DNA of 64,000 nt, taken from Streptomyces griseus. GTDB lineage: Bacteria; Actinomycetota; Actinomycetes; Nanopelagicales; Nanopelagicaceae. The notes below the pieces were generated by a model. It was not told the DNA's origin, did no database searches, and saw only the letters and a list, made by a program, of their open reading frames with translations. Positions within the stretch are counted from its first letter, which is position 1; every line of letters begins with the position of its first letter. This document shows, one piece after another, positions 1 through 64,000 of the stretch. The position numbers and the translations under genes are program-made. The stretch lies in assembly GCA_945884695.1 (NCBI GenBank), contig CAMCYO010000002.1, positions 115,669 through 179,668 of the forward strand, given 5' to 3'.

Positions 1-221
1 GCTTTTTAAGGTTGATTTTCCAGACCTTGGCAGACCGCATACATAAAGTGTTTTGCTCCAATGGGGATCTTCTCTATAGTATGAAATAGACCTATCTTGA
101 TTTTTCAAGACATCTTCCAAAATTTTGTCATGAATAGATATTACCCCAATGCGCGGCTTGACTCGACTAATAATTGATTGAATTTTTGAACCGAGTCATT
201 AGATTGTATGTAAATCTTCAT
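1..221 (-). pseudogene. 5' part of a P-loop protein running off the left edge, apparently frameshifted
   Basis: Minus strand from ATG at 221 reads MKIYIQSNDSVQK then stops (..RALG*). Adding one A to the A5 run (T5 at 183-187) gives an open frame ..IQSIISRVKPRIGVISIHDKILEDVLKNQDRSISYYREDPHWSKTLYVCGLPRSGKSTLKS with a Walker A motif (GLPRSGKST). Confidence 0.5.
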
Positions 222-319
222 TACATTATATTTAAGGCTCCCACCTAGAAATTGCAAGATATATCTATAGGAATCACTTCAACTAGATATTCAATTGCAA
301 CGGCACCTCCATTTATGCC

Positions 320-1948
320 CTAAAGTGCAAGCACGCCTATCAGCCATTCCTTCAACTTCTCCTTAGAATTTATACACTCCAATTCGTGGTATCTAGAATT
401 AAATAACGGAGTTTTTGGATTGCATGTAAAATAGGTTGCTGGATGTCCCATTTCCATGGCGATAATCGCTGGGCTGGTGAAAGGGACACACACAGTTGCA
501 TCCGTAGAACGTATGAGCCTTGACGGTGCAACAGAGGGGTCTATCAGCCGGTAATTGTTCGGATAAATATTTTTAAGCACCTCTAAATTATCTTTGTAGA
601 CATCGTATCGCTTTAGGCCTATATTTCTTTTCGGTTTATGCAAGACGGTTAATCCAAACTCTAAACACACATCTACAACCTGTTTTAGTAGAGTACTTGC
701 TTGAATTGGATCTTGAGATCCATAAGAATTATAAGTAGTAAGCCCGAAGTGTCCTAAGTGTGGTTCCAAGTCAAATAAAGCAATACTCTTGCCTTCAATA
801 ATGGGAATTGTGACATCAGAATCAGTCCACCACGGCATGCCAATTACAATGAATCGTGTCGAAGGAAGATAATTGATTCTAACTAATTCTGATTTTTGAA
901 CCTCATCAATGACCCAACACTCTTTCCATCTCGATAACTGCCATAACTCATTTTTTGGTCTTGTGCCACTCAGATAGTTTGGTTCCTCTTCACTCGAATA
1001 GAAAACTAAGCATATACGGCTACCGAGATTCTCAAACAATGAAGTCCATAATGGTTTTGATAAACTCTGCGAATTATTAAAAAAAAGCATTCTCGTGGAT
1101 AGATTAGACCCGGAACGGAAAATCCGTATAAATAATAAGAGCTCTGAAAAATTCAAAAACTTGAAAACTTTGAAAGAGTAGGTGGATCTGCGGAAATAGA
1201 AAAACTTGATTGCCATAACCGCAACATGAAGTCTAGAAAAAAAACCATAATTCATCGACGATGATTGCGGGAACATAGATTCAGAAATCGCAAGCTTTTC
1301 TGAATCCGTAAAACCTAAGATCTGCTGGCGATCCGAAGAGCCCCTTAACCAATCACCAAAGAATTCTTGCTGGCTAAGATTATTTCGAGCCCCGATTATT
1401 TCTGGTGCAATTCCAACAACGACAGCGCCTTTAAAAAACCATTCGTCATTTTGAAAGAACTCTGACTGTAAAAATGCTGATTCGTTAATAATAGAGTGAC
1501 CAATCTCCCAACATTTCTTAATCATTAAAATACAGTTCAAGAATTGGTACATTATTTTGCTCATAACACAATTGACTTGTAACCCATTTTGATTTGCGAT
1601 TTTTATCCATGCATTTGGTAATGGATACCAACACTTGGAATTTGTCGCTCTTGCAAAACTTAAACACTTAACAAACTCAATCCGAGTTAACAGAAGGTTT
1701 ACTCGCCTCTGAGTAAAGCGACTAGCCACCTCCGGTACGGTTGCGAATTTGTTGAATGATGATGTTTTCAACGCTGAGAGGCGTTCATTCTCGAATTTGC
1801 ATATTGCATCGCGAACGTTTCGAATCATCTCTAAATCGCCCGACTCGCATATTAACTTGTGACCACCGCGAATCAATTCGTCATAATGTTTTAAATTAAG
1901 AAAAGGAAGACAAATTTTTAGAAGATTCCTCTGAAGAATTCTTAGCAT
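320..1948 (-). CDS. Polysaccharide biosynthesis PFTS-motif protein (putative surface-glycan transferase)
   Basis: 542 aa; C-terminal RSTDATVCVPFTSPAIIAMEMGHPATYF carries the PFTS motif; start overlaps the upstream stop (TAATG). Confidence 0.65.
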   Translation of the reverse strand: MLRILQRNLLKICLPFLNLKHYDELIRGGHKLICESGDLEMIRNVRDAICKFENERLSALKTSSFNKFATVPEVASRFTQRRVNLLLTRIEFVKCLSFARATNSKCWYPLPNAWIKIANQNGLQVNCVMSKIMYQFLNCILMIKKCWEIGHSIINESAFLQSEFFQNDEWFFKGAVVVGIAPEIIGARNNLSQQEFFGDWLRGSSDRQQILGFTDSEKLAISESMFPQSSSMNYGFFSRLHVAVMAIKFFYFRRSTYSFKVFKFLNFSELLLFIRIFRSGSNLSTRMLFFNNSQSLSKPLWTSLFENLGSRICLVFYSSEEEPNYLSGTRPKNELWQLSRWKECWVIDEVQKSELVRINYLPSTRFIVIGMPWWTDSDVTIPIIEGKSIALFDLEPHLGHFGLTTYNSYGSQDPIQASTLLKQVVDVCLEFGLTVLHKPKRNIGLKRYDVYKDNLEVLKNIYPNNYRLIDPSVAPSRLIRSTDATVCVPFTSPAIIAMEMGHPATYFTCNPKTPLFNSRYHELECINSKEKLKEWLIGVLAL

Positions 1949-2904
1949 TATGATAGTAAAGTAGCTAACAATAATGCATTTTTGGCGTCATTAAGTCTCG
2001 CTGATCTTAGATTTGCCTCTGGATTCGTAATTAGAGTTCGGAGTTCTTGAAACTGTAATACAAATCCTGGCTTAGCGCTGATGTCTTCTGCACTAATCAC
2101 CCATTCATTCAATAATTTCTTAGTGTACCTTTTGACTGGCCAATTAGCACTCGCATCAATCATTTCCAGTTCCTTACATATATTTAGTTTCTCTATTGGA
2201 TTCAATTCCAGATTTAATCCAGACGCCCAACATTTAATAGAGAGGTTTTCCGGAATTCCGTACCCTAGTGATATCGAACCAACAAATCTATTTTCTGAGC
2301 GAAAACTAACAACACAGAATTTTGTTCCTTGATTATCAGAAATCTTCTCTGTTCCAAGAATTTTGATTTTTCCGAATAAGTAAGGTATCAAGTCCAATAT
2401 GTGAGTAGCATTCTCAAAGAGCATCCTTTGCCGAGAGTCAAAGTCAGCATCTGGATCCCATGAGAGTTCTGGTATGTTAATTTTGACAAGTCCAAAATCT
2501 AAATTAGATAATTTCTCTTTAAACGCTGTGACAGAAGAGTAATGTCTTCGATTGTATCCAACAATGACTTTAGAGGTGTCCCAATTCTCTAAATCTTCAA
2601 TTTCGCTTACGAGTAGTGAAACTGGCTTCTCCACAAGTATTGGAATCTTTTTTTCCAAACATTTCTTGAGGATAGCGAAGTTAGATTCAGTAGTTGCAGC
2701 GATCAAAATGGCTTGCAAATCAACAGCGAGTAGGTCATCCAATGAATTTTTGAAATCTAAAAGTGGATTTTGGCTGGCTAATTGCTTTGCCCTTTCTGAA
2801 TTCTGTGTTCCGCAAATAGCGACAGGTTCAAACCCTGCCTGTCGCGCGGCCGTAAGATGAAACGGAACTATATTGCCAGCACCAACAATTCCTAGTTTGA
2901 TCAT
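1948..2904 (-). CDS. Gfo/Idh/MocA family oxidoreductase
   Basis: N-terminal Rossmann motif GIVGAGNIVPFH; ILVEKPVS motif; 4-nt overlap with upstream gene. Confidence 0.8.
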   Translation of the reverse strand: MIKLGIVGAGNIVPFHLTAARQAGFEPVAICGTQNSERAKQLASQNPLLDFKNSLDDLLAVDLQAILIAATTESNFAILKKCLEKKIPILVEKPVSLLVSEIEDLENWDTSKVIVGYNRRHYSSVTAFKEKLSNLDFGLVKINIPELSWDPDADFDSRQRMLFENATHILDLIPYLFGKIKILGTEKISDNQGTKFCVVSFRSENRFVGSISLGYGIPENLSIKCWASGLNLELNPIEKLNICKELEMIDASANWPVKRYTKKLLNEWVISAEDISAKPGFVLQFQELRTLITNPEANLRSARLNDAKNALLLATLLS

Positions 2905-3947
2905 GAAATCATCCAGTCATGAAACCTATATTTGTTTAGGTCAGTCTGATTAAGTGGCAAAGTGGTGCTCATCTTAGAAGAATCAGCTATAAGCATCCCC
3001 AAGATTGCTTCCGTGGCTTGGATTCCTAGTTCAAGATCCCCCCAAGGTTCAGCATTTATGAATTTTTCATAGATATTTACCAGCCCGTCGTTTCCAAGTG
3101 AATCTATAAATGCACTAAATTGTTCAATCGGCTCCGTAGCCAAATATGTCCTTGTTGGTTTATCAATCTTGAATGTATTTTCATCTGAGATCTTAAATAG
3201 ACTAGCCTGATTGCCTTCGATAACTAGTTTACCTCGTGAGAAGATTAAAATCGCAGACAGCTGAAGGTGCGATTCATTTGAAAACGAAATATTCAGATAT
3301 CGATCATCTGGAAATTCCCAAATTGCAGAACCAGCGAGAAAAAGAAATCTTGATGCCCGTGGGTTAATTGGAGAGTTATAAGTTAAGGCTGTAACTTCCG
3401 TAGCTTCTGAACCAAAAATCTGGATAGCAAGCGCCAAGTAATGAATTCCATTTGTGACTAGGCATTTAGCACCTCCTGAAACAAGAATATTTCTAACTGG
3501 ACCCAGAGAGTAGATTTTGGTGATTCTTTCCAGTTGTTGCATAAAATGCGAGTATGACCATGTTAAGTTGCAAATCACTTTTATTTTTCCCCTTGCGATA
3601 ACCGCCTTCAACTCCTCAAGATCTTCAATTTTTGACGCCAAAGGTTTCTCTATAATGAAAAAGTTAACCCCAAGTTCAACTAATTCGTGAAACGAAGTGG
3701 TATGGTCTGGTCCCCAATTTGCAATCACAGCTAAATTAATAGCAGGAACTTGGTGTATTTCCTGTATTGTTGAGTAGTAACAAATTTTGTTCCTATCAAA
3801 GTGTGACTCAAGATATTTCGCAACTTCAAGATTTGGGTCGACTACACTGACTAAATCTGCAATTCCAAGTGAATGTTCAAGGTGCACCTTACCGATTGAC
3901 CCAAGCCCCACAATTAGAATATGGGTCCTTACTTCTAAGTAATTCAC
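2901..3947 (-). CDS. Gfo/Idh/MocA family oxidoreductase
   Basis: LIVGLGSIGKVHLEH Rossmann motif; FIIEKPLAS; GTG start 6 nt after a TAGAAT -10 box. Confidence 0.8.
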   Translation of the reverse strand: MNYLEVRTHILIVGLGSIGKVHLEHSLGIADLVSVVDPNLEVAKYLESHFDRNKICYYSTIQEIHQVPAINLAVIANWGPDHTTSFHELVELGVNFFIIEKPLASKIEDLEELKAVIARGKIKVICNLTWSYSHFMQQLERITKIYSLGPVRNILVSGGAKCLVTNGIHYLALAIQIFGSEATEVTALTYNSPINPRASRFLFLAGSAIWEFPDDRYLNISFSNESHLQLSAILIFSRGKLVIEGNQASLFKISDENTFKIDKPTRTYLATEPIEQFSAFIDSLGNDGLVNIYEKFINAEPWGDLELGIQATEAILGMLIADSSKMSTTLPLNQTDLNKYRFHDWMIS

Positions 3948-3953
3948 TCGGCT

Positions 3954-3959
3954 ATTCTA
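3954..3959 (-). promoter_or_regulatory. -10 box TAGAAT, N6 before GTG (leaderless start)
   Basis: Minus strand TAGAAT-agccga-GTG. Confidence 0.5.
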
Positions 3960-4211
3960 TCGCTTTAATTTGAGGAACAATTGGAATGAAATGATGTTCT
4001 TAACCTAGACATAAGAATTTACTGATACTCAATCAAGATATCTAATCACGAGGACTATATTGAAGTTCATTTCTTAACTTAACTGCAGAATTGACTGATT
4101 TAGCGAGAATGTCGAATTAAAACTAAAAGAAACATTCTACTATGGGTTAACCTCGTAGAGACTTCCTTCAAAGAAAAAGTAAATCCACTTACGTTGGCAT
4201 CTGAGGGCTCC

Positions 4212-5498
4212 CTAAGAAACTTGGTGCCTCAATTTCCATGAATCCCCTAACTTTTGCCAAAGATGGGGGCTACGGAAGTCATCGGCTAGCGAGAGAAATA
4301 ACTCCTTGGTCATTACAGGATTTGTGAATTGAGACAAGACTTTAGATCCGAGCCTTTCGTCGATGGAAAGATATCTCATCAAATCCTCTTCGAATCTAGC
4401 GGGCCACTCTCCATCAAATCTTTTTACAAGGGCAACCCCTTCTTCCCTCGAGATTTCATTACTTCTAATCTCCTGCGCAGCATCGTATGTTGCTCTTCCT
4501 AGACCAAACTTTATAAATGTTGTCCAATAATGAAGATCGTCAATTTTGTCATCAATCGAGTTGTATTTGCTATATGTTCCTGGAGTTCTTTCTGGACTGG
4601 GTTTAAACCCTCCATGCTCAACCGCGTAGTAGTAGGCAGACTGAGGATGCCACTTTAGGTAGTAGCCGAGGTAATGAACGGAAATTTTTGCTTTCTTCAA
4701 TTTATCCACTTCGGCCGGCAAATATTGCTGAAGTTCGTAACGCTCAATTCCATAACGCTCAACTAATTCTGAAATTGGCACACCACTTAAAAGTGTGTTT
4801 TTATCCGATTCGGAACTAAAGTACTGTGTATCACGAATGGATGAATTCGAATCAGCTATCGGATTCCCGTACTCAGCTTCATTCTCCCCATAAAAAATAA
4901 GTGGGATCTCATGCAAGATTGCCAATTTTGGTGCCATACCTTTTTGTCCCAACATGAAAGGTTGAAAAGGATGAAATAAATTTTCGACAGCAAGCCTTGT
5001 TAAGAGACGGTGGACTTGACCGTTTGGCGTCGTAAGAAGGTTGTCGAAACCTGAGTGAATCCAAGACTGAAAATTTTCCCAGCCCCATTTTGTATATTCG
5101 TGTGGTGCCCATGTGACGGTAAGCGGTCGAAATCCGTACTTATACTTGAGAATGTGTGATTGAAAGAAACTATCCTTTCCGCCTGAACCGGGAACAATGC
5201 AATTATATTTTCCTGGAAAGCCCTTGTATTTAGATGCCAGCTCATAAAGTTCAGATTCACGCTGTGACCAATCGATTTCATTCGATTTTCTAATTGCGAA
5301 TTGGCATGCATCACAAATGCCATTTTCATCAAAAGCTATGGTTTTCTTGACAGACTCTTTTGAGTGTTCAAATTCAACTGCGCTATTTGGTCGCTGATTT
5401 GAAATTACACATATTTTACAAAAAACTACTTTCTCTGGAAGCCCATACAGTGTTTGTGGGCCTAACCCGCCAGGTATGGATTCAGAACCACTCATCAT
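4212..5498 (-). CDS. N-acetyl sugar amidotransferase (WbpG/PseA/PtmG-like)
   Basis: CKIC..CDAC cysteine pairs; PP-loop PGSGGKDS; followed the hisH/hisF pair in the same transcript direction. Confidence 0.85.
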   Translation of the reverse strand: MMSGSESIPGGLGPQTLYGLPEKVVFCKICVISNQRPNSAVEFEHSKESVKKTIAFDENGICDACQFAIRKSNEIDWSQRESELYELASKYKGFPGKYNCIVPGSGGKDSFFQSHILKYKYGFRPLTVTWAPHEYTKWGWENFQSWIHSGFDNLLTTPNGQVHRLLTRLAVENLFHPFQPFMLGQKGMAPKLAILHEIPLIFYGENEAEYGNPIADSNSSIRDTQYFSSESDKNTLLSGVPISELVERYGIERYELQQYLPAEVDKLKKAKISVHYLGYYLKWHPQSAYYYAVEHGGFKPSPERTPGTYSKYNSIDDKIDDLHYWTTFIKFGLGRATYDAAQEIRSNEISREEGVALVKRFDGEWPARFEEDLMRYLSIDERLGSKVLSQFTNPVMTKELFLSLADDFRSPHLWQKLGDSWKLRHQVS

Positions 5499-5500
5499 AC

Positions 5501-6115
5501 TTAAACTATATCAGTTGACAATATTTCAGAAAGAAATTTGAGTCCAGTTTCACCGCTTCGCTCTGGATGAAATTGAACACCTAAGACATTATCCACTTTA
5601 TATACTGCCAGGATTCTTTCTAATCCATGAGCGGATTCGGCTAGGTGGCTATCCGCTTTCTCAACTTCCATTCGGTACCCGTGTGAAAAATAAAAGTAAC
5701 TGTCCTCCAATGATAAAGACTTTTTAGTTCTTTCATTGAATTTGACTTTTGCCCAGCCCTGATGCGGGACTGCACATTTATTTCGATCAAGTTTCTTAAC
5801 CAAACCAGGTATAAATGAAAGACCTTCGACACCCTCACTCTCCTCGCTAGATTCAAGAAACATTTGCGCACCTAAGCACAAGCCAATAAGTGGATTTCCA
5901 CTTTCAAAATGCTTCTGAATTGAGTTCCTCTGCCCCGATTCGCTTATGTTTTGCATCCCCAGGCCAAATGCGGCAACACCGGGGACAAGAACAACATCTG
6001 ACTTATTGATTTTTGTGCCATCGAGATCTACTTCAAAATCGATCTTTAAGTGGCTGAGCGCTGATATCACACTGAAAATATTTCCAACCCCGTAGTCCAC
6101 TACCGCAACCCTCAT
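5501..6115 (-). CDS. hisH: HisH-type glutamine amidotransferase (glycan-locus paralog)
   Basis: DYGVGNIFSV, GLCLGAQMF nucleophile Cys, FHPERSGETG. Confidence 0.88.
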   Translation of the reverse strand: MRVAVVDYGVGNIFSVISALSHLKIDFEVDLDGTKINKSDVVLVPGVAAFGLGMQNISESGQRNSIQKHFESGNPLIGLCLGAQMFLESSEESEGVEGLSFIPGLVKKLDRNKCAVPHQGWAKVKFNERTKKSLSLEDSYFYFSHGYRMEVEKADSHLAESAHGLERILAVYKVDNVLGVQFHPERSGETGLKFLSEILSTDIV

Positions 6116-6864
6116 CGACGAACTTCTATTCCAACTGAATTCAAGTAAGTCTTGATTTGGCTGATGGTGTATTTTTCAAAATGTAACATTGAGGCAAGTG
6201 CAACGCCGTTTGCTCCAGCCTTTTGGGCTAATAAAATATCTTCTGGTGTTCCTGCTCCACCATGGGCGATTATCGGTACTTGAGTTACTGAACGTACAGC
6301 TTCTATTAGCGCAAGATCAAACCCCAACATGGTTCCTTCTTGGTCAATTGAAGTTAAGATTATTTCTCCAACACCTAGATCAACTGTTTCTTGAACCCAA
6401 TGTAGAACATCTTTTCCTGAATGTTCTCTTCCGCAATCAGTCATTGCGGTCCAGTTTGAACCATTTGTTCTCTTCGCTTCAATTCCAAGAATGACTGCTT
6501 GACAACCTAGGGCATTTCCAATTTGAGCTATTAATGCAGGATTATGGATTGCTGCTGTATTTATTGAAATCTTGTCTGCTCCAGCACGGATAAGCGAAAC
6601 AGCATCTTCAGCAGTTCGAATGCCACCACCAACGCTTAGGGGTATGAATACATGATTGGCTGTTTTTGAAACCAACTCTTGAATTGAATTTCTTCCATAA
6701 AGCGATGCGACGATATCTTGATAACTTATCTCATCAGCGCCCTCAGAATAGTACTTATCCGCGAAACTAGAAGGGTCGCCTAATTTTCGCAAACCCTCCA
6801 AGTGGATACCTTTGACCAAATTGGGGGGTTTCACATCCAAGCGAGCAATAACTCGAAAAACCAT
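6112..6864 (-). CDS. hisF: HisF-type cyclase subunit (glycan-locus paralog)
   Basis: ARLDVKPPNLVKGI, GGGIRTAEDA, EIILTSIDQEGTMLGFD; DIVASLYGR variant; 4-nt overlap with hisH. Confidence 0.88.
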   Translation of the reverse strand: MVFRVIARLDVKPPNLVKGIHLEGLRKLGDPSSFADKYYSEGADEISYQDIVASLYGRNSIQELVSKTANHVFIPLSVGGGIRTAEDAVSLIRAGADKISINTAAIHNPALIAQIGNALGCQAVILGIEAKRTNGSNWTAMTDCGREHSGKDVLHWVQETVDLGVGEIILTSIDQEGTMLGFDLALIEAVRSVTQVPIIAHGGAGTPEDILLAQKAGANGVALASMLHFEKYTISQIKTYLNSVGIEVRR

Positions 6865-7056
6865 TTAAGAAATCGACGCTTTCAAGCTAGAAAACTGACA
6901 TGGAACCCAAGAAGTGAATGTAAGTGAGCCTGGATACCTCATTAGCTTTCCATCCTTCTCGAGAGTCCTAGATTCAATGAACTAGTACCTTAGACTATCT
7001 CTCTATACGAGCCACAGTGAAGCTTATGGCAATAGAAATGGAAGTCCATTCTCCTC

Positions 7057-8067
7057 ATGTCGGTAGACCTAACATCCAAGAAATCAAAGATCCTATTACG
7101 TGGTTTTGGATCAATCGGTAGGCAGTATGCAAACACTTTGGCCGAACTTGGATGCACTGAGATTGATGTGGTTTCTAATTATCCCATTGACCGGGATAGT
7201 TTGCCTGAATTTAAGTTTGTAACTCTTGTAAATAAAAGCAAAATACTTAGAGTGGATTACGATCTGGTGATAATTGCTTCGGAAACAAAATCGCACTTAA
7301 AGGATTTTGAAGACCTTCGACGCCTTGGAAAAAATGTTTTAATTGAGAAACCCATAGCATCCAACTTAGAAGACGTGAAGAACTATACGCGAACATTGAA
7401 TTCCAAGAAGGTTTTTGTTTCTAGCCCACTTCGCTTTTACTTGAATTTTGAAAAGCTACCAGAAATGATTAATTCACTTGGGGAATTGTACTTAATTGAG
7501 GTTGAATGTAAATCTTGGATGCCGGACTGGCGTCCGACTAGAGATTATCAAGATGGGTATTGGGCTGACCCTGGCCAGGGTGGAGTCTTGCGAGACTTAA
7601 TTCATGAAATAGATTACCCACTCGCTCTTTTCGGTTTGCCCAATGCAGTAAATTGCAAACTGGAATTTGGTACCGAAAGTGAGCCATTTCCGGTAGATAC
7701 GAAAGCAGATTTAAATTGGATTACTTCAACAGGAGCAGATGTCAGAATTCATCTTGATTATTTCTCAAAGAAATCTTCTCGCGCTATGACCGTGAATGGA
7801 GAAAAAGGAGAAATTCATTGGGATCTGCTCAATGGAAAACTAGAAGTTAAAGACAATTCTGGAAAAGTTCGTTTTTCGAATTCTGAAAAGACTCTGCCAT
7901 CGGATGCGCTGTATAGGCAAGTAAGTTCCGTACTGTTAGAAAGTGAAAAATTTTATCCATCAAGCGTCCAGGAGGCAATCAACGCTCTAGCCATTGTAGA
8001 TGCTGGAAGAAAAGCTGACTTGAATCAACAAGAATCAGTAGTGACATATATAGACTTATCGCATTGA
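7057..8067 (+). CDS. Gfo/Idh/MocA oxidoreductase, PtmF-like by context
   Basis: LLRGFGSIGRQYANTL, VLIEKPIASNLEDV; directly upstream of legF and ptmA-like genes. Confidence 0.75.
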   Translation: MSVDLTSKKSKILLRGFGSIGRQYANTLAELGCTEIDVVSNYPIDRDSLPEFKFVTLVNKSKILRVDYDLVIIASETKSHLKDFEDLRRLGKNVLIEKPIASNLEDVKNYTRTLNSKKVFVSSPLRFYLNFEKLPEMINSLGELYLIEVECKSWMPDWRPTRDYQDGYWADPGQGGVLRDLIHEIDYPLALFGLPNAVNCKLEFGTESEPFPVDTKADLNWITSTGADVRIHLDYFSKKSSRAMTVNGEKGEIHWDLLNGKLEVKDNSGKVRFSNSEKTLPSDALYRQVSSVLLESEKFYPSSVQEAINALAIVDAGRKADLNQQESVVTYIDLSH

Positions 8068-8082
8068 TTGTAAAGCCGAGAA

Positions 8083-8814
8083 ATGGAGTTCGCTTTGAAG
8101 GAAGTCGTTGGGCTCATTCCGGCGCGTGGGGGCTCAAAAGGGATTCCTCGGAAGAATCTCAAAGTTGTTGCTGGCTTGCCTCTAATAGCCCACACTATTC
8201 GATTTGCCTTATCTTGCCCACAATTTACGAAGATTTTAGTTTCCACTGACGATCCTGAAATTGCAAAAGTTGCTCAGGATTTTGGCGCAGATGTGCCGTT
8301 CATTCGACCGGCAGAGATTAGTGGCGATCAATCCCCCATGGTCGACGTTGTGAGTCACGCAGTTAAAGAAATCGATAATTTAAATACGAACGAATCTTGT
8401 GTAGTCCTTCTAGACCCTACGAGTCCAGTAAGGACCCAAGAAACACTTAAGGTTGCATTAGGTTTATTGGATGCCAAGCCAGGTATTGATGGAGTGATAT
8501 CAATTTCTAGACCCTATTTTAATCCATTGTGGGTAGGAGTTGGCAAAGATTCGCAAGGAATCCTAAGTCCTTTGAATCTAATAAATGAAAAATTCACCCG
8601 TAGGCAAGATGTTCCAGAGTATTGGCGTATTAACGGCAATTTCTATCTCTGGAGATTTAGCGTTGCACGAGAATTGAAGAAGGATTACCTTGCAATCGGT
8701 AAGTACGCCTCTGTTGAAACTCCAGAATTTAGCTCATTATCTATAGACTCAGAGGAAGAAATTAATCTTTTAGAAGCACTGTTAGTAGCCAAAATTGTTC
8801 GAATGGAGTATTAA
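8083..8814 (+). CDS. legF: CMP-legionaminic / CMP-nonulosonic acid cytidylyltransferase
   Basis: LIPARGGSKGIPRKNL; LLDPTSPVRT; neighbours are the leg genes. Confidence 0.85.
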   Translation: MEFALKEVVGLIPARGGSKGIPRKNLKVVAGLPLIAHTIRFALSCPQFTKILVSTDDPEIAKVAQDFGADVPFIRPAEISGDQSPMVDVVSHAVKEIDNLNTNESCVVLLDPTSPVRTQETLKVALGLLDAKPGIDGVISISRPYFNPLWVGVGKDSQGILSPLNLINEKFTRRQDVPEYWRINGNFYLWRFSVARELKKDYLAIGKYASVETPEFSSLSIDSEEEINLLEALLVAKIVRMEY

Positions 8815-8816
8815 GA

Positions 8817-9617
8817 ATGAATTTAGAATCGGCTAAATCCTTCAAGAACAAAACGGTTCTCATAACCGGTGCTACGGGTCCGCTGGGGGTAGCCTTTTCC
8901 GGAATGTTTGCTTCAATGGGAGCGAAATTAATCTTGACAGATATAGATATCAAAAAAGGTGAAGCGCTAGTTTCGAAAATCAACAAAGATAGTGAAACAA
9001 CTGCAAAATTTGTAGAAATGAATTTAGAGAAAGAAGAGGAACGATCGAAGGGCTGTAAGTTAATTACTGAAAGCGTTGAGAGTCTTGACGTTCTCATTAA
9101 TAATGCCGCGCTAACGGGAGATTCCGAAGTAGAAGATTATGTTGCGCTTTTTTCTGACCAAAGTGATCTCTCATTTGCGAGGGCCTTAACCGTTAATCTA
9201 CTGGCTCCTTTTTCAATAGTCCGAAATCTACTTCCACTTTTGGAAAAATCATCCACAGCAAGCATTATCAATATCGCATCTATTTATGGCCTTGTTGGGT
9301 CAGTTCCAACACTTTATGGGAAATCGGGATTACGAACTCCTGCCGCTTATGCCGCATCAAAAGGTGGCCTTATTCAATTAACTCGCTACTTAGCAACCTC
9401 ATTGGCCCCCAAGATTCGAGTTAATGCAATCGCCCCTGGAGGAATTGAACGCAATCAAGACGCTGAATTTATTGAAGCGTATGCAAATAGAACACCACTT
9501 GGGAGAATGGCGACAGAGCAAGATATTTGTGGGTCGGTGCGTTGGTTGGCAAGTTCAGAATCTAGCTATGTCACGGGACAAGTTATAGCAGTTGATGGGG
9601 GCTGGACGGCTTGGTAA
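8817..9617 (+). CDS. SDR oxidoreductase, PtmA-like
   Basis: ITGATGPLG, INNAALTG, YAASKGG; legF-ptmA arrangement. Confidence 0.75.
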   Translation: MNLESAKSFKNKTVLITGATGPLGVAFSGMFASMGAKLILTDIDIKKGEALVSKINKDSETTAKFVEMNLEKEEERSKGCKLITESVESLDVLINNAALTGDSEVEDYVALFSDQSDLSFARALTVNLLAPFSIVRNLLPLLEKSSTASIINIASIYGLVGSVPTLYGKSGLRTPAAYAASKGGLIQLTRYLATSLAPKIRVNAIAPGGIERNQDAEFIEAYANRTPLGRMATEQDICGSVRWLASSESSYVTGQVIAVDGGWTAW

Positions 9618-9618
9618 T

Positions 9619-10668
9619 TTAGCTACCTATTTTGTTAGCGTTGAGAAAATCATCAGGCCTACCAACATCTATCCAATGCTCATGAATCGGATAGGCCAAA
9701 ACTCTTTGCCCCGTTTGTTGAATTCGCTCAAAAAATATAGGCATGTCACATGGTTGCGCTTTGGCTAATAAGCCGAGGGTAGAAGGATCAATAATATATA
9801 CGCCAGCATTAATATGTGAACGGGTTATAGGTTTTTCTTCATACCCAATTATTTCAAGCCCATCGATTTGGACTACCCCAAAAGGGTTTTGCCATTCGTG
9901 CAATCGAACCGCCATTGTTGCTTTTGCTTCGTTTTGGTGATGGAAATCCAGTAGTTCTCCGTAGTTAATGTCTGTCAGTACATCACCATTAGTCACGATA
10001 AAAGGAGTGCTCGGAGGTGCTGGAAATAGACTTAACGCACCAGCCGTTCCAAGTGGTGCATCTTCGCGAAGGTATTGGATTTCAACTCCCAATTTCGTTC
10101 CATCACCAAAGTGGTCTTCAATCATTGAGCCCAAATGATAAATTGCCAAAACAAATCGGGTAAATCCTTGGCTCTTAGCTCGGTCGATTATGTGCTCTAA
10201 AATGGGTTTTCCTGCCACCTGCAGTAATGGCTTGGGACAATTCTCAGTCTGTGGCATTAAACGGGCTCCCCTACCCCCGCACATAATTACTATCATATTT
10301 TCGCGATTAGGAAATACGTTAATTTCATCCCATAGGTGTAATCCAATTACTCGCTGACTTTGATCAACTATTGGGATTTGCTGAATCTTGTTTGCAGCCA
10401 TTATCTGTAACACCATAGCTCGTCCCATTTGTGGAGGAACAACGAATGGTTCGCGGCGCAGAATTGTAGAAATAGGAGTTGCTAAATCTAAGCCTCTCAA
10501 TAACCCTCTTCGGATATCTCCATCAGAGATTGTGCCCTCTAATACACCGGACTTATTTGTGACAATTACGATTTTGACCGAAACCTCATTTAGATTCTCG
10601 ATTGCTTGGCTTATTGTTGCATCAATAGGAAGTATCGCTCGCTTCCAAGAATCTTTTGATTCACTCAT
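9619..10668 (-). CDS. ptmE: CBS-domain nucleotidyltransferase (PtmE-like glucosamine-1-P guanylyltransferase)
   Basis: Tandem CBS N-terminus followed by MCGGRGARLMPQTENCPKPLLQVAGKPI nucleotidyltransferase signature. Confidence 0.8.
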   Translation of the reverse strand: MSESKDSWKRAILPIDATISQAIENLNEVSVKIVIVTNKSGVLEGTISDGDIRRGLLRGLDLATPISTILRREPFVVPPQMGRAMVLQIMAANKIQQIPIVDQSQRVIGLHLWDEINVFPNRENMIVIMCGGRGARLMPQTENCPKPLLQVAGKPILEHIIDRAKSQGFTRFVLAIYHLGSMIEDHFGDGTKLGVEIQYLREDAPLGTAGALSLFPAPPSTPFIVTNGDVLTDINYGELLDFHHQNEAKATMAVRLHEWQNPFGVVQIDGLEIIGYEEKPITRSHINAGVYIIDPSTLGLLAKAQPCDMPIFFERIQQTGQRVLAYPIHEHWIDVGRPDDFLNANKIGS

Positions 10669-10695
10669 ATCGTGACAATCTTAAACATCCTTAAA

Positions 10696-11850
10696 TTATA
10701 AGTCATAAAATGCCTTCTTGGTGATTCCTTGCAGAGGGGTCTCTTTAAGAATTCTGACAATCTCTCTACTTGCTCCACCTTCTCCGTAAGGGTTAATCGT
10801 CTCTAAGAGTGTCTCTTGAAAGTTTGATGAATAGAGCTTTTCTAAAGCCTCATTAATTGCTAGTCGATTGGGCTCACAATTAATAACACTGCTTGCTAGT
10901 TCTCTTCCAGTTTGGCGGTCACCAATGTTAATTGTTCCCTTTTTGAACGAAGGCACCTCGGTAAGTCCACTAGATGAATTACCAACTACGCCGTCGACTT
11001 GAGCCACGCATGATAAGTATCTTAGTTGACCAAGGGATTCAAATAAATAAGCGTTGGAATTGGCGTTGACGAATCCTTCTATCAGTCTAAGAATTGAATG
11101 ACCCCCAGTATCTGCATTAGGGGCTGTGAAAATAAGAGTTGTGCTCGTCAAATCTTTAAGCGCCAACAGGAGTTGTTCCATTTGCAACTCAGCTTTCGTT
11201 TCATCAAGCGTGGCAGGATGAAAGGTGATGAGCAAACTCCTTGGACCAAATTCTAAATTCAGCGATCTTTCAAGTTCTTTTCGAGCGAGAAGTTTAACTT
11301 GTTTTATCGCATCAACTCCCAACCCCCCAACGAGAAACACTTTTTTGGGATCTTCACCAAGTTGTAAAACACGATTTCTGTAACTTTTAGTCGCTACAAA
11401 ATGCAAATGTGACATCTTGGTGATTGAGTGCCTCATTGCGTCATCGAATGCTCCAATAGTCACTTCGCCACCATGAATATGGGCGACTGGAATTTTTGCT
11501 ACCAAAGCAGCGGCAACTGCAGAAAATATTTCGAATCGATCTCCCAAAACGAGCACCAAATCAGGATTCAATTCATTTAGTGCTTTTGCAAAACTAATCA
11601 ATCCTTGACCCATTGATTCGGCAATTGAATAACCATCGTCGACATTACTTAATATGTCTACTTTATAGTCAATTTTGAAACCGTCAGATTCAATTTCTTT
11701 AAAAGTGTGGCCAAATGTTGGTGATAGATGCATCCCCGTTGCGATGATCTGAAGCGTTAAGACCGGGTCATTTTTTATGCCCTGCATAACAAAATGAAGC
11801 AAGCCATAATCGGCTCGACTACCTGTGATTACGCAGATTTTTAGAGTCAT
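10696..11850 (-). CDS. legG: NDP-sugar hydrolysing 2-epimerase (LegG/NeuC family)
   Basis: ITGSRADYGLL; HIHGGEVTIGAFDDAMRHSITKMSHLHF; VGNSSSGLTEVPSF. Confidence 0.9.
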   Translation of the reverse strand: MTLKICVITGSRADYGLLHFVMQGIKNDPVLTLQIIATGMHLSPTFGHTFKEIESDGFKIDYKVDILSNVDDGYSIAESMGQGLISFAKALNELNPDLVLVLGDRFEIFSAVAAALVAKIPVAHIHGGEVTIGAFDDAMRHSITKMSHLHFVATKSYRNRVLQLGEDPKKVFLVGGLGVDAIKQVKLLARKELERSLNLEFGPRSLLITFHPATLDETKAELQMEQLLLALKDLTSTTLIFTAPNADTGGHSILRLIEGFVNANSNAYLFESLGQLRYLSCVAQVDGVVGNSSSGLTEVPSFKKGTINIGDRQTGRELASSVINCEPNRLAINEALEKLYSSNFQETLLETINPYGEGGASREIVRILKETPLQGITKKAFYDL

Positions 11851-12848
11851 AATTCAATGAATTCATCAGTGGAATAATCACGCTTTGCTGCCTTACCGAT
11901 TACTTCGTCCCACTGCATTGCCGAGATGCCGTTGTTTGGCCGTTTAGCGGTGATATTTTCAGAACTAAAAATTTCGCCTTTTGAAATACTTTGGCGGGCC
12001 ACGATCGATTTGCGTGCAATCACTATATTTTCAACCTCACTTGGCATTAAACGTTTAACGCCATCTCCAAGGGCTTGTTCAATATTGCGAATGGCGTTGA
12101 CCATAGCTTTCAATTCTGTGGGCTCGAGACTTGCTTTATGGTCGGGACCAGGCATGTTCCGATCAAGAGTGAAGTGTTTCTCGATCACTGTTGCACCTAG
12201 TGCCACAGCAGCAATAGGAATCTCAATACCCAACGTGTGGTCTGAATAACCTATTTCCACGTTGAGCGCACTTTTGATGCTTTGCATTGCGCTCAAATTT
12301 ACATCTGACATCGGAGCTGGATAAGCAGTCGTGCAATGCAGGACGGTGACCTTGCTGCGCGGAGTTCCAGAGTTTTCCAGCACACTGATTGCAGATTCAA
12401 TTTCATCCATTGTTGACATACCAGTTGAAAGAATTACACGTTTTCCCAAGCCGCCGATATGCCTTAAAAAGGACATGTTTGTGATTTCACCTGATGGAAT
12501 CTTAAATAACTCCTGACCGAGCCGATTTAACAAATCCACACTTTCAATATCGAATCCAGTAGATAAGAATCCAACGGCGCGTGACTGGCAGTAAGCAATA
12601 AGCTGAACATGCATCTCTTCTGTTAGCTCTAATTTTTGAAGCATTGCATGTTGTGACTCAGCTTTTCCCGTTTCTGATTTTTGGTATTCAGCCTTATGCG
12701 CAAAATGAGTTGCAAGCCGGTCGGCATTGAACGTTTGGAACTTTACTAAGTCGGCACCTGATTCAGCAGCTATATCTACTAATTTCTTTGCCAAACTGAT
12801 ATCACCATTATGATTGACTCCAGCTTCAGCAATAATTAGGGTTTTCAT
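11847..12848 (-). CDS. legI: N,N'-diacetyllegionaminate synthase (NeuB/LegI family)
   Basis: IAEAGVNHNGDISLAKKL; GYSDHTLGIE; EKHFTLDRNMPGPDHKASLEP; C-terminal SAF-like region. Confidence 0.92.
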   Translation of the reverse strand: MKTLIIAEAGVNHNGDISLAKKLVDIAAESGADLVKFQTFNADRLATHFAHKAEYQKSETGKAESQHAMLQKLELTEEMHVQLIAYCQSRAVGFLSTGFDIESVDLLNRLGQELFKIPSGEITNMSFLRHIGGLGKRVILSTGMSTMDEIESAISVLENSGTPRSKVTVLHCTTAYPAPMSDVNLSAMQSIKSALNVEIGYSDHTLGIEIPIAAVALGATVIEKHFTLDRNMPGPDHKASLEPTELKAMVNAIRNIEQALGDGVKRLMPSEVENIVIARKSIVARQSISKGEIFSSENITAKRPNNGISAMQWDEVIGKAAKRDYSTDEFIEL

Positions 12849-12856
12849 GAAGTAAC

Positions 12857-13474
12857 TTAACCTAGGAACTTGGAATCGTCAGGTAAATTGTGACGCAGGG
12901 TTAATCCCATTCCCACCACTGCATTTTTACCAATTGAAATATCTTCTTTGATTAGACTCCCACTCCCAATAAAACTTCCAGCTCCTACTTTAGAATTCCC
13001 ATTGACAATAACTCCTGTAGAGATATGACAGTTATCTAATACTTTTGCATCATGTTCAATTACTGCACGCGTATTGATAATGCAATTACTCGCAATAGTT
13101 GCATTCGCGTTAACAATAGCTCCGTGCATAACTATTGTTCCTGCGCCAATTGTCGCGCTAGGAGAGATGTATGCCCTCGGTGAAATAATTGTCGGCAATT
13201 TAAATCCAATTTCTACAGCCCTCTCATAAAGACGAATGCGATTTTTAGGCGAATTGATTTGCCCAAGACTTACAATCGCGAATTGACACTGACTAAGCAG
13301 ATTAGGCAAGTCGTCGTCTGAGGCAAGTACTTGATATTTGCCTCGGCTCGTCCCGACTTCGTCAGGGAGTCCAACTAACCCTGCAATATTAAATTTTCCT
13401 TCCTGCTCGATCACGTCAATGCATGCTTGCGCGTGACCGCCGGCGCCTAGAAGAATCAAGTTTGGTTTCTTCAT
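12857..13474 (-). CDS. legH: NeuD/PglD/LegH-type sugar O/N-acyltransferase
   Basis: LLGAGGHAQACIDVI; left-handed beta-helix hexapeptides; internal Met start gives a 4-nt overlap with legC. Confidence 0.82.
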   Translation of the reverse strand: MKKPNLILLGAGGHAQACIDVIEQEGKFNIAGLVGLPDEVGTSRGKYQVLASDDDLPNLLSQCQFAIVSLGQINSPKNRIRLYERAVEIGFKLPTIISPRAYISPSATIGAGTIVMHGAIVNANATIASNCIINTRAVIEHDAKVLDNCHISTGVIVNGNSKVGAGSFIGSGSLIKEDISIGKNAVVGMGLTLRHNLPDDSKFLG

Positions 13475-14658
13475 TGCGAACCACTCAAAACTAGCTCTGG
13501 ACTGCTCGGAATGTTTATTAATCGTGTTGCCAGCGATTGCGCCGTTGGCAAATCCATGTTCGGGCAATCCTTAAAAGGTGTTAATTCATTTAATAGCACC
13601 CACGAAGGACGAGTCATATAGTTGGCGGCATTCGTCTCCTCAAGAATTAAGTCTCTTTGATCAGACTGGTTTTCGTCCAATAATATAGTTTGCAACCAGT
13701 AGTTGCTTTTACTATTGGTAGGTTCTTCAAAAAGAGCTACCTTGGATATTTTGGAAAACGATTGCTTGTAGCGACTAAATAGTTCTCTTTTAGCTGCAAG
13801 TTTTTTAGGTAGTTGTTCTAACTGGGCACACCCTAATGCAGCATTGATATTAGGCATGCGGTAGTTATAACCAACTTCGTCATGGCGAAACTCCCATGGG
13901 TGAGGCAATTTTGCGGTTGTCGTTAAGTGCTTAGCGCGACGTGCAAGATTTTCATCGTTAGTAAGGATTGCACCCCCTCCTCCTGTAGTGATTGTTTTAT
14001 TTCCATTGAAACTTAGGGCACCTAATAAGCCAAATGTGCCTGTGTGTTTCCCCTTGTAATAACTCCCGAGCGACTCGGCTGCATCCTCAACCATGACTAT
14101 ATTGAAATCTTGTGCAATCGACATTAGGCCCTCTAAATCTGAAGGGTGGCCGAAAGTATGCATTGGAACAAGTGCCCGAATCACCCGTCCAGTGTTTTTA
14201 TTGAAGCATTGACCCGAGCGCTGTTCAGATATTGAATTTAGATAATCTCGCAGTTTTTTTCCGTCAATCCCTAGCGTACTTTCTTCGCTGTCAATAAAAT
14301 GCGGAATTGCATCGCAGTACGTCACGGCATTAGCAGTTGCAACGAAAGTAAGAGCAGGGATCAAAACCTCATCGTTGGCTTGTACTCCAGCCAACTTGAG
14401 AGCAATGTGTAGTGCTGCCGTTCCATTAATCACCGAAATGGCAAATTTCGCTCCTGTGAAATTGGCTAAATCGATTTCAAAACGATCTACATATTTTCCT
14501 ACAGATGACACGTAAGTTGAATCAAGACACTCTTTTAAGTAGAGCCACTCATTGCCATTGAAGCTGGGTTCGTGTAAGACCGCCGGAGCCGGACCAATTG
14601 CTGCTCTGATCCCTTCAATAATGTCTTGGGCAAGAGTGGAAGTATTTGTCTTCATCAC
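13471..14658 (-). CDS. legC: LegC family aminotransferase
   Basis: LHEPSFNGNEWLYLKECLDSTYVSSVGKYVDRFE; VEDAAESLGSYYKG; SFNGNKTITTGGGGAI PLP-Lys motif. Confidence 0.9.
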   Translation of the reverse strand: MMKTNTSTLAQDIIEGIRAAIGPAPAVLHEPSFNGNEWLYLKECLDSTYVSSVGKYVDRFEIDLANFTGAKFAISVINGTAALHIALKLAGVQANDEVLIPALTFVATANAVTYCDAIPHFIDSEESTLGIDGKKLRDYLNSISEQRSGQCFNKNTGRVIRALVPMHTFGHPSDLEGLMSIAQDFNIVMVEDAAESLGSYYKGKHTGTFGLLGALSFNGNKTITTGGGGAILTNDENLARRAKHLTTTAKLPHPWEFRHDEVGYNYRMPNINAALGCAQLEQLPKKLAAKRELFSRYKQSFSKISKVALFEEPTNSKSNYWLQTILLDENQSDQRDLILEETNAANYMTRPSWVLLNELTPFKDCPNMDLPTAQSLATRLINIPSSPELVLSGSQ

Positions 14659-15653
14659 AAGTTGTAAATCCCTGACTTATATCCACTTAGGTTTTCAGGT
14701 TGGCTAAACCATGCAATTGTCTCCTCTAAACCGCTCTTGAGGCCATCGCGCCCAGCAAATCTTGGTTTCCAGTTAAGAATTTCTTTTGCTTTGGAATTAT
14801 CTGCCCATAAGCGCTCAACCTCTGAGTTTGCTGGCCTTAGACGGTCTCCATCTTGAGCAATGCTAATTGTCACACCCATGATTTCGGCAATCAATTCGGC
14901 GGTTTCCTTTATTGAAATCTCAAAGTTACTGCCTAAGTTAATTACTTCGCCTAAACCATTCTTACTATTCAATGTCGCAACGAAACCATCAACAGTGTCT
15001 TTTACGTAATTAAAATCTCGAGTAGGCGAAATAGCACCTAATTTAATTTCTTTTTGCCCGTTTGCAATTTGAGTAATGATGGTTGGAATCACCGCCCTGG
15101 CCGACTGACGAGGTCCGTAAGTGTTGAAAGGTCGCAAAATTACTACGGGTAGATCAAATGATGAATAGAAAGAAAATGCTAATTGGTCGGCTGCAATTTT
15201 GGTTGCTGAATAAGGTGACTGTCCTTGAAGTGGATGATCTTCAGTGATTGGAACAAATTGCGCAGTGCCATAAACTTCGCTAGTTGAAGTATGAATGACC
15301 CTTTTTACTCCAAGCTCCCTGGCCGCCTGTAAGACATTGAGAGTTCCTTTTATATTGGTCTCGACGTAAGTGTCGGGTGAGTGATATGAAAATGGAATTG
15401 CAATGAGTGCAGCGAGGTGGATGACCACCTCGCAACCCTTCATGGCTTCTCTAACGCCATGTGGGTCTCTAATGTCGCCAGAGAATACTTCGAATTTCCC
15501 TTTCACCTCCGGGGAACAGCGATCTAACCAACCCCAAGAGTTAAATGAGTTGTAATAAACAAAGGCGCGAACGCTATGGCCTTGCCGTACTAATTCTTCA
15601 GTTAGATGCGAGCCAATAAAACCATCAGCACCGGTTATTAGGATAGACGCCAT
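14655..15653 (-). CDS. legB: NAD-dependent 4,6-dehydratase LegB
   Basis: ITGADGFIGSHL; SPYSATKIAADQL; RPFNTYGPRQSARAVIPT; 4-nt overlap with legC; AAAGGAG Shine-Dalgarno. Confidence 0.88.
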   Translation of the reverse strand: MASILITGADGFIGSHLTEELVRQGHSVRAFVYYNSFNSWGWLDRCSPEVKGKFEVFSGDIRDPHGVREAMKGCEVVIHLAALIAIPFSYHSPDTYVETNIKGTLNVLQAARELGVKRVIHTSTSEVYGTAQFVPITEDHPLQGQSPYSATKIAADQLAFSFYSSFDLPVVILRPFNTYGPRQSARAVIPTIITQIANGQKEIKLGAISPTRDFNYVKDTVDGFVATLNSKNGLGEVINLGSNFEISIKETAELIAEIMGVTISIAQDGDRLRPANSEVERLWADNSKAKEILNWKPRFAGRDGLKSGLEETIAWFSQPENLSGYKSGIYNL

Positions 15654-15739
15654 GATTTGGCTCCTTTCACAGCGGCAACTTAAAGGTTTCTGCGGACTTC
15701 AACCCTAGAGTATCAATCAAATGCGCTCAACAAGACTCA

Positions 15740-16534
15740 CTATCCGTGAAAAACGTCCATAGATCCATGAGTAGTACGAAAAACCACTGGCCTACCTAGA
15801 AATAATCTGCTTTTCATTTGGAATCGCTTAATTTCGTTCTCATCAACCTTCACTGTAAATTGACCGGATCCACGAGGCTTCAATTTCATAGTGCCAAGTT
15901 TTGCAAATCTTCCATCATTTGTTTTCACTAAGGCTTTGAGGGTCTGAGTTTTGTTTGTTGGATTCGTGAAAAAGAATTCGTAGGTGGAAGGTCCTGTTAA
16001 ACGATGTTGGACGGTGTAAGCACGATTCAACAGTCCAGCTTTCCCAAGCATTTCTATGTGATTTGCCGATCGCGCGATGGAATCTAGATTTCCATGTACA
16101 TAACCTTTTAATCCAATATTAGAGAATTCAAAACCTGCATAGCCACGATCAGCCAGAAAACTCTTTTCAGAAGCCAGCCAAGGCACTGTCTGATTATGAA
16201 AAACTGCAAAAGTTTTTGCTCGTTCTGACGGGCCAGTCAATAGGTCTCGAAGTTTTACAGTTTGGCGTCCTACCCCTAACAATTCGATACGCTCTTCGCC
16301 TAATTTCTCTCCTGTCTCATCAAAAAACCAAAAATCTGAAGTGTCATTTTGCAAAACGGTGTTGTCGCCCTCAATTAATCCTCGGATGTTTAGGAGCTCA
16401 AACTCGGTTTTCCATTGTGCGTCATTGCGGATTAGAAACAGGTCACTAATTACAGCATCAGAACTTTTTGGTTCTGCAGTTATTCCATGCGGAACAAAAA
16501 GAAAGTATTTCAATCTTCTAAGGAAGTTCCTCAT
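15740..16534 (-). CDS. Uncharacterised protein, likely beta-rich
   Basis: Internal Met start MRNFLRRLKYF gives an ATGA overlap with the upstream gene; no family recognised. Confidence 0.6.
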   Translation of the reverse strand: MRNFLRRLKYFLFVPHGITAEPKSSDAVISDLFLIRNDAQWKTEFELLNIRGLIEGDNTVLQNDTSDFWFFDETGEKLGEERIELLGVGRQTVKLRDLLTGPSERAKTFAVFHNQTVPWLASEKSFLADRGYAGFEFSNIGLKGYVHGNLDSIARSANHIEMLGKAGLLNRAYTVQHRLTGPSTYEFFFTNPTNKTQTLKALVKTNDGRFAKLGTMKLKPRGSGQFTVKVDENEIKRFQMKSRLFLGRPVVFRTTHGSMDVFHG

Positions 16535-17316
16535 TCTTCGCCAGCTAAACTTGCCATCCAAGAAGACTTAATCTGCGACTGAACTTTTCGTCGATCCCCA
16601 AATAGCGCAAAACTTGCTGGTGGGTGCGTATGTTCTAAACTGAGCATCTTGCCACTTTTATGAATTCCAAATCCAAACGGGATACCCGCTAAATCTTTGC
16701 TTACAAAAAGTGGTAGATCGGTTGGTTTAAATTCATACTTGTCGAGTGGGATTAGAGTTAGAGAATTTGATTTGATAAATGTTGAATCGATAAGCTCTTT
16801 TGTGTAGCTGTTATAAATTTCAAGTGTGCTCGTCTCTACTAGCGGGTCTTTCCTCAAATTTAGAACTAAGAGGTAATTTATAACGTCACCAAACTGTATA
16901 AATGGGTGAAAAGTAAGCATGGATGCTTTGTTTGGAAGTGGATCAACTTCAGCTTGGTAGCTAACTTGCGCATGCTTATTCATTAATCCTGTTGTGGCAC
17001 GCCATGCGGGTACATCACCAACCCATGTTCGTTCCGAAGGAAGTGCTTCCAGAATCGCAGGTAATTGCACATTAGATGGATATACGAAAGCTAATCCGTT
17101 CTGCATTTGATTTTGCCCTACTTCGTCAGTCGTTAATCTGAAACCTTGGCCGTAATTAATGGTTTCGATGACCTTCGAATTCCATTGTCCATCGGCCGAC
17201 CAGATCAGGTGAAGGATTTTCGGGGTTTTGTCCCTGTTTTCCCAGTTATTGGGACCTTGGAAAGTTAAGTCAAGAAAACCATTAAAGTCCTGAATCTTCA
17301 GTAAAGGAAAGAACAT
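16531..17316 (-). CDS. Uncharacterised protein, likely beta-rich
   Basis: 261 aa; leaderless-type promoter TAATCT-N7-ATG; no family recognised. Confidence 0.6.
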   Translation of the reverse strand: MFFPLLKIQDFNGFLDLTFQGPNNWENRDKTPKILHLIWSADGQWNSKVIETINYGQGFRLTTDEVGQNQMQNGLAFVYPSNVQLPAILEALPSERTWVGDVPAWRATTGLMNKHAQVSYQAEVDPLPNKASMLTFHPFIQFGDVINYLLVLNLRKDPLVETSTLEIYNSYTKELIDSTFIKSNSLTLIPLDKYEFKPTDLPLFVSKDLAGIPFGFGIHKSGKMLSLEHTHPPASFALFGDRRKVQSQIKSSWMASLAGEE

Positions 17317-17323
17317 GACATAC

Positions 17324-17329
17324 AGATTA
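17324..17329 (-). promoter_or_regulatory. -10 box TAATCT, N7 before ATG
   Basis: Minus strand TAATCT-gtatgtc-ATG. Confidence 0.5.
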
Positions 17330-17368
17330 CCTTTACAGCCAAGCTTTTGGAAGTCTAGGAACCAATTC

Positions 17369-18232
17369 TTACTTGCGATCCCATATCTGGTTCTCAGTTA
17401 GATTGATATTTCCAATTTTGAACCTACGATTGAATCCAAGCCCAGATAGCACGCTGGTGACCGCCCGATCTTGCCCTGGATGCAATGTGTCGACTTCTAT
17501 GAGAATGGAATTAACTTTCCTGAGTGCATTCTTAGCACCTTTTAAAACTAGGAGTTCAAGTCCATCAACGTCAATTTTTACGTATTTTGCTTCATCTAAT
17601 TGGAAAAGCGAAATCAAGCTATCAATCGTTATTGAGAGTTGAGAACTTTCTATTGGCGCATTGAGAGGCTGGCCATCTTGACCGATATTTTTGCCCATTG
17701 AATTATGCGCACCACCCCAAGTGAAACCTTGCTGTGACATAAACATTGTTTGAACAGCGGCCGCATCAGATAAAGCTAACGGTATTACCGTCACCAATTT
17801 TGATACACGATTATTAACAATGTTACGAAGTAATATATCAAGGTTTAGAAGTGATGGTTCAATCGCATAAACTTTACAATTTCGAGCCAGCGCAGCATAA
17901 ATTGAGAATATTCCAACATTTGCTCCAACATCCATAAGAACAGATCCCTCAGGGAACTCCTCAATCCATAGGAGTGTTTCAGGTTCTTTTGAGGCGAAAG
18001 TTACGGCGCGATACTTCGTAAGCGCTGTCGGAGTTACGAAATTGAGGTTGACTCCTTTATGAAGGAGGGATGTGCTTTTACTCCAAATATGTTTTAGGAC
18101 TATATCCTGTATCAGCTGTCCCCGAAATGTTCTTGAAAAGAATAGAATTATGAAGACGATTATTTTCGAAGTTATCCCGATATAAATTCTGAGCAGTAAA
18201 GTAAGAAACCGCTTGATTGGATACTCATTCAT
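17369..18232 (-). CDS. FkbM family methyltransferase
   Basis: LMDVGANVGIFSIYAA SAM motif; VKIDVDGLELLVLKGAKNAL; TAACCT-N7-ATG upstream. Confidence 0.85.
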   Translation of the reverse strand: MNEYPIKRFLTLLLRIYIGITSKIIVFIILFFSRTFRGQLIQDIVLKHIWSKSTSLLHKGVNLNFVTPTALTKYRAVTFASKEPETLLWIEEFPEGSVLMDVGANVGIFSIYAALARNCKVYAIEPSLLNLDILLRNIVNNRVSKLVTVIPLALSDAAAVQTMFMSQQGFTWGGAHNSMGKNIGQDGQPLNAPIESSQLSITIDSLISLFQLDEAKYVKIDVDGLELLVLKGAKNALRKVNSILIEVDTLHPGQDRAVTSVLSGLGFNRRFKIGNINLTENQIWDRK

Positions 18233-18461
18233 ACTATGCAGGTTACAACACCATTCGGGCGAAACAGTTCAATTACCTCACCTCTCGATGCCCTCGAATC
18301 ATTGCGACGGTTTCTCCAGAACGGCAACCTATATGCAATCTCTCAATTTGCGTCGAAACCACTATTTTCCTAGTCATGCCCATCTAAAGAAATGCAATCT
18401 CCTTGGATTGCACCAAATTGATTCTCCATTAAAGATGCCAACACGTAAATATGGTATCTTG

Positions 18462-20045
18462 GTGTGCGTAGTTCCTTCAAATATGAGGAAATCTATCGCA
18501 GAGAATTTTTACGAGATGAAGATGAGGCGGATCAATCTAACTTTGGACATTGGAGATACTTACTCGCATTTAATTGATATATCTAAAACTTATAAGTCGA
18601 AAGATATTTCAGCTAATACGTTCTTAAAAATTGGCAAACCTAGTCCGGAAAATTTAGAACCCTACAGATTCTATTCTGGCAGGCATAAAATGTTAAAGTT
18701 AATGGTCAAGATTGTTGTGTATTTTCCAACAATTACTATTTGTATTCTTCGCGAAATTGTGCGAATTCTAATCTATAGAGACCATCATCACCTGGACAAG
18801 GATAGTTCCGACAAAACAACAGACACAATTTTTGTATCCCATTTTACACACTTTGTGGATGCGCAAACACGGGATCAATACTTCGGGGAATTGCCATGGA
18901 GAATTAGCTCAAGATTCAAAAATGCCACGATTCTTTTATTGAATCACACAAGAAAGAAAACTAGCCAAGTAAAAGGTGCATTCAGTTCGACCGCAAATGT
19001 TAGCTATGAAGTCAATTCCAAAACGATTCCACTCAGAAAGTTATTGAAGGAAGCATATATGCAGTGGCGGATGAGTTTGGAATTTTTGGTAGATGCCGTA
19101 TTTAAAAGTGAGATTTGTCTTGATTATAGATTGTTATTAGTTGGTGCAGGGCTTGGGCAGTTTTCACGTGCTACATTTGCCGCAATTATTTTTAAAACAA
19201 ACTTAGAAAGTTTTATTAGGGTTTCCAACCCTAGGCAAGTAGTAATGACCTTAGAAGGACATTCTTATGAAATTTTGGCGGTCAAGATGATTCACACGAA
19301 ATTTCCAAACGTAAAGGTAGTTTTTTTTCAACACGCCCCCGTGGTTAAAGGTCAAGTGAGTTTGCGTGAAAATCTTTTCGAAGTTTCTCAAAACGATCTA
19401 ATCTTAACTACAGGCGAAGCTCCCCGGCAGTACTTTTTAAAGTTGAATCCCGTACTTCGAAATCAGATTAAAATTTTGGGATCACCAAAGAATTTTTCTG
19501 GGAATTTGCCAACAACTTTAACAAATTTTAGAAAAGGCGAGCAATTGAATTGTTTGTTCGCTCCCGAGAGCAGTCAAGTAGCAGTAGCCGAGATTTTCTC
19601 ACTTGCAGTTAGTTGTAGCAATGCATTACCCGAAGTGATAATAAATTTTAGATTGCACCCTGCCTACATAGGTGACAAGGCGATGGCAGATACATCACGA
19701 TTGAAGTATCCAGAAAATATGTTGTTCTCAAAACAAACATTAACAGAGGACTTAAAGGTTGCGGATTTCTGTGTATATCGTAGTTCGGCCGTGGCAATTG
19801 AAGGTTTGATTTATGGGTGCAGGCCCCTACATATTGGATCTACAATTAGCGATAATCTTGATCCTCTAGCAATTACATCCCTTGTTCATGAGAAATTTAG
19901 TGAATCTTCGACCTTAATGGAATATCTTCGTAAAGCTGCGAGTGGAAAATCTAGTGAATTGAATCCGGAAGTTTCAAGTATGAGAATGACGTATGCAGAA
20001 TATTTTGCGCCACTTAATGAAGAGACCATCCTCAGCTTAGAATAG
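18462..20045 (+). CDS. Putative surface-carbohydrate biosynthesis / glycosyltransferase-like protein
   Basis: VVFFQHAPVVKGQ and DFCVYRSSAVAIEGLIYGCRPLHIG resemble GT-B-like capsule/O-antigen proteins. The track ORF begins at 18213, but TATGGT-N6-GTG supports a start at 18462. Confidence 0.55.
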   Translation: MCVVPSNMRKSIAENFYEMKMRRINLTLDIGDTYSHLIDISKTYKSKDISANTFLKIGKPSPENLEPYRFYSGRHKMLKLMVKIVVYFPTITICILREIVRILIYRDHHHLDKDSSDKTTDTIFVSHFTHFVDAQTRDQYFGELPWRISSRFKNATILLLNHTRKKTSQVKGAFSSTANVSYEVNSKTIPLRKLLKEAYMQWRMSLEFLVDAVFKSEICLDYRLLLVGAGLGQFSRATFAAIIFKTNLESFIRVSNPRQVVMTLEGHSYEILAVKMIHTKFPNVKVVFFQHAPVVKGQVSLRENLFEVSQNDLILTTGEAPRQYFLKLNPVLRNQIKILGSPKNFSGNLPTTLTNFRKGEQLNCLFAPESSQVAVAEIFSLAVSCSNALPEVIINFRLHPAYIGDKAMADTSRLKYPENMLFSKQTLTEDLKVADFCVYRSSAVAIEGLIYGCRPLHIGSTISDNLDPLAITSLVHEKFSESSTLMEYLRKAASGKSSELNPEVSSMRMTYAEYFAPLNEETILSLE

Positions 20046-20066
20046 TTTTCTGACTAAAACGCTAAC

Positions 20067-21026
20067 TTACTCGTCACTTTGTCTAAGTTCGAGAATCCGA
20101 ATACTTGGAATTTGCTTGAAAACTAATAGAAATACGTCAGCAAGAATAGTAATTGCGAAACTGGCAGAAGTTAATCTAAATCGAAGGTTTCCCTTTTGTG
20201 AGATCATATACTGAAGAGTTCTACCAACTTGCGACCACAGGAATAGAGATTTCGAAAGTTCACTGTGAAGGGAAACAAAGTAAAGACGCCAATATGTTAA
20301 TGCTCGGAAAATGTCTGGCGAGGCTTGAATCTCAACCACGTGCTCCTGGAATGAAAATTTGCTTCCAGGATTGAATAGCAGAATTCCTTGTTTGCTGTAA
20401 GGGTAGGAAAAAATCAGATCTTCGCATATTGAATAACGAGCCTTTAGATGAGGAATATTGTAATTCGATGCAATATCTCTTCGCCAAATTGATGCACCGT
20501 TAAGCCAAGAAGTTTCTATGGGTATTGATGAACTCATATAACTATTGTTCTGGCCATTTCTTTGAACTCCACCAAGCTTGTTTTCATTAATCCCAAAAAA
20601 ACGAGTAAATATACGCCGTGTCGAACTGTGATTGTTTTCGGGGAGGTCATTTGTGGCAAGCCCTACTCCTAGTATCTGTTCAGGGTTTGCATGGTTGGAG
20701 ACAGTCTCGAAGATGTTATGTATCGCATTCCTCCCTAAGAGAATATCGTCATCAAAAAATGCGACCCAATCAAGTTCGGCTGCAAGTAATTTGACCCCTT
20801 CAATCTTCTGTCTTATTTGACCCCTATCTTCCATGTGTTTGTGAGTAATTGGTAGTAACAACTCAAAATTTCGCAGCACTTCATCAATTGAATCTCCCGA
20901 AGAAATTATGATCACCTGTTTGGGCTTGAGACTGGAATGCAAAACTGAATCAAGCATTTGATTCAGTTGGTGGGGTCGATTTCGAGTACTTACTAGGATG
21001 CCATAATTTTGGCTCATAGGATGCAT
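20067..21026 (-). CDS. Glycosyltransferase family 2 protein
   Basis: ILVSTRNRPHQLNQMLDSVL; VAFFDDDILLG DxD-type motif. Confidence 0.8.
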   Translation of the reverse strand: MHPMSQNYGILVSTRNRPHQLNQMLDSVLHSSLKPKQVIIISSGDSIDEVLRNFELLLPITHKHMEDRGQIRQKIEGVKLLAAELDWVAFFDDDILLGRNAIHNIFETVSNHANPEQILGVGLATNDLPENNHSSTRRIFTRFFGINENKLGGVQRNGQNNSYMSSSIPIETSWLNGASIWRRDIASNYNIPHLKARYSICEDLIFSYPYSKQGILLFNPGSKFSFQEHVVEIQASPDIFRALTYWRLYFVSLHSELSKSLFLWSQVGRTLQYMISQKGNLRFRLTSASFAITILADVFLLVFKQIPSIRILELRQSDE

Positions 21027-21247
21027 TAGGAAATCTTTCAGTTATTGGGAGTTTTAGCGATTCTTACATTACTCGACTCGGACCAGATGTGTTGATAGCA
21101 GCACGCACTATTGAAACTCATTTTTTAGAGTGAATTAACTGATCGAAATATAATTAACCATCAACGGTTCGGTTAGGACACCTTTCTTATCTTCCAAGAT
21201 ATGATACCTCACACAAGAATTCCCAAGATTACCGAAAGGTTAGAACC

Positions 21248-22231
21248 ATGGCGTCGTTAGCAGGTCAAACCATATTAATCACCGGAGGCACGGGATCATT
21301 CGGCAAAGCTTTCGTTGAAAGACTTTCTAATGAAACGGGCATAAAAGAGATTATTGTCTACAGCCGTGATGAATTGAAGCAATATGAAATGCAGGCGAGC
21401 CTAAGTACAAAATCCGTACGTTTCATTCTTGGAGATGTTAGAGATTATAAGAGGCTCCTGCAAGCCACAACTGGTGTGGATGTGGTGATTCATGCAGCTG
21501 CGATGAAGCAAATCCCGGCAGCTGAAAACAATCCAATGGAGGCGATAAAAACGAATATTCTTGGTGCTGAGAATATTGTAAATTCTGCAATTGAAAACGG
21601 GGTTTCTAAAGTCATCGCCCTAAGTACAGACAAGGCAGCAAATCCTGCAAATCTTTATGGTGCCACAAAACTTTGCTCCGATAAACTAATGATAGCTGGC
21701 AACATTTTGTCCCCAAGGTCAAAAACAATCTTTTCGGTAGTTAGATACGGGAATGTCTTAGGTTCAAGGGGCAGCGTTATACCGTTTTTTATTGAGCAAG
21801 CAAAACTTGGAGTAATACCGATTACCGATGAGAGAATGTCGCGATTTTGGCTAACGATAGAAGAAGGCGTTGAATTTGTAATTAGGAGTCTTGACATAAT
21901 GAAGGGTGGAGAAATATTTGTCCCAAAAATTCCTAGTTTTAAAGTTATAGATGTCGCAAGTGTGGTAGCGCCTGGCGTACCAATCAAAATTATTGGCATT
22001 CGCCCAGGAGAGAAGTTGCACGAAATTATGATTACTGAAGATGATTCTTTTTATACAATGGAATTTGAAGATTTTTATGCGATTCTCTCACCTGAACTAT
22101 TGAATAATCGTTCCTATAAGACTGAAGGAAAAATGGTTCATGAGGGATTTAGATTCAGCAGTGATAGTAATCCAAATTGGCACACAACTAAGTCATTCTT
22201 GTCAGTATTAAAAGCAAATCGAATTCTATAA
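21248..22231 (+). CDS. pseB: UDP-N-acetylglucosamine 4,6-dehydratase, PseB-like
   Basis: ILITGGTGSFGKAF; IVYSRDELKQYEM; IHAAAMKQIPAAE; LSTDKAANPANLYGATKLCSDKL; FVPKIPSFKV; IGIRPGEKLHEIMI. Confidence 0.85.
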   Translation: MASLAGQTILITGGTGSFGKAFVERLSNETGIKEIIVYSRDELKQYEMQASLSTKSVRFILGDVRDYKRLLQATTGVDVVIHAAAMKQIPAAENNPMEAIKTNILGAENIVNSAIENGVSKVIALSTDKAANPANLYGATKLCSDKLMIAGNILSPRSKTIFSVVRYGNVLGSRGSVIPFFIEQAKLGVIPITDERMSRFWLTIEEGVEFVIRSLDIMKGGEIFVPKIPSFKVIDVASVVAPGVPIKIIGIRPGEKLHEIMITEDDSFYTMEFEDFYAILSPELLNNRSYKTEGKMVHEGFRFSSDSNPNWHTTKSFLSVLKANRIL

Positions 22232-22543
22232 TAATTGAGGATTAAGTAAAGTACTGATTCGTAAGAAACTCCTATTTCTTAAGAATAGATACTGCCAAGG
22301 TGCAATTATCCTTAGAATCAGGAATTCCAACTAATTCCTTTTGAGTAAAACCCCTTTTAGGTTTCTGATCCTCGGGAAAGCGACTTCAATTCTGAAAATT
22401 TGGTATTCTATAATAATGGATTTCTCGCGGTTATGCTTGACGACAAACGGAAAAAATCTTTCGGGATATCTGCGCGACTCGCCCGATAAATACTATTAAG
22501 CAAAACCTTAAAGATAGATTTCTAACGTGTCGAGATTCTCCTA

Positions 22544-22549
22544 TACGCT
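22544..22549 (+). promoter_or_regulatory. -10 box TACGCT, N6 before ATG
   Basis: TACGCT-tcactt-ATG. Confidence 0.5.
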
Positions 22550-22555
22550 TCACTT

Positions 22556-23476
22556 ATGAGGCTCGAAGGGAAATTGCATAATCAAATAACGATTATTGTT
22601 CCTGTTTCTCGTATGTCCACAAAGCTATCTAATCTAAGGCACTGGCTTCGAACTGTCGACTTTGAATCTATTGAAGTGATTTTGGTGCATGATATTCAAG
22701 ACGTCGATACCGGACGTGAACTCAAAGAAATCACTCTTAATATTCCACAAATCCAACTAATTGAAGCTCGACACGGTTCGCCAGGGATGGCAAGAAATGC
22801 TGGGCTCGATTTAGCGAAAAGTGAATGGATTGTCTTTTGGGATAGTGACGATCTTCCTGAAGTCGCAGAAGTAATTAAGATGATAGAGATTGCAACAAAT
22901 GGAAATTTCGCGGTTGCAGTTGGTGGTTTCACAGTTCAAACCTTGACATCGCCAAATTTGCATTCCTTGCATCTCATTGAGAATTCAGTATCTGGCAAAT
23001 TGTTCGAAGAGTTTGGTATGCAACCTGGTCTTTGGCGATGGGCATTTAGGAATGAAATCATTGGGAAGATTAGATTTAAGGCATTTCGTATGGCCGAAGA
23101 CCAATGTTTTCTCTTCGATTTAAATCTAGCCGGGCAGAGAATCTATGTTCACCCTAAGTCTGTCTACACGTATTTCGTCGGCGATGAACAGCAGTTAACT
23201 AATAATCCGAAGGCTCTTTCAGATTTACTGAAATCAGTACCTTACTTGATGAGGTCAATCAAAGGTTCCAATGCTAGTAAGAGTGAATTTGGTGCTCTCT
23301 TGATTACCCGGCAGGTTCTAACAGCTCTCAAACGAGGAGTTCTTTCCACTAAAATTCTGATGATAATTCAAGTTATAAAATTCTTTCCATTGATCCTTTT
23401 TTCAAAAGGAGCTTATTTTATGGCCGCGCTTAAACTTTTACTTACTAAGAGAAGTCCACTCTTCCATGAAGAGTAA
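22556..23476 (+). CDS. Glycosyltransferase family 2 protein
   Basis: ITIIVPVSRM; GSPGMARNAGLDLAKSEWIVFWDSDD. Confidence 0.85.
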   Translation: MRLEGKLHNQITIIVPVSRMSTKLSNLRHWLRTVDFESIEVILVHDIQDVDTGRELKEITLNIPQIQLIEARHGSPGMARNAGLDLAKSEWIVFWDSDDLPEVAEVIKMIEIATNGNFAVAVGGFTVQTLTSPNLHSLHLIENSVSGKLFEEFGMQPGLWRWAFRNEIIGKIRFKAFRMAEDQCFLFDLNLAGQRIYVHPKSVYTYFVGDEQQLTNNPKALSDLLKSVPYLMRSIKGSNASKSEFGALLITRQVLTALKRGVLSTKILMIIQVIKFFPLILFSKGAYFMAALKLLLTKRSPLFHEE

Positions 23477-24422
23477 GAAATCCCGCAGAATACTGTTTTC
23501 TCTTGCCGGCGGTTTGGGAAATCAATTATTTCAATTGGCTGCTGGAATTGCGCTCAGCGAAAATCACAAGCTCTATATTGAAAGAAGTCTTGCAAATCCG
23601 CGAGAGACAAAAAATGGGACTCTGGAAGTTGAGAGATTTCTTTGGCCAGCCGAGGTTGAGTTTCTATCTGTTCGTACTAGCCCTTGGCTTGAGAAGAGAT
23701 TGGGCAATTTCTTATTACGACTTAGTTCAAAGAGCTCATCTCAAGATTCTCGTTTTGGGGTGAAGGCTTTGCAAATTAGCGCTATCTCGAAATTACTTTC
23801 TCATCTGTATTGGAACGGACTGAAAATTCAAGTGTGTCGAGGAGTCGGGTATGATCAAAATCTTGAAAGCCAGGATTCATTAACGATTGGATACTTTCAA
23901 TGCATTAATTGGGTTGAACGCAAGAATATTTATCAGATATTTCATAATCTTGCGCTGAAGAGCGAACCAACTTGGTTAACTAGCTTAAGAGCTGATTCTG
24001 CCATGGAAAAACCGCTCATATTGCATATCAGATTAGGTGACTATAAATCCGAAAAAACTTTCGGTACCCCGTCGTTGTCATATTACGAAGGTGCACTATT
24101 GGAACTTTGGGAAACCAACATGTTTCGTAAGATCTGGATTTTTTCTGATGAACCAGAATTAGCCTTGAGGAATTTACCTAAATGGGTAATTCAAAATTCG
24201 CGTGTGATTACCGAGGCACAGGACTCGCCCGCTGAAACTATTGAGGCTATGAGATTAGGTTTTGGATACGTGATTTCCAATTCAACGTTTGGTTGGTGGG
24301 GTGCGTATTTGTCTCATCATGAGAACGCACCAGTTATAGCTCCTATGCCTTGGTTCAAGTTGAAAGAAGAACCACTGGGCCTTATTCCTAATAATTGGGT
24401 CAGAAAAGAAGCATGGGAATAG
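23466..24422 (+). CDS. Alpha-1,2-fucosyltransferase (GT11)
   Basis: SLAGGLGNQLFQLAAG; LHIRLGDYK; VISNSTFGWWGAYLS. Confidence 0.88.
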   Translation: MKSKKSRRILFSLAGGLGNQLFQLAAGIALSENHKLYIERSLANPRETKNGTLEVERFLWPAEVEFLSVRTSPWLEKRLGNFLLRLSSKSSSQDSRFGVKALQISAISKLLSHLYWNGLKIQVCRGVGYDQNLESQDSLTIGYFQCINWVERKNIYQIFHNLALKSEPTWLTSLRADSAMEKPLILHIRLGDYKSEKTFGTPSLSYYEGALLELWETNMFRKIWIFSDEPELALRNLPKWVIQNSRVITEAQDSPAETIEAMRLGFGYVISNSTFGWWGAYLSHHENAPVIAPMPWFKLKEEPLGLIPNNWVRKEAWE

Positions 24423-24432
24423 TATTGGGAGC

Positions 24433-25323
24433 ATGAAGAAGGTTTTGGTCACTGGCTCCAAGGGCTTTATCGGAAGATACCTTGTTGATGCCTTGCAAGG
24501 CACGAAATATGAGATCTTTGCTTTAGATGTTAAGGACGAGAAGGCTGGTGATTCCAGCGTTGACATCTCAACCGCAGATTTGGATTCAATTTTCTTGCGC
24601 ATTAAGCCCGATGTTGTAATACATCTGGCAGCACAAGTTGATGTTACTGAGAGTTTTGTAAATCCAATTCGTGATTTGGAAATAAATGGAATTGGAACTC
24701 TTAAGGTACTTCATGCTTCCCAAACTGTTGGTTGTAATAATTTCATTTACGTTGCATCTGGCGGTGCAATTTACGACTCTGACTCACCAATGCCATTAAC
24801 TGAGAGAAGCCCTGAAAGACCAGTTTCTCCTTACGGACTTTCAAAACGGTTGGGCGAGGACTATGTAAGAGTATTAAGTGCGAAAGCGGGTACTTCCTGG
24901 ACATCTTTAGCTCTTTCTAATTGTTATGGTCAAGTTGAGGATCATCAACGGGGTGTAATTTTTCAGTTCTGGAAGGCATTATCAGAAGAGCGAGTTCCGA
25001 CTATTTATGGGCCCGACGTGACGCGTGACTTTATTCATGTGAGCGATGTAGTTGCTGCAATCCTTAAAGCGATTGAGAATCCAATTAATACAAGGGTTAA
25101 TGTTTCTTCGCAGACTGAAATTTCACTCCTAGATCTATTTAGGAAAATCGCAACAATTATAAAAAGTGAAATTGAGCCCAACATTTTGAGCTCGAAGTCA
25201 GGCGATGTGTTAAGAAGTAGTTTAAGCAACCAAAAGGCAAAGGAATTGCTTGGGTGGAAACCATTGATTAATTTGGAATCAGGTCTTGAGATTAGTCTTC
25301 CACGGGCAGGAAACGCTAAGTGA
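24433..25323 (+). CDS. NAD-dependent sugar epimerase/dehydratase
   Basis: VTGSKGFIGRYLVDAL; SPYGLSKRLGEDYV; TRDFIHVSDV. Confidence 0.85.
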   Translation: MKKVLVTGSKGFIGRYLVDALQGTKYEIFALDVKDEKAGDSSVDISTADLDSIFLRIKPDVVIHLAAQVDVTESFVNPIRDLEINGIGTLKVLHASQTVGCNNFIYVASGGAIYDSDSPMPLTERSPERPVSPYGLSKRLGEDYVRVLSAKAGTSWTSLALSNCYGQVEDHQRGVIFQFWKALSEERVPTIYGPDVTRDFIHVSDVVAAILKAIENPINTRVNVSSQTEISLLDLFRKIATIIKSEIEPNILSSKSGDVLRSSLSNQKAKELLGWKPLINLESGLEISLPRAGNAK

Positions 25324-27158
25324 TTACTCGTCTGAAAAAGAGATTTAGACAAACGGTAATAGGGCGCTCAACAGCACTACTATCGCGTCAAGATCTTCGC
25401 AAAGTTATTATGATTTCATTGATTCAAGTAAGTTTGGGAATTTTGGATCTTGCTGGAGTTGCCTCCATTGGCATTCTAGGTGCTTTGGCAGTTACAGGAG
25501 TTGAAGGACAGAAGCCAGGAAATCGAGTTAATTCAGCAATTCAATTCTTTCATATTTCTGGGTACCAGTTTCAAGTCCAAGTCGCATTGCTGGGCATAGC
25601 CGCGGGAGTGTTTCTCATATCTCGAACACTTTTATCAGTTTTCTTTACTCGAAGAACTCTCTTTTTTCTTAGCCGTCGGGGTGCAGAAATTTCTTCAAAC
25701 TTAATTGCGCGACTATTAGGGCAGTCATTATTGACTATTCAAAGGAAGACAGCCCAGGAAACCCTGTACGCGGTAACTCGTGGAGTAGAGGCAATCACGT
25801 TACAAGTACTTGGCACGATTGTTGCATTGATTTCAGACATTTCTCTATTGGCGATTTTGGCGATTGGGTTATTTTTTGTAGATCCAGGAGTAGCTCTTGG
25901 CACCACTTGCTTATTTGGATTAATTGGATTTGGCCTGCACCGTTTTATGCGTACTAGAGCTTTAAACCTGGGAATCAAGAGTTCGGGGCTTGAAATTCGA
26001 AGCAACGAAAAGATAGTAGAAGTCTTAAATTCTTATCGCGAATCGGTTGTGAGGAATAGCCGAAGTTTCTATGCGAAAGAAATTCGAAAACTTAGAATTG
26101 ATTTGTCAAGCACGCTGGCAGAAAGGGCCTTCATGCCCAATGTAAGCAAATACGTTATCGACACTACGGTCGTAATTGGTGCGCTTTTATTAGGAGCTAC
26201 ACAATTCTTATTGCAAGATGCAAAGCATGCAGTGGCAACACTTTCAGTATTTCTTGCAGCAGGTGCTCGTATTGCTCCAGCTGTATTGCGGACCCAGCAA
26301 GGGCTAGTTCAAATCAAAGGGAGCTTAGGCCAAGCTGGGCCCACACTAGATCTTATTGATTCACTTCAAGAAACTGAAACCATTAATCTTGAAAGTGATT
26401 CTTTTAGCACTGACCACAGTGGGTTTTTTCCGGAAGTTAAAGTGTCGGGCGTCTCGCTCACTTACCCTGGTAAGCACATACCGTCAGTACAAAACGTAAC
26501 ACTTTCAATACCGGCTCATTCTGTGGTTGCTTTTGTTGGCCCTTCTGGAGCTGGAAAGACTTCACTAGTAGATATTATTTTAGGAGTTCTACGACCAGAT
26601 TCAGGTCAAGTTACGATTTCAGGACTACCACCGCTGGAAGCCTTTGCGAAATGGAAAGGAGCAGCGTCTTATGTCCCTCAAGACGTCATGATTGCAAATG
26701 GGACTATCAGGGAGAATGTAGGACTTGGTTTCGCTTCGGAGGTCGCGACAGATGAATTGGTTGAAAATGCTTTATTAAAAGCGCAACTTTTAGCGTTTGT
26801 GAAGCAGTTACCTAATGGATTGGATACAACTGTCGGAGAACGGGGCGCAAAAATTAGCGGAGGGCAACGTCAGAGATTAGGAATTGCTCGATCAATGTTT
26901 ACTGAGCCTCAACTTTTAGTCTTGGATGAAGCCACGAGTTCACTTGACGGGGAAACAGAGGCGAGCATCTCTGAAGCGATTCAGGGACTTAAAGGATCAG
27001 TGACTGTGCTTATGATTGCCCATAGGCTCTCAACGGTTAGAAATGCGGACATTGTTGTGTATATGGATTCTGGGAGGGTTATTGCCACCGGGACTTTTGC
27101 AGAAGTGCGGGATTCTGTTCCGGACTTTGATCGTCAAGCAAAGCTAATGGGGCTTTAG
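25320..27158 (+). CDS. ABC exporter, fused permease-ATPase (MsbA/PglK-like)
   Basis: Hydrophobic N-terminal half; Walker A GPSGAGKTS; signature ISGGQRQRLGIARSMF; Walker B LLVLDEATSSLD. Confidence 0.88.
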   Translation: MITRLKKRFRQTVIGRSTALLSRQDLRKVIMISLIQVSLGILDLAGVASIGILGALAVTGVEGQKPGNRVNSAIQFFHISGYQFQVQVALLGIAAGVFLISRTLLSVFFTRRTLFFLSRRGAEISSNLIARLLGQSLLTIQRKTAQETLYAVTRGVEAITLQVLGTIVALISDISLLAILAIGLFFVDPGVALGTTCLFGLIGFGLHRFMRTRALNLGIKSSGLEIRSNEKIVEVLNSYRESVVRNSRSFYAKEIRKLRIDLSSTLAERAFMPNVSKYVIDTTVVIGALLLGATQFLLQDAKHAVATLSVFLAAGARIAPAVLRTQQGLVQIKGSLGQAGPTLDLIDSLQETETINLESDSFSTDHSGFFPEVKVSGVSLTYPGKHIPSVQNVTLSIPAHSVVAFVGPSGAGKTSLVDIILGVLRPDSGQVTISGLPPLEAFAKWKGAASYVPQDVMIANGTIRENVGLGFASEVATDELVENALLKAQLLAFVKQLPNGLDTTVGERGAKISGGQRQRLGIARSMFTEPQLLVLDEATSSLDGETEASISEAIQGLKGSVTVLMIAHRLSTVRNADIVVYMDSGRVIATGTFAEVRDSVPDFDRQAKLMGL

Positions 27159-27160
27159 GC

Positions 27161-28141
27161 TTATTTATCTGTAATGAGTTTTACGTCAGCATCGACCATA
27201 ATGCCTGCAATCTCTTTCCAATGAGTTTTTGCTTCCCAGCCAAGGATCTTCTTGATTTTGGATGGATCTCCAATGAGGGCATCAACTTCTGTGGGACGGA
27301 TATATCGATCTTCAGTTATGACAAAGTCTTTGTAATCAAGATCTAACTTTGAAAAAGCGACTTTGCAGAAGTCTCTAACCGTCGCTCCAACACCAGTTGC
27401 TACTACAAAATCATCTGGCTTTTCTTGTTGCAACATCAACCACATACTTTCAACATATTCTGGTGCATATCCCCAGTCGCGTGTGGCATCTAGATTTCCT
27501 AAGTAAAGTTTTTCTTGTAGTCCCAATTTAATCTTTGCAGCCGCCATTGTGATCTTACGAGTAACAAATGTTTCACCTCGACGAGGAGATTCGTGATTAA
27601 AAAGAATGCCATTTGTCGCATGAAGTCCATAGGCCTCACGATAATTTCTGACCACCCAATATGAATATAACTTTGCAGCGGCATATGGGCTACGAGGAGC
27701 AAATGATGAGAGCTCAGATTGAGGAGGAGGTGTACTTCCGTAAAGTTCAGAAGTTGACGCTTGATAAAATTTTGTATTTATCTTTGCAGCGCGAATTGCT
27801 TCAAGAATTCGGATGGTTCCAATTGCATCAACTTGGGCTGTAAAATCAGGCATTTCAAATGAGACCTTTACGTGGCTTTGCGCCGCAAGATTATAAATCT
27901 CGTTTGGTTCAAGTTCGCGAATCAGATTTGCAATGCCAACGCCATCGGTGATGTCACCGTAATGGAGATGGAATTTATTGCCCTTTTCATGAGGGTCTTT
28001 GTATAAATGCTCAATTCTTGATGTATTGAAAGTTGAACTTCTGCGGATAAGGCCATGTACTTCGTATCCCTTATTAAGTAGGAGTTCTGCCAAGTATGAA
28101 CCATCTTGACCTGTCACACCTGTAATGAGTGCACGCTTCAC
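27161..28141 (-). CDS. gmd: GDP-mannose 4,6-dehydratase
   Basis: [40 protein letters not shown] start makes a GTGA overlap with fcl. Confidence 0.95.
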
Positions 28142-29067
28142 TTTATCCCTACTTTCGCATCGTTTTCGAGAAACCAATTGTAAGTTTTTAAAATCCCGTC
28201 CTCAAGGCTAACCAATGAACTCCATCCAAGCTTTGAAATTTTACTGCAATCTACCAATTTTCTTGGTGTGCCATTTGGATGCGAAGAGTCGAGAGTAATT
28301 TGGCCTTGAAAACCGACAATTCTTGCGATCAGTTTTGATAACTCTAGAATTGAAATTTCATCACCACTGCCAACATTTATTGCAATATTTTCATCATATT
28401 TCTCAAGCAACATGAGACAAGCTCGCGCGAGATCTTCAACAAAAAGAAATTCTCTCAGTGGTGTGCCATCTCCCCAGATCTGGACTTCGTTAGCGTTTGC
28501 AATTTTTGCACTATGAAAACGATGTATTAGGGCGGGTAGAACATGGGAGGATTCAAGCTCAAAGTTATCTCGGGGCCCATATAAGTTGGTGGGCATTGCA
28601 GATATCCAATGGCGACCAAATTGCTTGCGGTAACCTTCGACTAATTTAAGTCCGGCAATTTTCGCAATCGCATAAGGTTCATTACTTTTCTCGAGCTCAC
28701 CCGTTAAAAGAGCCGACTCTGGTATCGGTTGTGGAGCAAGTCTTGGGTAAATACACGAAGAACCTAGAAAAAGAACTTTGGTTATGTCAGCCGCGAATGC
28801 ACCGTCGAGGAGATTGGTTTGAATCTGCAAATTGATGGAAAGAAAATCAACGGGGAGAGAAGAGTTAGCTCCGATGCCTCCAACTTTTGCAGCTGCAATA
28901 ATTAGTGCATCGGGTTTTATGGTTGCAAGCTCGGCAAAAACTTGTACACGATCGGTAAGGTCTAACTCTTTAGATGACTTACCGAAAACTTCGTGACCTT
29001 GAGCCTTGGCCTCTAAGGCAATAGCCGATCCAACCATCCCTTTAATTCCGGCGACGTAGATTCGCAT
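28138..29067 (-). CDS. fcl: GDP-L-fucose synthase
   Basis: [56 protein letters not shown]. Confidence 0.95.
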
Positions 29068-29074
29068 AGGAGTA

Positions 29075-29080
29075 AGAGTA
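29075..29080 (-). promoter_or_regulatory. -10 box TACTCT, N7 before ATG
   Basis: Minus strand TACTCT-tactcct-ATG. Confidence 0.45.
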
Positions 29081-29085
29081 GTGAG

Positions 29086-31254
29086 TTATCTCGGCCGTCT
29101 ACGGCGTTGATCACTACGTGGTCGTGGCTTGCCACTTCGGCGTGGACCATCGCTGGCAGTTACCGGCGCTACGTATGCGATTCCACTTGGCTCGCGAGAA
29201 CCGGTGATCGATACCAATTCAGCATGGTGTGGGCGGACATCGACAAACTTTGGATAAACGCCAGCGCGCGAAGTTAATCCGCGAACTGCAGTTTGTTGCT
29301 TTGAGGTAGCGAGTGTGACAACAACGCCTGCCTCACCAGCACGAGCCGTACGGCCAGCGCGGTGCAGATAATCTTTGTGATCGGTCGGTGCATCAACATG
29401 CACAACAAGTGAAATTCCATCAACGTGAATTCCGCGTGCAGCAACATCTGTTGCAACAAGGGCAGCATTGGCGCTCGCCTTGAAATGCGCCAAGGTGCGA
29501 GTCCGTACTGCTTGAGATTTTCCACCGTGAAGTGCTCCAACGGCAACGCCAACACTTGCTAATTTGTCAGCAAGACGATCTGCGCCACGTTGAGTTTTCA
29601 CGAACAAGATTGTGCGTCCATCACGAGCTGCAATTTGAGCAGTGATCTCGTCTTTGTCACCAGGATGCATAACAAGAACATGGTGTTCCATTGTGCTTAC
29701 TGATGCACGATCGTTTTGCAAAGAGTGTGTCTTTGGATTGTTAAGATACTTCTTCACAAGTGAATCCACACCACGATCCAGAGTTGCACTGAAAAGTAAA
29801 CGCTGACCATTTGGTCGCCCTTGATCAAGAATTTCCTTAACAACTGGCAAGAAGCCCATATCAGCCATTTGATCTGCTTCATCTAGAACAGTGATTTGTA
29901 GATCATCAAGTTGAACTTCGCCACGATTAAGTAAATCAATCAAACGGCCAGGCGTTGCAACAAGGATGGGACAACTCTTGCGCATTGCAGTGATCTGCTT
30001 TGCATAAGGCATGCCGCCAGCAATAACAACTGAATCAAGTCGAATTGCACGTGCAAGTGGGGTAATAACATCATTAATTTGTTGAGCTAGCTCGCGAGTT
30101 GGTGTGAGAATCAAAGCCAACGGACGATGTGGAGCTGCTTGTTTGCCTTCAAGATTAGTCAACATTGCAAGAGCAAATGCCAACGTCTTACCCGAGCCTG
30201 TTTGTCCGCGACCCAAAATGTCATGGCCCTTAATTGCATCAGGCAAAGTGGCAACTTGAATTGGGAAAGGCGCGGTGATGCCTTGAAGAGTAAGTGCTGA
30301 AACTAAAGCTGGTGCAATACCAAGTTCTGCCCATGTCTTGCCGGTGCTCTCAGTTGGCTTGTGATGCAAAGCCACCTCGGTGGTCTCCTGCTCAGCATCG
30401 CTAATGTAATTATCATCTGCGCCAAAATCTTCTGCGAAATATCCGTTTGAGAAATTCTGCTCTGATGCGCTACTTGTTGTGCGGGAGCGAGATGAACTTG
30501 CACGGAACTGCGGACCAGTGCGCTGTGTTGCAACACCGCTATGTGATGAGCGAATTGCAGATCCAGCACGACCTGGTGCACCTGTGCGACCGCCACCAGG
30601 AATAAATTTAGTGCGCTTTTTTGGTTCAAAATTTGGACGACCATCACCGCGAGCAATTTCAGCAAGACGGGCATCGCGGCGATTTGTCGGACGAGTGTCA
30701 CTGTTACGTGTATCTATGCGAGTATCGGTACGACGAGCTGGTGCAAACTTTGTAGAACGTGTATCACCTGCTGTGCGAGGTGCACGGCTATCACTTGTTG
30801 TTATTGGGCGACTTGCACGACGTGGTGCGCGCTCTTCGCGTGAATCGCTAGTGCGTGAATCAAAAGTTTGAGTTTCTGTGCCACGGCCATCTGCGAAACG
30901 CTTTGCACGCTCTTGTGAGCGAGCGCTGTTCTTTGCACGCTTTGCAGGAGTTTGTGCAGATTTCTTCGCGCCAGGTTTTCCAAATGCTTTACCTGAAGGT
31001 TTACCGCCGGCGCGAGTTGTTGTCTTACCGGTTAACTTGCCAGCTTTTGGCTTGCCCTTAACCCATGTTGATCCAGAAGATGTTGCACTGGTTGATGCGC
31101 GTGAGGCACCTCTGTCAGAAGAAGAAGTTGAATCACCATTTCTTGAACCAGCCGAATGCGCCATTGATCGCGCAGCAGTTCCTTTACGTGGTGGTTTGCC
31201 AGATTTAACGCGAGTTGCGCGCGCAGGGGCAGAAGAGCGTGTTTGAGCAGACAT
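29086..31254 (-). CDS. DEAD-box RNA helicase with a long basic disordered N-terminus
   Basis: ILGRGQTGSGKTLAFALAML, VLDEADQMADMGF, LLFSATLD, HRAGRTARAGEAG; start refined to MSAQTRSS. Confidence 0.95.
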   Translation of the reverse strand: MSAQTRSSAPARATRVKSGKPPRKGTAARSMAHSAGSRNGDSTSSSDRGASRASTSATSSGSTWVKGKPKAGKLTGKTTTRAGGKPSGKAFGKPGAKKSAQTPAKRAKNSARSQERAKRFADGRGTETQTFDSRTSDSREERAPRRASRPITTSDSRAPRTAGDTRSTKFAPARRTDTRIDTRNSDTRPTNRRDARLAEIARGDGRPNFEPKKRTKFIPGGGRTGAPGRAGSAIRSSHSGVATQRTGPQFRASSSRSRTTSSASEQNFSNGYFAEDFGADDNYISDAEQETTEVALHHKPTESTGKTWAELGIAPALVSALTLQGITAPFPIQVATLPDAIKGHDILGRGQTGSGKTLAFALAMLTNLEGKQAAPHRPLALILTPTRELAQQINDVITPLARAIRLDSVVIAGGMPYAKQITAMRKSCPILVATPGRLIDLLNRGEVQLDDLQITVLDEADQMADMGFLPVVKEILDQGRPNGQRLLFSATLDRGVDSLVKKYLNNPKTHSLQNDRASVSTMEHHVLVMHPGDKDEITAQIAARDGRTILFVKTQRGADRLADKLASVGVAVGALHGGKSQAVRTRTLAHFKASANAALVATDVAARGIHVDGISLVVHVDAPTDHKDYLHRAGRTARAGEAGVVVTLATSKQQTAVRGLTSRAGVYPKFVDVRPHHAELVSITGSREPSGIAYVAPVTASDGPRRSGKPRPRSDQRRRRPR

Positions 31255-31504
31255 GTTTTTACATACCAATCGAGACGACAAGCGCGTCTCGGTGTGACTT
31301 GGCCATAACCAGTTGGACTGGTGGCTAACCATTGGCTCAAACGACTGGCGTTTGTGCAGTTAGCGGTACTTCTTGATTGCAACCTTGGCGCAATCGGGGC
31401 CTGTCAGGTGGTGATAAGACTCGCAAGTAAGCACAACATGCGCTGCGCTTTGGTGGAAATGATCACTGCTTCGGTTGAAGCAACGGGGCTAATACTACCG
31501 TGGA

Positions 31505-31717
31505 TTATTGGTTCGAATTACCAACGTCTTTTTCGTGCTGATCAGCTTCTTGTGCAAGGGCAGAAAAATCAGGACGAGGGATCTTTGGCACATCACCGCG
31601 CATAATTCTTCGCCATAAATACAGGGCGATTACCCCGAAAAATGGCCATTCGAATCTGTAAACCCATGCGCGCCAATTACCACTTTGCACTCTCGTTTGG
31701 ATAACACAGAAGGTCAT
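31505..31717 (-). CDS. Small conserved actinobacterial-type membrane protein
   Basis: RAWVYRFEWPFFGVIALYLWRRIMRG; 70 aa with one transmembrane segment. Confidence 0.6.
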   Translation of the reverse strand: MTFCVIQTRVQSGNWRAWVYRFEWPFFGVIALYLWRRIMRGDVPKIPRPDFSALAQEADQHEKDVGNSNQ

Positions 31718-31738
31718 TGTTGGGTATTACCTATTCAC

Positions 31739-31755
31739 TTAGTTACTGTAACTAA
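31739..31755. promoter_or_regulatory. 17-nt perfect palindrome TTAGTTACTGTAACTAA abutting the eamA ATG
   Basis: Arms TTAGTTAC/GTAACTAA with one central T; contains -10-like TACTGT. Confidence 0.65.
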
Positions 31756-32652
31756 ATGGATAAAAAGAGCAGTTCTTGGTTGCCGGCCTATATCGCTTTA
31801 GGCCTCACCTGGGGCTGTTCTTTCATTTTCATCAAGATGGGGCTTGAATTCTTAACTCCAGTCGGTGTTGGCTTTGGAAGGTGTGCTTTAGGTTCGATTG
31901 CTTTGTTGGCAGTGGTTCGCGCGAAAAATATTTCTCTACCTAAAGACCCCAAGACTCTTTTTCACTTATGGATTATTTCACTTGCCTTGAATGTTGTTCC
32001 TGGAGTCCTCTTTGCTTTTGCAGAAACGAAAGTAACCTCAATTCTTGCCGGAATCATTAATGCAGTAACACCACTTATGACTTTATTAGCAATCATGCTG
32101 ATATCGCGGGATGAGAAGCCAACGTTCGCACAAGTAGCAGGAATGCTACTTGGATTCGTGGGAGTACTTATTGTGCTTGCAGTTTGGAAGGGTTTAGGAA
32201 CAAATCCATTAATCTCAGTTCTTGCGTTAGTTTTTTCAGTTGCATGCTATGGATTTTCATATCCGTACACCAAGCGATTCATATTGCCCAAAAAATTAAA
32301 ACCTGAGGCTATGGCTGCAACACAAGTAACACTTGGTGCTGCAACACTTTTGCCTTTCTACTTGATGGGCGGTATTGCAAACGACCAGTACAGACCAGGA
32401 CCAGTTTTTGCGATGTTAGTGCTGGGTATATTGGGTTCAGGTTTTGCCTACATCTGGAATTTCAAAATCCTCGCTGCTGCAGGTAGCGCTATTGCAAGTA
32501 GCGTCACCTTTATGACAACAATTGTTGCGGTAATTGTTGGAGTTCTTTTTCTGGGTGAGAAGATCTCCTGGAACGAACCGATTGGGGCTGTAATTGTTTT
32601 GTTGGGTGTTGCCCTCGCTCAGGGACGGATAAAACTTTCCAAATCAAAGTAG
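31756..32652 (+). CDS. EamA/DMT family transporter
   Basis: Multiple hydrophobic segments; YIALGLTWGCSFIFIKMGLE. Confidence 0.85.
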   Translation: MDKKSSSWLPAYIALGLTWGCSFIFIKMGLEFLTPVGVGFGRCALGSIALLAVVRAKNISLPKDPKTLFHLWIISLALNVVPGVLFAFAETKVTSILAGIINAVTPLMTLLAIMLISRDEKPTFAQVAGMLLGFVGVLIVLAVWKGLGTNPLISVLALVFSVACYGFSYPYTKRFILPKKLKPEAMAATQVTLGAATLLPFYLMGGIANDQYRPGPVFAMLVLGILGSGFAYIWNFKILAAAGSAIASSVTFMTTIVAVIVGVLFLGEKISWNEPIGAVIVLLGVALAQGRIKLSKSK

Positions 32653-32806
32653 AGAAATTAGCTAATCGAGTTTAAATGCGCCCCTGATTGGCCCCAACGC
32701 AATGCCTGCCTTGGTGTGATCTGTGGATTCACCCCGAGCAAGTTGGGAGCTATGAGCTTTATCGTGCCAGCGCTGCTCAACGTGTGCGTATTTCCAACCC
32801 CCTGAC

Positions 32807-32812
32807 TATCTT
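32807..32812 (+). promoter_or_regulatory. -10 box TATCTT, N6 before ATG
   Basis: TATCTT-taagca-ATG. Confidence 0.45.
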
Positions 32813-32818
32813 TAAGCA

Positions 32819-34207
32819 ATGAAAGCCAGGGCAAGCCTTCTTGCAGGGATCCTTCTCCTCACAACAATGAATGGGTTTCAAGAGAGCGCATCAGCAACGA
32901 GTGCATGTAAGTGGGATATCGCACCTGGTTGGGTAGCACACGAGAATCAAAAGACTGGCGCACCAACCTGGAGCAAAGGCGTACCTCTGCGCCTAAGCGC
33001 CGACTTTAGCCGTCGAGTAAAAGTAGATCGAATTGAAGGATGGTTTGAGAAAACAAGTGTTACCTGCGGAGAGAGTATTAATCTTCATATTGTCGGAAAA
33101 GTACCCGCAACGAAAATAGATGTTTTCAGAATGGGGTATTACGACGGAGCTGGAGCTCGGCTTATATCTTCAACGACAACTAAGGATCAATTATGGAAAT
33201 TTCGAGCCTTCGAAAAAACACCACCAGGGCAGTATTTATTTCGGCTAAGCGCACCAAAAACTCGAGCCTCATTTGTTCCTTTGGTAGTACACAATCCGAA
33301 TTCAGAGAGTGATATTTCATTTGTGTCATCTGTTTTAACTTGGCAGTCATATAACCAATGGGGTGGTAGTTCGCTCTATAAAGGTACAGATGCCAAATCA
33401 GAAACGCGTGCAGAAACTGTCTCATTTGATCGCCCGTATGACGGAGACGGGTCTGGTCAATTTCGTTACATGGAATTTCCAGCCCTCAAACGAGCAGAAA
33501 AACTTGGGCTCGATATTAATTACCTAACCGATATAGATCTTGATGCTGGCACTTCATCACTGGGTGATACTAAAGCGATTGTATTTGGCGGACATGGCGA
33601 ATATTGGACGAAGAATATGCGCCAAACAATTGAAGCATCAGTTACAAAAGGCATTAATCTCATTTCACTTGGAGGAAATACAGGCTATAACTTCACAGAA
33701 CTCGGTAATGGCGCTCGCACAATGGGAAAAATTACTCCTTGGAGAAACCCTCCAAATAAGAAACCAGAATCACTTCTTTGGGGTTCACAATATTTTGCAC
33801 TCAATGTTCATCGAGATTATGTTGTAACAAGTGCAGATGATTGGCCCTTTAATGTGCTTAAAAAAGGGGAAATAATTAAAGGAGTCGCAGGAAATGAAGT
33901 GGATTCCCCGCTTAATGCCCCAGGCCCAGCTGTAGAAGAACTTGCTCGATCAACAGGTCTACTCAACGAGAAAGAGTCACCTTCGATGGCCACTTATTAC
34001 ACCGTTGCATCCGGAGCGGGCATTCTCAATTTGGGCACCATCGGCTGGGTTTGCGCAATAGAAAATGTTTGCCCCTGGGGCCATGTATTTTCATCGGATA
34101 CGCAAGGCCAAATCGCGGAAGTCACTGATTCCATCTTTAGTGGCTTAAAGTTGGCTCGCTTAGGGATTTGGCGCAGCGCAAAAATTGATATTCCAACACG
34201 CCTTTGA
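32819..34207 (+). CDS. Secreted protein with N,N-dimethylformamidase beta-subunit-like domain
   Basis: Signal peptide; SVLTWQSYNQWGGSSLYKGTD, FGGHGEYWTKNMRQTIEA, LGGNTGYNF. Confidence 0.7.
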   Translation: MKARASLLAGILLLTTMNGFQESASATSACKWDIAPGWVAHENQKTGAPTWSKGVPLRLSADFSRRVKVDRIEGWFEKTSVTCGESINLHIVGKVPATKIDVFRMGYYDGAGARLISSTTTKDQLWKFRAFEKTPPGQYLFRLSAPKTRASFVPLVVHNPNSESDISFVSSVLTWQSYNQWGGSSLYKGTDAKSETRAETVSFDRPYDGDGSGQFRYMEFPALKRAEKLGLDINYLTDIDLDAGTSSLGDTKAIVFGGHGEYWTKNMRQTIEASVTKGINLISLGGNTGYNFTELGNGARTMGKITPWRNPPNKKPESLLWGSQYFALNVHRDYVVTSADDWPFNVLKKGEIIKGVAGNEVDSPLNAPGPAVEELARSTGLLNEKESPSMATYYTVASGAGILNLGTIGWVCAIENVCPWGHVFSSDTQGQIAEVTDSIFSGLKLARLGIWRSAKIDIPTRL

Positions 34208-34247
34208 AGATTTAAAGATAGAGTCACACCATTACGGAGAGGCGTGC

Positions 34248-35192
34248 ATGAGCGACGACGACGAAGCAGGTCAAGACGAACTCATTACAGAAGAGATGTT
34301 GTGGGATCGGATTCCACAAGTCGATGGCGCTGAACGAGCAAGTACATATTACGAATTAAGTGCACGCATTTATGCACGCGGACAATATGACGAAGCTCTT
34401 GCACTTGCCGAAACTGCCTGTGATATTTATGCAGAACTTGGCGCAAGTGCTCCCAGTGAAGGTTTAGCGCAAGCCTATTCAGCGATTGGTTATAACTTGA
34501 ATCAATTGAAGCGTATGGAAGAAGCTGCAACCGCAATGAGCAAAGCGGTAGAAATTTTACGACAGAACAAATCACCCGTTGCACTTGAACTAGCTTGCAC
34601 ACTGGGCGAGTGGTGGTATTCATCCAAGAATTATCAGAAAGTAATCGACACTATGCGCGATTGCGCCCAAGAGCATCTAGTGGACGGAAACGAAATCGGT
34701 GCAGCGAATGATTTGCATCTCATTGGTTGCGCATACCGAGAGGTCAAGAATTTTGAAGAGGCGCTGATTAGTTTCAAGGAAGCTCGTGTTCTGTTTAAGA
34801 GAAACCATGAAGTAATTCATGTGGGTCGTTGCGACCAAAAGATTGCTGCTTGCCTCAATGAAATTGGTGACGGTGAGCTTGCGCTAGCAACAGCACAGAA
34901 AGCACTTGATGTATTTGAAACCGCGCATGACAACGTTCGTGAAACATTTGCACTCCTTGAATATGGAAAAGCTCAAATTTTGCTCGGTAAATTTGATGAA
35001 GGTTTAGCCACTCTTGATCAAGTCTTGCAAAGTGCCACAGAGGAAGACCCAAGAGATTTTGAGTTCATCCTTGATATTGAAACGCGCATGGCACTTGCAA
35101 TGCGCACTTTGGGCAAAGTCGCCGAAGCCGACGAGATCGAACGCCGGCTTGCTAGCGTTTCAGATGTGTTGAATGAGGAGCCTGAAAAGTAA
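34248..35192 (+). CDS. TPR-repeat protein
   Basis: Repeating helical A..Y.LG.....A...A pattern; start MSDDDEAGQDEL behind GGAGAGG. Confidence 0.75.
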   Translation: MSDDDEAGQDELITEEMLWDRIPQVDGAERASTYYELSARIYARGQYDEALALAETACDIYAELGASAPSEGLAQAYSAIGYNLNQLKRMEEAATAMSKAVEILRQNKSPVALELACTLGEWWYSSKNYQKVIDTMRDCAQEHLVDGNEIGAANDLHLIGCAYREVKNFEEALISFKEARVLFKRNHEVIHVGRCDQKIAACLNEIGDGELALATAQKALDVFETAHDNVRETFALLEYGKAQILLGKFDEGLATLDQVLQSATEEDPRDFEFILDIETRMALAMRTLGKVAEADEIERRLASVSDVLNEEPEK

Positions 35193-35199
35193 TCTCGTT

Positions 35200-35838
35200 T
35201 TAACCAGGCAGGTGTTGCAGCGCCCAGTGATACATAGCTATTGCACCCGCTGCAGAGGCATTCATCGACCGCGTTGATCCATATTGCTCGATTGCGTAAA
35301 GAACTGAACAGACTGCTATTGCTTCATCAGACATTCCCGCACCCTCCTGCCCAAATAAAAGAACGCACTCTTGTGGCAACTGGGCACTTTCTAATTTAAG
35401 AGAACCTGGCACGTTATCTATCCCAATGATAGGAACCTTATTTTCTTTAGCCCACAGCGCGAAATCTGCAACTGTTGGGTGATGAATAACGCTGAGATAT
35501 CTATCTGTCACCATTGCACCGCGTTTGTTCCAATCGCGCTTGCCAACTATATGCACCGCGCTGACATTGAAAGCATTTGCTGTACGAACAATTGAACCGA
35601 TATTTAAATCATGTTGCCAATTCTCAATGGCAATTTGCAGTGAGTGTCGTTGGGTGTTGAGATCGGCAACTATTGCCTCCACAGACCAGTAGCGATAGTG
35701 ATCTAATACATTTCGTCGGTCACCATTTTCAAGAAGTTCTGGATCGAAGTTCTCACCTACAGGCCATGGTTTGGGGTGAGGACCGACACCAACGACAGGA
35801 AAGAATTCGCCAGGGCCGATAGTTGCTGGTGGAAGCAT
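35200..35838 (-). CDS. TrmH/SpoU family RNA methyltransferase
   Basis: NIGSIVRTANAFNVSAVHIVG; LLFGQEGAGMSDEAI; YGSTRSMNASAAGAIAMYHW; TAGAGT-N7-ATG upstream. Confidence 0.9.
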   Translation of the reverse strand: MLPPATIGPGEFFPVVGVGPHPKPWPVGENFDPELLENGDRRNVLDHYRYWSVEAIVADLNTQRHSLQIAIENWQHDLNIGSIVRTANAFNVSAVHIVGKRDWNKRGAMVTDRYLSVIHHPTVADFALWAKENKVPIIGIDNVPGSLKLESAQLPQECVLLFGQEGAGMSDEAIAVCSVLYAIEQYGSTRSMNASAAGAIAMYHWALQHLPG

Positions 35839-35845
35839 GATGAGC

Positions 35846-35851
35846 ACTCTA
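35846..35851 (-). promoter_or_regulatory. -10 box TAGAGT, N7 before ATG
   Basis: Minus strand TAGAGT-gctcatc-ATG. Confidence 0.45.
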
Positions 35852-35894
35852 AACTGAATGCCTTGCAAAGGCTATTTACTTGGAAAGGTTTACC

Positions 35895-36269
35895 ATGACA
35901 TTTCTTGGTTGGGTAAGTTCTATTTCACTCGTTGCTCATATTGCCTCGATTACAGCGCTCATGGCATTACTCATTCATCAGTTAAAGAAATCTCCCCGAA
36001 TAATTCATCCCGGAGCACTGCACAGCGCATTAACTGCACTGCTGGCAGGTTTGGTAATGGTTGGGGTTCGCACCTCCTTGCACGAAGAAGATGCAGCCAA
36101 GTGGGACCTATTAAACAATGGCAAAGTCGGCGTTAAGTTTGCAGTATTGCTTGTAATTTTATTTATTGGATACCGCAACGTAAAGAAGTTAGAAGTCAAA
36201 AAAAGTACTCTTTACACAATGATTGGCCTCACAACTCTTAATATTGCACTCTCCCTTTTCTGGCAGTAA
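35895..36269 (+). CDS. Small integral membrane protein
   Basis: Three or four hydrophobic segments; start MTFLGWVSSIS behind GGAAAGG. Confidence 0.65.
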   Translation: MTFLGWVSSISLVAHIASITALMALLIHQLKKSPRIIHPGALHSALTALLAGLVMVGVRTSLHEEDAAKWDLLNNGKVGVKFAVLLVILFIGYRNVKKLEVKKSTLYTMIGLTTLNIALSLFWQ

Positions 36270-36272
36270 ATA

Positions 36273-37469
36273 TTGATGAGGCGGATTGCACTCTTACTTT
36301 CACTGGCGTTAGTTTTTGGAAGTCCTAGCGCTAGCGCAACATCACTTTCACAGAGTGCAATTCCACGTATCTTCACCTCCCTTGCATTAGCCCCAGAAAT
36401 GGCAGATCCTTCAATAATCCTCATCGATAGGTCAAATGGCGAAGTTGTCTATGAATATAACTCTGAATCAATGCGCAAACCAGCTTCGGTTATGAAAATT
36501 TTATCTGTAGCTGCAGCCCTTGAATATATTGATCCTGAGAAAAGATTTACAACAACTCTTTCACTGGGAGTTAAACCGGGCTCAGTTGTATTCAATGGTG
36601 AACTTGATCCCTGGATTACAACCAGTCGGAAAAGTGCCATCGCAGATCACCGTGCTTGGATCGGATATCTTGCTGGTAAAGCAATTTCAGCAATTAAAGA
36701 GCAGAGCGGAAAACCAGTACAAAAAATTGCAATTAAATACAGTGGGCTCTATGCAGGCGATGTCATCGAACTTCGTAAGTATTTTCGCGCTAAAGGCGTA
36801 ATCACCGGTGCGATTGCTGTACCCGCAGGTGAGATTGCGCAGATAACAGGTGAGGAAATTGTTTCTACTCGATCACCAACGCTTGCAACGATGGTTGGGT
36901 ATGCGTTGATGTGGAGTGATAATTTACTTGCCGAGCGTTTAGCACGGTTGGCCTCGCACTCTGCGGGCAATCCGCTCAATGATGTTGGCGTATCAACTAC
37001 TTTTCACACATTGCTAGATGCATTTGGCATCGAGCACAGTGATTTGCGAGTCCATGATGGAAGTGGCCTTTCAAAGGCTAACCGTGTGACTGCCAAGATG
37101 ATTGGCGATCTACTTATTAAATTACGAAGCGATCCAAAATTCACCGCTCTCTACGACGGATTGCCAGTCGGAGGAGTTTCCGGAACGTTAGTTGATCGAT
37201 TCCTTAAAACCGCGCCGGAGGCAGTTGGTTTAATTCGTGCAAAAACTGGAACCCTCAATGGAACTGTGAGTTTGGCCGGTTACGTCGATTCAACTGATCG
37301 CCAGTATGTTTTTGTTGTAATTGCAGATCAGATTCCGAAAACATACGCTGGAGCGGCAAAAGCCAGAGCCACACTCGATCGCACGCTGGCAAAAATTGCT
37401 TCGCCAATAATCGAGTCTGCACCTGTTCTGCCAATCGAAGATACAACTACAGCAATGAGCGCTGCCTAG
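36273..37469 (+). CDS. dacB: D-alanyl-D-alanine carboxypeptidase / PBP4
   Basis: RKPASVMKILSVAAALEY (SxxK); SDNLLAERLARLA (SxN); RAKTGTLNGTVSLAGYV (KTG). Confidence 0.9.
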   Translation: MMRRIALLLSLALVFGSPSASATSLSQSAIPRIFTSLALAPEMADPSIILIDRSNGEVVYEYNSESMRKPASVMKILSVAAALEYIDPEKRFTTTLSLGVKPGSVVFNGELDPWITTSRKSAIADHRAWIGYLAGKAISAIKEQSGKPVQKIAIKYSGLYAGDVIELRKYFRAKGVITGAIAVPAGEIAQITGEEIVSTRSPTLATMVGYALMWSDNLLAERLARLASHSAGNPLNDVGVSTTFHTLLDAFGIEHSDLRVHDGSGLSKANRVTAKMIGDLLIKLRSDPKFTALYDGLPVGGVSGTLVDRFLKTAPEAVGLIRAKTGTLNGTVSLAGYVDSTDRQYVFVVIADQIPKTYAGAAKARATLDRTLAKIASPIIESAPVLPIEDTTTAMSAA

Positions 37470-38578
37470 CTATTTTCATACACTTTAATTTGGCCTAAAT
37501 AACAAGCCACCCATGTTCTATCGGTTGTTGGTTCGTAGGTAACGCCAATCGGCTGGCTACACGCTTTAACTCTCTGCAGCACCTTCATATCTGATGTGCG
37601 CACCTTAGACATCGTGCCAGATTCAAAGTTCACAACAAAGAGAGCGGTTCCATCAGTTGAGATTGCAAGACTTCTTGCTGCTTTTCCTGTTGTAACAGTT
37701 CCAATCTTCTTATGTTTTACCAAATCGTATGCAGTAACTTTTCCAGAGCTATTAAGCGTTGCATAGAGGATTTTTCCATCAGGTGAAAGAACTAGAGCCC
37801 TTGGATTTAGGCCAACTTGAATAATCTTTTCAGAAAAAGTATCGAGATCAATCTGATGAATGGTTGTTCCACCCATTTGTGCAACGTAAGCGGTCTTCCC
37901 ATCTGGTGAAACAGTGATACCTCTGGGATAAGCACCTATTTTGAGAGTCTTTACGACCTTCTGTGTTTCTACGGAAATGATCCGAAGGTCGTATGAACAC
38001 CAATGAGATATGAGAATGTATTTATTATCTGGGGTTACTTCAACAACTTTAGGAACTACTCCTACTTGATAAATGGCATCTATTGCATAAGTAGCAAGAT
38101 CTATTCGATAGAGAAAACTGCGGTCATAACCAGAGGCTGGGCTACAGGTGTCATGGCCCTCATGGTTAAAGCCTTTCCCATACATTGCATAGTTTGTAAC
38201 ATATAAATATTTTCCATCGGGTGAATACGCACCCTCAACAGGTGCACCTTTATAATTTCCAGAATATTGCTTAAACCCAAATTTTGCGAGTTCAACGCTA
38301 TCTGGAACTGTTGCTAGTAGCTCGTATGTTTTTGCATCATAAAGTGTTATTGAATGGCGATACATCATGTTATGTGCGCTAACAATTCCGTTACCTGATG
38401 CTCGAATGGATTTAGGGGTTATCTGTCCATTGATCGTTTGCACCAAAGACATTCTTGTTGACTCTGATTTTATGGTGGGTGCGATATTTGTTACCACAGC
38501 CGTGTCATCTGCAAGAGCATAAGGAATCACTGCGGTAATTGCAGTGATGAGAATTGCAAGCCGATAGCGGTGAGTCAC
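37466..38578 (-). CDS. Secreted YVTN/YncE-like beta-propeller protein
   Basis: PRGITVSPDGKTAYVAQ, PRALVLSPDGKILYAT repeats; GTG start at 38578 preceded by TAGAAT-N6. Confidence 0.8.
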   Translation of the reverse strand: MTHRYRLAILITAITAVIPYALADDTAVVTNIAPTIKSESTRMSLVQTINGQITPKSIRASGNGIVSAHNMMYRHSITLYDAKTYELLATVPDSVELAKFGFKQYSGNYKGAPVEGAYSPDGKYLYVTNYAMYGKGFNHEGHDTCSPASGYDRSFLYRIDLATYAIDAIYQVGVVPKVVEVTPDNKYILISHWCSYDLRIISVETQKVVKTLKIGAYPRGITVSPDGKTAYVAQMGGTTIHQIDLDTFSEKIIQVGLNPRALVLSPDGKILYATLNSSGKVTAYDLVKHKKIGTVTTGKAARSLAISTDGTALFVVNFESGTMSKVRTSDMKVLQRVKACSQPIGVTYEPTTDRTWVACYLGQIKVYENS

Positions 38579-38584
38579 CGCCAT

Positions 38585-38590
38585 ATTCTA
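38585..38590 (-). promoter_or_regulatory. -10 box TAGAAT, N6 before GTG
   Basis: Minus strand TAGAAT-atggcg-GTG. Confidence 0.45.
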
Positions 38591-38666
38591 GATGACTAGT
38601 CGTCATCGCCTTCAAAACCTTCGTCATCTCCACCTGCAAGAGGTGTTTGAATTACTGGAGAGGAAG

Positions 38667-38777
38667 TTATGGGGCAACAAGTGCGAGGATGCGGGCGCAA
38701 CCTTTAATCTTGCGCACTGGCTTTGGTCCATCGGCCTTGGCCATGTGGAACCATTCAGGCTTTTTTATTGGTGTCAT
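38667..38777 (-). CDS. Candidate small ORF, MTPIKKPEWFHMAKADGPKPVRKIKG...
   Basis: AAAGGA Shine-Dalgarno ~9 nt before ATG at 38777; 36 aa; coding may continue in another frame to 38596. Confidence 0.45.
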   Translation of the reverse strand: MTPIKKPEWFHMAKADGPKPVRKIKGCARILALVAP

Positions 38778-38856
38778 TGCATAATTCCTTTCCATTGAGA
38801 GGAAACTAACTCTTGAGCCTGAGGAGACCCTGTGAATACAACACAGCGTTGCTGAG

Positions 38857-38862
38857 TAATCT
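38857..38862 (+). promoter_or_regulatory. -10 box TAATCT, N6 before GTG
   Basis: TAATCT-tgcgca-GTG. Confidence 0.5.
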
Positions 38863-38868
38863 TGCGCA

Positions 38869-39756
38869 GTGAGCACAATTACCAGCTTTGGCGTATTAAT
38901 GCGTGGCTACATCGACCTCATGAAGTTGCGAGTGGTTGAACTTCTTTTGGTTTCCACACTTCCTGCCATGGTGCTTGCAGAAAAAGGACTACCGCCACTT
39001 GGTTTAACAGTTGCAACAATTATTGGCGGAACTTTAGCTGCCGGATCTGCAAATGCTTACAACATGGTTATTGAAAGAGATTTAGATATGTTGATGGCGC
39101 GCACTTCCAAACGCCCACTTGTAACAGGAGTATTAAATAAGAATCAAGCAATGGTCTTTGCCACGCTTCTCGGAGCCATTGCTCTTGTCACCTTTTGGTT
39201 TTTCACAACACCGCTTGCAACACTGCTTTCTTTAATCGCAATTGCTTTCTATGTTCTTGTGTACACATTGGCTCTTAAGCGCAGGACTGCTCAAAATATT
39301 GTGTGGGGTGGCGCTGCAGGTTGTATGCCTGTTTTAATTGGCTGGGCAGCTGTTACTGGCTCTTTATCAACATCGGCAATTGCATTCTTTTTTGTTATAT
39401 TTTTCTGGACGCCTCCACATTTTTGGGCACTAGCTATCAAATATAAAGATGACTATGCCAATGCCGGGATACCAATGTTGCCAGTTGTTGCAACAAAGGC
39501 CGATGTGCATCGCCAAATGTGGTTTCACGCAATTGCAATGATTCTCTCTTCAATCATTCTCATTCAAAGTGCAAAACTACCGACGTGGTCACTGGTATTA
39601 ACAATTATTTTGGGCTTGATATTTGCAAAGCAGATGATGGCACTTCGGGAAGATTCAACTGAATATGCAAAAGTTGCAGGAAAAATATTCCAATGGTCAA
39701 TCAGCTACTTGAGTCTGTATTCCGTACTTCTAGTAGTTGCCCAACTGACCGTTTAA
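38869..39756 (+). CDS. ctaB: Protoheme IX farnesyltransferase
   Basis: NAYNMVIERDLDMLMARTSKRPLVTG; FFWTPPHFWALAIKYKDDYANAGIPMLPVV. Confidence 0.95.
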   Translation: MSTITSFGVLMRGYIDLMKLRVVELLLVSTLPAMVLAEKGLPPLGLTVATIIGGTLAAGSANAYNMVIERDLDMLMARTSKRPLVTGVLNKNQAMVFATLLGAIALVTFWFFTTPLATLLSLIAIAFYVLVYTLALKRRTAQNIVWGGAAGCMPVLIGWAAVTGSLSTSAIAFFFVIFFWTPPHFWALAIKYKDDYANAGIPMLPVVATKADVHRQMWFHAIAMILSSIILIQSAKLPTWSLVLTIILGLIFAKQMMALREDSTEYAKVAGKIFQWSISYLSLYSVLLVVAQLTV

Positions 39757-40970
39757 AAAGCTTGTTCTAAATCCTTCAACAAATCTGAGGAATGCTCAAG
39801 ACCAACTGACAGACGTAGAACAGAGTCAGTGATACCCGTTTCTGAACGGACTTCTGGGGTTAAACGCCGATGTGTGCTCGATGCAGGGTGGGTAATAAGT
39901 GATTTGCTATCGCCTAAGTTATTTGAAATATCAATAACGCGAAGGGCATTCATAAACTTAAATACGGCGCTTTGGTCGCCTTTAAATTCAATTCCAATCG
40001 TGGATCCGCCACCACTCATCTGCTTTTGAGCAATGTCATAACCTGGGTGAGATTTAAGACCTGGGTAACGCACGCTCTTAATTTCAGGACGAGCTTCAAG
40101 AAATTCAGCAATCTTTTCTGCGCTCTGACTCATGCGCTCTACTCGCATACCGATTGTTTCTAGAGATTTCACCAGTACCCATGCATTAAAAGGACTCAGC
40201 GATGGGCCCGTGTGGCGAACAAATTGGCTTAAATTTTCTTCTAAATATGACTTCTTACCTAAAATCGCACCAGCTAAAACTCGACCTTGACCATCAATAT
40301 GTTTTGTTGCCGAATACATAACAACGTCTGCGCCAAGGGTCAGTGGCTTTTGTAATACAGGAGATGCCATCACGTTATCGACAACAACCGTTGCACCTAC
40401 GTTATGAGCTAAATCGCTCACCATCTTAATGTCAACAATATCGAGCATGGGGTTGCTTGGTGTTTCAATAAAAACAACTTTAGTGGGTTTAGAAAGCGCT
40501 TTTGTCCAACCTTTTAAATTGTTGGACTCGACTAACTCAACGTCAATGCCCCACTTAGGCAAAATCTCCATGAGGACCACATAACACGAACTAAACATTG
40601 CAGCAGAGGCAACAACGCGATCTCCGGCCTTAACCATGCATGCAATGGATGCAAACATCGCTGACATTCCAGATCCTGTACCAACACAAAATTCGGCGCC
40701 TTCAATTGCGGCAAGGCGTTCTTCAAACATCGAAATTGTTGGATTTGCAAAGCGCCCGTAAACAAAGTGATCTAGTTCGTCAGCAAAGGATGCATGCGCT
40801 TGCTCTGCAGTTGAATATGTAAAACCACTATTGAGATAGAGCGCTTCTGAAGTTTCTCCAAAACCTGAACGCGCTAAACCTGCCCGGACTGATTGAGTTT
40901 CTTGATGGAGTTGCCACGATGGATCTGGGCGCTCAGGTAAGGGTTGATATCCCCAGGGGTGTTTACTCAT
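39753..40970 (-). CDS. metZ: O-succinylhomoserine sulfhydrylase / trans-sulfuration enzyme
   Basis: VYGRFANPTISMFEERLAAIEGAEFCVGTGSGMSAMFA; MYSATKHIDGQGRVLAGAILG; start MSKHPWGYQ with TACACT-N6-ATG. Confidence 0.9.
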   Translation of the reverse strand: MSKHPWGYQPLPERPDPSWQLHQETQSVRAGLARSGFGETSEALYLNSGFTYSTAEQAHASFADELDHFVYGRFANPTISMFEERLAAIEGAEFCVGTGSGMSAMFASIACMVKAGDRVVASAAMFSSCYVVLMEILPKWGIDVELVESNNLKGWTKALSKPTKVVFIETPSNPMLDIVDIKMVSDLAHNVGATVVVDNVMASPVLQKPLTLGADVVMYSATKHIDGQGRVLAGAILGKKSYLEENLSQFVRHTGPSLSPFNAWVLVKSLETIGMRVERMSQSAEKIAEFLEARPEIKSVRYPGLKSHPGYDIAQKQMSGGGSTIGIEFKGDQSAVFKFMNALRVIDISNNLGDSKSLITHPASSTHRRLTPEVRSETGITDSVLRLSVGLEHSSDLLKDLEQAF

Positions 40971-40976
40971 AGAGAA

Positions 40977-40982
40977 AGTGTA
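40977..40982 (-). promoter_or_regulatory. -10 box TACACT, N6 before metZ ATG
   Basis: Minus strand TACACT-ttctct-ATG. Confidence 0.5.
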
Positions 40983-40986
40983 AGGT
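40981..40986 (+). promoter_or_regulatory. -10 box TAAGGT, N7 before GTG 40994
   Basis: TAAGGT-ggcgacc-GTG. Confidence 0.4.
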
Positions 40987-40993
40987 GGCGACC

Positions 40994-41902
40994 GTGACCA
41001 CAATTGCCATTAGCGTCAAGGATTTGAGCAAGAAATACGGAGAACGCACAGCTGTATCCCACGCAAGTTTTGAAGTACCACTGGGCACGGTCTGTGGCTT
41101 TGTTGGGCCAAATGGGTCAGGTAAGACAACCACGATGCGGATGCTTCTTGGTCTCATTACGCCATCTGGTGGAACCGGAACGATTTTGGGTGAAAGTATT
41201 AATCACCCCGAAAGATATCTTCACCGGGTCGGAGCAATGATTGAAGGCCCAGCTTTTTATCCAGCCTTGAGTGGAGCAGAGAATTTAAGACTTCTTGCAA
41301 CACTTGGCGGATATTCCATTGACCAAATACAGATGCTTTTAGATCGCGTTGATCTCGGCGATCGCGCAAATTCAAAATACAAAACGTATTCACTTGGCAT
41401 GAAACAAAGACTTGGTATTGCAGCATCTTTACTACCTAATCCACAGCTACTGATGTTGGACGAACCAACAAATGGCCTCGACCCTGCAGGTATTCAAGAA
41501 ATTCGAGAGCTCTTGCGCTCTCTTGCAAATGATGGAACAACGGTGTTTGTCTCTTCCCACTTACTTTCAGAGATTGAAATGATTAGTGATTCATTGGTGA
41601 TGTTGCGTCAAGGCAAAGTTATTTTTGCCGGCAAGACAAAAGATTTATTGTTACGACAACAGCCGATAATTATTGCAAAATGCAGTAATCCACATGACAA
41701 CGCTAGATTGCTTGAAATTGCAAGAAGCGCCGGCCATAATGGTTCAATTATCGACGGGGCCACACATATATTGGCAGCTGCTGATTGGGCACCAACACTT
41801 AACAAGTTGGCTTTCGAATCTGGGATCACTTTGTCGCAACTTTCACCAGTATTGCCATCCCTTGAAGAGACATTCTTTGAAATGACAGGAGATGACCAAT
41901 GA
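40994..41902 (+). CDS. ABC transporter ATP-binding protein
   Basis: Walker A GPNGSGKTTTMRML; YSLGMKQRLGIAASLL; LLMLDEPTNGLDPAG. The track start is GTG 40985. Confidence 0.92.
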   Translation: MTTIAISVKDLSKKYGERTAVSHASFEVPLGTVCGFVGPNGSGKTTTMRMLLGLITPSGGTGTILGESINHPERYLHRVGAMIEGPAFYPALSGAENLRLLATLGGYSIDQIQMLLDRVDLGDRANSKYKTYSLGMKQRLGIAASLLPNPQLLMLDEPTNGLDPAGIQEIRELLRSLANDGTTVFVSSHLLSEIEMISDSLVMLRQGKVIFAGKTKDLLLRQQPIIIAKCSNPHDNARLLEIARSAGHNGSIIDGATHILAAADWAPTLNKLAFESGITLSQLSPVLPSLEETFFEMTGDDQ

Positions 41903-42690
41903 TTCGTGTCTTCTTCGCCGAATGGCGCAAACTTCGCCGACCAACTTTGTTTTTTGGAACAATGGGCGCGGTTATGGCTGTTACCGCACTTGTTACTTCC
42001 TTGCTCTTTTTATTACTGGATTCACCACGTGGAAATGCTCGAGAAGGGCAAATGATTTCTCGCCAAACTCTTGAACTCGCGCACGGCGTTTCTATTGGGT
42101 TTAGTTCAGCAGCAGGCTTACTTGGCCTAGTTGCACTCTGCGTCTTTGCTGCGCAAACTGCACAGGAGTACACCTATGGAACATTGCGAAATTTATTAGT
42201 TCGTCAACCAAGACGCCTAACACTCCTTTTTGGCAAATTTGTTGCGATGAAGTCTTTTGCTCTGATTACAGTACTTGTTTCGGCCCTCGTTGCAGTGGGT
42301 CTTGCTTTTGCCTTATCAAATAAGGCAAATGTCAGCACTTTGGCATGGAGAACAGGAGACGCAGGGTGGTCTCTTGTCCAAACATTTATCAATGTATTTA
42401 TCTCAGTTGTTGCCTACGGCACAGTTGGAATGATTTTAGGAATTATTTTTAGATCTCCCATTCCTGCGATTTCATTGGGAGTAGCCTGGCTTCTCATCGT
42501 TGAAAATATTATTGCTGCAACAGTGAAGAATTCGGGAAAATGGATGCCAGGACAAGCCATGACAAGTATTGCCTCAGGCGGGGACATTAATTCCTCCTAT
42601 CTTCACGCACTTGCAATTGTCGCAATTTATTTAACTATCGGAACAGTTGTTGTTGCAGTTTTGTTTCGAAAGCGTGATGTTTCAAATTAA
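41899..42690 (+). CDS. ABC transporter permease
   Basis: Overlaps ATPase stop; six hydrophobic segments; QEYTYGTLRNLLVRQPRR. Confidence 0.85.
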   Translation: MIRVFFAEWRKLRRPTLFFGTMGAVMAVTALVTSLLFLLLDSPRGNAREGQMISRQTLELAHGVSIGFSSAAGLLGLVALCVFAAQTAQEYTYGTLRNLLVRQPRRLTLLFGKFVAMKSFALITVLVSALVAVGLAFALSNKANVSTLAWRTGDAGWSLVQTFINVFISVVAYGTVGMILGIIFRSPIPAISLGVAWLLIVENIIAATVKNSGKWMPGQAMTSIASGGDINSSYLHALAIVAIYLTIGTVVVAVLFRKRDVSN

Positions 42691-42761
42691 GACACTTTGC
42701 CCATAAACACCTGATTAATCCCTCGAGCGTTTATTATTAGCGCTTCGAAGGGGGATTAACT

Positions 42762-43964
42762 GTGAATCGCAGGCGTGAACTATCTATTGCCTTAACCATT
42801 GGGCTTTTGTGCGCATCCACGCCTGCCTTTGCAAAAACACCCAAACCAACCCTTGCCCAAATTGAAGCAGCCAAAAAAGCAGAAACTGCGAAAAAAAAGA
42901 TAGCTGATGCAGCAGCTGAAAAGCTAAAGAAAGCCAATCAAACTTTGCGTGGACTTACTGCAATTGCGGACAATGCTCGAGCAAAATATATTCAAGCGCA
43001 AAATGAATTAGCAGTGGCAACAAGAATTGCAGAAGCTGCAGCACTCCATGCTCGCGAAACAGCAGCAGCAGTTGATGAAGCACATCGTGTTATTGGAAAA
43101 CTTGCAGCCAACGCTTACATTCTCGGCGGTGGATTGGGCGATCTTGAGCCATTATTGAGTTCTAACGGTCCGCAAGACCTTATGGACCAACTTTCAACGC
43201 TGAGCACCATCGGTGCACATAATTCAACCGCGCTCGATAGATTTAAAGCCGCAGAGGCAATAGCACGTGCTGCGAAGAAGCAAGCCGATGACACAAAGGC
43301 TGCCCAAGTTGTGGCAACTCAAAAAGTTGCAGCAGCAAAGAAGGTGGCTGATGATGCCAAAGCTGCACAGCAAGTAGAAGTAAACAAGTTACAAAAAGTT
43401 CAAGATCAATTAATGAAAGAATTGTTGAGTGCCAAGAAAGTTCGCGTAACACTCGAGCAGCAACGTCAATTAGCGTTGCTAGAAGAGGCAAATGCTAATA
43501 AAGCTGCTCAAACTACGGGCCAGAAAAAGGTTTGGCCAGATAAAGGCTTTAAAGGTCGCTCAACTATTCGTTCCACAGAAGCCCAACGCTTGAAAGCCGT
43601 TGCTTATGCAAAGAAGCAAGTCCTAGCGAGAAAGCCATATGTATGGGGTGCACAAGGTCCAAATTCATTTGACTGTTCAGGTCTTGTTTACGCTGCTTAT
43701 TTATATGCAGGTCTTGGATATCCTGAGTGGGGACGTCTGAATGCGGCTCTGTATTCAGTTGCGACCAAACACGTAACTTTTGCCGAACTCCAACCAGGAG
43801 ACCTGCTTTTCTATTCGTTTAACGGCTCCATTAGCTCTATCCATCACATCACAATTTACGCTGGCAACGGCATGATGTGGGAAGCCAACTCAAAGAGCAA
43901 AGGGTTGATTTTCTCCAACATGTACAGCATCAATGGGCTTATGCCATTTGGTGGTCGGGTCTAG
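42762..43964 (+). CDS. Secreted coiled-coil NlpC/P60 peptidoglycan hydrolase (RipA-like)
   Basis: Signal peptide; Ala/Lys coiled coil; PYVWGAQGPNSFDCSGLVYAAY; HHITIYAGNGMMWEA. Confidence 0.92.
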   Translation: MNRRRELSIALTIGLLCASTPAFAKTPKPTLAQIEAAKKAETAKKKIADAAAEKLKKANQTLRGLTAIADNARAKYIQAQNELAVATRIAEAAALHARETAAAVDEAHRVIGKLAANAYILGGGLGDLEPLLSSNGPQDLMDQLSTLSTIGAHNSTALDRFKAAEAIARAAKKQADDTKAAQVVATQKVAAAKKVADDAKAAQQVEVNKLQKVQDQLMKELLSAKKVRVTLEQQRQLALLEEANANKAAQTTGQKKVWPDKGFKGRSTIRSTEAQRLKAVAYAKKQVLARKPYVWGAQGPNSFDCSGLVYAAYLYAGLGYPEWGRLNAALYSVATKHVTFAELQPGDLLFYSFNGSISSIHHITIYAGNGMMWEANSKSKGLIFSNMYSINGLMPFGGRV

Positions 43965-43967
43965 TCT
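43962..43967 (+). promoter_or_regulatory. -10 box TAGTCT, N6 before tilS ATG
   Basis: TAGTCT-ttacct-ATG; overlaps the upstream TAG stop. Confidence 0.5.
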
Positions 43968-43973
43968 TTACCT

Positions 43974-44951
43974 ATGGCGCATCCCACCAATAACTCTATG
44001 GTGGCTATTCGCACCGCAGTTCGAACAGAATTAGAAAAATGTTCAGCCGGAGATAAAATTATTGTTGCATCCTCCGGTGGTGCCGATTCGCTTGCTCTAA
44101 GTTTTGCTGTTGCGAAAGATGCCAGCAAATTAGCCCTCCAAATTATTGGAGTGACAGTAGATCACCAATTGCAAGAACAATCGGGGATTCAAGCAAATAA
44201 AGTTATTACACAGTTTAATAATATGGGTATCTCTGACTCCGAGATCGTAAAAGTAAACGTTACCATCACGGATGGAGTTGAAGCATCTGCTCGTCGAGCA
44301 AGGTACGAAGCCCTTGATTTATGTGCAGTAAAATATGGCGCAGCAAAAATTTTCTTAGGTCACACAAGAGATGACCAAGCAGAGAGCGTGCTTTTAGGTT
44401 TAGCTCGCGGTTCAGGAACTCGATCACTATCTGGAATGGCTATGCAGAACGGAATGTATGTCCGCCCTCTGTTAACCATTACACGTGAGCAAACACTTCA
44501 TGCATGCGCCGAAGAAAAATTAGAACCTTGGAGTGATCCTCATAATGTTGATGCTCAATTCAAACGAGTACGTGTTCGTCTCCAAGCACTGCCTGTATTA
44601 GAAGAAACTATTGGTCCAGGCATTAGCGCATCCCTTGCTCGAAGCGCTGGGCTATTGCGAGATGATGCGGATGCCCTCGATGAATGGGCCGATGAGGTAT
44701 TTACCAAATTGGATCCCACATCACTTGATATTGAAGTTATCTCAACACTTCCCAGAGCAGTGCGCACCCGAATCCTCAGGATGGCCGTTTACGCCTCTGG
44801 CGCCCCTATGGGCTCCATTACAGCCGAACAAGTGAGCGTACTTGAGGCGCTGGTCACCTCATGGAGCGGGCAAGGCGAGGTGAGCTTGCCAGGTGGTGTG
44901 AAGGTTCAACGAATTTCGGGCAGACTTTCGCTCTTACAGTCCGATCACTAG
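43974..44951 (+). CDS. tilS: tRNA(Ile)-lysidine synthase
   Basis: IIVASSGGADSLALSFAV; LGHTRDDQAESVLLGLARGSGTRSLSGM. Confidence 0.93.
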   Translation: MAHPTNNSMVAIRTAVRTELEKCSAGDKIIVASSGGADSLALSFAVAKDASKLALQIIGVTVDHQLQEQSGIQANKVITQFNNMGISDSEIVKVNVTITDGVEASARRARYEALDLCAVKYGAAKIFLGHTRDDQAESVLLGLARGSGTRSLSGMAMQNGMYVRPLLTITREQTLHACAEEKLEPWSDPHNVDAQFKRVRVRLQALPVLEETIGPGISASLARSAGLLRDDADALDEWADEVFTKLDPTSLDIEVISTLPRAVRTRILRMAVYASGAPMGSITAEQVSVLEALVTSWSGQGEVSLPGGVKVQRISGRLSLLQSDH

Positions 44952-44966
44952 GAAGCGCGAGGAACC

Positions 44967-45518
44967 GTGGATCTATCAGCCGTTGGTAACGATGTTGAAA
45001 GAGTGGTCGCAACTGAAGAACAACTCAAAGCGAAAATAAAAGAGTTAGCACAACGCGTTGATGAAGATTACCGTGATCGCGATCTTTTGCTTGTTGGCGT
45101 TCTTAAAGGGGCTGTCATGGCTATGGCTGATTTAGCGCGCGCACTTCAGCGACATGTTGAAATGGATTGGATGGCAGTTTCATCGTATGGATCAGGCACA
45201 AAATCAAGTGGTGTTGTACGAATTCTTAAAGATTTAGACCGTGATATCACTGGGCGAGAAGTACTTATTGTTGAAGATATTGTTGACTCAGGATTAACAC
45301 TTTCTTGGCTTAAAGCCAATCTCGAATCACGTGGAGCAAAGAGCGTTGAAATTCTTGCAATTTTAAGGAAACCAGATGCTGCAAAAGTTGATGTTCCCGT
45401 TAAGTATGTAGGTTTTGAGATTCCATCAGATTTTGTCGTTGGATACGGACTTGACTTCAATGAGCTATATAGAAACCTACCTTTTATTGGCGTGCTCGCC
45501 AAACATAAGTACACCTAA
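44967..45518 (+). CDS. hpt: Hypoxanthine phosphoribosyltransferase
   Basis: [53 protein letters not shown]. Confidence 0.95.
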
Positions 45519-45539
45519 GAGAAACGATCAAATAATAAA

Positions 45540-47564
45540 ATGGAACTTCCAAAGAAGAAAAAGAAGCCAGCAAAGAAACCTAGTAAGGCGCCTAAGACAC
45601 GTGCCCAAAGGATGCTTCGCGGACCACTTTTTTGGATCATTGCGGCGATTATTGGAGTAACTCTTTTCGGTCAAATATCTAGTGCGGGAAATAAGTACAC
45701 CCAAGTAAAAACTTCTGAAATATTGGATGCAATTTCGAAGAGCCAAGTTGATTCTGTATTGCTCATTGATAAGAGTCAGAAAATACAAGCAATTTTAAAA
45801 TCTGGCTCATCAATAAAAGGTGCAACAAAAGTTGAAGCTTCATATATCACTGGACAAGAACCAACTCTTGTTGATGCACTTACGAGCAATCCTCCGCCAA
45901 AATCATGGTCGGTCAAAGTAGCTACGCAGTCGCTCTTCCTTTCATTCTTCTTCTCCTTTGCACCAATTTTGCTTATCGGATTCCTTTTCTTCTTCATGAT
46001 GAGCCAAGCCCAAGGTGGCTCCAGAGCCTTTAGTTTTGGACGATCCAGAGCTAAATTGCAAAGCGATGATGTACCTAAAACAACTTTTGCAGATGTTGCT
46101 GGCGCGCAAGAAGCCGTTGCAGAGTTAATGGAAATTAAAGATTTCTTAGCCAATCCACCAAAGTATCTTGCCCTAGGCGCCAAGATCCCTAAGGGAATTT
46201 TGCTCTATGGCCCTCCAGGAACAGGTAAGACCTTGCTTGCTCGCGCTGTTGCAGGGGAGGCAAATGTTCCTTTCTATTCAATTTCAGGATCAGATTTTGT
46301 AGAAATGTTTGTAGGCGTTGGAGCATCACGTGTGCGCGATCTATTTAATCAAGCAAAAGAAAATGCTCCAGCAATTGTTTTTGTAGATGAAATTGATGCA
46401 GTTGGTCGCCAACGCGGAGCTGGTATGGGTGGCGGACACGATGAACGCGAACAAACTCTTAATCAACTACTTGTTGAGATGGATGGATTTGAAACAAATG
46501 GCTCAGTCATCCTTATTGCTGCAACAAACCGACCTGATGTATTAGATCCTGCTCTTTTGCGCCCTGGTCGATTTGATCGTCAGATTCCAGTTGAGCGACC
46601 AGACCTAAAGGGCCGTGAAGAGATTTTGAAAGTTCATGCAAAAGGTAAGCCACTCGATAAGAGCGTCGCGCTCATCAATTATGCGCGCAGGACTCCTGGA
46701 TTCACTGGTGCAGATCTTGCCAACGTACTTAACGAAGCCGCGCTCCTTACTGCGCGCGAGAACAAGAAAGTTATTACCAATGCTTCAATGGATGAAGCAA
46801 TTGATCGCGTGATGGCTGGCCCTCAACGCAAGAGCAGAATAATGAGTGAAGAAGAGCGCAGAGTTACTGCCTATCACGAAGGTGGGCATGCCCTTGTTGC
46901 GCATGCACTTCCGCACACTGATCCAGTTCACAAGATAACAATTATGCCTCGAGGACGCGCCCTTGGTTACACAATGGTTTTACCCGATGAAGATAAATAT
47001 TCAACAACGCGCAATCAGTTACTCGATCAACTTTCTTACGCGCTGGGTGGACGCGCTGCAGAGGAATTAATCTTCCATGACCCATCAACAGGTGCAAGTA
47101 ATGACATAGAAAAAGCAACAGCATTGGCAAGGGCCATGGTCACTCAATATGGAATGACTGAAGCCATTGGCGCGATAAAACTTGGAAGCGATGCAACAGA
47201 GCCATTTATGGGTCGTGATTACGGACATACACGTGATTTCTCCGAAAGCATCGCAGCCGTTGTTGATAGCGAAATTAGATCGTTGATTGAAAATGCTCAT
47301 CAAGAAGCTTTTAATATTTTAGAAAATAATAGAACAGTTCTTGATGAGATGGTGATTCAATTATTGGAGAAAGAAACCCTTAATAAAGAAGAGATTGCAA
47401 AAATCTTCAAAAAAGTAAAGCCATATCCATCTCGTCCCGCCTGGACTGGATCACCAATGCGCAAGCCTTCGGCTCTTCCGCCGGTTCCAACAACACCGGC
47501 ACTTGCTGTTGCTGAAGAAGAACCAGAGAAGAAAGTTCGTAAGGCGAAAAAAGCGAGTGAGTGA
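45540..47564 (+). CDS. ftsH: ATP-dependent zinc metalloprotease FtsH
   Basis: [41 protein letters not shown]. Confidence 0.98.
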
Positions 47565-48168
47565 TATCAACCCAATCTCTATGGGCCCTCAGGATGGGCG
47601 CGCTAAACATCCTTATGACCAAGGGCGTGCTGAGAAGGCAATTAAGGAGTTATTACTTGCACTCGGTGAAGATCCAGAACGTGATGGATTGCGTGAAACG
47701 CCATCTCGTGTAGCTCGTGCACTTGCAGAAAATTTCGCGGGACTTTGGCAATCACCTGAAGATGTATTAACTACTTCCTTTGATATCGGTCATGAAGAGT
47801 TAGTTATTGTTAAAGATATTGATGTCTTTTCACATTGCGAACACCACCTGACACCTTTTCACGGTGTTGCACACGTGGGATACATACCATCAGGGCGAAT
47901 CACCGGACTTTCAAAGATCGCTCGCCTTGTAGATATGTTTGCTCGCCGCCCACAAGTACAAGAGAGAATGACTTCACAAATTGCCGATGCCTTAGTTGAG
48001 ATACTTCAACCCGCTGGAGTTATCGTTATTATTGAATGCGAACACTTATGCATGTCCATGCGCGGTGTACGAAAAACGGAAGCTAAAACGGTAACGAGTG
48101 CTGTCCGTGGCAAATTGCGAGATCCTGCAACTCGCGCTGAAGCAATAAGTCTCATTACGTCGCGGTAA
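47557..48168 (+). CDS. folE: GTP cyclohydrolase I
   Basis: [38 protein letters not shown] start overlaps ftsH end. Confidence 0.96.
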
Positions 48169-48173
48169 TTGCT

Positions 48174-48992
48174 GTGGCACTTTCTGATTTAGGTCTTGAC
48201 TCAAGTCGAACGCTGGTTATGGGAATCCTTAATGTCACACCAGATTCATTTGCCGATGGCGGCCGCTTTGCATCTCACGAAAGTGCTATTGCTCGAGGGC
48301 TAGAAATGATGAGTGAAGGCGTAGACATTATTGATATAGGTGGCGAATCCACCCGGCCAGGAGCGGTGCGAGTATCGGCGGAGGAAGAACAAGCTCGCAT
48401 TCTTCCAGTAATCAAATCATTGGCTCAATCTGGCGCAACTATTAGCGTGGATACTAAAAGGGCAGCAACTGCGCAGTTAGCTATTTCCTTTGGTGCAAAA
48501 ATTGTTAATGATGTCAGTGCTGGATTATCAGATTCACTCATGTTGACCACCATTGCACAATTGCAAGTGCCCTACATTGCAATGCATAGTCGTGGAGATT
48601 CTCTTGAGATGCAATCGCGTGCCACCTATGGAGATGTTCTGGCGGAGGTAATAGTTGAGCTAAGTGAGCGCATAGAACTAGCGCTGAAAGCAGGAATCTC
48701 ACACGAGAATCTCGTGATCGATCCAGGTCTTGGATTTGCAAAAGAGAGTGAACATAATTGGACTTTGTTACACAACCTTGAAAAGCTTAAAGATTTAGGT
48801 TTTCCAGTACTGGTGGGAGGTTCACGTAAGCGCTTTCTTGGCATTTTAACCAATTCGCAAAACCCTGACGACCGTGAGTCGGCGAGCATCGCACTTACTA
48901 CGCACTGTGCCATCGCAGGCGTTTGGGGGATTAGAGTCCATAGTGTGAAACCACATCGAGATGCCATCGCAGTAGTAGGGCAATTTTCATGA
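48174..48992 (+). CDS. folP: Dihydropteroate synthase
   Basis: VMGILNVTPDSFADGG; DIGGESTRPGAVRV; VDTKRA. Confidence 0.96.
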   Translation: MALSDLGLDSSRTLVMGILNVTPDSFADGGRFASHESAIARGLEMMSEGVDIIDIGGESTRPGAVRVSAEEEQARILPVIKSLAQSGATISVDTKRAATAQLAISFGAKIVNDVSAGLSDSLMLTTIAQLQVPYIAMHSRGDSLEMQSRATYGDVLAEVIVELSERIELALKAGISHENLVIDPGLGFAKESEHNWTLLHNLEKLKDLGFPVLVGGSRKRFLGILTNSQNPDDRESASIALTTHCAIAGVWGIRVHSVKPHRDAIAVVGQFS

Positions 48993-49351
48993 GCGATCAA
49001 ATCTCGATAACAGGAATTCATGCATTTGGTTTTCATGGTGTCTACGATCATGAGCGCGAAAACGGACAAGATTTTTTTGTTGATGTAAAACTAGAACTGA
49101 GTTTGGCCAAGGCGTCAAAGTCCGACGCACTATCTGACACCGTTGATTACGGGAAAGTATGTGACATTGTTATTGAAGCAATAGCTGGTCCCCCTAATGC
49201 GCTCATTGAAAAATTGGCGGGGAGTATTGGCGATCAACTTCTGAAAGCTTTCAAGCCAGTCAAAAAAGTTTTAGTAACTGTACATAAACCTGCTGCACCA
49301 GTTGATGCACAAGTGCTTGACATTGCAGTAACGGTTGAGCGATCTCGTTGA
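48989..49351 (+). CDS. folB: Dihydroneopterin aldolase
   Basis: ITGIHAFGFHGVYDHERENGQDFFVDV. Confidence 0.94.
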   Translation: MSDQISITGIHAFGFHGVYDHERENGQDFFVDVKLELSLAKASKSDALSDTVDYGKVCDIVIEAIAGPPNALIEKLAGSIGDQLLKAFKPVKKVLVTVHKPAAPVDAQVLDIAVTVERSR

Positions 49352-49803
49352 AAGCGATAGTTGCTCTTGGGGCCAATTTAGACCAACCACAATCCGCACT
49401 TGAATTAGCGATTGCGCTCCTTCGCGAGGCAACAGATGTGATTGCCCTTTCATCGTTTTATATAACTAAACCAGTGGGCGGCCCGGTACAACCTGATTAT
49501 GTGAATGCAGTTGCAATCATCGAAAGTGATTTACCAGCCCTTGAATTACTTCATCTCCTACAAGGAATAGAAAAAAGTATGGGGAGGATTCGCGTAGAAA
49601 AATGGGGTCCGCGAGTGATAGATCTTGACCTCATTAGTTATGGGTCAATTCTTAGCCAAGCCGAAGAACTTACGCTTCCACACCCACGAGCGCATGAGCG
49701 TCGATTTGTTTTAGAGCCATGGTTAGAAATAGACCCAGAAGCACACCTACTCACGCATGGATTGGTTTCTGAGATTTTGCAACAACTGCCACCAGCAAAG
49801 TAA
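49348..49803 (+). CDS. folK: 2-amino-4-hydroxy-6-hydroxymethyldihydropteridine pyrophosphokinase
   Basis: IVALGANLDQP; RIRVEKWGPRVIDLDLISYG. Confidence 0.94.
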   Translation: MKAIVALGANLDQPQSALELAIALLREATDVIALSSFYITKPVGGPVQPDYVNAVAIIESDLPALELLHLLQGIEKSMGRIRVEKWGPRVIDLDLISYGSILSQAEELTLPHPRAHERRFVLEPWLEIDPEAHLLTHGLVSEILQQLPPAK

Positions 49804-49844
49804 ACTTTTATCCTTAGCCCGGTACCCCGAAAGGACTGGAGCAG

Positions 49845-50654
49845 ATGATTATAACGAGTAACGCACACGATTTTCGTGCGAGCAATATTGCCTTTGTCCC
49901 GACTATGGGAGCCCTTCACCAAGGACATGCAAGTTTAATTCAACAAGCACGCCAATGGAGCAATCAGGTAGTTGTTAGCATCTTTGTAAATCCATTGCAG
50001 TTTGAAAATAAATCAGATTTAGAGAAATATCCACGCACGCCAGAAAAAGATGCGCAAATTGCAGAGAGAGCTGGAGCAAGCGTTCTTTGGTTGCCAAACC
50101 CTAAAGATATTTATCCAGGGGAAGTTGCCACAGTAGAGCCAGGAGCTATCGGAAATATTTTTGAAGGCCAATCTCGCTCTTCACATTTTCAGGGCGTGTT
50201 GACAGTCGTTAAGAGATTATTTGATCTAGTACAACCTCAGTGGGCAATTTTCGGTGAGAAAGATTTCCAGCAATTATTTTTAATTAAAGAAATGGTTCGC
50301 GAATTCCAGATTCCCATATCCATAATGCCAGGAAAGACAATTCGAGACTCCGATGGGTTGGCAATTTCATCTCGCAATGTTCGGCTTTCAGCCAAAGATC
50401 GCGAATCTGCCTTAGTTATTTCACAGGCTCTTATAAGCGCACATGAGAAAGAAACTCTGTCGTTAATGCAGGAAGCGCTAGAAAAAGTACTTTCTTCTGA
50501 GCCACTCTTTCGCCCTGACTACGCATGCATCATCGATGAAGATACTTTTGAATTGGCAATCGAAGCGACCCCAAATAAGCGTGCTTTAATCGCCGGTTGG
50601 GTAAATGGGCTCCGTTTGATTGACAATATGCCAATGAAGATAAGTGCTCGATGA
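49845..50654 (+). CDS. panC: Pantothenate synthetase
   Basis: FVPTMGALHQGHASLIQQA; FVNPLQFENKSDLEKYPRT; FGEKDFQQ. Confidence 0.95.
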   Translation: MIITSNAHDFRASNIAFVPTMGALHQGHASLIQQARQWSNQVVVSIFVNPLQFENKSDLEKYPRTPEKDAQIAERAGASVLWLPNPKDIYPGEVATVEPGAIGNIFEGQSRSSHFQGVLTVVKRLFDLVQPQWAIFGEKDFQQLFLIKEMVREFQIPISIMPGKTIRDSDGLAISSRNVRLSAKDRESALVISQALISAHEKETLSLMQEALEKVLSSEPLFRPDYACIIDEDTFELAIEATPNKRALIAGWVNGLRLIDNMPMKISAR

Positions 50655-52264
50655 AACTCCTTGCCCCGAAACCGGGATGGACTGCGCGAGCCGATGTCAT
50701 TGTTGTTGGCTCTGGCGTTGCAGGACTTACAACTGCCCTACAAGTACGAACTTTTGGACTCTCTGTTTTGCTTGTAACCAAAGCTCGCGTTGATGCAGGT
50801 TCTACAAAATGGGCACAAGGTGGAATCGCTGCAGCACTTGGGCCAGGAGATTCACCTGGGCAACATGAGAAAGACACTCTTGATGCTGGTGCTGGTCTCT
50901 GTGATCACAAAGCTGTGGAAGTTTTAGTTTCAGAAGGCCCCGAAGCAGTGCGCAAACTTATTGCTAGAGGTGCTGTTTTCGACAAAGAAGCATCTGGGGA
51001 AATTGCACTGACGCGTGAAGGTGGCCACCATCGGAACAGAATTTTGCATGCAGGTGGCGATGCAACGGGCGCTGAAGTTTCGCGCGCACTCTTGGCTGCA
51101 GTTCACGATGACGACGGTATTGAAGTAGTTGAGCACGCACTAGTTTTGGATGCGCTAAAAAATAGTGAGGGCTCAGTTTGTGGAGTCACTCTTCACGTAA
51201 TTGGTGCAGGTACTCGTGATGGCGTTGGTCAAGGGCTAGCGCGCGCCGTTGTTCTTGCAACAGGTGGACTTGGACAAGTCTTTGCTCAATCTACAAACCC
51301 ACCTGTTTCAACAGGTGATGGAGTTGCATTAGCACTTCGTGCCGGTGCCGATGTTGCCGATGTTGAATTTATTCAGTTTCACCCAACAGTTTTGTGGTTA
51401 GGAGATGGTTCACAAGGTCAGCAACCACTCATTAGTGAAGCAGTGCGGGGGGAGGGTGCTTATCTTGTAGACGATGATGGAGTGCGATTTATGGTTGGCC
51501 TACATCCACTTGCAGAACTTGCACCGCGTGATGTTGTTTCGATTGCAAGCATGCACCACATGAACAAAACAGGCGCGCATCATGTCTGGCTCGATGTTCG
51601 CCACATTGAAGGATTTACCGAAAGATTTCCCACTATATATGCATCATGCCTTGCCCACGGGATTGATCCGTTAAAGCAATTAATTCCAGTAGCACCTGCA
51701 TCGCATTACGCATCAGGTGGCGTGCGAGTGGATCTCAACGGGCGTACAACCGTGCCCGGGCTCTACGCATGTGGAGAAACAGCTTGCTCTGGTGTTCATG
51801 GTGCAAATCGTTTGGCATCTAATTCATTGTTAGAAGGACTTGTATTTAGCGCTCGCATTGCGGGAGATATTTCTCAAAATACAGCAAGCTTTTCGGAAGC
51901 TGTCATAGTGCAAGAGCCAACTATTTTGCTAGATCCTGCTTCGCGAAAGGCATTACAAGAAAGCATGAGTCGCGGTGCCGGTGTCTTGCGTTCTAAAAAC
52001 TCACTCATTGAAACTGAAGGTGTATTAGCAAATATTGCTACGCATTCAAGTGTGGCACCATGCGTTGAGGCATGGGAAACAACTAATTTGTATCAACTTG
52101 CCCAAGTTATCGTGAAGTCAGCCCTCACTCGCGAAGAGACTCGAGGATCTCACTGGCGTGAGGATTTCCCTGAACAGAACAAGACCTGGCTCAAGAGAAT
52201 TCTGCAACACTTAGACATAGAAGGAAACTGGAGTACAAAATTTCAGGAGGTGGTTAACAAATGA
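50651..52264 (+). CDS. nadB: L-aspartate oxidase
   Basis: VIVVGSGVAGLTTAL; TKWAQGGIAAAL; EGGHHRNRILHAGGDATG; GVHGANRLASNSLLEGLVF. Confidence 0.95.
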   Translation: MKLLAPKPGWTARADVIVVGSGVAGLTTALQVRTFGLSVLLVTKARVDAGSTKWAQGGIAAALGPGDSPGQHEKDTLDAGAGLCDHKAVEVLVSEGPEAVRKLIARGAVFDKEASGEIALTREGGHHRNRILHAGGDATGAEVSRALLAAVHDDDGIEVVEHALVLDALKNSEGSVCGVTLHVIGAGTRDGVGQGLARAVVLATGGLGQVFAQSTNPPVSTGDGVALALRAGADVADVEFIQFHPTVLWLGDGSQGQQPLISEAVRGEGAYLVDDDGVRFMVGLHPLAELAPRDVVSIASMHHMNKTGAHHVWLDVRHIEGFTERFPTIYASCLAHGIDPLKQLIPVAPASHYASGGVRVDLNGRTTVPGLYACGETACSGVHGANRLASNSLLEGLVFSARIAGDISQNTASFSEAVIVQEPTILLDPASRKALQESMSRGAGVLRSKNSLIETEGVLANIATHSSVAPCVEAWETTNLYQLAQVIVKSALTREETRGSHWREDFPEQNKTWLKRILQHLDIEGNWSTKFQEVVNK

Positions 52265-53151
52265 ACTTTTCTGAGTTAACTCCTAAAACTCGAGCAACTC
52301 TTACTTCCGTTGGGCTAGATCCAGCAATGGTTGTTGAAATTATTCGACGTGCAATAAACGAAGATTTAGACGGAGGTCAAGATGTAACAACTGTGGCAAC
52401 AGTTGATGTAAACCAGAAATCAGTTGCACAATTCTCGGCTCGCAAAGCTGGAGTAATTGCTGGTGTAGTAATTGCTCAAGCAACTTTAGAAACGTTAGGA
52501 ATTAGTGACGTTAGCGTTTTTGTGGAAGATGGAGAGAGTGTTAAAGCGGACACTTTGCTATTGAGCGCTAGAGGCAATACTCGGGAATTATTATTGGCAG
52601 AACGCACAGCGCTAAATTTTCTTGGACATTTGAGCGGAATTGCAACGTTAACTCAACAGTGGGTTAGTGAAGTTGCGGAATACAAGACCGGTATTCGTGA
52701 TACTCGCAAGACAACACCAGGAATGCGCCATTTAGAAAAATTTGCTGTTCGCATGGGCGGTGGTATTAACCATCGACTCTCTCTCAATGAATCAGCTCTA
52801 ATAAAAGATAATCACATTGAATCAGCTGGGGGAGTCAAGCAAGCGCTCGAACGCCTGCGCACTTTTGATTCCAATATTGAAGTTGAAGTTGAAGTCGATA
52901 CCTTAGAACAGTTAAGAGAAGTCTTGACTCTCAAGCCAGAGATTATTTTGCTCGACAATATGAGCGTTGAGGAATGTAAAGAAGCCGTTGCTATCACTAA
53001 AGGCGCGGTCAAACTAGAAGCTTCTGGTGGTCTTTCACTAGAGAACGCAAAGGAATATGCAGCTACTGGAGTTGCTTATTTAGCAGTCGGTGCACTTACA
53101 CACTCAGCACCAGTTTTGGATATCGGACTCGACCTTAAGGCGGAGATCTAA
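52261..53151 (+). CDS. nadC: Nicotinate-nucleotide pyrophosphorylase (carboxylating)
   Basis: DLDGGQDVTTVA; RDTRKTTPGMRHLEKFAVRMGGGINHR; EVEVDTLEQL. Confidence 0.95.
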   Translation: MNFSELTPKTRATLTSVGLDPAMVVEIIRRAINEDLDGGQDVTTVATVDVNQKSVAQFSARKAGVIAGVVIAQATLETLGISDVSVFVEDGESVKADTLLLSARGNTRELLLAERTALNFLGHLSGIATLTQQWVSEVAEYKTGIRDTRKTTPGMRHLEKFAVRMGGGINHRLSLNESALIKDNHIESAGGVKQALERLRTFDSNIEVEVEVDTLEQLREVLTLKPEIILLDNMSVEECKEAVAITKGAVKLEASGGLSLENAKEYAATGVAYLAVGALTHSAPVLDIGLDLKAEI

Positions 53152-53919
53152 ATGTTATTAACTATCGATGTAGGAAATACAAATACAGTACTTGGTGTAT
53201 TTGACGGCGACCAACTCATAAAATCATGGCGCGTGAAAACTGATCCAAGAAACACTGCTGATGAACTCTGGTTACAATTTGGCGCACTTGTTGCCAATTA
53301 TAAGATCAGTGGCTTAGCTGTTTGTTCAACAGTTCCAGCAACTTTACGCGAACTTAGAACGATGATTGCAAATTATCTTTCAGATATTCAGAGCACAATT
53401 GTTGAACCAGGAATTAAAACAGGAGTCCCATTATTAGTTGACAACCCGAAAGAAATTGGAGCAGATCGGATTGTTAATACCTTGGCGGCCCACACTCTTT
53501 ATCCAAATGGTCCTTCAATAGTTGTCGATTTTGGAACGTCAACAAATCTGGACGTTATCTCCCCAAAGGGAGAGTTCTTAGGTGGGGCACTAGCCCCAGG
53601 AATTGAGATTTCTGTAGATGCATTGGCAGCAAGAGCCGCACAGCTTCGTAAAGTGGAGTTAGTTCTTCCGCGATCAGTAATTGGTAAGAACACTGTTGAG
53701 GCGTTGCAATCGGGCACGATCTATGGATTTGCTGGACAAGTAGATGGCTTGGTTGAACGAATCACTTCCGAACTACTCGAGTCCTATAAGGAAAAACCAA
53801 CAGTGATAGCTACCGGAGGACTTGCACCACTCGTTCTTGGTATTTCACGGAGCATTGAACATCACGAGCCAGATCTCACCTTGATTGGTCTGCGTTTAAT
53901 TCACGAGAGAAATGCTTAA
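53152..53919 (+). CDS. coaX: Type III pantothenate kinase
   Basis: LTIDVGNTNTVLGVF; ADRIVNTLAAH; VVDFGTSTNLDVI; GGALAPGIEIS. Confidence 0.95.
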   Translation: MLLTIDVGNTNTVLGVFDGDQLIKSWRVKTDPRNTADELWLQFGALVANYKISGLAVCSTVPATLRELRTMIANYLSDIQSTIVEPGIKTGVPLLVDNPKEIGADRIVNTLAAHTLYPNGPSIVVDFGTSTNLDVISPKGEFLGGALAPGIEISVDALAARAAQLRKVELVLPRSVIGKNTVEALQSGTIYGFAGQVDGLVERITSELLESYKEKPTVIATGGLAPLVLGISRSIEHHEPDLTLIGLRLIHERNA

Positions 53920-53924
53920 CTCGG

Positions 53925-53930
53925 TAGACT
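53925..53930 (+). promoter_or_regulatory. -10 box TAGACT, N9 before lysS ATG
   Basis: TAGACT-tcacgcatt-ATG, no Shine-Dalgarno. Confidence 0.4.
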
Positions 53931-53939
53931 TCACGCATT

Positions 53940-55448
53940 ATGGCCGATACCCCAATTATTGAAAGCGAAGACGATCTTCCGGAGCAGTTGCGGATTCGTC
54001 GCGAGAAGCGTGCCGGGCTTATCGAGCGCGGGATTGAGCCCTATCCCGTAGGTGTGCCACGAACACTTTCACTTGCCGAAATACGTGCAAAATACGCATC
54101 TCTTGAAATTGATGTAGCAACTGGTGACATTGAATCTTTAACAGGGCGCATAATTTTCAAACGTGACACAGGAAAACTTTGTTTTGCAACTCTGCGCGAA
54201 GGTGATGGCACAGAAATTCAAGCAATGTTTTCACTAGATAAAGTTGGCGAAGATTCACTCAACGCCTGGAAGAGCGATATCGACTTAGGAGATATTGTTA
54301 GTGTCACCGGAGAAATTATTACCTCCAAACGTGGAGAACTTTCGATTTTGGCAAACAGTTGGGCTTTGGCCGCTAAATCTTTGCGTCCTCTGCCAAATAA
54401 CCACAAACCGATGTCGGAGGAAACTCGCGTTCGCATGCGTTATGTTGATTTAATCGTTCGACCAGAAGCCCGTACTAATGCGCGCATGCGCCCAGCTGTC
54501 ATGCGCTCCCTTCGTGAAACTTTTCACTCTAAACAATATCTAGAAGTTGAAACACCTATGTTGCAAGTTCAACATGGAGGCGCTGCTGCTCGTCCATTCA
54601 AAACTCATAGCAATGCATATGACATGGAACTGTTCTTACGTATCGCCCCAGAACTTTTCCTCAAGCGTTGCGTTGTTGGCGGAATTGAAAGAGTTTTTGA
54701 AATCAATCGCAATTTCCGCAACGAGGGCGCTGACTCAAGTCACTCACCTGAGTTTGCCATGATTGAAAGTTATCAAGCCTACGCAGATTGGCGTACAAAA
54801 GCCGACCTTGCTCGTGCTCTCGTTCAAGATGCATCGATGGCAATTTTTGGATCTCACATTGCAAAGCATCACGATGGACGCGAATCCAATCTTGGTGGAA
54901 CCTGGAAGGAAATCTCACTTTATGATGCCATCTCTGATGGCGTTGGAGAAAGTGTTACAGCGCTAACGCCTGGCACTGAGTTAGTGAAAATAGCCACAAA
55001 ATTGGGGATGAAACTTGATCCCAACTGGGTCACGGGCAAATTGGCAGAAGAGATTTTCGAACATGTTTCTGCTGGCAGTCTCAATGAACCAACATTTGTT
55101 ATGGGATTCCCTGTCGATAACGCACCACTCGTTCGTGGCCATCGCGAACTACCAGGAGTTGTAGAAAAATGGGATCTCTATGTTGATGGATTTGAATTAG
55201 CAACTGGATATTCAGAGCTCATTGATCCAGTTATCCAACGTGATCGTTTAGTTGAGCAAGCACGACTTGGCGCTAAAGGTGACTTCGAAGCAATGCAAGT
55301 TGATGAAGATTTCTTACGAGCAATGGAATTTGGCATGCCGCCAATGGGCGGACTTGGAATGGGTGTCGACCGATTATTAATGGCACTAACCGGACTTGGT
55401 ATCCGCGAAACAATTCTTTTTCCACTTGTTAAACCAGAAATCGAATAA
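53940..55448 (+). CDS. lysS: Lysyl-tRNA synthetase, class II
   Basis: VETPMLQVQHGGAAARPFKTHSNA; FEINRNFRNEGADSSHSPEFAMIESYQAY; GMGVDRLLMALTG. Confidence 0.97.
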   Translation: MADTPIIESEDDLPEQLRIRREKRAGLIERGIEPYPVGVPRTLSLAEIRAKYASLEIDVATGDIESLTGRIIFKRDTGKLCFATLREGDGTEIQAMFSLDKVGEDSLNAWKSDIDLGDIVSVTGEIITSKRGELSILANSWALAAKSLRPLPNNHKPMSEETRVRMRYVDLIVRPEARTNARMRPAVMRSLRETFHSKQYLEVETPMLQVQHGGAAARPFKTHSNAYDMELFLRIAPELFLKRCVVGGIERVFEINRNFRNEGADSSHSPEFAMIESYQAYADWRTKADLARALVQDASMAIFGSHIAKHHDGRESNLGGTWKEISLYDAISDGVGESVTALTPGTELVKIATKLGMKLDPNWVTGKLAEEIFEHVSAGSLNEPTFVMGFPVDNAPLVRGHRELPGVVEKWDLYVDGFELATGYSELIDPVIQRDRLVEQARLGAKGDFEAMQVDEDFLRAMEFGMPPMGGLGMGVDRLLMALTGLGIRETILFPLVKPEIE

Positions 55449-55945
55449 TGATGATTGAAGTTCGCCCAGCTCGATCAACTGATGTAAAAGGTATTCGCAA
55501 ACTTATCGATACCTACGCACCTCAGCGCCGTTTGCTCACCAAAGAAACTGTCACGCTTTATGAGAGCGTTCAAGAATTTACCGTTGCAGTTGAAAATGGT
55601 GAAATTGTTGGGTGCGGAGCAATCCATGTGCTTTGGGAAGATTTGGCAGAAGTACGCACAGTTGCAGTTGCAGAGAACCTTCGTCGCCAAGGTGTTGGCC
55701 ACAAACTTATGGAAGCAATCATTGAACGCGCCCGCGAAATCGGAGTACATAGAATTTTTTGCTTAACTTTTGAGACGCAATTTTTTGGCAAGCATGGATT
55801 TGAAGAAATTCAAGGAACCCCGGTAGATCCTGAGGTATACGCACAACTTCTACATTCATATGACACTGGAATCGCTGAATTCCTTGAACTCGAAAGCGTA
55901 AAACCCAATACATTGGGCAATACGCGGATGCTCAAGTACCTCTAA
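55448..55945 (+). CDS. GNAT N-acetyltransferase (amino-acid acetyltransferase-like)
   Basis: ALIDTYAPQRRLLTKE-type N-terminus; VAENLRRQGVGHKLMEAI acetyl-CoA motif; FETQFFGKHGFEEI. Confidence 0.85.
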   Translation: MMIEVRPARSTDVKGIRKLIDTYAPQRRLLTKETVTLYESVQEFTVAVENGEIVGCGAIHVLWEDLAEVRTVAVAENLRRQGVGHKLMEAIIERAREIGVHRIFCLTFETQFFGKHGFEEIQGTPVDPEVYAQLLHSYDTGIAEFLELESVKPNTLGNTRMLKYL

Positions 55946-56093
55946 TCCAACCTCTAGATATCGGCCATTTCGGGCATAAATAACCCATATCTGGTGTTCT
56001 ACCTGGTGTTGCAAAAGTGGAACAAGCCCCGCCTCGCACCCTTGCCCCACCTGGCATTAGGCTTATCCAATAGTCCCAAAGAAGGAGTGATTC

Positions 56094-58589
56094 ATGTTTG
56101 AGCGCTTTACAGATCGAGCCAGACGCGTTGTTGTGCTGGCCCAAGAAGAAGCTCGCATGCTCAATCACAATTACATCGGTACAGAGCACATCCTCCTTGG
56201 ATTAATTCATGAAGGCGAAGGCGTTGCAGCTAAGGCCCTGGAATCTATGACTATCTCTTTAGAGGCTGTGCGCTCGCAAGTTGAAGAAATTATTGGTCAA
56301 GGTCAGCAAGCACCAAGTGGCCACATTCCTTTTACTCCACGGGCTAAGAAAGTTCTTGAACTCTCTCTTCGCGAAGCTCTACAACTTGGGCACAATTACA
56401 TTGGCACAGAACATATTTTGCTTGGTCTCATTCGCGAAGGCGAAGGCGTTGCCGCGCAAGTTCTAATTAAGTTAGGTGCAGATCTTGCCCGGGTTCGCCA
56501 GCAAGTTATTCAACTACTTTCTGGTTACCAAGGAAAAGAAGCTGTCACAACTGGCGGGCCAGCAGAAGGAACTCCTTCAACTTCTTTAATTCTTGACCAA
56601 TTCGGTCGTAACCTCACGCAAGCTGCCCGCGAAGGAAAACTTGATCCGGTTATTGGACGCGAAAAAGAGATCGAACGCGTCATGCAAATACTTTCTCGTC
56701 GCACAAAGAACAATCCAGTACTTATTGGCGAACCAGGTGTTGGTAAAACTGCAGTTGTCGAAGGACTTGCCCAAGCAATCGTTAAAGGCGATGTACCAGA
56801 GACTCTTAAAGATAAGCAGTTGTATTCACTCGATCTGGGTGCACTTGTGGCCGGCAGCCGCTACCGTGGTGATTTTGAAGAGCGCTTAAAGAAAGTTCTC
56901 AAAGAGATTCGCACACGTGGTGACATTATTTTGTTTATTGATGAAATCCACACACTTGTTGGCGCAGGAGCTGCAGAAGGTGCCATTGATGCTGCAAGTA
57001 TCTTGAAGCCAATGCTGGCTCGTGGTGAACTCCAGACAATTGGGGCAACTACGCTCGATGAATATCGCAAACATCTTGAAAAGGACGCTGCCCTTGAGCG
57101 ACGCTTCCAACCAATTCAAGTTTCCGAACCATCACTTGCCCACACCATTGAAATCCTTAAAGGACTTCGTGATCGTTACGAAACACACCACCGCGTTTCA
57201 ATCTCAGATGCTGCCCTCGTATCGGCAGCAACCCTTGCAGATCGCTATGTTTCTGATCGATTCTTGCCAGATAAAGCCATTGATTTAATTGATGAAGCGG
57301 GATCTCGTTTGCGAATTCGTCGTATGACCGCGCCCCCTGAGCTTCGTGAATTCGATGACAAGATTGCTAACGTTCGAAAAGAGAAAGAATCTGCCATTGA
57401 TGGTCAAGATTTCGAATTGGCTGCCTCCCTTCGCGATAAAGAAAAGAATCTCATTGCTGAAAAAGCAGATCGGGAAAAGACCTGGAAAGCGGGCGACCTC
57501 GATGTGGTCACTGAAGTTGATGAAGAACTTATCGCCGAGGTGCTTTCCATTGCTACCGGTATTCCAGTCTTTAAGTTAACTGAAGAAGAGACTGCTCGCT
57601 TGCTCCGCATGGAAGACGAACTCCACCGTCGTGTCATCGGACAAGATCAAGCAATCAAGGCACTTTCACAAGCAATTCGACGCACACGTGCAGGGCTTAA
57701 AGATCCAAAGCGCCCTGGTGGCTCATTTATTTTCGCAGGGCCATCTGGCGTTGGAAAAACAGAACTTTCTCGCACACTTGCCGCATTCTTATTTGGTAGC
57801 GCAGATGCACTTATTCAACTTGATATGTCCGAATACTCCGAGCGTCACACTGCATCACGTCTCTTCGGTGCACCTCCAGGATTCGTAGGCTATGACGAAG
57901 GTGGACAGTTGACCGAAAAGGTTCGCCGTAAGCCTTTCTCTGTCGTGCTCTTTGATGAGATTGAAAAAGCGCACCCAGATATTTTCAACTCATTACTTCA
58001 GGTTCTAGAAGATGGTCGCTTAACTGATGCTCAAGGTCGTGTTGTTGACTTCAAGAACACGGTAATCATCATGACAACTAACTTGGGTACTCGCGATATT
58101 TCAAAGGGCGCAGGCCTTGGTTTCGCTAACTCTGATGACGAATTAACCAACTACGAGCGCATGAAGTCAAAAGTAGGAGATGAATTAAAGACTCATTTCC
58201 GTCCAGAGTTCCTCAACCGTATCGATGACATTATTGTCTTCCATCAATTAACTAAGCTTGAAATTATTCAGATCGTTGATTTGATGATTGCCAATCTTGA
58301 CGATCGCCTCAAGGCGAAAGATATGGGAATTGAACTTACATCTGGTGCCAAAGAATTGTTGGCAGCTCGTGGATACGACCCACTCATGGGCGCTCGTCCT
58401 CTTCGTCGCACAATTCAACGCGAAATCGAAGATGCACTTTCAGAGAAGATTCTCTTTGGAGAACTCAAAGCTGGCGAAATCATTGTCGTCGATGTTGAGG
58501 GCGAAGGAACCGAAGCGAAATTTACTTTTGCTGGCGCTCCAAAAGCTCTCATGCCAGATACCCCAGGGGATCTAGCACCGACTCTTTAG
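56094..58589 (+). CDS. clpC: ClpC AAA+ ATPase
   Basis: Clp-N repeats ([21 protein letters not shown]), two Walker A motifs GEPGVGKTA / [12 protein letters not shown]-like middle region. Confidence 0.98.
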
Positions 58590-58760
58590 GTTTGATTTTC
58601 GATTCTTGGCCTACTTCTTCTAGGCATTTTAAACAACGGCTTAATCTTATTAAGCGTTCCGGCTTATTGGCAGCAGGTCTTTCAAGGCACGGCATTATTG
58701 ATCGCTGTTCTATACGATCAGTGGCGTCAGCGAACCTAATTCAAGAAGGGGTTATCAAAA

Positions 58761-59090
58761 ATGGAGCGTCTGTGTTTTATTATCAATATTTATGAAGGTA
58801 CCGAAAAAGAATACGATCAGCGCCACGACGACATTTGGCCAGATATGGCGCAAGCTTGTGCAGATGCTGGCTTTAGTAACTATTCAATTTTTAGAGTTGG
58901 AACCCAAGTAATTGGTTATGCAGAATGTATCCCTGATATTGCTTCGGTATTTGCGAAAATGAGTACTTTTGAAGTTGAAGGCAGATGGAATGACTCTCTT
59001 TCTAATGTCATTAAAGGCGCAAGTGGTGGTGAAAGCGGAGTTACTTTAGTTCCAGAAGTGTGGCACCTTAAGGCTGTCGCAAAACCTTAA
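58761..59090 (+). CDS. L-rhamnose mutarotase family protein
   Basis: EKEYDQRHDDIWPDMAQACADAGFSNYSIFRVG. Confidence 0.85.
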   Translation: MERLCFIINIYEGTEKEYDQRHDDIWPDMAQACADAGFSNYSIFRVGTQVIGYAECIPDIASVFAKMSTFEVEGRWNDSLSNVIKGASGGESGVTLVPEVWHLKAVAKP

Positions 59091-59884
59091 TTACTTGAAA
59101 CGCCTGGGAAAAAGCCTAAGTGAGCTCCTCCATCAACATCGAGGGCACACCCTGTTAGAAACGCGGCTTCATCTGAAATAAAGAACGAAACAGTTTTTGT
59201 AACATCAGTTTCACTTGCGTTACGACCTAGGGGATTTGTTTGCGCTGTAGCCGCTTTAATTGCCTCAGGCGTTGTGTTTCCAACCTTAATTTTCCAATCT
59301 AGAACTTCTTGGCCCATTCCTGTGGTTGGAACTCCCACGGGACAGACGCAATTGACCGTGACTTGAGAAGATGCCAATTCCATTGCGCATGATTCGATCA
59401 AACCTATAAGTCCAAATTTTGAAGCACAGTACGCTTGAATTTGAGAATAGCCTCGTTTTCCAGCATCTGAAGAAATTGCAACTATTCGCCCTCGACCACT
59501 ATCAACGAGGTATTTTGATGCGGCTTGAATTGCAAAAAACGCGCCTTTTAGATTTACATCAAGGGTTAGATCCCAATCTGCTTCACTCACTTCATTCATT
59601 GGCTTGATATGTATAACACCTGCTGAAATTACAAGGGTATCTAAGCCCTTGAATTCTGAATTTGCACGTTCAACTGCAGCTAACAATTCAGCCTGATTTC
59701 TCACATCGGCAGTAATCGAGAGTGCGTTTGAACCTAGCTCCTTTGTTGCAAGAGCTAGGTTTTGAGCAGATTTATCAACGAGTGCAACTTTTGCACCAGC
59801 TGAAATCATTTCACGAGCGATATCAAGCCCAAAGCCAGAAGCGCCCCCAGTAATAAGAACTTTTCGGTTTGTTGCAATTGTCAT
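59087..59884 (-). CDS. SDR family oxidoreductase
   Basis: ITGGASGFGLDIAREM; YCASKFGLIGLIES; LTGCALDVDGGAHLG. Confidence 0.88.
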   Translation of the reverse strand: MTIATNRKVLITGGASGFGLDIAREMISAGAKVALVDKSAQNLALATKELGSNALSITADVRNQAELLAAVERANSEFKGLDTLVISAGVIHIKPMNEVSEADWDLTLDVNLKGAFFAIQAASKYLVDSGRGRIVAISSDAGKRGYSQIQAYCASKFGLIGLIESCAMELASSQVTVNCVCPVGVPTTGMGQEVLDWKIKVGNTTPEAIKAATAQTNPLGRNASETDVTKTVSFFISDEAAFLTGCALDVDGGAHLGFFPGVSSN

Positions 59885-59904
59885 GTGTAATCCCTTCCGT
59901 ACAA

Positions 59905-61038
59905 TTAGCCCTGGTAGAGATACTTCTTTATTGCCTTCTCATTGATAGTTATTCCCAAACCAGGAGTATCAGGTACAGCAATCCATCCATCCTTTTGCTC
60001 GATGGGATTTTCAACTAATTCATTTTGCATCGGAGATGGTGCTGGTTTAATCTCAAAAACTTGCCCATTGGTTGAAGCTGCATAAACATGTAATGAGGCA
60101 GCTGTGTTAATCGCACTTGACCAAGAATGAGGGACGAAACGGACTCGTTGGGTTAGTGCATCGTCAACGATTGCCTTCATGCCGCTGATACCTTCAGTGC
60201 GACCTGGATCAACCAAAATAATATCGATGGCATTACTGCGAACTAATCGTTGATAGTCATGCAAAGTCCAGCAACGCTCTCCAGTAGCAAGTGCTGTCGG
60301 AACTCTAGATTTCATTTGGCGATAACCTTCATGATCATCATGATGCAGCGCATCTTCAAACCAGGTGAGATTTACTTCTAGTAATTCCTCAGCCATTGAT
60401 GCGGCATGACTTGCACTCCATTTTGCCAGTGCCGAAACATCCAGAGCCATTCCCATGTCTGGTCCGATTGCTTCACGTACAGTACGTGCAACTTTCATAT
60501 CTCGAACACGGTTTGTACCAAATCCTGCTTCAGGAACCTGACCCCAACCACCTTTAACGGCGGAGAAACCCCGCTCGCGATAGCTAGTGAATTCCTCTTT
60601 TAGTGCGCCCAAATCAAGAGTGTTAAGAATGACTGATGCGCAAGAAGGAACTCTGTCCATTAATTTTCCACCAAGCATTGCTGAAACCGGAAGACCCGCA
60701 GCTTTGCCAGCAATATCCCAGAGGGCTGTATCTAACGCTGAAATTGCGAAAGAGACGATGCCACCAAACCCATGCCAGTATGCATGGTTTCGCATCTTTT
60801 GCCATAGCCGACCTGCTTGAGATCCATCTTCACCGATAAGTAGTTTTGCAAATCCCGCATCGATAATTGTCTTTACGGCAAGTGAGGCTTCAGGCCATTG
60901 GGAAATGCATTCTCCCCAACCGACGATTCCGTCAGAGGTTTCGATGCGAGCAAGTGTCACATACCTAATCTTGTTGTCATTGTTTGGTTCGGGATATTGC
61001 AATGGAAAGGCTTCAACGCGGACTATTTTATTCACCAA
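59905..61038 (-). CDS. Mandelate racemase/enolase superfamily protein (sugar-acid dehydratase-like)
   Basis: SALDTALWDIAGKAAGLPVSAMLGG; ALDVSA, WFEDALHHDD, TGERCW, PHSWSS catalytic-barrel motifs; TTG/GTG start behind GGAGG. Confidence 0.88.
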   Translation of the reverse strand: MVNKIVRVEAFPLQYPEPNNDNKIRYVTLARIETSDGIVGWGECISQWPEASLAVKTIIDAGFAKLLIGEDGSQAGRLWQKMRNHAYWHGFGGIVSFAISALDTALWDIAGKAAGLPVSAMLGGKLMDRVPSCASVILNTLDLGALKEEFTSYRERGFSAVKGGWGQVPEAGFGTNRVRDMKVARTVREAIGPDMGMALDVSALAKWSASHAASMAEELLEVNLTWFEDALHHDDHEGYRQMKSRVPTALATGERCWTLHDYQRLVRSNAIDIILVDPGRTEGISGMKAIVDDALTQRVRFVPHSWSSAINTAASLHVYAASTNGQVFEIKPAPSPMQNELVENPIEQKDGWIAVPDTPGLGITINEKAIKKYLYQG

Positions 61039-61107
61039 CGAACCTCCGACTATTTAGCTCTTAAGTACATTCAAAACTTATTACAAGTCTACCTAGATCT
61101 ACATACC

Positions 61108-61863
61108 TTAATCTGTATGCGAGAGTACTGAAGACAAGAATGATTTCGTCCGCTCGTTTTGAGGATTGTCGAAGAACTCTGCTGGATTATTCTCTTCAAC
61201 AATTCTACCTTCGTCCATAAAGATTACGCGATCTGCAACTTGGCGAACGAAGCCCATTTCGTGAGTCACGATAAGCATTGTCATTCCTGCTTCAGCGAGC
61301 TTTCGAAGTACGCCCAAAACTTCTCCTACCAATTCAGGATCAAGGGCGCTTGTCACTTCGTCGAACAAGATTACATCGGGCTTCATTGCAAGAGCCCGAG
61401 CGATGCCAACTCGTTGTTGTTGGCCACCAGATAATTGCTCAGGATATTGATCTCGTTTTTCTGCAAGGCCAACAGATTCTAGAATTGCAAGTGCTTCACT
61501 TCGATACTCTTTCTCATCTTGACCCAATACAAATTTTGGACCAGCATAGACATTTTCCAAAACCGTCATATGTGGAAAAAGATTGAAATGCTGAAAAACC
61601 ATTCCAACCTTAGTTCGCGTAATAGAAATTTCTGTTTCTGAAAAAACTTTCCCTGATTCATCTTGGTACGCCAATTTTCCGTTGATATGGATCGTGCCTT
61701 TAGTAGGCAATTCCAAATTATTGATGCACCGCAGCAGAGTTGACTTTCCGCTACCCGATGGGCCAATTATGCCTAAAACTTGGCCCCTCTTAACATTTAA
61801 GCGGATATCCTTGAGAACTTCATCCCCACCAAAACTCTTGTAGAGGTTTTTAATCTCAATCAT
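61108..61863 (-). CDS. Polar amino-acid-type ABC transporter ATP-binding protein (GlnQ-like)
   Basis: [71 protein letters not shown]. Confidence 0.93.
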
Positions 61864-62591
61864 GATTTGCCTCCTTTAGTGGTGGTGACTTTTATGCTTT
61901 CGTCTTTAATTACACTCCTGGATGCGTATCCTTTTTTCATTCTCTTCTCCAAGTAATCAACCAATTTGATTCCAGGAAAACCTACTGCAAAATAGATTAA
62001 GAAAACTATTGAATAGACTGTAAAATAGTCATAAGTCTCTGCTGCAAAAATCTGACCTCTAAACATCATTTCTTGAACCGTTACAACAGAGAGTAGTGAT
62101 GTATCTTTGAGTAATTGGACCATGTAATTACATAGGGCTGGGATAATTGTCCGAACTGCCTGAGGCATAATTACTCTCGCCATCACAACCCGATTGCGCA
62201 TACCTATGGCTCTCGCGGCATCTCTTTGCCCCTTAGGGACTGCCTCAATAGCTCCCCGATAAACTTCGCATAAATATGCCGTGTAATGGAGAGTTAAACC
62301 CAAGATGCCGGCAGGCAAAGGCGGGACATGAATCCCGGCAAATGGAAGTGCGAAGTAAATATAAATTAATTGAAGAATTAGAGGAGTTGATCTGAAAACT
62401 TGAACATACGCGCCTAGTGAGAGTCTAAGGATTCTACTTTTAGATTGCCTACCAAGGGCTACGAGCATTCCAAGGGTTAAGCTTAAAACTCCGCAGATGA
62501 GACAGATGAAAAGTGTAAGGAGTAAGCCTTTGAAGATAGTTGGAAGAGCATCTAAGGCTACATCTGGATGAATCAAATTAAAAAAACTCAC
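61860..62591 (-). CDS. Polar amino-acid-type ABC transporter permease (HisM/GlnP-like)
   Basis: [38 protein letters not shown]; 4-nt overlap with the ATPase gene. Confidence 0.92.
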
Positions 62592-62636
62592 AATTTCTCC
62601 ACTCTAAAAAATTTTTGGCTTGAAAAAAAGTTAAAG

Positions 62637-62672
62637 ATATCCAGCCACAGGCTTGCACCTGTGGCTGGATAT
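62637..62672 (-). terminator. Intercistronic hairpin, attenuator/stabiliser
   Basis: ATATCCAGCCACAGG-CTTGCA-CCTGTGGCTGGATAT, a perfect 15-bp stem with 6-nt loop, followed on the minus strand by a CTTTTTTTC tract. Confidence 0.75.
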
Positions 62673-62677
62673 TATCT

Positions 62678-63640
62678 TTAGAGTGCTGGGTTGTGCTCTG
62701 GTTCGAATATATTTTCTGTTCTTGACATACCATATTTGTCAAGAATTCGACCAACCACACCGTGCATAATCAATTCACCAAGTGCTCTTGAATATGCCAT
62801 ATTGAGGGTGCAATCTTGGAAACGGATACCGTAACGAGCGTAGTTTGCCCACACATCGCCAGGAACATCTTTAAGTCCCTTAACGATTGCTACACCTGCG
62901 TTTGGGTTAGTCTGGATGTATACCGCGCTTGTTGGGTCATCTTCGATAAGTACATCAACACGGCCCGCGCTAAGTGCGGCGAATTCCAATGCTGCAGTTG
63001 TGAAGAGACTTACGTCAGCAATCTTGGTATCCTTGAGCCATGCAGCTGCTTGTGATCCAGCAATAGCACCTACTTTCAAGCCAGGCTTCTTTATATCTGC
63101 CCAAGCTTTAATTGCCTTTGGGTTTCCTTTAGCTGCAACAACAACAGTTGCATACCACCACGCTGGGGCGGTAAATGCAAAGTTCTTGTATCGGCCTGGG
63201 TTACCGTGGATATTTCCACCAATAACATCGATTTTCTTAGAAAGAAGACTTGGAACCATTTCTGGCCACTGTAGCGTTACAGTCTTTACTGTTTTCACTC
63301 CAATGTACTTCATAACTGCCATATGTATATCCCAGTCAAGTCCAGTAATTTCTTTTTCTGTAATGTCAAAGAATGGAAGTGATTGATAAACTCCAATTTT
63401 TACTCCGCTTTTTATAGCTCTACTCAAGGAATTATCCTGGCAGGCCATATCTGGGCTTGAATTGGCTTCAACATCCCACCCAAGTTTTGCAAAGTAATCT
63501 TTATCTGGCTGAATTGGGGCTTGAGCATTTGTAGCAGCTTGGGCGATCATAGGTGATAGCCCAATTACCAAGCTCATAGTCGCCAATCCGACGACAGTCC
63601 CTCTAGTGAACTTATTTCGAGCAAGAAACTTCTTTTTCAT
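62678..63640 (-). CDS. Family 3 extracellular solute-binding protein
   Basis: Signal peptide ending AQA; GLDWDIHMAVMKYIGVKTV; GAIAGSQAAAWL; LIEDDPTSAVYIQ. Confidence 0.88.
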   Translation of the reverse strand: MKKKFLARNKFTRGTVVGLATMSLVIGLSPMIAQAATNAQAPIQPDKDYFAKLGWDVEANSSPDMACQDNSLSRAIKSGVKIGVYQSLPFFDITEKEITGLDWDIHMAVMKYIGVKTVKTVTLQWPEMVPSLLSKKIDVIGGNIHGNPGRYKNFAFTAPAWWYATVVVAAKGNPKAIKAWADIKKPGLKVGAIAGSQAAAWLKDTKIADVSLFTTAALEFAALSAGRVDVLIEDDPTSAVYIQTNPNAGVAIVKGLKDVPGDVWANYARYGIRFQDCTLNMAYSRALGELIMHGVVGRILDKYGMSRTENIFEPEHNPAL

Positions 63641-63755
63641 TTTTCCCTTTCCTTACTTTTAAGGTGATAGATAACCGAGACCAACAGATGCGACAACGAG
63701 CCGAACCAAGACCGGTGCCACCACTCCTATTCAAGAGGGGACTTGAACCAATGAG

Positions 63756-63784
63756 TTGCCAGAGATTGGCAGATTATCTATAAT
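63756..63784 (+). promoter_or_regulatory. Sigma70-type promoter TTGCCA-N17-TATAAT
   Basis: -35 63756-63761, 17-nt spacer, -10 63779-63784, ~50 nt before GTG 63835. Confidence 0.7.
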
Positions 63785-63791
63785 CTGTCAA
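63766..63791. promoter_or_regulatory. 26-nt near-palindromic operator TTGGCAGATTATCTATAATCTGTCAA
   Basis: 11 of 12 arm positions complementary, 2-nt centre; covers the -10 box. Confidence 0.65.
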
Positions 63792-63834
63792 GAGGATTTG
63801 GCGGGTTTCCCCCGCATAATTTTGGAGAGAAGTT

Positions 63835-64000
63835 GTGAGAATAGCCGAGGTCAAGATCGCAGGTTTGCGTGGGGCCACGCATAAAGGTGGATGGACTGCC
63901 GAGCTAGAACCTGAGAGCGCTGTCCATACTTTAGTTGCAATCAAAACAGATACAGGTGTGGTTGGAGTCGGAAGTGTATTCACCAGCGACTTATTGGTGG
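63835..64000 (+). CDS. N-terminus of a second mandelate racemase/enolase superfamily protein (truncated by window)
   Basis: GTG start behind GGAGAG; VRIAEVKIAGLRGATHKGGWTAELEPESAVHTLVAIKTDTGVVGVGSVFTSDLLV; not in the ORF track. Confidence 0.7.
   Translation, partial: MRIAEVKIAGLRGATHKGGWTAELEPESAVHTLVAIKTDTGVVGVGSVFTSDLLV

Follow-up and report, generated by a model that had tools for sequence, protein, structure and literature searches.

A trio of genes in the window (the whole stretch of 64,000 nucleotides analysed here) encodes a PP-loop N-acetyl sugar amidotransferase (NASAT), a HisH-type glutaminase and a HisF-type barrel next to a full set of legionaminic acid genes. We infer, with a probability of about 0.8, that the trio would act as an ATP-dependent amidotransferase converting an N-acetyl group, most likely that at C5, of (CMP-)legionaminic acid into an acetamidino group to give (CMP-)Leg5Am7Ac, the sugar coming from the adjacent GDP route and being put on a surface glycan other than LPS or flagellin. 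This kind of system is already known from Legionella and Campylobacter; what is new is the host, in which lpxC and flagellin are not detected, and the existence of a separate, unnamed lineage of trio HisFs.

Organization of the trio

The trio and the region that separates it from its neighbors comprise:

4212..5498, minus strand: NASAT (PtmG/ORF28/LpNASAT-like), 428 aa (TIGR03573, 8WEX, motifs)
5501..6115, minus strand: HisH-type glutaminase, 204 aa (TIGR01855, Cys-His-Glu triad)
6112..6864, minus strand: HisF-type barrel of the NASAT-trio lineage, 250 aa (gate residues, Asp130 to Glu, tree)
6865..7056, no strand: 192-bp intergenic region separating the trio from ptmF-legF-ptmA, where promoters probably lie (gene layout)

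The open reading frames were found intact at exactly these coordinates, so that the close packing of a PP-loop sugar amidotransferase gene with HisH and HisF paralogs, as given in the preliminary description, holds. They are transcribed in the order HisF-HisH-NASAT, with a 4-bp overlap between HisF and HisH and a 2-bp spacing between HisH and NASAT, and the three genes are linked in loci of many phyla. All three proteins match their families far above chance level. The trio is divergent from ptmF-legF-ptmA, beyond which the remaining leg genes lie, and thus does not share a transcription unit with the leg genes, a layout that we count against the main reading. A clear foreign origin of the trio was rejected on base composition: its G+C content (0.415–0.418; 0.45 in the housekeeping part) is not set apart from that of the surrounding glycan genes (0.38–0.44). 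A conserved linkage of the trio to the two Gfo/Idh genes directly downstream was also rejected, the matches being weak and scattered only.

A full legionaminic acid pathway adjoins the trio

The genes on the other side of the intergenic region are as follows:

7057..8067, plus strand: PtmF-like Gfo/Idh oxidoreductase (Campylobacter hits, synteny)
8083..8814, plus strand: PtmB/LegF-like CMP-sugar synthetase (TIGR03584, 135 bits, below cut-off; synteny)
8817..9617, plus strand: PtmA-like short-chain dehydrogenase (homology, synteny)
9619..10668, minus strand: PtmE-like CBS and nucleotidyltransferase protein, GDP-GlcN step (214–241 bits to Campylobacter ptmE loci)
10696..11850, minus strand: LegG/NeuC-type hydrolysing 2-epimerase (TIGR03568, 465 bits, cut-off 236)
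11847..12848, minus strand: LegI/NeuB-type synthase (TIGR03569, 504 bits, cut-off 400; PseI model, 290 bits, cut-off 340)
12857..13567, minus strand: LegH/NeuD-type acetyltransferase (TIGR03570, 183 bits, cut-off 161); listed from a TTG, the true start may be further in
13471..14658, minus strand: LegC aminotransferase (TIGR04181, 542 bits, cut-off 420)
14655..15653, minus strand: LegB 4,6-dehydratase (TIGR04180, 531 bits, cut-off 475)

Altogether, these genes make up a full GDP-route set for CMP-legionaminic acid (LegB, LegC, LegH, LegG, LegI and LegF with PtmA, PtmE and PtmF), in which LegB, LegC, LegG, LegI and LegH score over curated cut-offs and PtmA, PtmB, PtmE and PtmF are assigned from homology and Campylobacter synteny only. 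The same component set forms the GDP-GlcNAc route to CMP-Leg in Plesiomonas shigelloides (PMC4481668). The PtmF-like protein is only weakly similar to its best Campylobacter hits (30–37% identity); these hits lie in the order neuC-ptmE-ptmF-ptmB-ptmA in all 10 loci inspected, and the window retains ptmF-ptmB-ptmA, as in Campylobacter genomes. The NeuB of the window is the single one in the genome and is of the legionaminic/neuraminic type, so that no pseudaminic acid acceptor is expected. Note that a PseB-type UDP-GlcNAc inverting 4,6-dehydratase is encoded at 21248–22231 on the plus strand (471 bits, cut-off 408), and that no second NeuB/PseI was found in the genome.

The NASAT belongs to the lineage of the Legionella enzyme

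The window NASAT scores 349.4 bits against TIGR03573 (WbuX; cut-off 203.2), which places it in this family by model score, and its motifs are intact (PP-loop SGGKDS at residue 105, CKIC at 27 and CDAC at 62). Its only close solved relative is the Legionella pneumophila enzyme LpNASAT (PDB code: 8WEX), with a match of 653 bits over residues 15–427, and it is 64–65% identical to Legionella orthologues. The LpNASAT structure displays a zinc tetracysteine site, the PP-loop and an insert at residues 55–69 that is absent from other NASATs (PMC10607449). This insert, located between the CxxC pairs, is present in the window NASAT and in 91 members of the LpNASAT lineage, and was found in one sequence outside it. 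In a tree of 122 NASATs, the window protein groups with those of Legionella, Planctomycetota, Geobacteraceae and others.

Among loci with full flanks, a legionaminic-type NeuB lies nearby in 40 of the 53 LpNASAT-lineage loci versus 1 of the 20 loci with other NASATs (Fisher p = 3e-8, to be taken as a guide only since the loci are related and not independent). The other 13 lineage loci, where a strong legionaminic-type NeuB is not seen within some 10 kb, count against the main reading. Some NeuB occurs in 7 of the 20 other-NASAT loci, mostly as weaker matches that are probably PseI. The linkage count has a sole exception, L186, where a full set of legionaminic genes accompanies a NASAT that does not belong to the Legionella lineage and matches the window protein at 167 bits. 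Besides, a sister group of NASATs carries SGGKDG instead of SGGKDS in the PP-loop and lacks the insert; it comprises five loci, four of which contain a legionaminic-type NeuB, the exception (L109) being a short stretch:

L075:3560-4777, SGGKDG
L177:9416-10600, SGGKDG
L178:9441-10601, SGGKDG
L180:9404-10627, SGGKDG
L109:2270-3448, SGGKDG

Leg5Am7Ac is the best candidate product because of the linkage between the NASAT lineage and NeuB, the adjoining CMP-legionaminic acid genes and the legionaminic type of the sole NeuB. The preliminary description had predicted a Leg5Am7Ac-like sugar from the placement beside the leg genes, and the Legionella-type NASAT and the surrounding full legionaminic pathway argue for the same product. 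Given a complete legionaminic pathway and a trio close to that of Legionella, the same amidine-tagged sugar is probably made. We assign the acetamidino group to position 5 because of the chemistry of Legionella and Campylobacter, as none of the NASAT structures found has a bound substrate.

Two other substrates or products have to be considered, both of which we regard as unlikely. The trio might amidate a different N-acetyl sugar belonging to this surface-glycan cluster, its adjacency to the leg genes being incidental: members of the NASAT family also act on other sugars (WbpG on a ManNAc3NAc-type uronate, WbuX on FucNAc), and the cluster contains further sugar genes, namely that of the PseB-type dehydratase and the two downstream Gfo/Idh genes. 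The window NASAT, however, lies in the LpNASAT lineage, whereas the WbuX/PseA-type NASATs fall outside it, lack the insert and are rarely found beside a legionaminic NeuB; furthermore, the window HisF lies in the trio lineage and scores under the WbuZ cut-off (see below). Alternatively, the trio might amidate legionaminic acid at the C7 N-acetyl group, or its product might be further changed, for example by N-methylation as in the Leg5AmNMe7Ac made by Campylobacter (PMC3766260). Two loci, L029 and L072, each contain two different NASATs within one leg locus, which suggests that certain species may carry the amidine at more than a single site. Yet the closest studied lineage is that of Legionella, whose product is the 5-acetamidino-7-acetamido form, and a dedicated N-methyltransferase was not seen adjoining the trio.

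The trio HisFs form a separate lineage

The closest model to the window HisF is that of histidine HisF (TIGR00735), against which it scores 265.2 bits (E 5e-79), below the cut-off of 294.55; it also stays below the cut-offs of the models for acetamidino-type HisFs (TIGR03572 (WbuZ), 241.3 of 299.7; NF038364, 179.4 of 310). In a tree of 51 HisF sequences, besides which a larger one was built, the trio HisFs and the window copy make up one side of a branch with a support of 100/99, while the HisF of the genome's own his operon lies within the canonical group (98/91) and the WbuZ-type HisFs form a third group (99/95). The comparison with histidine copies that had been called for earlier thus places the window HisF with the trio HisFs, and its identification as a histidine HisF was rejected: a grouping with canonical HisFs is not compatible with the data (p-AU 0.0003, a rejection that covers HisF only; the HisH tree has long branches), and a separate his operon is present on another contig (C4), where two adjacent full HisF/HisA-family genes (hisF/hisA) have a HisH beside them. 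Hence the hisH and hisF genes of the window, described from the outset as dedicated paralogs, are not the only copies in the genome. The window HisH scores 176.4 bits against TIGR01855 (cut-off 105.4) and has an intact Cys-His-Glu triad, which identifies it as a glutaminase.

The trio HisFs retain Arg5, Glu46, Lys99 and Glu167 (Thermotoga maritima numbering), which we take to be the ammonia gate of HisF, in nearly all of 75 sequences, and the window HisF has all four. The stretch singled out initially as divergent is real and diagnostic: VASLY (residues 53–57 of T. maritima HisF) is found in 74–75 of the 75 trio HisFs and is not usual elsewhere. Position 9 is Arg in place of Cys. The catalytic residues of histidine HisF are Asp11 and Asp130 (PMC5919458). 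In the trio HisFs, Asp11 is kept and position 130 is occupied by Glu (61 sequences), Gln (11) or Asp (3); the window HisF accordingly has only the first of the two catalytic aspartates, with Asp130 replaced by Glu, as is Asp176 of the phosphate site. The WbuZ-type HisFs display the opposite pattern: they retain Asp130 and have another residue, mostly Leu, in place of Asp11. These opposite losses, with the gate kept, point to two separate departures from the cyclase, and both types of HisF may, judging from these residues, have become pure conduits.

On balance, we favor the view that the legionaminic-lineage trio HisFs are a third HisF family beside histidine HisF and WbuZ/HisF2, which would have abandoned cyclase activity (Asp130 to Glu/Gln) and whose sole role would be that of an ammonia conduit docking onto the NASAT, the WbuZ type having converged on this role via the loss of Asp11. 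This family would be found across many phyla, among them actinobacteria in which LPS genes are not detected, and its members would be masked by automatic annotation as histidine HisF. The lineage has no NCBIfam name. Note that L012:11258-12028 and other trio HisFs pass the TIGR00735 cut-off (302.4 of 294.55) despite the Glu at position 130, so that automatic annotation would label them as histidine enzymes.

It is very improbable that hisH and hisF are moved or duplicated histidine biosynthesis genes and that the PP-loop gene alone serves sugar modification: the HisH does score over the histidine HisH cut-off and the top-scoring model of the HisF is, though below cut-off, the histidine one, but the genome has its separate his operon, the AU test opposes the grouping, the HisF carries the changes at positions 130 and 9, and the trio is linked across many phyla.

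Proposed mechanism and comparison with known systems

In the proposed mechanism, HisH would free ammonia from glutamine and the HisF barrel would conduct it through the gate to NASAT, which would use ATP to activate the carbonyl of the N-acetyl group (releasing AMP and PPi) and add the ammonia to yield the amidine; the acceptor would be supplied by the adjacent GDP-route legionaminic pathway. The HisF would have been retained as a conduit and, one of the aspartates that catalyze the histidine reaction being altered, has probably lost the ability to make imidazole glycerol phosphate. It resembles imidazole glycerol phosphate synthase, together with HisH, in fold, glutaminase triad and ammonia gate, but differs from it by the substitutions of Asp130 and Asp176 and by its separate clade.

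In L. pneumophila, ORF28 (a ptmG homologue) to ORF22 form an operon, ORF28 is proposed to convert CMP-Leg5Ac7Ac into CMP-Leg5Am7Ac, and Leg5Am7Ac is a main residue of the O-antigen (PMC3766260). The L. norrlandica locus (L018) has the order NASAT-HisF-HisH-NeuA-NeuB-NeuC-NeuD-LegC, which matches ORF28–22 of that report; from gene order and family, ORF28 is presumably LpNASAT. The window shares with ORF28–22 the NASAT lineage, the insert and the position of the trio beside neuA/neuB/neuC/neuD genes. Unlike the Legionella operon, its trio has the order HisF-HisH-NASAT and is divergent from ptmF-legF-ptmA, it contains a GDP-route ptm set like that of Campylobacter and Plesiomonas (no match to PtmA, PtmE or PtmF was found in the ~20-kb Legionella locus), and it comes from an actinobacterium in which lpxC is not detected. 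Campylobacter jejuni PtmG (Cj1324) is proposed to catalyze the same reaction (PMC3766260), a likeness of reaction and not of PtmG sequence; in contrast to Campylobacter, where the sugar is on flagellin, the window genome has no flagellin gene match. The window shares the combination of a PP-loop NASAT and paralogues of HisH and HisF with WbpG-HisH2-HisF2 of Pseudomonas aeruginosa O5 and WbuX-WbuY-WbuZ of Escherichia coli O145, but the acceptors of these systems are different, NASATs outside the LpNASAT lineage mostly lack the insert, and the WbuZ-like HisFs have lost the other aspartate.

Host, carrier and distribution

The host is an actinobacterium with a small genome (1.48 Mb in 31 contigs), as marked by four WhiB genes, for which Corynebacterium alone among 14 controls gave matches. 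Neither LpxC nor Flagellin_N has a match in the genome; the known carriers of Leg5Am7Ac, LPS and flagellin, thus seem to be absent, and the predicted sugar would have to sit on another structure. Two large proteins without a Pfam match, at 320–1948 on the minus strand (77 bits to a PFTS polysaccharide biosynthesis model, weak and below cut-off) and at 18213–20045 on the plus strand, are candidates for the transferase that would use it. About 2–8 kb upstream of the first base of the window (L127:12116-17305) lie GmhA-, GmhB- and HddA-like heptose-type sugar genes and, in this genome without an LpxC match, a KdsB-type cytidylyltransferase gene over one subfamily cut-off, perhaps for a second CMP-activated sugar.

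The lineage NASAT occurs in 3 of 298 genomes of the same family, including that of the window, and in none of 20 other genomes of the same genus. The other two are 56% identical to the window protein, and in one of these genomes a trio lies beside a run of CMP-synthetase-, NeuB- and NeuC-like genes. In a second genome of the phylum, the trio is found at 63% identity, and no leg gene was seen over the 19.9 kb that were read. This patchy distribution among relatives suggests repeated horizontal gain of the trio.

The NASAT insert and, in HisF, VASLY, Arg9 and Glu130 are sequence marks by which such systems can be recognized and the annotation of HisFs mended. The surface sugar predicted here is unusual and charge-changing; it is known from the Legionella O-antigen and Campylobacter flagella, and would occur in an actinobacterium that seemingly has neither structure, which turns the nature of its carrier into a testable question.
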